Source: Clostridiales bacterium (lineage in GTDB: Bacteria; Bacillota; Clostridia; Saccharofermentanales; Saccharofermentanaceae). From it: a DNA stretch of 35,467 nt. The notes below the pieces were generated by a model. It did not search any database. It saw only the letters and a program-made list of their open reading frames with translations, and was not told the origin of the DNA. A program made the translations under genes and the position numbers. The DNA lies in contig JAFZWA010000024.1 of the NCBI GenBank assembly GCA_017617525.1, positions 1-35,467 on the forward strand, in the 5' to 3' direction. The stretch's first letter is position 1. Each line of letters starts with the position of its first letter. Below, piece by piece: positions 1 to 35,467 of this stretch.

Positions 1-50
1 AATTCTTTTCCATTACCAAGGGAAAGTCCCCGAAATATCCGAGCGAGGAA

Positions 51-332
51 TTACTCTGCCGGATAAACGCTGACCTTCTTCTTGTCACGGCCCATACGCT
101 CATACTTAACATGGCCGTCGATACGTGCATAGAGAGTATCGTCGGAACCGATGCCAACGTTTGTGCCCGGGTGGATCTTTGTGCCGCGCTGTCTTACGAG
201 GATGTTGCCGGCAGTAACGAGCTGTCCGTCACCCTTCTTAGCACCAAGGCGCTTAGATTCAGAGTCACGACCGTTCTTGGTCGAACCCATACCCTTTTTA
301 TGAGCGAAGAGTTGCAAATTCATCTTTAACAT
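51..332 (-). CDS. rpmA: 50S ribosomal protein L27
   Basis: Large-subunit ribosomal protein near the peptidyl-transferase centre. The 93-residue product begins [14 protein letters not shown], the Firmicutes-type L27 with an N-terminal extension that is removed after LQLFA by the protease Prp, followed by the conserved [14 protein letters not shown] block. An in-frame ATG lies 15 bases upstream, but the GGAGGG ribosome-binding site falls inside that stretch and is spaced correctly for the start given here. It is the last gene of rplU-prp-rpmA and starts 19 bases after the prp stop. The following gene lies outside the window. Identity is very secure; the start choice is well supported. Confidence 0.97.
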
Positions 333-351
333 GGTCAAGCCCTCCATTTTC

Positions 352-708
352 TCATTTTGTCTTCGTTGTCACCCGCAGATAACTCGTACCGTAATTCTCT
401 TTGACACTTTCTTCTACATCCAGGATACCCCGAATGATTGTCTTGAAGATCACCTGGGCGGTCTCCCGCTCCTTTTCCGTGATGCTTTCCGGTGTCCATA
501 CCTCACAGAAATTACTTTCGTTTCCTGTGACCATATAGAAGTCATTCCAGTGAAGCTGCTCCTCCAGTGCGTTTACGCAAGTGGTAAAGAGCGTCGAGAT
601 CGAAGAACAGATGATATCTTTTCCTTCTTCCTCGTATCCCGCGTGGCCCTCACTTGAGAACCCCAGGATCCTTCCCTTTTGATCTTTCCATATGACGATC
701 GAGATCAT
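352..708 (-). CDS. prp: Ribosomal-processing cysteine protease Prp
   Basis: Cysteine protease that removes the N-terminal extension of L27 before ribosome assembly. The 118-residue product has the family's two catalytic blocks: SSEGHAGY near residues 18-25 (catalytic His) and [10 protein letters not shown] near residues 31-40 (catalytic Cys). Its position between rplU and rpmA is the standard Firmicutes arrangement and matches the cleavable extension seen on the L27 encoded next door. The ribosome-binding site is weak (AGAAGG, about 12 bases from the ATG), so translation may be partly coupled to rplU. Confidence 0.94.
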
Positions 709-738
709 GATACAGGTACAACCTTCTAATTATCCGTC

Positions 739-1047
739 TCAGCCCTTGATGCCTGTGATGCGGACGCGTGTATACGGCTGTCTGTGGCCATTTGTTCTTC
801 TATAGCCCTTCTTAGCCTTCATCTTGAATACGACGATCTTCTTGTTCTTGCCCTGCTTAACGATCTCGCCCTCAACGGATGCCTTAACATCAGATCCGGC
901 CTTGATACCGTTATCATCAGCAACTGCGATAACCTGATCAAAAGTGATCTTCTCACCGGCTTCGCCCTCGAGCTTCTCTACGAAGATCTCGTCGCCCTCG
1001 GCAACCTTGTACTGCTTGCCGCCTGTCAGAATAACTGCATACTGCAT
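739..1047 (-). CDS. rplU: 50S ribosomal protein L21
   Basis: Primary 23S rRNA-binding protein, 102 residues, normal length. It begins MQYAVILTGGKQYKV and contains the conserved KKGYRRTNGHRQPYT segment near the C-terminus, typical of L21. A good AGGAGGG site lies about 9 bases before the ATG. It is the first gene of rplU-prp-rpmA and is transcribed from the promoter at 1194-1222 through a 140-base structured leader. Confidence 0.97.
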   Translation of the reverse strand: MQYAVILTGGKQYKVAEGDEIFVEKLEGEAGEKITFDQVIAVADDNGIKAGSDVKASVEGEIVKQGKNKKIVVFKMKAKKGYRRTNGHRQPYTRVRITGIKG

Positions 1048-1190
1048 AAAAACGTTTCCCTCCTGTTCATCCAGTCTCGCTGTCTTATCCTAGGCACTTG
1101 CCTTCTTTTCTTCGCGAAAAGCACTATGGTTCGTGCGTTTGCGCTCAAAAAAGGGCACAGATTTAGGAGCCCGGCACATGCGGTCACCGC
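1048..1190 (-). promoter_or_regulatory. rplU 5' leader, possible L21 autoregulatory leader
   Basis: About 140 bases lie between the predicted transcription start and the rplU ATG. On the minus strand they hold a small GC-rich hairpin just after the start (TGCGG/CCGCA), a weak GGGC/GCCC stem followed by six Ts, and a 6-bp stem CTTTTC/GAAAAG (plus coordinates 1105-1121), with a short GGC/GCC element at 1093-1102. Firmicutes rplU operons commonly carry an L21 leader RNA at this place, and the weak stem plus T-run resembles an attenuator. I cannot match the Rfam consensus by eye. Confidence 0.4.
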
Positions 1191-1193
1191 AAT

Positions 1194-1222
1194 AGAATAC
1201 CATGGGAAATGAGGTGCGTCAA
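1194..1222 (-). promoter_or_regulatory. Promoter of rplU-prp-rpmA
   Basis: On the minus strand the -35 box TTGACG (1217-1222) is followed by a 17-base spacer and the -10 box TATTCT (1194-1199). A TG one base before the -10 adds an extended -10 element. This is a housekeeping sigma-A type promoter, nearly identical in layout to the rpsF promoter at 17636-17664. The predicted start is near position 1187. Confidence 0.75.
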
Positions 1223-1241
1223 GTAAAAATATTATATATAT

Positions 1242-1329
1242 ACGAGTTTTGCGTGGCGGAAGATCATGTCTTCTGCTCCTCAGACAGTTTGCTTCGCAAA
1301 ACTCGTCGCCGCCGACAGATCTTTCCGCC
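1242..1329. repeat. Interleaved inverted repeats (pseudoknot-like order)
   Basis: Two inverted repeats overlap in the order B, A, B', A'. The B arms (1242-1253 and 1295-1306) are a perfect 12-bp pair. The A arms (1255-1265 and 1318-1329) match over 11 bases with one extra A. On the minus strand this lies directly after the LacI-type gene and before the rplU promoter, so either stem could end the upstream transcript, although no long T-run follows. The two stems cannot both form as simple hairpins; they would need a pseudoknot or a switch. Confidence 0.75.
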
Positions 1330-1344
1330 GCGCAGACGCGCAGA

Positions 1345-2352
1345 TTATTTAATCTTTTTCACCGACGCGCCGAAGTCGATTACTGCCTTCAGGCGGATGT
1401 TTCTCGGGTCGCCGGTGTACTCTTCCTTCATGCGCTCGAGAAGGAGGCGTACGGCGGTCTGGCCGATCTTTCGGATCGGCTGGATACCGATGGTCAGTGT
1501 CGGATTATATACGTGCGCGATCGTCTGGTTCTCGAATCCAACGAATGACAGTTCATCCGGGATGACGATCTTCTTTTCGTTGATGTACATGACGGCGCCG
1601 CAGGTAAGGTCATTACCGCTTGCGAAAACGGCCGTCGGACGGTCCTTTTTCTGCATGAAACGGACCATGGCGGTGTATCCGCTCTCTTCCGAAACGTTTT
1701 CGAGGTAGAGAAGCTCCGAATCGACGGAAAGGCCTGCCTCTTCGTGTGCTTTTCGATAGCCGGCGACACGGTCGTCCGTGGTGTTAAAGCCCTGCGTTCC
1801 GCCGATAAAACCGATGCGCTCGTGACCGTTATCGATCAGGTGCTTCGTGATGCGGTAAGCAATGTCTACGTTATCGATGGTGACAGAATCACAGGAGACC
1901 TGCGGGTATTCCATATCGATGAAAACGATCGGGACGTCTGCTTTTGTCGCGCGGTCGATGTCCTCCTGACGGACATTCATCGGCTGCATGATGATGCCGT
2001 CGATCTGCTTGTTGATCAGGAAGTTGATCTTATCGGAAGCGCCCGTCGGATCGCCCTGGTTATAGTCGCAGATGATCATACTGTAGCCGTTGGCATACAG
2101 TTCCTGGTCGATAAAAGAAAGGATGGAAACGCCGTAATAGTCGGAAAGGCTCGGAATCAGAACGCCGACAGACATCGTCTTTCTCGTCTTCATGCCGCGC
2201 GCGACGGTATTTACCTGATAATTCAAGGCAGCGATCGCGTTTTCGATCTGCTGACGATTCTCTTCGAGTACATTTCCCCCGTTAATGAACTTCGAAACGG
2301 TCGAGATCGAAACACCTGCCATTTTAGCAACATCTTTGATCGTAGATGACAT
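1345..2352 (-). CDS. LacI/PurR-family transcriptional regulator
   Basis: DNA-binding repressor of 335 residues, normal for the family. Residues 1-50 form the LacI helix-turn-helix and hinge helix (IKDVAKMAGVSISTVSKFIN, then NYQVNTVARGMKT). Residues from about 60 form the periplasmic-binding-protein-like effector domain (GVLIPSLSDYYG..., DGIIMQP, ITKHLIDNGHERIGFIGG, AVFASGNDL, LSFVGFEN). The effector is probably a sugar or nucleoside but cannot be read from the sequence. The gene starts 18 bases after the upstream membrane-protein gene with a GAGGAGG site, so it is likely co-transcribed with murC rather than beside a sugar operon, which is unusual for this family. Its target genes are unknown. 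Confidence 0.92.
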   Translation of the reverse strand: MSSTIKDVAKMAGVSISTVSKFINGGNVLEENRQQIENAIAALNYQVNTVARGMKTRKTMSVGVLIPSLSDYYGVSILSFIDQELYANGYSMIICDYNQGDPTGASDKINFLINKQIDGIIMQPMNVRQEDIDRATKADVPIVFIDMEYPQVSCDSVTIDNVDIAYRITKHLIDNGHERIGFIGGTQGFNTTDDRVAGYRKAHEEAGLSVDSELLYLENVSEESGYTAMVRFMQKKDRPTAVFASGNDLTCGAVMYINEKKIVIPDELSFVGFENQTIAHVYNPTLTIGIQPIRKIGQTAVRLLLERMKEEYTGDPRNIRLKAVIDFGASVKKIK

Positions 2353-2370
2353 AGGCCCTATCCTCCTCGG

Positions 2371-3933
2371 TCAAAACATCATCCAGTAAAGGCAAGAGAA
2401 CAGCGCGACGGACAAGGTCTCTCCCAAAGCTCCCCTTTTCACTACTCTTCTCATGTATGACGCAAGAAGAAGTGACACCGCAAGGAGGAATACCTTGATC
2501 GCGAACAGCTCTCTATTCATTATAATCGAGAAAACGAAAACTAGCACCATGGGAACGAGTCGAATTACCAAAAATTTCATAGAATCGAGGACGCTCTGAC
2601 CGCTGCCCTGGATCCGTCCGAAAAAGTTGTCGGCCAGCTGCAGCATGGTGATCGAAACAAAGGCCATGATCGAAAGGACAAATTCGACCAGGAGGAAAAT
2701 GTCGAGTTTCAGGAATCCCGCGCCTTTCCAAAGGAGCGTCAGCATGAAGACCACGCCCGCCAGAAGGAACGTAAAAGCCGCGTGGATCGGCCACATCGAG
2801 CGGTTCGATCTGACCTTTCTGTTCTTGACCTTTTTAAGAAACGGCATCAGGAAGAACGCGGAGCTTAAGTACGTCACGCATACCCAAAGAAGCATAACGA
2901 CCTGAAAGGCCGACTGTTTTTTTGCGATAAAGAACAATGTTACCAGCGCGAAAAGCACTCCCAGGAAGCCCTGAAGCGCGAGAAGGTGGTTCAGAGAACT
3001 CCTGTACTTTTCCGCGATGGAACGACCGCGGAGCTTGCCGGCTCTGTTGCGAGAAAGGTCCGGACCGGCGCCTTCGCCCGGCGCGCCGGAAGCACCCGCA
3101 CCTTCGCCCTCTTCTCCGGTGTTTTCGGCTTTTGCGGGCCTGAGTTTTTTATTCGGAGGAAGCGTTGCCGCATAGACAAAGAACGCGACGACCGCAAAGG
3201 TCGTGCAGAGCATCTTCATCGCCCATGTGTGAAGCGGTGCCTTGGAAGAGCCCTTTTGAAGCAGGATATGGTTCTTGATGTAGTTGACCATATACGTCTG
3301 CATCTGCGGGTTGTTAAGTACGATCACGGAAGCGATCTGCGGATTACTGCGGCTTCCGGTTCTTGCGTAGTAGCGGTTCGCGTCGGACGACAGGAAAAGC
3401 TCCGGTGCCGAGCTTTCGGATCTCGTTCCGGATGTGAACTTCGTATCCTCGCCGGAAAGTCTCTCATAGAGGCTGTCCGCGGTCTTGCCGGACTCGGCGA
3501 AGATCGCCACGCGGCAGCTCGGAGAAGTCATTCCGATGTCGCCCAGATCGGCATTGGTGTCGAGCTCCGGAGATACTAAAAACAGGTCGGTGATCTTGTC
3601 GCTTTCGGACGCGATCTGAAGACCGGAAAGCGCGTAGTCGCCTTCGCAGAAAAGGATCAGTCCGTTCGGCGCGGAGATCCTACCGATCTTCTCCTGCATC
3701 TCTTCTTTCGAGCAGGAGTCGTCGATCACGTAATACGACGCGATGTCCACACTGGAAAACATCGAACTGTAATCCATCTGCGGGAACATGATCTCTTCAT
3801 GGACGAAGCAGACCGCGGCGCGCCCGCTGGAACTGTCATTTCGTCTCGGGAGCAGGATAAAAAGCGACGCGACGATCAGGATCACAGCCAGAACTATGAC
3901 GCATATCAAGCGGATCAGGCGGATCTTCTTCAT
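2371..3933 (-). CDS. Polytopic membrane protein of unknown function
   Basis: I do not recognise the family. The 520-residue product has an N-terminal membrane segment (about 8-28), an extracytoplasmic domain of about 200 residues (40-235) with alternating hydrophobic strands (GLILFCEGD, KITDLFLVSPEL, CRVAIFAESG) suggesting an alpha/beta fold, and a second membrane segment (238-258). A charged Gly/Glu-rich linker (265-305) follows, then about seven further membrane segments to the C-terminus. The start has a GGGAG site and lies 12 bases after murC; the LacI-type gene follows after 18 bases. Sharing a transcript with murC hints at an envelope role, which is inference only. The linker is low-complexity and probably cytoplasmic if the second segment crosses back. 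Confidence 0.85.
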   Translation of the reverse strand: MKKIRLIRLICVIVLAVILIVASLFILLPRRNDSSSGRAAVCFVHEEIMFPQMDYSSMFSSVDIASYYVIDDSCSKEEMQEKIGRISAPNGLILFCEGDYALSGLQIASESDKITDLFLVSPELDTNADLGDIGMTSPSCRVAIFAESGKTADSLYERLSGEDTKFTSGTRSESSAPELFLSSDANRYYARTGSRSNPQIASVIVLNNPQMQTYMVNYIKNHILLQKGSSKAPLHTWAMKMLCTTFAVVAFFVYAATLPPNKKLRPAKAENTGEEGEGAGASGAPGEGAGPDLSRNRAGKLRGRSIAEKYRSSLNHLLALQGFLGVLFALVTLFFIAKKQSAFQVVMLLWVCVTYLSSAFFLMPFLKKVKNRKVRSNRSMWPIHAAFTFLLAGVVFMLTLLWKGAGFLKLDIFLLVEFVLSIMAFVSITMLQLADNFFGRIQGSGQSVLDSMKFLVIRLVPMVLVFVFSIIMNRELFAIKVFLLAVSLLLASYMRRVVKRGALGETLSVALFSCLYWMMF

Positions 3934-3945
3934 TGAATTCTCCCG

Positions 3946-5391
3946 TTACTCCATCGCGACGAGACGGTCGCCCAGCGCGCGGATATCCTCAGGTCCCAGG
4001 ATAAGGATCATGTCGTCCTTATTGACGACGGAAGAAAGCTTGTCAACGATCTCGTCTTTCGAGTTAAAGAAGATCGCGTTACCGCCGCGCTTATTGATCT
4101 CATCGGCGATGTCCTTGGAGGAAATGTCGCCCGGATTGACCTCACGGTCGGAGAAGATCTCGTCGAAGAATACGTCTTCGCAAGGAAGAAGTGAGGTTAC
4201 GTAATCCTCGAAAAGCACCTTGGTACGGGAGAACGTGAGCGGCTGGAAGACCACCCATGTCTTGTTGTGCGGTACATGAGACGCCGCGTCGAGAGTTGCT
4301 CTCGCGGCGCTCGGGTGATGCGCGTAGTCGGTGACGACCATCGCGCCCTTGAAGTAGCCCTTGATGGTGAAACGGCCCTCGGCTCCGGTGAACTCGGAAA
4401 GTGCTTTTCGAGCAGCCTCGCCGGTACCACCTGCCAGAGATGCGCAGGCAATTGCCGTCAGGGCGTTATAGACATTATGTGTGCCCGGGATCGCGAGCTG
4501 GATGTGCGTGTACGGACGGCCCTTGAAAAGGACGTCGAAGCCCGCCTTACCGTCGGTGTATTCGATGTTGACGGCGCAGAAATCCGGCTCTCTCTTAAAG
4601 AAGTCAAAACCCTCGCCTTCGAGGCCCGTGGTCAGGATACGCGGCTCTTCCATGCCGAGCTTAGCGCGTACGGCCGGGATCTTCTTGACGCACTCCTGCA
4701 CGTTCTTATCGCCGGCCGGAATAACGAGCGTTCCCTCCGGAGAAAGCTTCTCGGTAAACTGGGCAAACACGTCGATGACTTCTTCGATGCTGGAATAGCA
4801 GTCAACGTGGTCATAGTCGATGTTCGTGATCGCCGCGATGGTGGAGTAAAACTCCAGGAAAGATCTGTGATACTCACATGCTTCGGAAACGAGGAGCTGG
4901 TCCTTCGATCCGAGATACACGCTTCCTCCGAAAGCATCGAGCTCCGCGCCAAGGTGAACGGTCGGGTTCGCGCCAGACGCCAGAAGGATAAGAGAAACCA
5001 TCGAAGTGGTCGTCGTCTTACCGTGCGTTCCGGAAATGTTGATAACGTTATTGAAGTTTCTCGTAATGAGGCCCAGGAAGACCGAACGCTCCATGACGGT
5101 AAGTCCGTTTTCACGAGCATACGCGAGCTCCGGATTACCGGGAAGGATCGCCGCGGTATGGACCACGATGTCCGGATTAAATTCTTTAATATTTTCAGCG
5201 CTGTGACCGCCGTAAACGGTGATGCCGACTTCCTTTAATTCCTCGGTCCTTTCAGACGGGTGCATGTCCGATCCGCCTACGATCAGGCCGTAATTGACGG
5301 CGATGCGGGCAAGTCCGCTCATACTGATACCGCCGATTCCTACGAAAAATACTCTCTTGCCGGACGGCAAGTCCTTCATTCCCTCACTCAT
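3946..5391 (-). CDS. murC: UDP-N-acetylmuramate--L-alanine ligase
   Basis: Cytoplasmic ATP-dependent ligase that adds L-Ala to UDP-MurNAc, the first amino-acid step of peptidoglycan precursor synthesis. The 481-residue protein has the N-terminal UDP-binding Rossmann motif [11 protein letters not shown] (18-28), the Mur ligase P-loop GTHGKTTT (121-128), the central [10 protein letters not shown] block and the C-terminal domain segment DYAHHPSA. Length is normal. It is the first gene of an operon with the unknown membrane protein and the LacI-type regulator. spoVG is divergent across about 200 bases. Two copies of the repeated CGAAAAGCAC motif (4209-4218 and 4401-4410, opposite strands) lie inside the gene. 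Confidence 0.97.
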
Positions 5392-5485
5392 AATGTCTCC
5401 AAAATTCTCCCATTGTCATGTGATCGCGGGTATTTCTAAAAAAATAAAGATACCCTCACGCAAAGGCTCACGCATTTGCCCTATT

Positions 5486-5541
5486 ATTATACCCTTTTTG
5501 CGCCGTAATATGATGAATATGATTAAAAAATATGTTATCCT
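5486..5541. promoter_or_regulatory. Divergent murC / spoVG promoter region
   Basis: For murC (minus) there is a perfect -10 TATAAT at 5486-5491, with only a 3/6 match to a -35 box (ATCATA) 17 bases upstream. For spoVG (plus) there is an extended -10 (TG, one base, TATCCT at 5536-5541) with a similarly weak -35. Between the murC -10 and its ATG an inverted repeat GGGTAT/ATACCC sits around 5430-5456. In Bacillus spoVG is sigma-H dependent; no clear sigma-H boxes are visible here. The -10 elements are real matches, but function is inferred. Confidence 0.4.
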
Positions 5542-5587
5542 ACAGATTAGTGGGTATAAAGGTCCAAGGCAGGGCCGGGAGGTATGT

Positions 5588-5890
5588 ATGGAAATAACTG
5601 ACATCGTGATTCGCAAACTTTCTTTGGACAGCAAAATGAAAGCCATAGTTTCCATTACATTTGACCAGTCGTTCGTCGTCCACGACGTCAAAGTCGTCGA
5701 AGGCAACAATGGTCTTTTTATTGCCATGCCGAGCAGAAGAACTCCCGAAGGCGAGTTCAAGGACATCGTACATCCCATCAACTCCGAGTTCCGTGAAGTC
5801 ATTTCTTCCCAGGTCCTCGCGAAGTACAAGGAAGCCATCGAGCAGCTTTCCATGCAGGTGGCCGATCTCTCTCCGGCAGAAGAGGCTTGA
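5588..5890 (+). CDS. spoVG: Septation regulator / RNA-binding protein SpoVG
   Basis: Small nucleic-acid-binding regulator known in Firmicutes for effects on asymmetric septation, capsule and virulence gene control. The 100-residue product begins [11 protein letters not shown] and contains the family signature [20 protein letters not shown] followed by the HPINSEFRE segment. The open frame extends further upstream, but the start here has a GGGAGG site 5 bases away and matches family length. It stands alone, divergent from murC, and ends at the terminator at 5942-5970. Its presence fits a Gram-positive host but does not prove sporulation. Confidence 0.95.
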
Positions 5891-5941
5891 TATCCCGCTC
5901 GAAAAGCACTTTTCCCGGACAACTGAATCAGAATTCATTTG

Positions 5942-5970
5942 AAAGCCGGCTTCGATCCGGTTTTCTTTTG
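5942..5970 (+). terminator. Terminator after spoVG
   Basis: AAAGCCGG (5942-5949) pairs with CCGGTTTT (5957-5964) across a 7-base loop, with one G-T pair, and is followed by CTTTTG. The stem is short but T-rich on its 3' side. It separates spoVG from the lipoprotein gene that starts at 6015. Confidence 0.6.
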
Positions 5971-6014
5971 AAGCATATGCTAAAAAAACTTTGAAACGAT
6001 TAGGGGGATTTTAC

Positions 6015-7664
6015 ATGAAAAAGTTCACTGCTATCCTTCTCACCGTCGCCATGGCGCTCACACTCGTCGCCTGCACAGGCAAGAGCAAAGACACCAAGAA
6101 GACGAAAAAGACGAAGAAGACGAAAAAGACAGCGGTAGAAACCGACGAAACGGAGGAGCCCACCGAGACACCTTCCGAAACCGAGACGGAGACAGAGACC
6201 GAAACAGATCCTACCACTCTCCCGAACGTCCTGACCTTTGATGAGTCACTCGACTACATAGGACTCTCCACTCCGTATGAGGACTGGGGCTACTACGCCG
6301 TCTTCGACGAGAACCAGGGAGAGACTTACACCTATGCTCTGGTCGCAGACAGACTCGAGATCCCGACATCCGGTTACGATGATCTTCAGAATGCGATCGA
6401 TTCCGATATCGCACAAATGCGTGACGCCGAGATCGACGAGTTCTTAGAAGAAGGTCCGCAGTTCCTTCAGGACCATGCCGACGGAAAAACGGTCTCCACT
6501 CTCATTAAGGGTTTCAGAACACCGATCTTCCGTGCCGATACAAAGATCTTCTCTTACGCCCTTACCGAATCCAAAGATCTTGAAGAGGGCGAATTCCTGA
6601 CATATAACTATCTCTCCGAAACCGGCGATCGCCTCTACCAGGATGACGTTGTCCTGGACCGTCAGGGTCTGGCAGATTATTTCACCGAGCTCTTCCTTTC
6701 CTCGGATTCCGACGAAGAGTTCCGCGCCTGGGTACAGAAAAACGTAGGAGATATCCTCGACGGACATTTGGAATTCACCATGTCCTACGATGCCATCAAC
6801 GTGCTTGGCGAGGGCTATAGCCTCGATAACAATTACTATGCATACAAGATCCCGGTCATCGGTCACGAGAATCTCTTTAACCTCGAGTATTTCGGAGATA
6901 CTCCGAATGTTTATGCCATCCGTGGCGATATCAACGACAAACTCGTCTGGGACGTAGACGGTGACGGACAGCTCGATGAGATCGAAGCCGACAGCGTATA
7001 TACCGGTGATTATGGACCGGAAACGGCCGTCCTCACCGTCCGCTATAATAACTACACCTTCGATTCCTCTGTCGAAAATCTCGACGTCATTTCTTACGAT
7101 GTAGACGAGCTTCTTTTCATGAAGCTCGACGACGGCAACTACCTCTACGTCAGAATGACGGCTCCGGACGGTTTTGTCGACACCTACATTTTCAAGATCG
7201 AAAACAACCAGCTTACCTTCGTTGATATGTGCTATGACTTCTTCCGTTCCGGCGGTCTGATCGATCCGAGCTGTTTCGGAGTTGCAGGTATGATGGACAC
7301 TCTCGGTTCCGGTATTTTCTATAACGAAGCAAGCGCTCTCAATAACGACGGTAAGCCGGGTTATCTTTACGACTACTGGCACTGCGAAGAAGATGCAGTT
7401 ACTTGCAAAAAGGACATTAAGGGAACCGCAGTAGATCCGCAGACCTTAGATCCGATCGGAGAAACAACGATCCCGGCAGGCACATGTGTCCGTGTTCTCC
7501 TTTATAACCCGATGACACAGAGCCTGATCGTCGAGACACTTACCGAAGATCTGGACGAAAACCAGTGTGTCGAGCTCGACTTCAAGAAGGACGAAGACTG
7601 GAACCTCACCGTAAACGGAACAGACATCAACGATCTGTTCTACTCGATCATGTTCTGGGGCTGA
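6015..7664 (+). CDS. Lipoprotein with RsiV/DUF3298-like domain, paralogue A
   Basis: Secreted lipoprotein of 549 residues, anchored through Cys20 after the lipobox LVAC. A Lys/Thr tract (residues 25-39) and a Thr/Glu tract (about 41-65) form a low-complexity spacer that would hold the folded part away from the membrane. The domain that follows contains TYNYLSETGDRL, a DD pair and DRQGLADYFTELF, which resembles the YDLKTGKxLxLxDLF pattern of RsiV/DUF3298 proteins; this is family similarity seen by eye. The start uses the GGGGGA site at 6003-6008; a farther upstream in-frame start lacks one. The next gene (7850-9535) is a diverged paralogue with the same plan. Binding partner and function are unknown. 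Confidence 0.85.
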   Translation: MKKFTAILLTVAMALTLVACTGKSKDTKKTKKTKKTKKTAVETDETEEPTETPSETETETETETDPTTLPNVLTFDESLDYIGLSTPYEDWGYYAVFDENQGETYTYALVADRLEIPTSGYDDLQNAIDSDIAQMRDAEIDEFLEEGPQFLQDHADGKTVSTLIKGFRTPIFRADTKIFSYALTESKDLEEGEFLTYNYLSETGDRLYQDDVVLDRQGLADYFTELFLSSDSDEEFRAWVQKNVGDILDGHLEFTMSYDAINVLGEGYSLDNNYYAYKIPVIGHENLFNLEYFGDTPNVYAIRGDINDKLVWDVDGDGQLDEIEADSVYTGDYGPETAVLTVRYNNYTFDSSVENLDVISYDVDELLFMKLDDGNYLYVRMTAPDGFVDTYIFKIENNQLTFVDMCYDFFRSGGLIDPSCFGVAGMMDTLGSGIFYNEASALNNDGKPGYLYDYWHCEEDAVTCKKDIKGTAVDPQTLDPIGETTIPAGTCVRVLLYNPMTQSLIVETLTEDLDENQCVELDFKKDEDWNLTVNGTDINDLFYSIMFWG

Positions 7665-7711
7665 TCTTTCCGCAAGAAAGCAATCCGGGACTGATCTTCC
7701 CGCAAGAAAGC
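7659..7711 (+). repeat. Short tandem duplication at the stop of paralogue A
   Basis: A unit of about 25 bases containing CTGATCTTYCCGCAAGAAAG occurs twice in a row (about 7659-7682 and 7687-7711) with one substitution inside that block. The first copy contains the stop codon of paralogue A. The second abuts the promoter of paralogue B. Confidence 0.8.
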
Positions 7712-7717
7712 GCGTCA

Positions 7718-7726
7718 TGGTATAAT
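7718..7726 (+). promoter_or_regulatory. Extended -10 promoter of lipoprotein B
   Basis: A perfect TATAAT (7721-7726) is preceded by TGG, making an extended -10. No good -35 is present at the expected place (TTCCCG at 7697-7702 is a weak match), as is tolerated by extended -10 promoters. Transcription would start near 7733, giving a leader of about 117 bases. Confidence 0.6.
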
Positions 7727-7743
7727 TTCATATAGATACAATA

Positions 7744-7785
7744 TGCGGCGCCTGGCGGACCGGTTTTCGGACTGTCGGCGCCGCA
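7744..7785 (+). promoter_or_regulatory. Long GC-rich hairpin in the leader of lipoprotein B
   Basis: TGCGGCGCC (7744-7752) pairs perfectly with GGCGCCGCA (7777-7785), enclosing 24 bases that can form a further small hairpin. It lies between the predicted start near 7733 and the ribosome-binding site. No T-run follows, so it is not a terminator. It could stabilise the message or bind a regulator. Confidence 0.6.
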
Positions 7786-7849
7786 CATTAGATCACAAGA
7801 TCACAAAGAACAAAGAAAAGGAAACAGATATTTCAGGAGGTATCAAACC

Positions 7850-9535
7850 ATGAAACGTTTGATCGCTGTTCTTCTCTCCGCTTCCATGGTCCTCGCGCTC
7901 GCGGGATGTGGTAAGAAGGACGAGAAGGAAACCAAAAAGACAAAAAAGACAAAGGCAACCGAGGTAACGGAAGAGACAGAAGAACCGGATACCGAGCCTG
8001 AGACGGAAACCGAGACCGAGACGGAGACCGAAACAGAAACCGACCCGATCATCATTTCCGGTGACGCCGGCAGGATCGCGACTCCGAAGGATTATCCGAT
8101 CTCAGATGATTTCGTGATCTCCCACGACGCGGAGAATGTCTACTATTCCAGAATCTCAAAGTTCAGCGCATACGGTGAGCCGTACGATAACAACGGCAGC
8201 ACCCAAGCGTGTCTCATGCTTGAAGAGATCGATGAGATCCGTTTTGAACCGGAAGAGAAAGACACCTACAGTCAGCTCTGGAACACGTTCGAAGCAAGAT
8301 TTAGTCAGCTGGTCATAAACTATGATGAACTCTACGAGAAGCTTCTTCCGCAGTTCTGCGATAATATCGCCCAGGGAAAAGCGAAGGATTACACGATGAA
8401 AGAAAAGCTCACTTTCTTCCGTACCGATACCGAGTATTTCTCTTTCATGATCAAACAGGATTATGACTGTGATATGGAGAATGCTTCGATCAAGACATAT
8501 AACTACGCTACCTCTGACGGACGCGAGATCAGTTTTAACGATATCGTCACCGACAAGCAGGGCTTTTCCGATTTCTTCATCGAGTATATTTCCAATGGCG
8601 CTTACGATGATCTTGAGATCAGGCAGGCAAGAGATCTGGCAGGCAACATGCTCGTTGACAACGAATTTGCTTTCCCGGTAGAATTCCTTCTCGGTTATGA
8701 CGGCATCTACTTCGTCTATTGCGAAAACAATGTATATCCGACCATCTTCAAGATCCCGGCCATGTATTGCGCCGATTATATCGACATGAGCTATTTCGGC
8801 AAAACGCCCGAAAACTACACGCTTTCCAACGACGGCTACGGCCGTATCACATGGGATATCTACGAGGACGGAGTTCTGGAAGAGATCCATCCGGAGTTTG
8901 TCACCGATGAATACGACAGTATTGTCGGCATTGACCTTGTCATGGACGATCTGATGCGTGTATCCGTTCCGGATGCCGATCTGGTCGAGGGCGAGCAGTT
9001 CATGGGCATGAAGCTCGTGAAAGGTAAATACACCTACTACGTGTACATCTCTATGGCTTTGGAAGAAGATGCATGCAACAACTACGTTTTCGAATTAACA
9101 GGAAGCGCGGGCTTTGAATACGTCGGCAAATTCACCGGCAACTTCACCGACACCTGGTATGATCCGGCACAATTTGTTCTCACACAGTACAGCGAAGTAT
9201 TCGGAACGGGAATCGCCGGCAGGGATTTCTCCGCGGTAAATGGTCCTATCCCGGAACCGATCAGTGATTATTACTACAAGGATGCTGTTGTCGTCGCTGC
9301 CAAGGACATTCCTTGCAAAGATCAATCCGGAGATGATTATACGATCCCCGCGGGCACCGTCGTTTTTCTCTTCGGTTATGAGGCAGACGGTAACGAACTC
9401 GAAGCCATGACTTTGAACAAAGACGCGACGAAAAACAAGCTCGTATCGATCGATTATGCCATCGACGGCTACACCGTCCTTATCAACGGCGAGAATCAGG
9501 ATGATCTATTCGAGGGCATCAGATACGCAGGCTGA
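7850..9535 (+). CDS. Lipoprotein with RsiV/DUF3298-like domain, paralogue B
   Basis: Secreted lipoprotein of 561 residues, diverged paralogue of the 6015-7664 product. The lipobox is LAGC (Cys20), followed by a shorter Lys/Thr tract and a longer Thr/Glu tract (to about residue 64). The folded part has the same landmarks: KTYNYATSDGREISFNDI and DKQGFSDFFIEYI, then YDGIYFVYCENN, and a C-terminal AIDGYTVLINGENQDDLF that parallels the end of paralogue A. A strong AGGAGG site lies about 9 bases before the ATG. It has its own extended -10 promoter and leader hairpin, so it can be expressed independently of A. Tandem duplication is the simplest origin. Function is unknown. Confidence 0.85.
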   Translation: MKRLIAVLLSASMVLALAGCGKKDEKETKKTKKTKATEVTEETEEPDTEPETETETETETETETDPIIISGDAGRIATPKDYPISDDFVISHDAENVYYSRISKFSAYGEPYDNNGSTQACLMLEEIDEIRFEPEEKDTYSQLWNTFEARFSQLVINYDELYEKLLPQFCDNIAQGKAKDYTMKEKLTFFRTDTEYFSFMIKQDYDCDMENASIKTYNYATSDGREISFNDIVTDKQGFSDFFIEYISNGAYDDLEIRQARDLAGNMLVDNEFAFPVEFLLGYDGIYFVYCENNVYPTIFKIPAMYCADYIDMSYFGKTPENYTLSNDGYGRITWDIYEDGVLEEIHPEFVTDEYDSIVGIDLVMDDLMRVSVPDADLVEGEQFMGMKLVKGKYTYYVYISMALEEDACNNYVFELTGSAGFEYVGKFTGNFTDTWYDPAQFVLTQYSEVFGTGIAGRDFSAVNGPIPEPISDYYYKDAVVVAAKDIPCKDQSGDDYTIPAGTVVFLFGYEADGNELEAMTLNKDATKNKLVSIDYAIDGYTVLINGENQDDLFEGIRYAG

Positions 9536-9542
9536 TGTACAA

Positions 9543-9558
9543 GGGATCAAGCGATCCC
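9543..9558 (+). other. Small hairpin after lipoprotein B
   Basis: GGGATC and GATCCC form a perfect 6-bp stem with a 4-base loop just after the stop codon. It has no T-run and may only protect the 3' end of the message. Confidence 0.4.
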
Positions 9559-9589
9559 CCGCATCCGCACTAAACACCGAACAAGTCCC

Positions 9590-9622
9590 GAGGCTGTCTC
9601 ACACGAGGCAGCCTCTTTTTTT
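9590..9622 (+). terminator. Terminator after lipoprotein B
   Basis: GAGGCTG (9590-9596) pairs with CAGCCTC (9609-9615) and is followed by seven Ts (9616-9622). It ends the plus-strand transcript of the lipoprotein pair. Confidence 0.85.
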
Positions 9623-9635
9623 CTATCTGTTCTGC

Positions 9636-9696
9636 GCTCTGTTCTACGTTTTGTTCTACAAAATCTCTTTTAGTAGAACACTTTGTTGAACAGAGC
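9636..9696. repeat. Nested inverted repeats between convergent terminators
   Basis: An outer pair GCTCTGTT (9636-9643) / AACAGAGC (9689-9696) encloses an inner pair GTTCTAC (9653-9659) / GTAGAAC (9673-9679). The sequence GTTCT recurs three times on the left side. It lies between the plus terminator (9590) and the ftsH terminator (9711), outside any gene. Confidence 0.65.
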
Positions 9697-9710
9697 CAAG
9701 TCCCACACAC

Positions 9711-9744
9711 AAAAAAAAAGGCTGCCCCGATAGGGACAGCCTTT
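9711..9744 (-). terminator. Terminator of the rplI-to-ftsH operon
   Basis: On the minus strand AAAGGCTG pairs with CAGCCTTT, with further CCC/GGG pairing inside, and is followed by nine to ten Ts. It lies 28 bases after the ftsH stop codon and faces the terminator of the convergent lipoprotein gene. Confidence 0.88.
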
Positions 9745-9771
9745 CAAATCTCTTTTCAAGAAAAGAAGGTC

Positions 9772-11880
9772 TTAGTCCTTCTTCTCTTCCTTTGCCTCAG
9801 CAGAAGCATCCTCAGAAGCCTGAGCCTCACGCTCCGCCTTATCCTTCAGATCGCTCTGCTCGAGTCTTTCGATCTCCTTGGCGATAGCCGCGCTGTCGGC
9901 GAGCATCTCGTCAGCTGTTACGCCAACGCTGCCTTCAGAGGCACCCTCGGAGGCATCCGCGCCGGCACCCTCAGTGGAAGCGCCCTCGCCCTCAGAATCA
10001 GAAGCAGTATCCTCAACCGCCGCAGTAACACAAGCACCACCACTGACGTAGATCTCTTCGAACTCCGGTCCTTCGATCTTCTCTTTTTCGAGAAGTCTCT
10101 GGGCTACGGCATTGAGGATATCCATCTTATCGTTGAGGATATCGAGAACGTCCTTATACGCCTTATCGATGATACGAGCGATCTCGGCATCGATCTCGGC
10201 AGCGGACTGCTCACTGTAAACACGTGTGTGACCATAGCTCTTACCGATGAATACTTCATCGTCATCGTCGAAGATCACGTTCGGGAACTTCTCGGACATA
10301 CCGTAACGGGTGATCATCTCACGGGCAATACCGTTGCAGTGCTGAAGGTCAGACGAAGCACCTGTGCTGATCTCGCCCAGGATGATCTGCTCTGCGGCAC
10401 GTCCGCCCAAAGAGATCATGATGGAATCGATAAGCTGTTTCTTCGTTGTATAGTAGATGTCCTCATCCGGCTTGTGCGCGGTATAACCGCCGGCACCGCC
10501 TGCAGGGATGATGGATACTCTCTCGACGTGCTCGGTCTCGGAAACCGTACGGAGTACGATCGCGTGTCCTGCCTCGTGGAAAGCGGTCAGGCGCTTTTCC
10601 TTGTCGGTGATGACACGGCTCTTCTTCTCCGGTCCTACCATGACCTTAAAGACGGCCTCGGAAACATCTGCCTTAGAGATCTTCTTCGCGTTACGGCGGG
10701 CTGCCAGGAGAGCTGCCTCGTTAAGAAGGTTCGCAAGATCGGCACCTGTGTAACCGGGAGTGATCTTCGCGATCTCCTTAAGATCGACATCGTCCTCGAG
10801 AGGCTTATTCTTCGCGTGTACTTTCAGGATGTCCGCACGGCCCTTGATGTCAGGACGGGAAACAGCGACACGACGGTCGAAACGTCCCGGACGCAGGAGC
10901 GCCGGGTCAAGGATATCGACACGGTTTGTTGCCGCGATAACGATAACGCCCTCATTCGGACCGAAACCGTCCATCTCAACGAGCAACTGGTTCAATGTCT
11001 GCTCGCGCTCATCGTGACCGCCGCCCATGCCGGCACCACGGTGACGACCTACGGCATCGATCTCATCGATGAAGATGATGCACGGAGAATTCTTCTTCGC
11101 GCTGTCGAAAAGGTCTCTTACACGGCTCGCACCGACACCGACGAACATTTCAACGAAGTCGGAACCGGAGATACTGAAGAACGGAACGCCCGCTTCACCC
11201 GCGACAGCCTTTGCCAGCAAAGTCTTACCTGTACCAGGCGCGCCGTGAAGGAGGATACCCTTCGGGATCTTCGCGCCAAGCGCGGAATACTTCTTCGGGT
11301 TCTTAAGGAAGTCAACGACCTCCGTGAGTTCTTCTTTTTCTTCGTCCGCGCCGGCAACATCAGAAAAGTTGACCTTGTTCTTGGACGGGTCGAAAAGCTT
11401 CGCTTTGGATCTTCCGAAGTTCATCGCGGATCTGCCTTCACCTGCGTTTCTGCTGAAGTTGACCCAGATGAAGAATACCATCGCGCCGATCATCAGGAAG
11501 ATCATGATACCCGACATAATCGCGGATACGTCAGTCGGCTGCTTATACTCGAAGCTCTCGATCGCGCCGGACTTTTCGGCTTCCATGAGGATCGTCATTA
11601 CGTGGTCTTCGGACTCGTAAGGAACCTTCTTGCTGACTTCCTTCTTCTTTCCGGACTCGGGATCCTTGTACTTGAAAGAAAGAGTGTTGCCGTTCAAAAC
11701 AACATCTTCTTTCACGATGCTCTTATCCTCGATCATATTCAGCGCTTCAGAAAGCGAAGTGCTCTTTCCGGAACTGTCATTCAAGAACATCATGCACGCG
11801 ACTACCAGGATCACGATAAGGACGAGGTAGAACGGCAATCCGCTAAATGACTTTTTCGGTCTTTTGTCTGTTTGACTCAT
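9772..11880 (-). CDS. ftsH: ATP-dependent zinc metalloprotease FtsH
   Basis: Membrane-anchored AAA+ protease that degrades misfolded membrane proteins and regulators. The 702-residue product has two membrane segments (about 16-33 and 121-141) around a small extracytoplasmic domain, Walker A GAPGTGKT (213-220), Walker B IIFIDEID, the second region of homology [21 protein letters not shown], and the zinc site HEAGH (435-439). It is longer than many family members because of an acidic Ala/Glu/Ser/Gly-rich C-terminal tail of about 90 residues. The hpt stop and ftsH start overlap as ATGA, indicating translational coupling. It is the last gene of rplI-dnaB-tilS-hpt-ftsH. Confidence 0.97.
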
Positions 11881-12413
11881 TTGTCACCTCCATCAAGTTC
11901 GAGTACGCAAACATCCGGGAGATTTCTGTACTTTCCGGCATAATCCAGTCCGTACCCGACGATAAACTCATCCGGCACCTCGATGCCGATGTAATCTGCC
12001 GAGTAATCCACCTTACGGCGGGACGGTTTGTCAAAAGCAGCGACGACCTTCACGCTGTTCGGCTCTCTCGCGCCGAGTTCACGGATCAGGCACTGCATCG
12101 TGACGCCGGAATCGATAATGTCTTCCACGATCAGGACATCCTTGCCTCGGATGTCATTGTCCACGTCCTTACGGATCTGGACGTTCCCGGTTGACTTCGT
12201 ACCGTTGTAGTAACTGGAGACCTGCATGAAATCAAGGATCATCGGCACATCGATCTTACGGATCAGATCGGCAAGGAACACGGACGCGCCCTTTAAGATG
12301 CCGATGACAACGAGGTCTTTATCCTGGTAATCCTTCGTAATCTGTTTGCCCAACCGGTCGACTGCTTCTGCTATTTTTTCACGGGTGATCATTACTTCGG
12401 TAATCTTTTCCAT
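11877..12413 (-). CDS. hpt: Hypoxanthine phosphoribosyltransferase
   Basis: Purine-salvage enzyme that joins hypoxanthine or guanine to PRPP, cytosolic. The 178-residue product begins [14 protein letters not shown] and shows the PRPP-binding motif [13 protein letters not shown], the loop [14 protein letters not shown] and the C-terminal [19 protein letters not shown]. An open frame extends 39 codons upstream inside tilS, but the start used here has a GGGAGG site and standard family length. The gene follows tilS after 16 bases and overlaps ftsH by 4 bases; tilS-hpt-ftsH order is widely conserved in Firmicutes. Confidence 0.96.
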
Positions 12414-12429
12414 CTTCCGGTCCTCCCAT

Positions 12430-13911
12430 TCATGTCGTCTCTTCGGAAAATTCCAACACGCACAGGGTTTCTTCCCTGCCGTTTGTTTCTTTTTCCTTTT
12501 CGGCCCTGTACTTTTCCGCGGAAAAAGCATCCGTAAATCCTACGGCGTGCGCCACCCCCGGCAGCCACAAGGTCTCATTGCCCCTCCCTATCAGGAGCAC
12601 CCGGTCTCGAAACCTCTGCGGGATATGCGCTTCATTCATAAATCGGCGCAATTCCTTAGTGCAGGAGCTTCCTGCCCGGCTTATGGTATCGCCCTTTCTC
12701 CGGGTCCTGATCACTGCGTCAGAAAGCACCGAGGACGGGAAAAACCACGTCAGATTATTATATACTATGTCCCCCTCATTCTCAAGAAAGCGGAGACGCA
12801 TTGGCGCAAAACTTTGACAAAAATTTACCTTTTCCCCTATAGGGAGTGACGCGAGGGCAATTTCCTGATACTCCTGCCCCTGAGGCACCACGATTCCCGT
12901 GCCCTTGACATATCCGCCTTCTTCCATGGCAAAAGCACCTGTCCCGCGGAAGCTGATCCTGCCTCCTTCTCGGACCGCGAGCCTTTCGCCCGGAAGGTCG
13001 ATGGACGCGGATCCTTCAGTCTTTTCGGAAAGCTCCAGTACCGCTTCCCAGTGGACGGATTCGATATCGACGACATCCCCGAACGTCCGGATCGCAAGGA
13101 GTCGTAATACTCTTCTTCGAAGCGCGCGCGGCATCTCAGCAAGCGCCGGCTGCGGGATACTCAAGTCCTCATCCCCGCACAGATCCTCCAACGCCTTCTC
13201 GGCAAGTGAGTCGAGAAAGTCGTTTTCTTCCGACACTCGTTCCGAAAGGCCGACCAGAGCGGAAACCGGGTCTCTTCCCGTTCCTTCTTCGATCTTCGGG
13301 AAGATCTCGTGGCGGAAAAAGTTTCGGTCATATGCGGTATCTTCGTTTGTAACATCGTTACAAACCTTGATATTTCGGGCTTTGCAGAACGAAAGGATAT
13401 CTTCTTTATGCAGGCATAAAAACGGGTGGATGACGTTACCGTTTTTCGGTCTAATGCCGCAAAGTCCTTCCATTCCGGATCCTCGGAAGATGTGCATGGC
13501 GATGCTTTCCGCCTGATCCTCCATGTGATGCGCTACAGCGACGGTCCCTTTTTCTCCGCAGATCTCGTTAAAGAACGCGTATCTTTGGAGCCTTCCCGCG
13601 GTCTCAAGGCTCAATCCTTCTTCTTTGGCGATCTTCGGGATATCGATATGCGCGACGTGAAGCGGCACGCCAAGTTCCAGACAAAACTCGGAAACGACTT
13701 TCTCGTCGTGATCTGCTTCAGCTCTGATCCCGTGATGGATATGCGCGCAGGAAAGGGAGATATCCGGATACTTTCGGTCACAGATATCCTTTAAAACGAA
13801 CAGAAGCGCCATCGAATCGGCGCCCCCGGATACACCGACCACCAGCGGGCCTGCCGAAAGCAGTCGGTTCTTCTCAATATATTCTTCGACCAAAGAAATC
13901 AGGTCTTTCAC
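12430..13911 (-). CDS. tilS: tRNA(Ile)-lysidine synthase
   Basis: ATP-pyrophosphatase that converts the wobble cytidine of the minor isoleucine tRNA to lysidine, changing its codon reading from AUG to AUA. The 493-residue product has the PP-loop SGGADS (28-33), the HIHHGIR block, HHMEDQAE and the DRNFFRHEIFP segment of the N-terminal domain, and a C-terminal TilS domain (TRRKGDTI, KELRRFMNEAHIPQRFRD). It starts with GTG, preceded by GGGAG 7 bases upstream and 16 bases after the dnaB stop. Essential in nearly all bacteria. Confidence 0.95.
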   Translation of the reverse strand: MKDLISLVEEYIEKNRLLSAGPLVVGVSGGADSMALLFVLKDICDRKYPDISLSCAHIHHGIRAEADHDEKVVSEFCLELGVPLHVAHIDIPKIAKEEGLSLETAGRLQRYAFFNEICGEKGTVAVAHHMEDQAESIAMHIFRGSGMEGLCGIRPKNGNVIHPFLCLHKEDILSFCKARNIKVCNDVTNEDTAYDRNFFRHEIFPKIEEGTGRDPVSALVGLSERVSEENDFLDSLAEKALEDLCGDEDLSIPQPALAEMPRALRRRVLRLLAIRTFGDVVDIESVHWEAVLELSEKTEGSASIDLPGERLAVREGGRISFRGTGAFAMEEGGYVKGTGIVVPQGQEYQEIALASLPIGEKVNFCQSFAPMRLRFLENEGDIVYNNLTWFFPSSVLSDAVIRTRRKGDTISRAGSSCTKELRRFMNEAHIPQRFRDRVLLIGRGNETLWLPGVAHAVGFTDAFSAEKYRAEKEKETNGREETLCVLEFSEETT

Positions 13912-13927
13912 TTAAAAACTCCCGTCC

Positions 13928-15754
13928 TTAAAACTGCCCGGGATCGTCAAAGAAACCCGGCTCGGAAACTTCGCCCGGATCGTCGTACTTATCGGACGAC
14001 CAGTCGATCGAATCAAGTTCTTCAAACTCCATCTCGGAATCCCCGCCGAAAAGCGCCGCGTCAAGGGCGTTTGGAGCACTCTTCGGGATCGGTGCCGGCG
14101 CAGGTGCAGAAGGTGCCGGAGCAGAAGCGATCGGAGGCAGGGGTGCCTCAGGCGCCGAAGCGATCGGAGGCAGGGATGCCTCAGGCGCAGGTGCAGCTAC
14201 AGGAGCAGCCGGAGCGTTGTCGATGACGGCATTCGGGATCTGAAGAGACGGCTCACCGAAAAGCTCTTCCGGAACCGGTACCGGCTCATCTGCCCACGGC
14301 GGCGGAGCGTCCGCGTCCGAAGGACCGGAAACGGCATTCGGATCGGCCTTTTCTTTCTCGAAGAACGTCGTTCTGGAGCCGTTCCATGACAGGTAAACGT
14401 CTCTGGTCGGACCCTGACGGTTCTTAGCGACGATGATCATCGCGCGCTGGATCTCTTCCGCGTCGTACTTCTTGAACTTCTGCTGATTATTGTTGTTCTC
14501 TTCTTCGTCATCGGATTCTTCCTTGTGCTTGTAGTAATCCGGACGATGGATAAACATGACCATATCGGCGTCCTGCTCGATCGCACCGGAGTCACGAAGG
14601 TCAGAAAGGATCGGACGGTGGTCGTCACGTCTTTCCGATTCACGCGACAGCTGGGCAAGCGCGATGATCGGGACTTCCAGTTCTTTTGCCATGAGCTTTA
14701 AGGCACGGGAAATATCCGAAACTTCCTGCTGACGGGAAGCGTTCTTTCTTTCCGATACCGGATTCATGAGCTGCAGGTAGTCGATACAGATGAGTCCGAG
14801 CTTCTTGCCGAGGCGGTTCTGCAGTTCTCTGCAGCGCGTTAAGATCTCGGCGGTATTTAAGCCGGAGTGCTCGTCGATATAAAGCGGTGTGTTACCGAGT
14901 CTCGGAAGCGAGGCGTTGATCCTCGTGAACTCATCCGAAGACAGGGACTTTGATCTCTGAAGAGTCGAGATCGAGATATCGCAGCGGGAGGCCAGGATAC
15001 GGTTGGCGATCTCCTGCGCGTTCATTTCCAGTGAGAAGAAAGCGACCGGAAGGTCATCTTTCAGCGCGACATTCACGGCGATGTTAATAACAAAAGCCGA
15101 TTTACCCATGGAAGGACGGGCCGCGACGATCGTGAGCGTACCCGGACGGAAGCCGTTCGTAACGTAGTCGAGCTGCGTGAAATGGCTTCGAACGACCTTA
15201 TCCTTCGGCGGATTTACGATATTGGCGACGGTCTCCTTAAGGACATCTTTAAGGGAAACCAGTGAGTCATCGGACTTACTGTCACGAAGCTCGGCGAGCC
15301 TTGAGATCGCGATCTCGATGAGGTTGCCCGGATCCGTCTCGCCCTCGTAGGTCTGACGTGTCAGGTCTTCCATCGACTTGATGATCTTTCGGCTCATGGA
15401 CTTCTGGCGGACGATCCTGCAGTACTCTGTCAGGTTCGAAAGAAGAGCGTGCGCGTCCACGATGGAGCTTAAGTACGCCATACCGCCGACTTTGTCGAGT
15501 TCACCCTGTTTTTTCAGTTCATCGCCGACCGTAATGAGGTCGATGGACTTTGATTCGGAATAAAGACGATAGATCGTCTCAAAGATCTTCTGATGTGCCG
15601 GAGAATAGAAATCGTTCGCGACAAGATATGCGGCAACGGTCGGGATCACCTTCTGTGAATCCAGACAGCAGCACAGTACCGCAATCTCCGCGTCGTTATT
15701 CTGCGGGGGTACGCGTGTCAGGATAGATCTATCTGTCGTCTCCGGATTTGGCAT
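13928..15754 (-). CDS. dnaB: Replicative DNA helicase DnaB (DnaC of Bacillus)
   Basis: Hexameric replication-fork helicase. The N-terminal primase-interacting domain (about 1-155) is followed by the RecA-like domain with Walker A ARPSMGKSA (212-220), Walker B LICIDYLQL and the arginine-finger region VAKNRQGPTRDVYL. Normal family members end near residue 450-470. This one runs to 608, adding about 140 residues that are Pro/Ala-rich, contain a tandem repeat of 11 residues (33 bp, twice, at 14123-14188), and end in an acidic Asp/Glu/Phe-rich tail. It begins 10 bases after the rplI stop with AAGGAG. The core function is certain; the tail's role is unknown. Confidence 0.95.
   Translation of the reverse strand: MPNPETTDRSILTRVPPQNNDAEIAVLCCCLDSQKVIPTVAAYLVANDFYSPAHQKIFETIYRLYSESKSIDLITVGDELKKQGELDKVGGMAYLSSIVDAHALLSNLTEYCRIVRQKSMSRKIIKSMEDLTRQTYEGETDPGNLIEIAISRLAELRDSKSDDSLVSLKDVLKETVANIVNPPKDKVVRSHFTQLDYVTNGFRPGTLTIVAARPSMGKSAFVINIAVNVALKDDLPVAFFSLEMNAQEIANRILASRCDISISTLQRSKSLSSDEFTRINASLPRLGNTPLYIDEHSGLNTAEILTRCRELQNRLGKKLGLICIDYLQLMNPVSERKNASRQQEVSDISRALKLMAKELEVPIIALAQLSRESERRDDHRPILSDLRDSGAIEQDADMVMFIHRPDYYKHKEESDDEEENNNNQQKFKKYDAEEIQRAMIIVAKNRQGPTRDVYLSWNGSRTTFFEKEKADPNAVSGPSDADAPPPWADEPVPVPEELFGEPSLQIPNAVIDNAPAAPVAAPAPEASLPPIASAPEAPLPPIASAPAPSAPAPAPIPKSAPNALDAALFGGDSEMEFEELDSIDWSSDKYDDPGEVSEPGFFDDPGQF
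14123..14188 (-). repeat. 33-bp tandem repeat inside dnaB
   Basis: Two adjacent 33-base copies (14123-14155 and 14156-14188) with about two differences encode APEA(S/P)LPPIAS twice in the C-terminal extension of DnaB. The repeat keeps the reading frame, so copy-number change would only lengthen or shorten the tail. Confidence 0.85.
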
Positions 15755-15764
15755 TCAAAACTCC

Positions 15765-16211
15765 TTACTCAGCAGCAACGACTTCTACGTTGACCTTAAC
15801 GGAAACCTTCGTGTGCAGCTTCGCGGTAACTTCGTAGGTGCCGCAGGACTTGATCGGGTTCTTGATGTCGATGTTCTTCTTATCTACCTCAAAACCTGCC
15901 TTCTTGATGGCCTCAGCCACATCCATAGCGGTTACGGCGCCGTAGAGACGTCCGCCTTCACCGGTCTTTACTTCGAGCTTAACGGTCTTTCCATCGAGGA
16001 GCTTACCATTGGCTTTTGCTTCCTCAAGGACACGACGGGCATGTTCTGCCTCGGAGCCCTTCTTGAGCTTGTTCTTATTCATGTTATCTGCGGTAGCTTC
16101 GCAGGCCAGTTTCTTTTTCAGAAGGAAATTTCTGGCATATCCGTCATTTACCTCGACGATATCATCTTTCTTTCCGAGACCTTTGACGTCTGCTAACAAA
16201 ATGCACTTCAT
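15765..16211 (-). CDS. rplI: 50S ribosomal protein L9
   Basis: Ribosomal protein of 148 residues with the bipartite L9 shape: the N-terminal rRNA-binding domain ([36 protein letters not shown]), a long connecting helix (residues about 40-75) and the C-terminal domain ([14 protein letters not shown]). The frame is open further upstream, but the ATG used here has a GGAGG site and fits the family. It heads rplI-dnaB-tilS-hpt-ftsH and is transcribed from the promoter at 16357-16385. Confidence 0.96.
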
Positions 16212-16266
16212 TTCCCTTTTCCTCCGGATTCCTTGTTTTTGCTTATCGCCCTGCCACGCTTTGCAT

Positions 16267-16289
16267 GAAAGCCCGAATCTCAGGCTTTC
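16267..16289 (-). other. Hairpin in the rplI leader
   Basis: GAAAGCC (16267-16273) and GGCTTTC (16283-16289) form a perfect 7-bp stem with a 9-base loop, about 55 bases upstream of the rplI start. No T-run follows on the minus strand, so it is a leader structure rather than a terminator. Confidence 0.5.
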
Positions 16290-16316
16290 CACGCTCCCTT
16301 GCGCGGCGTTTTTCGG

Positions 16317-16354
16317 CAAAAAATAAGCACCCGTATCAATAATACAGGTGCTTA
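16317..16354 (-). terminator. Terminator hairpin between rpsR and rplI
   Basis: On the minus strand AAGCACC-T-GTAT pairs with ATAC-G-GGTGCTT around a 5-base loop and is followed by six Ts (rev. of 16317-16325). It ends the rpsF-ssb-rpsR transcript. It also lies immediately downstream of a strong -10 box, so transcripts from the rplI promoter would begin at its 5' arm. Confidence 0.88.
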
Positions 16355-16356
16355 TC

Positions 16357-16385
16357 ATTATAAACTCTAAAAGCCTTTATGTAAA
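16357..16385 (-). promoter_or_regulatory. Promoter of rplI-dnaB-tilS-hpt-ftsH
   Basis: TTTACA (16380-16385) and TATAAT (16357-16362) are separated by exactly 17 bases on the minus strand, a near-consensus sigma-A promoter between the rpsR stop and the hairpin at 16317-16354. The predicted start is near 16350, inside the first arm of that hairpin. Confidence 0.75.
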
Positions 16386-16391
16386 CGGAAA

Positions 16392-16667
16392 TTAGTCCGC
16401 TACGAACGGCAGAAGTGCAACATGTCTTGCACGCTTGATAGCAATTGTGAGCTCTCTCTGGTGCTTAGCGCATGTACCTGTCATACGCTTCGGCAGGATC
16501 TTGCCGCGCTCGGAAACGAACTTTCTGAGACGAGCTGCATCCTTGTAATCAATTGCTTCAACCTTATCAGCACAGAAAGCGCAGACCTTTCTTCTGGAAC
16601 GTCTCTGCTTCATGCCGCGGTCACCGAACTCACGAGCCGGTGCCTTAGGTGCTCTATTTTCAGCCAT
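16392..16667 (-). CDS. rpsR: 30S ribosomal protein S18
   Basis: Small-subunit protein that binds 16S rRNA together with S6. The 91-residue product has a basic N-terminal extension and the S18 core: [20 protein letters not shown], then ISERGKILP-like sequence [20 protein letters not shown], and the C-terminal [10 protein letters not shown]. Two Cys residues in the CAFC block and one in TCAKH mark the zinc-ribbon-like S18 variant. It is the third gene of rpsF-ssb-rpsR, the standard order. Confidence 0.96.
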
Positions 16668-16696
16668 AGTAATGTAATCTCCTTTCGAAAGATATC

Positions 16697-16722
16697 GGAC
16701 ACATCAAATAAATAACGTGTCC
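16697..16722 (-). other. Hairpin between ssb and rpsR
   Basis: GGACAC (16697-16702) and GTGTCC (16717-16722) can pair around a 14-base AT-rich loop in the ssb-rpsR gap. No T-run follows. It could tune rpsR translation or stability; evidence is structural only. Confidence 0.35.
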
Positions 16723-16730
16723 CTTTCCTG

Positions 16731-17213
16731 TTAATAACCCATTACGTCAAAAGGAAGCTGGGAACTATCGTCTGAATCTACAGATGCCTCGAAGCCGGGA
16801 TCGATCTGCTGTGCCGGCGGCGGAGTCTGTGCTACGACAGATGCCGTAGAAGCAGCCGGAGCTGCGGACTGTGCCGGAGCAGAAGCCTGACCTTCAGCGC
16901 GTGTATCGACGAATTCGATCTCATCGACGACGACTTCGGTCACATATCTCTTCTGACCACTCTGGTCATCATAGCTTCTGGACTGAAGGGAACCGACCAC
17001 TGCGATACGGGAACCCTTGTGGAAATAGTTTCCGAGAAGAGTTGCCTGCTGACGCCAAGCGACACAGTTGATGAAATCAGACTGTCTCTCGCCGTTCTGG
17101 CTCTTAAAGCGTCTGTCACATGCGATCGTGAAAGAGCAAACAGCGATATTGCTCGGAGTCTGCTTAACTTCCGGATCCTTGGTCAATCTACCCATTAGAA
17201 TTACTTTGTTCAT
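16731..17213 (-). CDS. ssb: Single-stranded DNA-binding protein
   Basis: Tetrameric OB-fold protein that coats single-stranded DNA at forks and repair sites. The 160-residue product has the SSB fold (MNKVILMGRLTKDPEV, DFINCVAWRQQATLLGNYFHKGSRIAVVGSL), then a Pro/Ala/Gln-rich linker from about residue 110. The C-terminus reads SSQLPFDVMGY: the Pro-Phe that normally ends the protein and binds partner enzymes is followed by five more residues. It lies between rpsF and rpsR as usual. Confidence 0.95.
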   Translation of the reverse strand: MNKVILMGRLTKDPEVKQTPSNIAVCSFTIACDRRFKSQNGERQSDFINCVAWRQQATLLGNYFHKGSRIAVVGSLQSRSYDDQSGQKRYVTEVVVDEIEFVDTRAEGQASAPAQSAAPAASTASVVAQTPPPAQQIDPGFEASVDSDDSSQLPFDVMGY

Positions 17214-17236
17214 AGTCGTTACTCCCTTTTACCGAA

Positions 17237-17524
17237 TTACTCCTCAATGCGGATAACAAGGAAACGCAGTACGCCTTCTGTGATCTTCAGCACACGCTCG
17301 ATCTCCTTCGGGAAATCGGCATCAGATGTGAAGTTGAACAGAAGATAGAAACCGTCCTTCTGATCCTCGATCTCGTAAGCCATACGCTTCATACCGATAG
17401 ACTCCATAGAATCAACAGTAGCGCCGGACTCGATCTTAGCCTTGATTGCCTCAGTTGTAGAAGTAATACCTTCATCACCGAGTACAGGACTCAGAACGAC
17501 CATCATTTCATACTTGTTCGCCAT
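17237..17524 (-). CDS. rpsF: 30S ribosomal protein S6
   Basis: Small-subunit protein that forms a heterodimer with S18. The 95-residue product begins MANKYEMMVVLSP and contains SIGMKRMAYEIEDQKDGFYLLFNF and the C-terminal EIERVLKITEGVLRFLVIRIEE, all typical. A strong AGGAGGTG site precedes the ATG. It is the first gene of rpsF-ssb-rpsR and has a structured leader and strong promoter. Confidence 0.97.
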   Translation of the reverse strand: MANKYEMMVVLSPVLGDEGITSTTEAIKAKIESGATVDSMESIGMKRMAYEIEDQKDGFYLLFNFTSDADFPKEIERVLKITEGVLRFLVIRIEE

Positions 17525-17551
17525 GATTTCTCACCTCCTCCTGGACTAGAA

Positions 17552-17609
17552 CGGCTCTCATACCTATTTCGATGAGAGCGAGGATATTTCTCACATATAA
17601 TCTATATGT
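17552..17609 (-). promoter_or_regulatory. rpsF leader hairpins, candidate S6:S18 binding site
   Basis: On the minus strand a hairpin ACATATA/TATATGT (17593-17609) is followed by an 8-bp stem GCTCTCAT/ATGAGAGC (17554-17579) with a 10-base loop. The second stem ends in CCG (17552-17554) just before the ribosome-binding site. S6:S18 complexes in many bacteria repress their own operon by binding a leader stem with a CCG triplet, which this resembles; the match is by eye only. Confidence 0.5.
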
Positions 17610-17635
17610 TAACTGCATCCTTCGCAGCACGAGAT

Positions 17636-17664
17636 AGAATATCACATGTTACAAAGTCGGTCAA
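17636..17664 (-). promoter_or_regulatory. Promoter of rpsF-ssb-rpsR
   Basis: TTGACC (17659-17664), a 17-base spacer and TATTCT (17636-17641), with a TG one base before the -10. It matches the rplU promoter box for box, as expected for co-regulated ribosomal operons. The predicted start is near 17629, about 105 bases before the rpsF ATG. Confidence 0.78.
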
Positions 17665-17851
17665 GCCCGAAGTTTCAAAGAGAGAAACCATTTTTCCTTC
17701 TCCGCCCGAGGGCAGAAAATATCTTTCCTCAGATACGGCCCTTCCCCCACACCGAAAAGAGGGAAAGATCGATCTGACAAAATCAGTATATCGCGGATGC
17801 TGTCCAAATATCTACATGATATATGAGTAGTTGGAAAAATATTTTCACCGA
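17665..17851. other. Intergenic stretch without a gene
   Basis: Between the rpsF promoter and the end of the PIN-toxin gene I see no credible coding region. It contains a small stem CTGA/TCAG (about 17774-17787) and the left copy of the direct repeat described next. Confidence 0.5.
17811..17835 (+). repeat. Left direct repeat flanking the toxin-antitoxin module
   Basis: This 25-base sequence (core ATATATGAGTAGTTGGA) recurs as 18623-18648 with two substitutions and one inserted T, in the same orientation, on the other side of the toxin-antitoxin genes. Here TTGGAA is followed 16 bases later by TATACC, so this copy looks like a weakened version of the promoter present in the right copy, pointing antisense into the toxin gene. 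Confidence 0.75.
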
Positions 17852-18256
17852 CTATACCAAGGCAACACATTTTTCTCCATAAAACGGCAAAAGCGCGTCA
17901 TGCGTAAGGAAAGTGAGATTTTCGGCCTTTGCCTGCGCGATCAGGATGCGATCAAAAGGATCCGCATGTTCCGGCGCGTCGTCCTCTCTTTTCAGAGTCT
18001 CCAGAGCGTAGACATGCCTGTCTCTCATCTCCACCTGAATGTATCCGGCTTCTTGACAATAGCCTGACAGTTCTTCACCTGAGAAAGTGACATTCTCCGG
18101 ATGAAGCATATGTTTAATGGAGACTTCCCAGATGGAGACGCTGCTGTAGTAGACCGCATTATTCGGATCCAGGATCATTTCCTTCGCTTTCTTAGGAAGC
18201 CTTGCGTCATCGTTCAATGCCCATATGAGGATGTGCGTATCTAAAAGCAGATTCAT
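17852..18256 (-). CDS. PIN-domain toxin, VapC type
   Basis: Predicted ribonuclease toxin of 134 residues. The PIN-domain acidic residues are all present: Asp6 in LDTHILIW, Glu44 in SVSIWEVSIK, Asp99/Asp102 in DPFDRILIA and Asp120 in LTHD. Together they would bind Mg2+ for RNA cleavage. It overlaps the upstream antitoxin by 4 bases (ATGA), the usual order of antitoxin first. The combination of PIN toxin and Phd-type antitoxin is a common type II pairing in Firmicutes. The target RNA cannot be read from the sequence. Confidence 0.9.
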   Translation of the reverse strand: MNLLLDTHILIWALNDDARLPKKAKEMILDPNNAVYYSSVSIWEVSIKHMLHPENVTFSGEELSGYCQEAGYIQVEMRDRHVYALETLKREDDAPEHADPFDRILIAQAKAENLTFLTHDALLPFYGEKCVALV

Positions 18257-18492
18257 AGATCCCCTCCAAACATCTTCGCGATCTCCTTGTTATGCTTATC
18301 AAGATCCTTCGGAGACTTGAGTTTCCCCTTTGCGACACCTATTCTCTTCGCTACAGGCGCTTCATTGTATACGACCATCTTTACCACCGGCTTTCCGTAT
18401 CTGGCTATGATCACCTGTTCCTCCTTGCCGGTTTCGATCAACCTAACAAGATTGGACAGATTTGTCTTTGCTTCAAGAATATTGACCTGCAT
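18253..18492 (-). CDS. Phd/YefM-family antitoxin
   Basis: Antitoxin of 79 residues. The N-terminal DNA-binding dimer domain carries the Phd signature: MQVNILEAKTNLSNLVRLIETGKE-like start followed by VIIARYGKPVVKMV. The basic C-terminal part would wrap the toxin. It would repress its own operon by binding the repeats at 18515-18544. A ribosome-binding site AAGGAGGG lies about 8 bases before the ATG. It overlaps the toxin gene by 4 bases. Confidence 0.9.
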   Translation of the reverse strand: MQVNILEAKTNLSNLVRLIETGKEEQVIIARYGKPVVKMVVYNEAPVAKRIGVAKGKLKSPKDLDKHNKEIAKMFGGDL

Positions 18493-18514
18493 ATCTATCC
18501 CTCCTTACATCTGG

Positions 18515-18544
18515 CCATGTTGACCATGTTGGTCTTCTTGACCA
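18515..18544 (-). promoter_or_regulatory. Operator of the toxin-antitoxin module
   Basis: An inverted repeat TGGTC-TTCTT-GACCA (18530-18544) is joined by a tandem repeat CCATGTTG (18515-18522 and 18524-18531). Together they place several GACCA/TGGTC half sites across the predicted transcription start, immediately downstream of the -10 box. This is the expected position for Phd-type autorepression. Confidence 0.65.
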
Positions 18545-18545
18545 T

Positions 18546-18574
18546 ATTATATATCGGACCAGGGAATTTCTCAA
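18546..18574 (-). promoter_or_regulatory. Promoter of the toxin-antitoxin module
   Basis: TTGAGA (18569-18574), a 17-base spacer and a perfect TATAAT (18546-18551) on the minus strand. The start would fall near 18539, within the operator. Confidence 0.75.
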
Positions 18575-18622
18575 GGCATACATCGATACAAAACCAAGTA
18601 TGCGTGCCGCAGAAACAGAAAA

Positions 18623-18648
18623 TCTATATTATATATGAGTAGTTTGGA
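18623..18648 (+). repeat. Right direct repeat flanking the toxin-antitoxin module
   Basis: This is the partner of 17811-17835, with the same core ATATATGAGTAGTT. This copy includes the -35 box of the promoter of the next gene, so the module sits between two copies of a promoter-like segment about 810 bases apart. Confidence 0.75.
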
Positions 18649-18672
18649 GATTATTTCAATAAATGCTATAAT
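18644..18672 (+). promoter_or_regulatory. Promoter of the 18725 gene and the pqqD-like gene
   Basis: TTGGAG (18644-18649), a 17-base spacer and TATAAT (18667-18672), with TG one base before the -10. This is a strong extended -10 promoter. It starts transcription near 18679, about 45 bases before the first gene. Confidence 0.75.
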
Positions 18673-18724
18673 GACTTATTGAAAAAGGAAAAAGATAATA
18701 ACCACAGTCTGGAGTGCACATACC

Positions 18725-19306
18725 ATGTTGAAAAACAAAAAGATCATCACGCTTATCGTTGTAGCCGCCCTGGCCCTGATCCTGGCAGTTGTCCTGATCA
18801 TCCGAGGCTGCTCGAAAAAGTCCGGTACGACCGACACGACGGATTCCTCTTCTTCTGCCGTTCAGACAGATTCAGACGGAAATACCATCGCGCCGCCGAG
18901 CGACAGCGACACGGATAACACCGAGAACGGAACGACAGCATCCGATTCTTCCGATGTGACCGATCCTTCCGACCCGTCGGAAAGCGCCGATCCGAGCGCA
19001 AGCGACAGCTCCAAGTCCAAAGATCCTTCCAAGAAGGAATCTGATCCGACCGACGGAACAACGAAAGAATCCGAGACCAAGTCCACCAAGCCTCTCGAGA
19101 CACAGCACGAGGGCGAAGGCGAGATCGTGATCATCGACGATGATACACCGGCAGGAAACGGTAACGGAAACGGAAATGGCAGCGGTAATGGAAACGGTGG
19201 CGGTAACGGCGGATCCAACTCCACGACCAAACCGACATCCAAGCCGACACAGTCCCAGGCTCCGTCCGCGATCGAGCTCCCGTTCGTCCCGATCGAAGAT
19301 ATGTGA
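18725..19306 (+). CDS. Membrane-anchored Ser/Thr/Gly/Asn-rich protein
   Basis: Not a recognised family. The 193-residue product has a basic N-terminus and a single hydrophobic segment (about 7-26) ending in IIRGC. The Cys could be a lipid-attachment site, although Arg before Gly is unusual for a lipobox, so a signal anchor is equally possible. The rest is low-complexity: Ser/Asp/Thr/Pro-rich (30-125), an acidic EIVIIDDD stretch, a Gly-Asn repeat (about 145-165) and a Thr/Pro/Ser tail. This looks like an extended extracellular stalk with no folded domain. It shares a promoter with the PqqD-like gene 19 bases downstream. Confidence 0.75.
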   Translation: MLKNKKIITLIVVAALALILAVVLIIRGCSKKSGTTDTTDSSSSAVQTDSDGNTIAPPSDSDTDNTENGTTASDSSDVTDPSDPSESADPSASDSSKSKDPSKKESDPTDGTTKESETKSTKPLETQHEGEGEIVIIDDDTPAGNGNGNGNGSGNGNGGGNGGSNSTTKPTSKPTQSQAPSAIELPFVPIEDM

Positions 19307-19325
19307 TCCAAAAGGAGGCGCTAAA

Positions 19326-19589
19326 GTGAAACTTTCACCGAATTTTCTGATCCATGTACAGGACGATGAACATCTTCTCATCCCCGTCAGCGATGCCAAG
19401 TTTTCCGGCGTCGTCCGCGGCAACAAGACCTTCGGCGCGATCATTTCGTGCCTGAAGGACGAGACCACCGAAGAAGGCATCGTCGAGAGCCTGAAGGCAC
19501 AGTTTGAAGGTGCTGACGAAGAAGTCATTAAAGCCGACGTGGCAAAAGCACTTTCCGAGCTTCGCAAGATCGAGGCCATCACGGACTGA
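19326..19589 (+). CDS. PqqD-like protein (RiPP recognition element fold)
   Basis: The 87-residue product matches the PqqD pattern: KLSPNFLIHV at the start, a central strand pair ending GNKTFGAIISCL, then TTEEGIVESLKAQF and a C-terminal helix SELRKIEAITD. PqqD domains bind leader peptides of ribosomally made, modified peptides and deliver them to radical-SAM or other enzymes. The start is GTG with a clear AAGGAGG site 8 bases upstream; no ATG in a suitable place exists. No maturase, transporter or obvious precursor peptide lies beside it, so it is an orphan within this window. It is co-transcribed with the low-complexity protein upstream. Confidence 0.8.
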   Translation: MKLSPNFLIHVQDDEHLLIPVSDAKFSGVVRGNKTFGAIISCLKDETTEEGIVESLKAQFEGADEEVIKADVAKALSELRKIEAITD

Positions 19590-19618
19590 TCCCATAGCCA
19601 CAAAACAAAGCAAACAAG

Positions 19619-19655
19619 AAGCGGCTCGCATCAAAAAGATGCGGAGCCGCTTTTG
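19619..19655 (+). terminator. Terminator after the pqqD-like gene
   Basis: AAGCGGCTC and GAGCCGCTT form the outer stem, continued by GCATC/GATGC around a 5-base A loop, with TTTTG after it on the plus strand. It may also act for the convergent deacetylase gene, although the T-run on that side is poor. Confidence 0.85.
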
Positions 19656-19736
19656 ATTCGGTAAGAAATTGACCTCGGCTGAAAACCGGCACCGGCGGAA
19701 ACAAAAGCTTTCGCGCCGCCCGTCGCCCGTTCCCCG

Positions 19737-20801
19737 TCACTCCTGATTCAGCTCGTCCAGAAGACCGAAGCGGTAGCCCTCATTCTCCAGAAGAGTCAGG
19801 ACCGCGTCGAGCTCGTTGACATTGCTCGAAGAATCATTATGCATCAGGGCGATCGCGCCGTTATGGTGATACGTCCGGAAGTGATCCGTCACATACCCCG
19901 GCTCCGGCTGGGCGCTCGGCGTGTAGTCGTTATACGCGATACTCCAGAACACCGTCGTATAGCCCGCATCCGTAAGGATCGTCATCAATCGCTTGGTATA
20001 AGTGCCTTTCGGGGTGCGGAAATATGGATCCAGGGTATAGCCCGTCTTCTCATAGAAATACTCCTCCGTATCGAAGATCTCATTCGCAATCTCCTCGACC
20101 GTCATCGGCACCAGATCCGAATGCGTCACTGTGTGGTTACAGACCATGTGGCCCTCTTCCTTCATTCTGACCGCGTAATCGGAGCATTCCTCGAGATACA
20201 TCTTCGTTACGAAAAAGCTCGCCTTGGCGTTGTGCTTTTTGAGCGTATCCAGGATCGCCACCGTCTTATCCGACGGATAGCCGCAGTCAAACGTCAGGTA
20301 GATGACCTTATCGCCCTCCGGCACGTTCAGGTTGGCGTAGTAGCCGTTATATTCCTCAATATCGAAAAACTCGTAGGAGCCCGAAACCGAGTGGTCCGTT
20401 TTTCTCTGGAAGCACCAGCTCTCCTTCATGGTGTTGTCGAGCGCGTCATATTCCGAAGCCTTGGCAACGATCGACTGGCGCAGTTGCTGCAGAATCGTCA
20501 GATAGTCCGATCCCTCATTCGGCGAAAGCGTCAGTTCCGGTGCCGAAGGCTGTGTCGCTTCCGAAGAAGATTCCGATTCCGAGGAAAAAGCACTTTCCGA
20601 CGTCGCGTCCGTGATCACCGACTGCGTTTCCGACGGCGGCGCGATCGTGTTTACATCGCCTTCAGAACTTCCGCTCGGCTCCTTTCCCGAATAACCGGCA
20701 GACGATTCAAACGGACGGCTTACCGACGTACTGTTCGAACAACCGCATAGAAGCCCGCTGATCACAGACAAAACTAAAACACTTGCAAATACTCTTTTCA
20801 T
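19737..20801 (-). CDS. Polysaccharide deacetylase lipoprotein, PdaA-like
   Basis: Secreted lipoprotein of 354 residues (Cys21 after LLCG), with a Ser/Glu/Thr-rich spacer (25-95) and a NodB-type deacetylase domain from about residue 160. Visible motifs are YLTFDCGYPSD (168-178), FFVTKMYL, CNHTVTHSDL (metal His223 and His227) and YFRTPKGTYT. In most NodB enzymes motif 1 is TFDDG, whose second Asp binds the metal; here it is Cys173. PdaA-type enzymes, which deacetylate MurNAc for muramic delta-lactam formation, also lack that Asp (usually Asn), and the surrounding sequence resembles them. The substrate is therefore probably peptidoglycan. It is monocistronic. Confidence 0.88.
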   Translation of the reverse strand: MKRVFASVLVLSVISGLLCGCSNSTSVSRPFESSAGYSGKEPSGSSEGDVNTIAPPSETQSVITDATSESAFSSESESSSEATQPSAPELTLSPNEGSDYLTILQQLRQSIVAKASEYDALDNTMKESWCFQRKTDHSVSGSYEFFDIEEYNGYYANLNVPEGDKVIYLTFDCGYPSDKTVAILDTLKKHNAKASFFVTKMYLEECSDYAVRMKEEGHMVCNHTVTHSDLVPMTVEEIANEIFDTEEYFYEKTGYTLDPYFRTPKGTYTKRLMTILTDAGYTTVFWSIAYNDYTPSAQPEPGYVTDHFRTYHHNGAIALMHNDSSSNVNELDAVLTLLENEGYRFGLLDELNQE

Positions 20802-20857
20802 GAGTTACCCCAACATTAAAAACTAGAAGGAAGAACGCTCTTTTTTCCTTCCACTAC

Positions 20858-20876
20858 CATTATATAGACGATCGTC
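20858..20876 (-). promoter_or_regulatory. -10 box and palindrome before the deacetylase gene
   Basis: A perfect TATAAT lies at 20858-20863 on the minus strand, but TTGTCA upstream is 21 bases away, too far for a standard promoter. Between them is a perfect 10-base palindrome GACGATCGTC (20867-20876), which would suit a repressor. Confidence 0.4.
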
Positions 20877-20915
20877 CTTCCTGCGTGACAATTCGGTAAC
20901 GAAAGGATGTGAATA

Positions 20916-20948
20916 CAAAAACAGGGCCGCGTTTCCGCGGACCCTGCC
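20916..20948 (-). terminator. Terminator after the four-repeat lipoprotein gene
   Basis: On the minus strand CAGGG-T-CCGCG pairs with CGCGG-C-CCTG around a GAAA-type loop and is followed by five Ts. It lies about 30 bases after the stop of the gene at 20976-23003. Confidence 0.85.
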
Positions 20949-20975
20949 TTGTTCATGCAATGAAAATGAATCAAA

Positions 20976-23003
20976 TTATCCGATTGCCTTATCCGTGAGC
21001 TCGACCTCGTAGTGCTTAATCGAGTCATCCCAGGAGAAAATCGCGAAATTGACCGAGATGGTCGTGGCCGGAGTTGAAGTATCCGGGCTGCACGAGAGCA
21101 TGACTTCAGTGACACTGTGCGGCGCACAAGAATCGCTCAAGGTCGCTATGCCCGGTTCCACACCGTTAAGAAGCACACCGCGGTCCTGGATCGTGAGAGA
21201 ATACTGAGTAAGGTTCTCAACATCAAAGACAATGCCCTTTTCACGGACTTCCTTAAAGTAGATCTTCACGTTCTTATCTTCGTGGAGCAGTGTTCCTGTC
21301 GCTGTAGGAGCAGCTACCGTTACGGAAGCATCGACCACCACATTGTCCAGGTGAACCATATAGTTGCCCTTTCTCTCTGCCGGGTTCGCGATGATGAAAG
21401 CACCGCCGATCATACCGACCTGCTGAGAAGCATCGACTTCACCCTCTGCGAGGAATCTGCTGACACTGTGCGGAGCCGTATAGTAGCTGAGGTATACGTC
21501 ATAGATTCCGACCATGTTGATGGACAGAGACTCAGCCTGAACGATGATTCCTACGTCCGTCAGGTTTTCGACACCGAGGATCGGGCCTTCCGGAGACAAT
21601 CCGACGCAAGTGATCTTGACATTGGAGTCTTCGTAGATGACCGTACCTTCGAGAGCCGGAGGCGTAACCGTTACATTCGCGTCGATGACCGTTGTGTTGA
21701 CCGTAGCGTAATATGTGTTGTACTGAGATACATCGTTATTGACCTCGAACTGAGCACTGATCGTGCCGACCGCCTCAGACGGATCGATCGAATCATCCTG
21801 AATGGTTACAAGATTGCCCATGCTGTGCGGTGCGAGCTCGCAGTCATACCATGTCGGATCTGTGATGTTTCTGCCGTTGATCGCAAGTGCCGTGATTCTC
21901 GGCTCAACATCCTGAGCTGTCGGGTTGACCATCTCAAAGACAGCACCATCGCCCGTCAGTTCCTTAAAGTAGACCTGCAGATAGTCATCCGAATAGAGCA
22001 GCGTGCCTGTCGGAGCCGGTGCCGGTGCAACAGACGAATCAATCACAGTCGTATCGAAAAGCGCCGGATATGTATTCGAATAATCATCGAAGTCAACGAT
22101 ATTGAGCTGGCCGCTGACCGTACCGATCTGCTGAGGGATAATCTCCAGTTCGCACTTGGTAACGACTTCCGCGGAAGTACCGGCCGAAACCTTATCACTC
22201 ATGATGTAATCCAGAATGGAAATGCCGTCGATAGCAAGAGAATCGCACTGAACCGTTACTTCGTATGCGGCAAGGTTATCTACCGTGAAATGTACGCCGT
22301 CAGAGTCAACTTTGTTAAAGTGAATGACTGTCTTGTCGTCCTGATAAACGATGACATCGTATTCATTCGAAGTTGCCTTCGGCGGATCTGTCGGTCTCGG
22401 TGTCGGAGTCGGATCGTCGTCGAGCGACTGTGTCGTCGGCGGTTCTTCCGTCGGATCCGGGAGACCCTTGATCTTTCCGAACGCAGCATTGACTTTCTCG
22501 AGATCTCCGCCAAAGAGATCACTTACCAGGGCGTCACCGTTTGTAAGTGTGTAATCTTCTTCGTCGACCGCGAACTTAAGAGTCAGGTCGATCTTGGTGT
22601 AAGACTTTTCCTTCTGATCCTTGATAGCGTCGATGAACTCGTCTTCATCCTCCGCATCCTCGAGCGCCGCGCCCGCATCCGGAAGCGTAACGACAACTTT
22701 CACGGTCGTACCCTTCTTAGACTCCTTGATGCTGTCCTCATCGATCTCAAAAGTTGCTTTGTCCATGACCGCCGAGATCGCGTCGCAATCTTTCATGAGG
22801 TCGATCGTCATGAGCGATCCTTCTGAAAAATCACCGGTCTTCTTCAGCTTCTTCTCGTTTCTTCCGATCAGCGCTTCCATAACGTTATTCGCTGCATCGG
22901 TCAAACCACTCGGCGCCTTGCTCGACTTTTTACAAGCGGCCAAAGAACCGATCATAATAGCTGCCATCGCAAAGCATGACAGTCTCTTAGTAAGCCCTTT
23001 CAT
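20976..23003 (-). CDS. Lipoprotein with four tandem Ig-like repeats
   Basis: Secreted lipoprotein of 675 residues, Cys24 after the lipobox LAAC. Residues 25-185 form an alpha/beta domain with helix-rich acidic segments. A Pro/Thr linker (182-210) leads to four repeats of about 110-120 residues beginning near 214, 332, 451 and 567. Each starts with a TLLYxDxxVxIxFxxV-like strand, then a V(D/E)NLT block, a SLxINGxxI strand, an APHS turn and a closing strand ending in a (T/V)VIDxxV block. The repeats look like beta-sandwich adhesion or spacer domains. No family name can be assigned by eye. It has its own promoter and terminator. Function is unknown, probably surface binding. Confidence 0.85.
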   Translation of the reverse strand: MKGLTKRLSCFAMAAIMIGSLAACKKSSKAPSGLTDAANNVMEALIGRNEKKLKKTGDFSEGSLMTIDLMKDCDAISAVMDKATFEIDEDSIKESKKGTTVKVVVTLPDAGAALEDAEDEDEFIDAIKDQKEKSYTKIDLTLKFAVDEEDYTLTNGDALVSDLFGGDLEKVNAAFGKIKGLPDPTEEPPTTQSLDDDPTPTPRPTDPPKATSNEYDVIVYQDDKTVIHFNKVDSDGVHFTVDNLAAYEVTVQCDSLAIDGISILDYIMSDKVSAGTSAEVVTKCELEIIPQQIGTVSGQLNIVDFDDYSNTYPALFDTTVIDSSVAPAPAPTGTLLYSDDYLQVYFKELTGDGAVFEMVNPTAQDVEPRITALAINGRNITDPTWYDCELAPHSMGNLVTIQDDSIDPSEAVGTISAQFEVNNDVSQYNTYYATVNTTVIDANVTVTPPALEGTVIYEDSNVKITCVGLSPEGPILGVENLTDVGIIVQAESLSINMVGIYDVYLSYYTAPHSVSRFLAEGEVDASQQVGMIGGAFIIANPAERKGNYMVHLDNVVVDASVTVAAPTATGTLLHEDKNVKIYFKEVREKGIVFDVENLTQYSLTIQDRGVLLNGVEPGIATLSDSCAPHSVTEVMLSCSPDTSTPATTISVNFAIFSWDDSIKHYEVELTDKAIG

Positions 23004-23062
23004 CCATTTACCTCTTTCTTCTAATAACTGTTCCCTTCTCCATGGTCCCAGCTAAAACCGTT

Positions 23063-23085
23063 TCCTCGTATTGAGGAGTATAACA
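23063..23085 (-). promoter_or_regulatory. Candidate promoter of the four-repeat lipoprotein
   Basis: An extended -10 (TGT then TATACT, 23077-23082) lies on the minus strand about 75 bases before the ATG, with no clear -35. A small hairpin TCCTC/GAGGA (23063-23077) overlaps it and the start point. Confidence 0.4.
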
Positions 23086-23086
23086 T

Positions 23087-23306
23087 ATAGACGATTAAGA
23101 ATTTCTGTTTGTTGCAAAAATCCTGAAAAACACCGAAAAATTAAATAATCTCGAGGTTTAGCAATATAAGCCTTCTCGAAAAGCACCTTTCCGCACGATT
23201 GTTATGGTTCAGTGCAAGATATTCGTATTTTTACCACCGCAAAATTTGATATGTTAGAAGTGGCATAACGAGATCACAACAAGCATAAAAGATACGGAGG
23301 TATAGC
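23087..23306. other. AT-rich intergenic stretch before the subtilase
   Basis: I find no gene here. It contains one copy of the repeated motif CGAAAAGCAC (23177-23186). No convincing -35/-10 pair for the downstream plus-strand gene could be fixed, although TTGATA and several AT-rich boxes occur near 23250-23275. Confidence 0.4.
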
Positions 23307-23339
23307 ATGGGGAAAACTATACTCTTTGACGACTCATAA
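23307..23339 (+). CDS. Possible 10-residue leader peptide
   Basis: ATG to TAA gives MGKTILFDDS. It is preceded by a very good GGAGG site 7 bases away, better than that of most genes in the window, and is followed by a hairpin at 23372-23391 and then the subtilase gene. It could be an attenuation leader peptide, a tiny regulatory open frame, or the remnant of a lost gene. The composition holds no run of one amino acid that would suggest a classical amino-acid attenuator. Confidence 0.4.
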   Translation: MGKTILFDDS

Positions 23340-23371
23340 ATCCCTCAATTTTGAAAAAAATGAATACGGCG

Positions 23372-23391
23372 TGATGATCTTTCGATCGTCA
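23372..23391 (+). promoter_or_regulatory. Hairpin before the subtilase gene
   Basis: TGATGATC (23372-23379) pairs with GATCGTCA (23384-23391) through one G-T pair and a TTTC loop, followed by TGTTCTTTAT. The tail is only moderately T-rich, so it is a weak terminator or attenuator at best. It sits between the 10-codon frame and the subtilase start. Confidence 0.5.
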
Positions 23392-23442
23392 TGTTCTTTA
23401 TATCGTTATGCCATCTAAATTGATATAAGGGAGTATATTCGT

Positions 23443-26400
23443 ATGAAGAGCTATAGAATGAAATTCATGGCCATTCTTTTGGCCTTGCTTATGTGCGTAT
23501 GCCTCGTTGATACTCACGCCTTAGTGGCTGACGAAGCAAACGGTCCCGTCTACGAAAGCGGCGATCTGACGTACACTTTTACCCTCCAGGGATCCTGGAA
23601 TTCGGGATACAACGCATCTATCCGCATTGACAATCACTCGGCACAAGCAATCGAAGACTGGCGTTTCGAAATGGAATACGCAGGAAGCATTTCGAACATC
23701 TGGAACGCCGTGATCGAAAGCAACGCCGATGGAAAATACATCATTAAGAACGCAGGCTGGAACCAGGATATCGCAGCAGGAAGCTACGTAGAATTCGGTC
23801 TTTCCGGCGCGGAAGCGTTCGACAAATATCCGTCCTCCTATAAGATGCTGACAGGCATTGCCGAAAACAGCAGCGAAGATTTCGATGCAGTTTTCGAGAT
23901 CACCAACGACTGGACTCAGGGCTTTACCGGCAGAATTACCATCACCAATAATACTGATGCCGTGATCGAAGACTGGGTGCTCGAGTTCGACGGTGAAAAC
24001 GAGATCTCTACACTCTGGGACGGTCAGATCGTTTCTCACGAAGGCACACACTACATCGTAAAAAGCGCTGACTACAATCAGAACATCCCCGTCGGCGGCT
24101 CTGTCTCCTTCAACTTCAATGTTGACTTCAGATCCTCTGACGCAGAATTCACAAACTTCGCCCTCAGCAGCTACGCAGATCTTTCCCAGATCACTCCTCC
24201 TCCTTCGGGCGGCGATGACATCCACGAGCCTGGAGAGTTCGATGATGTCGGAGAAATCTACATAAAAGAACCATCAGAAGATGATTTTGTATTTGACGAA
24301 GAAACAGGTCTCACATATGTTCGAAATCAGCTTCTTGTCAGTGCTTTCATGGGACTGGAAAAGAGTGTCATGGAAGATATTTGTGAAGAAATCGGAGCAA
24401 CAATTGTTGGCTATATCGAACTAACCAACGACTTCCAAATCGAGTTCATCGATGATATGACCCTTGAAGATCTTTCGATTATGGCAGACTACTTGAATAG
24501 TTATTCTTTCGTTATCAACGTCACGCTGAATTTGAGTTGCCCTATGGGGGAAGACGCCGTAACAAACGATTACAGATATAATGATGGTACTTCTTGGGAA
24601 GGTAGTTATGTTGCCGATTCTTGGAATGAATCTGCGCCGGCAGGAGATACATGGGGATTAGCAAAACTGAAGGTGTTTAGTGCATGGGATTACGAGAGCA
24701 CTTTTGCCTCAGTTCGAGTCGGCATATATGATACCGGATTTGCCCCATATCACGAAGATCTTATATATGCCGGTTTATCCAACAATTCAAACGATTGGGA
24801 TCATGGTACACACGTTGCAGGAACCATCGCGGCAATTCATAACAATAACAAGGGTATCGCCGGAGTTGCTTCAAATGATGCAACAACAAACAAAGTAAAG
24901 CTTTATGCTTGTGGTGTTGGAACTGTTGATAGAGGCATCATGGGTGCAAAGGAAGGCTTTACAAAACTAATTGGAAATCATGTAAAGGTAATTAACTTAA
25001 GTAGCCATTTGGGAACTTCCTATACTTTATGCATCTCCGCTTCCCACCCCGAGATTGGAGAGGGAAGTCAAAATGCCAGAAATCAATTAAATGCGTTAGC
25101 TTCCGATATGGAATCTTTCTTAACAAAATTCATATCGGCAGGCTATGATTTTGTATTCTGCTGTTCAGCAGGTAACTGTAACGATAAAACTAGAATTATA
25201 GATAATAGTGATAATGGCGAATACGGATTACGTGAAGTCACCGATTCGGATGATCTCTCCGTGATTCCGGAAAGCGACATTATTGTCGGAGCAGACGCTC
25301 AGTACAACTCCGTGTTAACAGCTATTACTGGAGACATCGTAAAAGAACGCATTATCGTAGTAGGAAACATGGAGAAAGGTAATTCTCTTGCATCTGACAG
25401 TTGCGTCGGATCACGTGTTGACGTAGTAGCGCCAGGAACATATATACTTAGCACTGTACCAACTTCTTTCAACTCAACCGGATATGCCTATAAGTCTGGA
25501 ACAAGCATGGCCACTCCTCATATTACTGGTATCGTCGCATTAATGTATCAGGCGAATCCGGAATTAAGAGCGCACAAGGTGAAAGAGTACCTCATTGCGA
25601 GTTCTACAAATCCCGTCATAACAGGCGGATATTCATATCCAGTTCCGCGGGCTAACAAGTGTGTTGAATCAGCACAGTCTTTCAGCACTTTCTTAACAAA
25701 CGATGTCTCTTGGCCCTCAGGAACATTGACTTTATCAACGCTGTCGGGAGTATCATTCTCCGCTTTTAGAACAAGTTCAGGAGACTATAACGTCGGCACG
25801 TATAGCGCAGGCAAATACAGTTTCTCTTTTGAATCGGATGATGAAGGAAATGTCTATACTGTTCTGCCACAAGGAGTATATGACATTACTGTATACAAAG
25901 AAGGCTACCTGCCGTTCAGCATAAAGAATGTTACTATTAACCCTGATGAAACTACTGCTCTAGGCTCAGTATCGCTGAGTGCTTGGAATTCCAATCCTCG
26001 AGCTAAATACACCGTTCAAGGAACCGTTAAAAACGCTATTTCAGGAAATCTTGAAAGTGGAGTCACAGTAAGATTCCGCAAGGGATGGAATAATCAAGAC
26101 AGCGCATATGTCAAAACCGTCACAGGAACAGTACAATCAACAACTACCGACTCTTACGGCAAATTCACTTACAGCCTGTCTGCAGGAGCATACACAGTTG
26201 AGATTTCAAAGAATGGATTTGTCACCGGATACTACAATGTTATTTCTACTGACAAATTAAAAGTAGATTCTAACGATCGTGATTATGAATACACAATGGT
26301 CATCAGCCCTGTTCTCGATGATGATGAGTATCGAATCGTACTCACATGGGGTTCGACTCCTAGCGATTTGGATTCACACCTGACTTTCTATGTCAACGAC

Positions 26401-26778
26401 GTTCTGACAAGTCACGTCTACTTCTCAAACCATTCCGCATCTTACCAAGGGGAAACAGTTGCTGTTCTTGACCTTGATGACACAAGCAGTTATGGTCCTG
26501 AAACCATAACTATCACATTTAATCCAAGTCTTGTAGAAGGAGGAAATCACTTCCGCTACTGTGTGCATGATTACAGCAATAAGGAGTCTACAAACTCTAC
26601 TGCTCTTTCCATGTCAGATGCCGTTGTGCATTTCTACAAAGGTAATACATTGTGGAATACCTACTTTGTCCCCAAAAACAATGTAGGAACAGTATGGCAG
26701 GTATTTGACATCGATGAAAACGGCATCCATACTGTAAATGGTTTCGATAACGAATCGAACGCTAGTAATGTCGGGTAA
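23443..26778 (+). CDS. Secreted CBM2-type subtilisin-like serine protease
   Basis: Large secreted protein of 1111 residues. A signal peptide (1-29) is followed by two domains resembling carbohydrate-binding module 2 (about 38-140 and 145-245; note the spaced Trp residues and WNQDIAAG / YNQNIPVGG). A Pro/Gly linker and a propeptide-like domain (about 285-365) come next. The S8 catalytic domain has Asp430 (GIYDTG), His454 (DHGTHVAG), the oxyanion Asn578 (SAGN) and Ser688 (SGTSMATPH). After it come two carboxypeptidase-regulatory-like beta domains (about 745-960) and a C-terminal YfaP-like domain (LTWGSTPSDLDSHL). It would be tethered to plant fibre or other polysaccharide while cutting protein. 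Codon use turns AT-richer after the CBM2 part. A lipoprotein gene follows after 6 bases. Confidence 0.92.
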   Translation: MKSYRMKFMAILLALLMCVCLVDTHALVADEANGPVYESGDLTYTFTLQGSWNSGYNASIRIDNHSAQAIEDWRFEMEYAGSISNIWNAVIESNADGKYIIKNAGWNQDIAAGSYVEFGLSGAEAFDKYPSSYKMLTGIAENSSEDFDAVFEITNDWTQGFTGRITITNNTDAVIEDWVLEFDGENEISTLWDGQIVSHEGTHYIVKSADYNQNIPVGGSVSFNFNVDFRSSDAEFTNFALSSYADLSQITPPPSGGDDIHEPGEFDDVGEIYIKEPSEDDFVFDEETGLTYVRNQLLVSAFMGLEKSVMEDICEEIGATIVGYIELTNDFQIEFIDDMTLEDLSIMADYLNSYSFVINVTLNLSCPMGEDAVTNDYRYNDGTSWEGSYVADSWNESAPAGDTWGLAKLKVFSAWDYESTFASVRVGIYDTGFAPYHEDLIYAGLSNNSNDWDHGTHVAGTIAAIHNNNKGIAGVASNDATTNKVKLYACGVGTVDRGIMGAKEGFTKLIGNHVKVINLSSHLGTSYTLCISASHPEIGEGSQNARNQLNALASDMESFLTKFISAGYDFVFCCSAGNCNDKTRIIDNSDNGEYGLREVTDSDDLSVIPESDIIVGADAQYNSVLTAITGDIVKERIIVVGNMEKGNSLASDSCVGSRVDVVAPGTYILSTVPTSFNSTGYAYKSGTSMATPHITGIVALMYQANPELRAHKVKEYLIASSTNPVITGGYSYPVPRANKCVESAQSFSTFLTNDVSWPSGTLTLSTLSGVSFSAFRTSSGDYNVGTYSAGKYSFSFESDDEGNVYTVLPQGVYDITVYKEGYLPFSIKNVTINPDETTALGSVSLSAWNSNPRAKYTVQGTVKNAISGNLESGVTVRFRKGWNNQDSAYVKTVTGTVQSTTTDSYGKFTYSLSAGAYTVEISKNGFVTGYYNVISTDKLKVDSNDRDYEYTMVISPVLDDDEYRIVLTWGSTPSDLDSHLTFYVNDVLTSHVYFSNHSASYQGETVAVLDLDDTSSYGPETITITFNPSLVEGGNHFRYCVHDYSNKESTNSTALSMSDAVVHFYKGNTLWNTYFVPKNNVGTVWQVFDIDENGIHTVNGFDNESNASNVG

Positions 26779-26784
26779 TATTCT

Positions 26785-27375
26785 ATGAAAAAACCAATCC
26801 TTCTTTCGTTAATATGTCTGCTTGTTTTGTCCAGCTCGTGCGGAGTCAAAGAAAAGCCTTCCAAAGATAATCTCAACAAGTTAGAGGGTGTTATCTCTAG
26901 CACATCCTCACAATCTGACTTTGAGATCGCTCAAATCGCTTTCCTTATGTCAGTGGACTATTCGCCTGTACGTGAGGAAGGACCTCTCAAGACATACGTC
27001 CTGTACGACCAAAATGGCGATGTTTTCTACACAGAGGACCCTGAGATCACTAGCATGAGTTGGGATCTGCTGCTTGAGAAGTATGTAGACGGTTCACTTT
27101 CGGACAAACTTACCAAAGTCAAGACGATTGAGGATAAAGAAGGAATGCAAAAGTGTATTGACAACTTACAGGCCATTCTTCACAATCCGGACTACAGAAT
27201 TGTTGACCCGGGATCTGCACCGGACGTAAATTGGGAAATCACCAGATGGGAAGGTGTGTACTATGACGAGAATTACGAACTCAAGATGGTTTATTTGCGC
27301 TATAGCGAGTATTCGGATCAGAAAGCCAATGATCCTCGTGCAGATGAGATCATCGAGTTCTTAACATCGAACTGA
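26785..27375 (+). CDS. Small lipoprotein downstream of the subtilase
   Basis: Predicted lipoprotein of 196 residues. A hydrophobic signal ends in LSSSC; the box is slightly atypical, with Cys20 as the likely lipidated residue. The mature part is acidic, with FEIAQIAFLMSVDYSPV, a Tyr-rich hairpin region (YVLYDQNGDVFYTEDPE) and a C-terminal NWEITRWEGVYYDENYELKMVYLRYSEY that looks like beta strands. No family recognised. It begins 6 bases after the protease stop with a poor ribosome-binding site, so translation is probably coupled. That arrangement suggests a partner, inhibitor or foldase for the protease, which is inference. Confidence 0.75.
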   Translation: MKKPILLSLICLLVLSSSCGVKEKPSKDNLNKLEGVISSTSSQSDFEIAQIAFLMSVDYSPVREEGPLKTYVLYDQNGDVFYTEDPEITSMSWDLLLEKYVDGSLSDKLTKVKTIEDKEGMQKCIDNLQAILHNPDYRIVDPGSAPDVNWEITRWEGVYYDENYELKMVYLRYSEYSDQKANDPRADEIIEFLTSN

Positions 27376-27400
27376 TCTTGATTCAAGACTAACAAATTGG

Positions 27401-27432
27401 CAGGGCTGTGGTATCCCACAGCCCTGTTTTTT
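27401..27432 (+). terminator. Terminator after the subtilase-lipoprotein pair
   Basis: CAGGGCTGTGG and CCACAGCCCTG form a perfect 11-bp stem with a tiny loop, followed by six Ts. Very strong intrinsic terminator. Confidence 0.95.
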
Positions 27433-27463
27433 ATTCTACTCATTAATCCATTCCGTACGGTTG

Positions 27464-27472
27464 TGCTAAAAT
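27464..27472 (+). promoter_or_regulatory. Candidate extended -10 before the zinc-ribbon gene
   Basis: TG, one base, then TAAAAT (27467-27472). No -35 is evident. It would start transcription near 27479, about 28 bases before the ATG. Confidence 0.35.
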
Positions 27473-27506
27473 TATCTTAACAAAAACCTTGGGGAGGTTC
27501 TTTTAT

Positions 27507-28343
27507 ATGGCTATTGTATGTGGTTCTTGTGGTTACACGATGGAAAATGGTTCGGCGTTCTGTCCGCGTTGCGGGGAGAAGATTCAGATGAAGCCAAAGG
27601 TTGAGGCTCCGGCTCCTGCCCCGATGGCTGCCCCGGCACCTGTCGCGCCCGCTCCGATTCCGGCACCACCAGCACCGGCTCAGACGGCAGCTCCGGTTCC
27701 CGCTCCGACAGCAGCACCGACAACTCCGGCCCCGGCGCCCAACATCGACACACAGACTTCCACCGCTCCGGGCGCTCCCGGCACATTCCAGACCCCGTCG
27801 CATTACAGTATTCCGGCTGACGCGTGGCTTGTCGATCCCAACGAGAAGATCAAGTTCTCTCTGAAGAACGGCTATCTGATCAACGTGATCTCCAACGAGG
27901 GCTTCATCAGCGAGGACGCCGTCATTACCGACAAACGCCTCTACTACAACATCACGTCGATGGGCCTTGTGAAATACAGAACGGAAATGAAGATCGACCT
28001 GGAAGACATCACCGCCACGACGATCACAGACTCTAACCCGGTTGTCCTTTTAGTCCTGGCCGCGTTTACCGGACTGACCTCAATCATGATGTCCATATCA
28101 AAAGCACCGGTCGGTCTTTGGATCGGTTTCCTGGTCGCAGCTCTCATTCTCGTCTGCTACTGGTATATGCTTCGAAAGACATACTTCAAGATCGAATACG
28201 CCGGCGGCTCCGTCAACGGTTTTCAACCGAGCGGCTCGCTTTACTTCAGCGTTAAGAAGTACGGCATGGACGCAGTAAGAAACTTCCAAAGAGAACTTCA
28301 TCTGGCTAAATCGGATCTCAATGCAAAGCGATATAAAATGTAA
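27507..28343 (+). CDS. Zinc-ribbon membrane protein with PH-like domain
   Basis: Protein of 278 residues. A zinc ribbon at the N-terminus has Cys5, Cys8, Cys19 and Cys22 (VCGSCG, FCPRCG). It is followed by a Pro/Ala-rich flexible stretch (about 31-90). The folded part contains AVITDKRLYYNITSMGLVKYRTEMKIDLEDIT, a pattern seen in bacterial PH-like domains, interrupted by two membrane segments (VVLLVLAAFTGLTSI and GLWIGFLVAALILVCYWYML), then a C-terminal strand pair. The start has a GGGGAGG site 9 bases upstream. The Cys-ribbon plus Pro/Ala linker plus membrane domain is common among uncharacterised Firmicutes proteins; function is unknown. Confidence 0.82.
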   Translation: MAIVCGSCGYTMENGSAFCPRCGEKIQMKPKVEAPAPAPMAAPAPVAPAPIPAPPAPAQTAAPVPAPTAAPTTPAPAPNIDTQTSTAPGAPGTFQTPSHYSIPADAWLVDPNEKIKFSLKNGYLINVISNEGFISEDAVITDKRLYYNITSMGLVKYRTEMKIDLEDITATTITDSNPVVLLVLAAFTGLTSIMMSISKAPVGLWIGFLVAALILVCYWYMLRKTYFKIEYAGGSVNGFQPSGSLYFSVKKYGMDAVRNFQRELHLAKSDLNAKRYKM

Positions 28344-28362
28344 TCACAAAGAACCGGAAAAT

Positions 28363-28397
28363 CAAAAAGCGGTGGTCATCCGGGCCACCGCTTTTGT
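28363..28397 (+). terminator. Shared terminator of convergent genes
   Basis: AAAAGCGGTGG (28365-28375) pairs with CCACCGCTTTT (28385-28395). With A and T runs on opposite sides it can end both the zinc-ribbon transcript and the convergent leucine-rich-repeat transcript. Confidence 0.88.
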
Positions 28398-28426
28398 TAT
28401 CTCATGTATGGATCCGACGTCTATCT

Positions 28427-29545
28427 TCATCGGAACAATTTTAATATCTTCCGCGCATACGCTTTAAGTGTTGAGAGCCATCCCCCTGAAGATGACGAAG
28501 ACTCAGAAGGTGCTGTTGTCGGAGCAGGATCCTGGGACTCTTTACCTTGCTTCGGCGAATCCGGCTCTTTTTTCGAACTGAAAGGTGTCGGAGTCGGTGT
28601 CGGTGTCGGATCGGGCTCCGGCTCCGGTTCCCATGAGACAAACTCTACATGGACCGTCACAGGCGTTTCCGACCGCGGCATGTATAATCTGTAGACTCCG
28701 TCACGATCCGGCAGGATGATATGAGAGATCTGGTATTTGCCACTGATGATAGAGACCCTGTCCACTTCATAACCAAAGTCCGCTCTCACGGTCAGTTCAA
28801 CACATTCGCCGATATCGGCATGGTCCTTCCCGCTCACCGTTCCATGACCATTGCTCGAATAAAAGATCATGCGGGGGGATGTGATAGTGATCTCCGGATC
28901 GCAGTTCGAAAAGGCGGAAGGATCCACAAAAGACGGATACCCTTCGTACTCAACAGTCTTTAGGCGCGGGGACCAGCTAAATGCATCTTCACCTATTCTA
29001 TCTACCTTTTCCGGAATGAAAATAGATGTTAGATATATAGAATTGAAGAATGCACGACCCGGGATATCGCTTATATTTTTCGATAATTTCACACTGGTCA
29101 ATCCGCAAGAGTAAAATGCCCCATACTCGATCGACGTCACCGAGTCAGGTATTTCGACGGTCGAAAGCCTCCGGCAGCATCGAAATGCCCCTTCTCCGAT
29201 AGATCCCACAGAAGAAGAGATACTGACATTCTCCATTTTTTCACAATTAGCGAAAGAATATCGGCCGATGCTTTTGACGCCATCATAGACGCGGACTTCT
29301 TTGATCTCATCCTTCCAGGTATACCAGGGAGCAGTCCCCTCGTAAAAATCCTTCATCTCGCCCCGGCCGGAGATCAATAACATTCCTATTCCCGGTAAAA
29401 ACGTCCAGTTAACGTCACGGTCACCCTTCCCGCAATAGCCGTGGGTATCCGTATATGCATTTACCCGGGTCTTTGTCATAGGAAACAAAGCGAACACGAA
29501 AATCAGGGACATAAGTCCCGCTAGAAATTTCACTGATTTATTCAT
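28427..29545 (-). CDS. Secreted leucine-rich-repeat (BspA-like) protein
   Basis: Surface or secreted protein of 372 residues. A signal peptide (about 1-30, cut near VNAY) leads into a Trp-containing region typical of such proteins (VNWTFLPGIGMLLISGRGEM). Bacterial LRR_5 repeats of about 23 residues follow (CEKMENVSISSSVGSIGEGAF, CRRLSTVEIPDSVTSIEYGAF, IYLTSIFIPEKVDRIGEDAF). After them is a beta domain (PRMIFYSSNGHGTVSG), a Glu-Pro/Thr-Pro linker and a short basic amphipathic C-terminus. BspA-like repeats usually bind host or surface ligands. The start chosen has a GGAGG site; the frame is open 17 codons upstream without one. It is monocistronic. Confidence 0.88.
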   Translation of the reverse strand: MNKSVKFLAGLMSLIFVFALFPMTKTRVNAYTDTHGYCGKGDRDVNWTFLPGIGMLLISGRGEMKDFYEGTAPWYTWKDEIKEVRVYDGVKSIGRYSFANCEKMENVSISSSVGSIGEGAFRCCRRLSTVEIPDSVTSIEYGAFYSCGLTSVKLSKNISDIPGRAFFNSIYLTSIFIPEKVDRIGEDAFSWSPRLKTVEYEGYPSFVDPSAFSNCDPEITITSPRMIFYSSNGHGTVSGKDHADIGECVELTVRADFGYEVDRVSIISGKYQISHIILPDRDGVYRLYMPRSETPVTVHVEFVSWEPEPEPDPTPTPTPTPFSSKKEPDSPKQGKESQDPAPTTAPSESSSSSGGWLSTLKAYARKILKLFR

Positions 29546-29599
29546 TGCACGACACACCTCCAATGCCACTATTTTAAGGCACGGAAAGCACTGCATGCG

Positions 29600-29627
29600 A
29601 TAATAATCAGACTAGAAGGTATAACAA
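29600..29627 (-). promoter_or_regulatory. Promoter of the leucine-rich-repeat gene
   Basis: TTGTTA (29622-29627), a 16-base spacer and TATTAT (29600-29605) on the minus strand, about 55 bases upstream of the start codon. Reasonable but not consensus. Confidence 0.5.
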
Positions 29628-29632
29628 TATTT

Positions 29633-29650
29633 CGGAAAGACGATTTTCCG
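29633..29650 (-). terminator. Weak terminator after the small lipoprotein pair
   Basis: CGGAAA and TTTCCG form a 6-bp stem with a 6-base loop, about 20 bases after the stop at 29670. The following sequence is AT-rich but has no T-run, so termination would be weak. Confidence 0.35.
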
Positions 29651-29669
29651 CCACGCCAAAAGAACCGGG

Positions 29670-30284
29670 TCACACCACCCATTGCAAGCCAAAGCACACA
29701 TACTTGCCTTCATCGATGTAGTAGTTGATCTGAAGATGGTGGAATGTCTCATCGCCGGTTCTCACGCTGTAGTGCCCGAATTGCGAATCCGGCACTTCGA
29801 AAACTCTCTCGTGATCAAATGTCGTGTCGTACGGCGCGAATTGCCTGAACTCCTCGAAAAACTTGTCGGGATCCTTGGCGGCATATTCGTCGACCTGCCT
29901 CTTCAGCTCCGCGTATTCACTTAAGGAATTCTGGGTGATCTCCTTGCCCTTCACTTCTTCCCAGGACTTCGCGAAATCCTTGTAGTGCTTCTTGATATAG
30001 CCCGCGCCCTCGTCCAGATCCGCGACCACATCACGCGCCGTAAAAAAGTCGCATTCGATCCCGATATCAGCGACCATGCGAACACCGATCGCGCCGTACC
30101 AGTCCATCCAGTCCGCGATCTCCGAATATTCCTTTTCCCCGTTGATGACCTTCAGGATATTCGTGCAGAGCTCCTCAGCCGAAGCCGCCCCTGCGTGCGG
30201 TTCCCGCTTCTTCTTGCACCCCGTCATCGCGAAAAGCATCGATACTGAAAGCACCAGCGCCCCCATTCGTTTAAGTGTGTTCAT
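29670..30284 (-). CDS. Small lipoprotein, paralogue 2 of a tandem pair
   Basis: Secreted lipoprotein of 204 residues. The signal ends in LFAMTGCKKK. The mature part is helical and acidic: SAEELCTNILKVINGEKEYSEI-like start, DWMDWYGAIG, YIKKHYKDF, an EYA-rich helix, FREFAPYD-like sequence FRQFAPYDTTFD and a closing strand INYYIDEGKYVCFGLQWV. It aligns along its whole length with the product of the gene 35 bases upstream. The ATG start is chosen to match that paralogue; the frame opens 5 codons earlier at a TTG. No known family recognised. Confidence 0.82.
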   Translation of the reverse strand: MNTLKRMGALVLSVSMLFAMTGCKKKREPHAGAASAEELCTNILKVINGEKEYSEIADWMDWYGAIGVRMVADIGIECDFFTARDVVADLDEGAGYIKKHYKDFAKSWEEVKGKEITQNSLSEYAELKRQVDEYAAKDPDKFFEEFRQFAPYDTTFDHERVFEVPDSQFGHYSVRTGDETFHHLQINYYIDEGKYVCFGLQWVV

Positions 30285-30319
30285 ACCCAAATACCCCAAG
30301 CATCTTTCAATTCAATCAC

Positions 30320-30934
30320 TCAGCACACGTAGTTGATCCCGAAGCAGACATATTTCCCGTCATCGATATAGTACTGGATCTCCAGATAGTGATACTCTTC
30401 ATCATCGATCGGGATGCTGTAGGACCCGAAATCGGAATCTTCTCTTTCATAGAGATTATCTTCGTCGAACTCATTGTCATACGGCGCGAACTCACGGAAC
30501 TGCTCGTAGATCTCTTCCTCATCGTCCTCAGTAAGATCGTCGATCTCTTTTTTGTACTCGATATACTTTTTAAGATCCTTCTTATTGATCTCATCGCCCG
30601 TGGCGTCTTCGTAGGCCTCGGCGAATTCCTTGTGGTGCTTCTTGATATAATCCGGACCCTCTTCCAGATCGTCGATCACGGCGCGCACGGTAGGAAAATC
30701 ACATTCGATCCCGGTCTTATCCCCAATGTAATAGGCGACCCAGCCATACCAGTCGATCCAATCCTTGACCTCTTTAAACTTGATATCCCCGTTAATGTAA
30801 TCGATGACCTTCGTAACCAGCTCCTCCGCGGACTTCGCCCCCTCGTGAGCCTTTGCCTTCTTCTTGCATCCGGTCATCGCGAAAAGCACCGTCCCCGCAA
30901 CCACCAGCGCCCCTAATCTTTTCAGTGTTCGCAT
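30320..30934 (-). CDS. Small lipoprotein, paralogue 1 of a tandem pair
   Basis: Secreted lipoprotein of 204 residues. The lipobox region LFAMTGCKKK is identical to that of the downstream paralogue, and the same landmarks follow: KSAEELVTKVIDYINGD, DWIDWYGW, YIKKHHKEF, REFAPYDNEFD and IQYYIDDGKYVCFGINYV. An in-frame start lies 25 codons upstream, but MRTLKRLG matches the paralogue's MNTLKRMG and has a GGGGGA site. The pair forms one operon read from the -10 at 30998-31003. Tandem duplication followed by divergence is the likely origin. Function is unknown. Confidence 0.83.
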   Translation of the reverse strand: MRTLKRLGALVVAGTVLFAMTGCKKKAKAHEGAKSAEELVTKVIDYINGDIKFKEVKDWIDWYGWVAYYIGDKTGIECDFPTVRAVIDDLEEGPDYIKKHHKEFAEAYEDATGDEINKKDLKKYIEYKKEIDDLTEDDEEEIYEQFREFAPYDNEFDEDNLYEREDSDFGSYSIPIDDEEYHYLEIQYYIDDGKYVCFGINYVC

Positions 30935-30997
30935 TCCTGCTGTCCCCCTATTACTAGGCAGATAGAGAATCTTTTGATTCGATCTGTCATTGGAAAT

Positions 30998-31003
30998 ATT
31001 ATA
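30998..31003 (-). promoter_or_regulatory. -10 box of the small lipoprotein pair
   Basis: A perfect TATAAT on the minus strand about 65 bases upstream of the first ATG. The -35 position carries no recognisable box. Confidence 0.4.
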
Positions 31004-31099
31004 TACCAAAATCCTTGCCCATGGTTTCCCGCCTGGTCAAGCGAGATTACTGGCAAAACACCTGCTCCATTTGACGTTTGCAAGTTTTCGAGAAGAATA

Positions 31100-31148
31100 A
31101 TGGAGAATAGAATCTCAGATTCGGCTCGAAAAGCACCTTATTCTCCAT
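31100..31148. repeat. 10-bp inverted repeat enclosing the repeated motif
   Basis: ATGGAGAATA (31100-31109) and TATTCTCCAT (31139-31148) are perfect reverse complements. The 29-base interval contains CTCGAAAAGCACC. Confidence 0.75.
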
Positions 31149-31150
31149 CC

Positions 31151-31377
31151 TGTTCGATTTTTCGAAAAAAGATCAAACAAAATGGAAAACAGAGGGGAAA
31201 ATACAGTTTTTCGCTCTGATTCATTGGCAATTTACAAGCCCTCGATACGAAGAACGTCCAACGGAGATTCCCCATCGGACGTTTTTGCTGTCTCAACCTC
31301 TCATATTACAAACGAATCCACGTGAAAACCACTTATCCCGCCTCTATTGGTAGTTTTGTTCGATTTTTCGAAAAAAG
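31151..31377 (+). repeat. Pair of 21-base direct repeats
   Basis: The same 21 bases, centred on the palindrome TTTTTCGAAAAA, occur at 31151-31171 and 31357-31377, in the same orientation and 206 bases apart. The second copy lies just after the stop side of the zinc-ribbon gene at 31400. Confidence 0.8.
31253..31286 (+). terminator. Terminator-like hairpin in the gene-free region
   Basis: AACGTCC (31253-31259) pairs with GGACGTT (31277-31283) around 17 bases and runs into five Ts (31282-31286) on the plus strand. No plus-strand gene precedes it, so it could end a small RNA or be chance. Confidence 0.45.
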
Positions 31378-31399
31378 GAATAATCGGAGAATCAGAGAA

Positions 31400-32197
31400 T
31401 TATCCGAACACATTCGGATTACACAAAACGGCTATCGCCGTTAAATCTGCGGCAAGTTCCGCTTGTTTCGCAGCGCGATATGTCATCTCCATCTGAACTT
31501 CCATGTATGATCTATGGTGGTCCTCAAGGATACAATTGATCGCTTCTTTGATAGTATCCGCACGACCGGCTTCAATCGTCGATTTGATAGAATAAAGGAT
31601 CTTGGGATTTGAAAACTCATATCCCACAAGACATGGTCCAAAAGCCTGATAGTGATTATTCAGTTCGATAGATATCTCATTGATTCGTTGAGCAATACGG
31701 TTAACCTCGCTTTTTCGATCCATACGTTTCTTGGTCACCAGCGCCATGATAAGAATCCCGACTACCATCCAAAAGCCTCCAACAGCTGCAGTGGAACTCT
31801 TCGATAATGAAGTCAGGCCAATAAAGAAAAGAATTCCTCCGATCCAGTAGGGTAACGTTTTCAGATACCCATACTTTAACCATTTCGAAATCCATCCCAT
31901 ATTAGGATCCGGTGTCGGGCAGAGTTCTTCGATCCCGTTCTGAAGAATTTCATACTCATCGTAAATAGCTGATTTCTCACTAAAATATCTGAGCATCCGA
32001 TTCACTTCAGACAGACTGTCGGATCGGGTATGAATCACATCTTGTGAAACACCGGAGCTGATGTTCCGCATGGCCGATGAATCAATCACGGAAGGTTGGG
32101 CGATTTGCATATTTGAAGCGTCCTGACGTGTCCCGCATCCCGGACAAAACTGCATCACATCTTTAAGTTCCATACCACAGTGCCAACAAAAAGCCAT
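31400..32197 (-). CDS. Zinc-ribbon membrane protein with shared leader
   Basis: Protein of 265 residues, family not recognised. A zinc ribbon is formed by Cys4, Cys7, Cys18 and Cys21 (FCWHCG, FCPGCG). A polar linker, a helical segment (about 60-95), two membrane segments (115-131 and 138-155) and a cytoplasmic helical C-terminal half (EVNRIAQRINEISIELNNH, then EMTYRAAKQAELAADLTAIA) follow. The start has a GGAGG site. The two-hairpin leader element at 32230-32282 lies 32 bases upstream, and a second copy stands before the membrane-protein gene at 33091-33576, implying common control. Function is unknown. Confidence 0.8.
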   Translation of the reverse strand: MAFCWHCGMELKDVMQFCPGCGTRQDASNMQIAQPSVIDSSAMRNISSGVSQDVIHTRSDSLSEVNRMLRYFSEKSAIYDEYEILQNGIEELCPTPDPNMGWISKWLKYGYLKTLPYWIGGILFFIGLTSLSKSSTAAVGGFWMVVGILIMALVTKKRMDRKSEVNRIAQRINEISIELNNHYQAFGPCLVGYEFSNPKILYSIKSTIEAGRADTIKEAINCILEDHHRSYMEVQMEMTYRAAKQAELAADLTAIAVLCNPNVFG

Positions 32198-32229
32198 ACC
32201 CGTATTCCTCCGATGTCAACCCAGGATGA

Positions 32230-32282
32230 GTTAGGATAGTCTTGTAAAGACTATCCTAACCTGTTAATCGTAGGATAACAGG
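32230..32282 (-). promoter_or_regulatory. Two-hairpin leader element, copy 1
   Basis: A perfect 14-bp stem (32230-32243 with 32247-32260, 3-base loop) is preceded on the minus strand by a 6-7-bp hairpin CTGTTA/TAACAG (32261-32282). It ends 32 bases before the start codon of the gene at 31400-32197. No T-run follows. In this copy TATCCTA of the first hairpin can also pair with TAGGATA of the second, giving a mutually exclusive fold. See copy 2 at 33611-33662. Confidence 0.75.
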
Positions 32283-32316
32283 CGCTTCATCTTTATGAGA
32301 ATTTTCAAAAAAGTAG

Positions 32317-32345
32317 TTTACAAGACTACCGTTCCATGATATTAT
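32317..32345 (+). promoter_or_regulatory. Promoter of the 38-residue and DUF1413-like genes
   Basis: TTTACA (32317-32322), a 17-base spacer and TATTAT (32340-32345), with TG one base before the -10. A short inverted repeat GTAGT/ACTAC overlaps the -35. The start would be near 32352. Confidence 0.7.
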
Positions 32346-32353
32346 GATGTCAC

Positions 32354-32376
32354 GAGTTAGTTTTAGCAACTAACTC
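32354..32376 (+). promoter_or_regulatory. Perfect inverted repeat at the transcription start
   Basis: GAGTTAGTT (32354-32362) and AACTAACTC (32368-32376) form a perfect 9-bp pair with a 5-base centre, right after the predicted start. It could be an operator or a 5' stabilising hairpin. The half site GAGTTAG also occurs at the edge of leader copy 1 (32228-32234). Confidence 0.65.
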
Positions 32377-32416
32377 AACATAGACAAAAAACTACGAAAG
32401 GAGGCACAACAACTTT

Positions 32417-32533
32417 ATGATGGATGACTATAAAGAACTTGGCTATGAAAGCCCTTATGACATTTTATATGAACTGTTTGGAGTTGAGAATGAAGATGAT
32501 CTTGAAGATGCGCTCGACTCTTGGAATAACTGA
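32417..32533 (+). CDS. Small acidic protein of 38 residues
   Basis: ATG to TGA encodes a 38-residue acidic peptide (MMDDYKELGYESPYDILY..., then EDDLEDALDSWNN). AAAGGAGG lies about 11 bases before the first ATG, 8 before the second if that is used. It is the first gene after a good promoter, and its amphipathic helix-like acidic composition is unlike random sequence. No family recognised. It is followed after 53 bases by the DUF1413-like gene on the same transcript. Confidence 0.6.
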   Translation: MMDDYKELGYESPYDILYELFGVENEDDLEDALDSWNN

Positions 32534-32586
32534 TTATTTATGTGGATATATAACAAGATCAAACTAAAGAAAGGAAGATTATACTT

Positions 32587-32988
32587 ATGAAGAAGATTAT
32601 GATCACGATTAAAGATGAGACTTTCGATATACTCGACGCCAAGGCCGCGGAAAAGAAGATGACGGCACCCGTTCTTGGTTCGGAAATCATCGAAACTGTA
32701 TGCAGCACCTTCACACCGACAAACTCTTCCACACCGTGCACGCAGCAGATCATTAATGATACGATCGATGCAATCAGAGATTATGTAAAAACACTGGCAC
32801 CCGGAGATTCTTTCGTCCTTTGCAACGTGCAGAGCTACACTGACTTACCTCACGGCCACAAGATAACTGTAGGCAAAGTTTGGAATCAGCTTATCAGCTC
32901 CGGCAAAGAAGCAAATGTACAAAGAGCTATGAACCGTAACGGTAACTACAAGAATCGCGGTTCAGCAGCCGTATACACTCGCATCTGA
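32587..32988 (+). CDS. DUF1413-like protein with ribbon-helix-helix-like start
   Basis: Protein of 133 residues. The N-terminal 45 residues (KKIMITIKDETFDILDAKAAEKKMT) look like a short strand plus helices of the ribbon-helix-helix kind. The C-terminal half (LAPGDSFVLCNV, LPHGHKITVGKVWNQLI, then an Asn/Arg-rich turn and AAVYTRI) resembles DUF1413, a domain of unknown function often found on plasmids and other mobile DNA; this assignment is tentative. The start has GAAAGGAAG about 9 bases upstream. If the N-terminus binds DNA, the inverted repeats near 32354 would be natural targets. It ends at the strong terminator at 33018. Confidence 0.75.
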   Translation: MKKIMITIKDETFDILDAKAAEKKMTAPVLGSEIIETVCSTFTPTNSSTPCTQQIINDTIDAIRDYVKTLAPGDSFVLCNVQSYTDLPHGHKITVGKVWNQLISSGKEANVQRAMNRNGNYKNRGSAAVYTRI

Positions 32989-33017
32989 ATTTACTTACCC
33001 CAATTGTCCAATTAAAT

Positions 33018-33054
33018 GAACCCCCGGAGGTAACTTCCGGGGGTTCTTTTTTTC
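33018..33054 (+). terminator. Terminator after the DUF1413-like gene
   Basis: GAACCCCCGGA pairs with TCCGGGGGTTC and is followed by seven Ts. Very strong on the plus strand, with a weaker AT-rich tail on the minus strand for the convergent gene. Confidence 0.93.
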
Positions 33055-33090
33055 AAAAGGTGGCCAATTCATCGCCTTTTTCTAAACCAA

Positions 33091-33576
33091 TCATTTTGGT
33101 GGATTGCATTCATTCCATCTTATTTCTTGGAGTTCTTCAAGTTCTTCCTGATCAATTTTATACTGCTTCTTTGTCCGAAGATAACCAATAAAGTTGGCAA
33201 GCCAGAGAAACGGAGCAAACACAGCCTTGAAAATGAAGTTCAATATCATGTTGCTGATCGGGAAATCATATTCGAATAATGCATCCTGCACCTGACTCTT
33301 TACCGAGCCTTCGCTTTTCTTTGCACCGATACTCAAAATAGCTCCACCTATCGCCCACCATATCATTACCTCAAAAATGGTATTCAAGTACCCTCCTCTG
33401 ATTCTAAAGGAAAATAGTTGATAGCTTCTCAAATTGATAAAAGCCAGACGCACGATTCCCAGAGCGATAAACATTGCACTGATAATCAGTTGGATTTGCC
33501 TGTTTCTTATCCATCTGCGTTCAATTTCCACTCTATTCGCCACTTCATTAAGCCTACTATGGAAATATGGGTCCAT
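33091..33576 (-). CDS. Small membrane protein with shared leader
   Basis: Protein of 161 residues, family not recognised. It has a basic amphipathic N-terminus (RVEIERRWIRNRQ) and three predicted membrane segments (about 27-46, 63-84 and 110-132), ending in a charged coiled-coil-like tail (KIDQEELEELQEIRW). A GTG start 7 codons upstream is possible, but AAAGGGG spaced 13 bases before the ATG supports the start given. The two-hairpin leader copy 2 lies 34 bases upstream. Base composition is AT-richer than the housekeeping genes, as for the neighbouring genes of this locus. Confidence 0.78.
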   Translation of the reverse strand: MDPYFHSRLNEVANRVEIERRWIRNRQIQLIISAMFIALGIVRLAFINLRSYQLFSFRIRGGYLNTIFEVMIWWAIGGAILSIGAKKSEGSVKSQVQDALFEYDFPISNMILNFIFKAVFAPFLWLANFIGYLRTKKQYKIDQEELEELQEIRWNECNPPK

Positions 33577-33610
33577 ACGAGAATAATCCCCTTTCACTCA
33601 ATCAGAGAGT

Positions 33611-33662
33611 GTTAGGAGGGGCTTATCAAGCCCCTCCTAACCTGTTAATCGTAGAATAACAG
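33611..33662 (-). promoter_or_regulatory. Two-hairpin leader element, copy 2
   Basis: A perfect 14-bp stem (33611-33624 with 33628-33641, 3-base loop) and the hairpin CTGTTA/TAACAG (33642-33662) repeat the plan of copy 1. The ends of the long stem are identical to copy 1 (GTTAGGA, CTT), but the middle differs (GGGG instead of TAGT) with matching changes on the other arm. The segment CCTGTTAATCGTAG between and within the stems is conserved. It ends 34 bases before the start at 33576. Confidence 0.75.
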
Positions 33663-33714
33663 CGAGCCGTAAAAAAGTGTTTGACCCTCCACTGATGCGG
33701 GTAAACACAGTGCG

Positions 33715-33748
33715 CAAAAAGACCTCAGATACTGAATACCTGAGGTCC
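33715..33748 (-). terminator. Terminator of the phosphonate-type gene
   Basis: On the minus strand GACCTCAG (33721-33728) and CTGAGGTC (33740-33747) pair around 11 bases and are followed by five Ts. It lies 25 bases after the stop at 33773. Confidence 0.88.
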
Positions 33749-33772
33749 CAAATCACATATAGTTATACTCTT

Positions 33773-35467
33773 TCAGATCTTCCTATACAGCCCCTCGATC
33801 GTCTCCGTATCAAGCGCGATCGGATGATTCTTCAATCTTACCGGGTTGACGGACTTCTTCAGGATCTCGATCTGCTCATCTGTCATCGTCGGACGATCGA
33901 GATTAAGAACCGCGAAGATCTCCTCGAGTTTCTTTGCGCCATCTTCCGCATTGGCACCGCCCAGGAGCACACCCAGTTCATCCAAAGTCTTGCGCAGGTA
34001 CTCAACTCCACGCGGATCGCAGCACTTCGCCTCGGCACCCTCGCCCGCGACTGTCTCCACCATCCATCTAAACAGCACTCGGTCACAGAGCATTGCAGCA
34101 TGGCCGTGGGCAAATCCAAACATGCTCGTGATCGTGTAGCACATCGCGTGACCTGCCGTCGTCTGGGAAATGTTGATCGCCTTACCTGCGGCATGCGCAG
34201 CCATGAGCATACCCGCATTCCCTTCATCGGTATTCTGCAGATAGCCTTCCATGTTGTTGAGCACACTTGTGAGCGCGAATCTTGCAAAAGCCTGGCTCTC
34301 CGGCGTACTGTTCACCGACCAATAAGACTCGATCGCGTGACAAAGCGCGTCGCACATTGTTGCCTTCTTCTGATATAGGGGAAGCGTCTTAAGCACATTC
34401 GGATCCATAAGGATCGTCTGCGGAATGATGCTGTTGCTCGTAACACTCTGCTTATCACCTTCATAGTAGATAACTGCGTAGCGCGTCGCCTCAGTTCCCG
34501 TTCCGGCCGTAGTCGGCATGGCAAGCAAAGGAATACCATTCGGCACGATCTCATGGCGCAGGAAGCTGCCGTTCTCACCGTTACCGGGCATATTCGAATA
34601 GAGTTTGATACACTTCGCTACATCGATCGCAGAACCTCCGCCGACTGCCATGATGCTGTCGCAGCCTTCGTTTCGGAATACCTCAACACCCTTCACAACA
34701 GAGTCATATTCCGGGTTCGGATGGAAGTCCGAAAAACGCACCATCGGCACTTTGCAGTCCAACAATTTGCGGTTCAAAACAGTATAGTTATTGATCGACT
34801 CGCCGCAGACCAGAAGCACCTTCTTCTTATCCACCAACCAGGAATCCAGGCCCGAATACCGGTCTGTTGTGTCAATGATCCGCGCCTCGACGAACTGAGC
34901 CGCACCTACAGACTCCTCCTGCTTCGCACGAAGTTCCTCCGGCGAAGGCAGATCCGATCTGGTCTTCGCGTCGATATCTCTATACTTCTTATCCGTCGAA
35001 TACGGATACTCGACCATCTTTCCGCCATAGGAAGAAAGGATCTCCAGGACCTCGTCTCTAACCGGCTTCTGCACACCTGTATTCCAGTCGTCACCGTGAA
35101 CGACGAAGTCCGGCTTGTACAAAAGGAGATTGTCCTTATAGCTCAAGGTGTTCTGGTCGACGACCTTATGCACACCTACGATATTCTCGATAATGACCTT
35201 TCTTTCGGATGCCGGGACGAGCGGCAGGTCCTTATACGAAAGCATTGCCTCATCGGAAAGCACTCCTACGATGAGTTTTCCGAGTTTTTTGGCCTTTTTG
35301 ATGATGGCGATATGTCCGCCGTGAATGATATCCGCGGCAATACACATATAAACAGTGCGGTTCTCAAGTTCCTTGAGTTTACTGGAAACGACCGCCAGAT
35401 CTTCTGGATTATCGATCTCCGCGCAAAGAAGATCCTCCACATCCAGCGCCGCAATATTCGCCGCCCC
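33773..35467 (-). CDS. Nucleotidyltransferase-phosphonoacetaldehyde reductase fusion (5' partial)
   Basis: The frame stays open to the window edge; a GTG at 35440 lacks a ribosome-binding site and sits inside a CAEIDNPEDLA motif that usually closes an NTP-transferase domain, so the true start is outside. After it comes a cytidylyltransferase-type domain of about 140 residues (IIHGGH, VVHGDDWN), a linker, and an iron-containing alcohol dehydrogenase domain (GGGSAIDVAKCIK, PTTAGTGTEATRYAV, metal-ligand blocks DALCHAIESYW and GHAMCY...AHGHAA). The last domain looks like phosphonoacetaldehyde reductase, which makes 2-hydroxyethylphosphonate; the other domains would activate a phosphonate or head group with a nucleotide. 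The likely pathway is phosphonolipid or phosphonoglycan synthesis. A PEP mutase upstream would confirm it. Confidence 0.85.
   Translation of the reverse strand, partial: GAANIAALDVEDLLCAEIDNPEDLAVVSSKLKELENRTVYMCIAADIIHGGHIAIIKKAKKLGKLIVGVLSDEAMLSYKDLPLVPASERKVIIENIVGVHKVVDQNTLSYKDNLLLYKPDFVVHGDDWNTGVQKPVRDEVLEILSSYGGKMVEYPYSTDKKYRDIDAKTRSDLPSPEELRAKQEESVGAAQFVEARIIDTTDRYSGLDSWLVDKKKVLLVCGESINNYTVLNRKLLDCKVPMVRFSDFHPNPEYDSVVKGVEVFRNEGCDSIMAVGGGSAIDVAKCIKLYSNMPGNGENGSFLRHEIVPNGIPLLAMPTTAGTGTEATRYAVIYYEGDKQSVTSNSIIPQTILMDPNVLKTLPLYQKKATMCDALCHAIESYWSVNSTPESQAFARFALTSVLNNMEGYLQNTDEGNAGMLMAAHAAGKAINISQTTAGHAMCYTITSMFGFAHGHAAMLCDRVLFRWMVETVAGEGAEAKCCDPRGVEYLRKTLDELGVLLGGANAEDGAKKLEEIFAVLNLDRPTMTDEQIEILKKSVNPVRLKNHPIALDTETIEGLYRKI

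Follow-up and report, generated by a model that had tools for sequence, protein, structure and literature searches.

The window, by which we mean the whole stretch of DNA that was analysed (35,467 nucleotides), carries on its minus strand two 52-nt units, at 32230-32281 and 33611-33662, which are 83% identical in an ungapped comparison and each of which stands ahead of a gene. Read 5' to 3' on that strand, each copy consists of a 21-nt palindrome (palindrome 1) directly adjoined on its 3' side by a 31-nt hairpin (hairpin 2). The initial annotation of this DNA had described such a two-hairpin plan with the long hairpin leading; the plan holds but its order on the minus strand is the reverse, the short palindrome coming first. 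Palindrome 1 of the window copies reads CTGTTA-ty-CTACG-AT-TAACAG, the single difference between the two being at palindrome position 8. The features of both copies are the following.

32261..32281, minus strand: palindrome 1 of copy 1 (CTGTTATCCTACGATTAACAG), from the sequence and the family consensus
32280-32279 (TG) and 32277-32272 (hexamer TATCCT), minus strand: candidate extended -10 element of copy 1, from the sequence and the family consensus
32265, minus strand: predicted transcription start (A) of copy 1, by deduction
32230..32260, minus strand: hairpin 2 of copy 1, a perfect 14-bp stem with a 3-nt loop, from sequence, folding and covariation
31400..32197, minus strand: gene of copy 1, encoding a 265-aa zinc-ribbon protein with a predicted membrane segment (Zn_Ribbon_1, E 4.3e-8, above cut-off)
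33642..33662, minus strand: palindrome 1 of copy 2 (CTGTTATTCTACGATTAACAG), from the sequence and the family consensus
33661-33660 (TG) and 33658-33653 (hexamer TATTCT), minus strand: candidate extended -10 element of copy 2, from the sequence and the family consensus
33646, minus strand: predicted transcription start (A) of copy 2, by deduction
33611..33641, minus strand: hairpin 2 of copy 2, a perfect 14-bp stem with a 3-nt loop, its central pairs differing from those of copy 1 on both sides
33091..33576, minus strand: gene of copy 2, encoding a 161-aa protein with a hydrophobic N-terminal part

The ATG of the first gene, preceded by GGAGG, is at 32197, 32 nt past its unit, and that of the second is at 33576, 34 nt past its unit, exactly the distances first reported; in the second gene, whose product matches no Pfam family above cut-off, a longer frame is possible from the GTG at 33597. 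The same genome has one more copy (G000:C62:77638-77689), its third, 83 nt ahead of a small lipoprotein gene. The sequence and the predicted folds both bear out the perfect 14-bp stem with its 3-nt loop in the two window copies, and the four central pairs of the long stem are fully compensated between them (TAGT/ACTA in copy 1 vs GGGG/CCCC in copy 2), as had been claimed, but the rest of the long hairpin is not identical, since the triloops differ too. When both copies were folded on both strands, 4 out of 4 stretches were more stable than all 200 dinucleotide shuffles (z -5.3 to -5.8). Every predicted fold of the window copies includes hairpin 2, but for the longer minus-strand stretch of copy 1 the best fold does not form the short hairpin of palindrome 1.

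Reach of the family and covariation of its stems

About 100 such elements, the two window copies among them, make up a family found in two related genera of a gut and rumen lineage of Clostridia. Searching the genus with a 28-nt pattern, up to 3 mismatches allowed, gave 30 places in 11 of 23 genomes and 0 for the reversed control, and for this reason the unit is not a product of chance. A covariance model built from 16 copies matched 19 of the 23 genus genomes at E 0.01, and a second model, built from 40 copies, matched 47 of 115 family genomes (2 of 5 genera) at E 0.001 and, order-wide, 41 of 188 genomes (2 of 30 genera) at E 0.0001. The exact pattern of palindrome 1 with n4 and n18 left free occurs at 100 places in 41 of the 115 family genomes (reversed control 0); all these genome counts take in the genome of the window itself. 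Among named genome contigs a scan picked out 24 stretches, whose titles are all those of Clostridia or Clostridiales assemblies or, for two, of Mageeibacillus sp.; many come from ruminant forestomach or gut. The covariance-model search that the initial annotation had proposed yields further copies, with covarying stems, ahead of other genes in two genera.

The element also appears to be undescribed, as was first suggested: Rfam 15 gives 0 families at the gathering threshold over the whole window, none at threshold over the elements in 9 of the 24 contig loci (where there is only a tRNA elsewhere), and a literature search covering titles and the openings of abstracts returned no description of it. 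Twelve sub-threshold Rfam matches were all under their gathering scores, and 10 of them fall over a hairpin at 33014-33050. A plasmid collection searched in near mode gave no match to the element. Candidate RNAs from comparative genomics, as excerpts from PMC2864571 and PMC6429828 present them, are alike in being covarying 5' elements ahead of a set of genes in one clade; the present unit differs from them in its promoter-like core and in falling, for the window and the nine loci, into no Rfam family at threshold.

The two parts of the unit are conserved in different ways. Palindrome 1 is near-invariant over its 21 nt (CTGnTA-nn-CTACG-nn-TAnCAG), its loop CTACG being nearly fixed. The stem of hairpin 2, of about 31 nt, is almost free in sequence yet paired, the middle pairs taking all four Watson-Crick forms, and at its apex UU/AA is commoner than other pairs, which gives a loop of the form UU-nnn-AA. 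Of 83 copies, 70 have hairpin 2 beginning 0-1 nt past palindrome 1, and 61 have a hairpin 2 of 29-32 nt. Among the palindromes inspected, those at L229, L122, L036 and L009 are without an intact hairpin 2, and a shorter hairpin takes its place at locus L233.

Both-side changes occur at 8 of 21 pairs in the set of 16 copies and at 15 of 21 pairs (130 cells) in the set of 40. Opposite-strand self-matches and weaker hits, including L115, L116, L119-L122 and L129, had been taken out of one set of copies (A5). In the second genus, 56 distinct rows from outside the model show both-side changes at 17 of 21 pairs (336 cells) and are 93.3% paired, a share that drops to 30-39% when the structure is slid, with the proviso that these rows were aligned to the covariance model and the alignment favours the structure of the model. 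On four of five measures of covariation 0 of 500 shuffles were as high; on the fifth, the number of further pair types, 66 of 500 reached the observed value. The stems therefore do covary in other genomes. Most of the second-genus covariation sits in hairpin 2, palindrome 1 being nearly fixed in sequence. The fourth pair of palindrome 1 (n4/n18) is nevertheless of Watson-Crick type at 87 of 100 places against a shuffled mean of 40.0, and in 33 of 39 distinct sequences against 15.1, and there is a weaker tendency at pairs 7/15 (50 of 100 vs 36.5 shuffled) and 8/14 (31 of 100 vs 17.4). The only thing that speaks for a chance origin or a decayed repeat is that the window has so few copies; pattern and model matches across genomes, covariation and fixed placement refute this explanation, to which we assign practically no probability. 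The element is selected, as the first reading of the window held, with covariation in both genera and a fixed place and orientation.

Two further pairings were considered and rejected as family features. A switch had been proposed from an alternative pairing, TATCCTA with TAGGATA (positions 5-11 with 24-30). This pairing does exist in the window, with 7 of 7 pairs in copy 1 and 6 of 7 in copy 2, but in 92 distinct copies of the family the mean is 3.21 of 7 pairs vs 3.30 with partners swapped, and 7 of 7 pairs form in 3 of the 92 and at least 6 in 10. Pairing of the right arm with a conserved stretch 4-8 nt past hairpin 2 (4.51 of 6 pairs vs 4.46 with partners swapped and 4.20 with the downstream stretch shuffled) shows no covariation.

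Placement ahead of genes for exported and membrane proteins

The orientation of the unit relative to genes is not random, in agreement with what was seen in the window: 68 of 93 non-redundant copies have a gene start on the same strand 12-100 nt downstream, and 1 of 93 has one on the opposite side. With near-identical copies kept, and counting all copies with enough flank, the figures are 79 and 1 of 107. A start was counted here if it was an ATG with a Shine-Dalgarno-like stretch and opened a frame of at least 100 aa or one still open at the end of the locus; copies with N or with short flanks were dropped from the flank, promoter, placement, hairpin 2 and array counts, and those with redundant flanks from the flank counts, the offset scans, the array count and the non-redundant placement count. 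The 118 hits yielded 106 distinct downstream frames once 7 that had no ORF and 5 repeats were set aside, and the distance from the unit to the start codon has a median of 35 nt (quartiles 30 and 56, range -1 to 165). The Shine-Dalgarno stretch was accessible (>0.5) in 33 of 83 copies, a test that is uninformative on masking.

A signal for export or membrane insertion, defined by simple rules as a lipobox, an N-terminal hydrophobic stretch or an inner membrane segment, was found in 77 of 90 element genes of at least 100 aa vs 161 of 397 other genes from the same loci, the starts of the control genes having been picked by a slightly different rule. Taken separately, the lipobox (38 of 90 vs 56 of 397), the N-terminal hydrophobic stretch (57 of 90 vs 98 of 397) and a zinc-ribbon motif (14 of 90 vs 15 of 397) are all commoner in the element genes; inner membrane segments by themselves show no enrichment (22 of 90 vs 78 of 397, p 0.31). 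Among nine element proteins compared with Pfam, matches above cut-off were to a solute-binding protein, LRR and DUF4214 proteins and an FtsX-like permease; two proteins have zinc ribbons below cut-off and two have no family. The regulon of membrane proteins put forward in the initial annotation thus stands as one of membrane and exported proteins but not of membrane proteins alone: it is wider and takes in lipoproteins, secreted LRR and DUF4214 proteins, a solute-binding lipoprotein family, an FtsX-like permease and zinc-ribbon proteins. The unit is a real control element of an envelope regulon, and it gives a handle on such a regulon in little-studied rumen and gut Clostridia, where about 100 genes, many of them of unknown function, share one control unit.

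The promoter-like core of palindrome 1

The unit is so near the start codon that the promoter must either overlap it or lie upstream. Palindrome 1 has the makings of a sigma-A extended -10 element (TGn plus a TATAAT-like hexamer). In the model-aligned rows, for which the count was redone without the CTA anchor described below, TGnTAnnnT is present in 92 of 98 (60 of 66 distinct rows), and a hexamer with at most 2 mismatches from TATAAT in 93 of 98 (at most 1 mismatch in 35 of 98), where the rows represent one conserved sequence tested as a whole and not 98 independent hits. Within palindrome positions 2-10, variation is found chiefly at 4, 7 and 8, the free positions of TGnTAnnnT. All 98 rows have C at position 9, which would correspond to -8, where C is unusual in sigma-A -10 elements.

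By a crude promoter score, the 120 nt upstream of the unit alone exceed the 90th percentile of shuffles in 13 of 112 copies, which is the level of chance. The same crude score with the palindrome included does so in 47 of 112, and for 76 of 112 copies its best -10 falls inside the palindrome. Of the ordinary genes in these loci, scored over a slightly different stretch, 26 of 111 exceed that percentile. Since the -10-like core lies in the palindrome and the upstream scores are at chance, transcription may start inside the element, which comes close to the start downstream of it that the initial annotation had named as a refutation.

Offset scans for -10 elements and direct repeats were anchored on CTA (positions 9-11), which fixes those letters. 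Upstream of 101 non-redundant copies no offset stands above shuffles for TATAAT with 1 mismatch or for TTGACA, and with 2 mismatches TATAAT gives one upstream peak, at offset -9 (23 of 101 vs a shuffled maximum of 17). An A-rich run (AAAA at -8 or -7) covers this position, and we attribute the peak to that run and to TGTAAAA; it could instead be a separate -10. Several lipoprotein copies of the first genus have a good TGATATACT 9-17 nt upstream.

A passage of PMC4168254 gives the WalR consensus as TGTWAH-N5-TGTWAH. In our family, the pattern TGTDAH-N5-TGTDAH matches 13 times ahead of 51 second-genus copies (shuffled mean 0.04) and 5 times ahead of 51 first-genus copies (shuffled mean 0.01), and 8 of the 13 second-genus repeats start exactly at -22; with transcription starting at A17 they would lie at about -38 to -22. 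The window copies lack direct repeats at those offsets, as do most copies elsewhere. TGTnAA-N5-TGTnAA direct repeats with an 11-bp period before envelope genes recall the WalR/VicR (YycF) promoters, so far as the quoted passage describes these; here, unlike there, they occur in a minority of copies, the strict consensus having 10 matches before 102 copies (8 in the second genus and 2 in the first, 51 copies each). The genome encodes 17 OmpR-type DNA-binding domains. Neither such a palindrome nor such a hairpin is known to be part of WalR promoters.

Possible explanations for the unit

The unit, its covariation, place, orientation, gene class, -10-like core and direct repeats are computed observations, from which we infer promoter activity, a start site, a regulator and protection of the mRNA. 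The explanation that we tentatively prefer, at close to an even chance, is that the unit is a self-contained promoter plus leader, with an extended -10 in palindrome 1 and hairpin 2 at the 5' end of the mRNA. The left arm and centre of palindrome 1 would form the extended -10 promoter (TGnTAnnCT), and in part of the family an OmpR/WalR-type response regulator would sit on the TGTnAA direct repeats in the position of the -35 box. RNA polymerase would initiate at the near-invariant A17, after T16, so that the mRNA would begin with AnCAG and then enter hairpin 2, whose stem of about 14 bp near the 5' end would most likely shield messages for exported and membrane proteins from decay or be read by a protein. 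With a median of 35 nt to the start codon, hairpin 2 is very probably transcribed with the gene; the first hairpin, which holds the -10-like core below upstream stretches whose promoter scores are at chance, is perhaps not, or not only, an RNA structure. The covariation of palindrome 1 counts against a promoter-only reading because a promoter alone demands no self-complementarity, and something extra would be needed, either a regulator bound as a dimer across the start site or a hairpin that forms in read-through transcripts. Also against a promoter in the palindrome are the offset -9 peak, which would start transcripts near the left arm, the C at -8 in every row, the restriction of direct repeats to a minority of copies and the TGATATACT upstream of some of them. 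If the promoter is indeed there, covariation of the kind taken to indicate a leader RNA can partly reflect a palindromic promoter, which calls for caution in comparative RNA discovery.

The ompA, papA and aprE leaders are known 5'-terminal stabilizing stem-loops. They are alike in having a stable stem-loop near the 5' end ahead of the ribosome-binding site, and envelope or exported genes are among the known cases; the present unit differs in that the hairpin and the core promoter form one conserved 52-bp unit, common to a whole regulon and repeated in tandem, and in that stabilization is presumed. According to a passage of PMC3997798, RppH of B. subtilis needs at least 2 unpaired 5' nucleotides, prefers three or more, and requires G as the second. 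The five unpaired 5' nucleotides that we predict suffice for RppH, so protection from decay by hairpin 2 is not assured, and its supposed slowing of decay may fail.

Alternatively, transcription may start upstream and both hairpins be present in the mRNA as a two-hairpin leader, in which a protein or a ligand would read the CUACG and UU-nnn-AA loops at their fixed spacing. We regard this as a distinct possibility, the fused promoter and 5' hairpin being somewhat more likely. Such a leader would account for the pairing of palindrome 1 being kept through changes on both sides, for its almost unvarying CTACG loop, and for a hairpin 2 that has a favoured UU/AA apex and a nearly fixed length with a free stem; the peak at -9 could supply the -10, and tandem copies resemble tandem RNA domains. 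It fits poorly with an upstream promoter score at chance, with a palindrome 1 stem that is, unlike that of hairpin 2, constrained in sequence, and with the absence of hairpin 1 from the best fold of the longer copy 1 stretch, and the direct repeats at -22/-11 would overlie the -10 region. Two adjacent leader hairpins with free stems and conserved loops are found in the ANTAR dual-hairpin antiterminator RNAs and in the put RNA of phage HK022; the loops of the unit do not seem to match the ANTAR hexaloop. Should the RNA explanation be true, the unit would be an undescribed two-hairpin leader. It is also conceivable, but very unlikely, that palindrome 1 is the operator of a family of dimeric regulators over an ordinary promoter and hairpin 2 a separate leader hairpin, the n4/n18 pair variants each being read by a different regulator paralogue. 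The 21-bp palindrome does span the predicted -16 to +5, and its base choices are symmetric, in three variants, of which several occur together in some single genomes (for example G000, G008 and G108); this would, however, require several co-evolving regulators per genome, and most inspected palindromes are joined to hairpin 2 at 0-1 nt, which means that the parts are not independent.

Seven tandem arrays were found in the fetched loci, with a spacing that equals palindrome 1 plus hairpin 2 exactly: six have a period of 52 bp and one of 51 bp, hairpin 2 being 30 nt long there. In 5 of the 7 the neighbouring units are identical. At L028, L192 and L231 the ends of the array and of the unit have no bases in common, and simple slippage between short repeats therefore cannot explain the precision; this exact multiplication is a testable puzzle. 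The arrays would suit a structure that acts at the level of DNA, as a cruciform or single-strand hairpins, with the unit spreading or duplicating like a mobile or structure-templated promoter, and so would the near-whole helical turns of the 21, 31 and 52 bp lengths and of the 11-bp upstream period and the rarity of G-U pairs (18 G-U and 18 A-C in the core cells of both sets). The G-U:A-C ratio in core pairs, however, is ambiguous between RNA and DNA, at 3:13 in the first genus vs 15:5 in the second, while terminator-like hairpins of the same loci are at about 2:1 to 3:1 (46:20, 46:16 and 37:19 for three stem lengths, in overlapping sets). Moreover, the fixed strand and start-codon distance require a role in expression, and viral contigs gave 0 places for the one narrower pattern searched. 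We consider this explanation unlikely. Somewhat less doubtful, though still a minor possibility, is a combination in which a self-complementary core promoter and its 5' hairpin form a fixed 52-bp module that is duplicated precisely through hairpins at the DNA level, so that promoters would multiply head-to-tail before surface genes. The tandem units, together with two direct repeats of the unit 1381 bp apart around genes, had at first suggested an integron attC/cassette array, an idea that was dropped because the copies are tied to start codons in a fixed orientation.

Units before related secreted-protein genes and in tandem

Related secreted proteins are encoded in two of the genomes scanned, at loci L192, L231, L234 and L236 of G058 and at L232 and L233 of G064, and they share an INETNFPD-like motif close to the start. 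Each of these genes has its own unit of palindrome 1 and hairpin 2, and among some of these units hairpin 2 differs with compensation.

The unit is duplicated exactly head-to-tail, with a period of 52 or 51 bp, at loci L019, L027, L028, L192 and L231 and also at L017 and L196; neighbouring units are identical in five of the seven tandem arrays at the fetched loci. Genome G017 carries three consecutive copies at the end of a contig.

The stretch downstream of hairpin 2

Many copies have a conserved pyrimidine-rich stretch 4-8 nt past hairpin 2, which reads TYYTG in one of the two unit-carrying genera and is TTCTTA-like in the other. When tested for covariation with palindrome 1's right arm, this stretch showed none.

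Other repeats in the window

33014-33050, strong hairpin, rich in G+C, with a T run just after it
32354-32376, inverted repeat gagttag...ctaactc
about 32315-32330, inverted repeat tagtttacaagacta
31151-31171 and 31357-31377, two identical copies of the 21-nt direct repeat TGTTCGATTTTTCGAAAAAAG

The hairpin at 33014-33050 is likely an intrinsic terminator; on one side of it is a plus-strand ORF whose end is at 32988, on the other the minus-strand gene at 33091. Both inverted repeats precede small plus-strand ORFs at about 32418-32988, and tagtttacaagacta is similar to the core of copy 1's hairpin. The direct repeat, palindromic in part, lies in the intergenic region beyond the zinc-ribbon gene.
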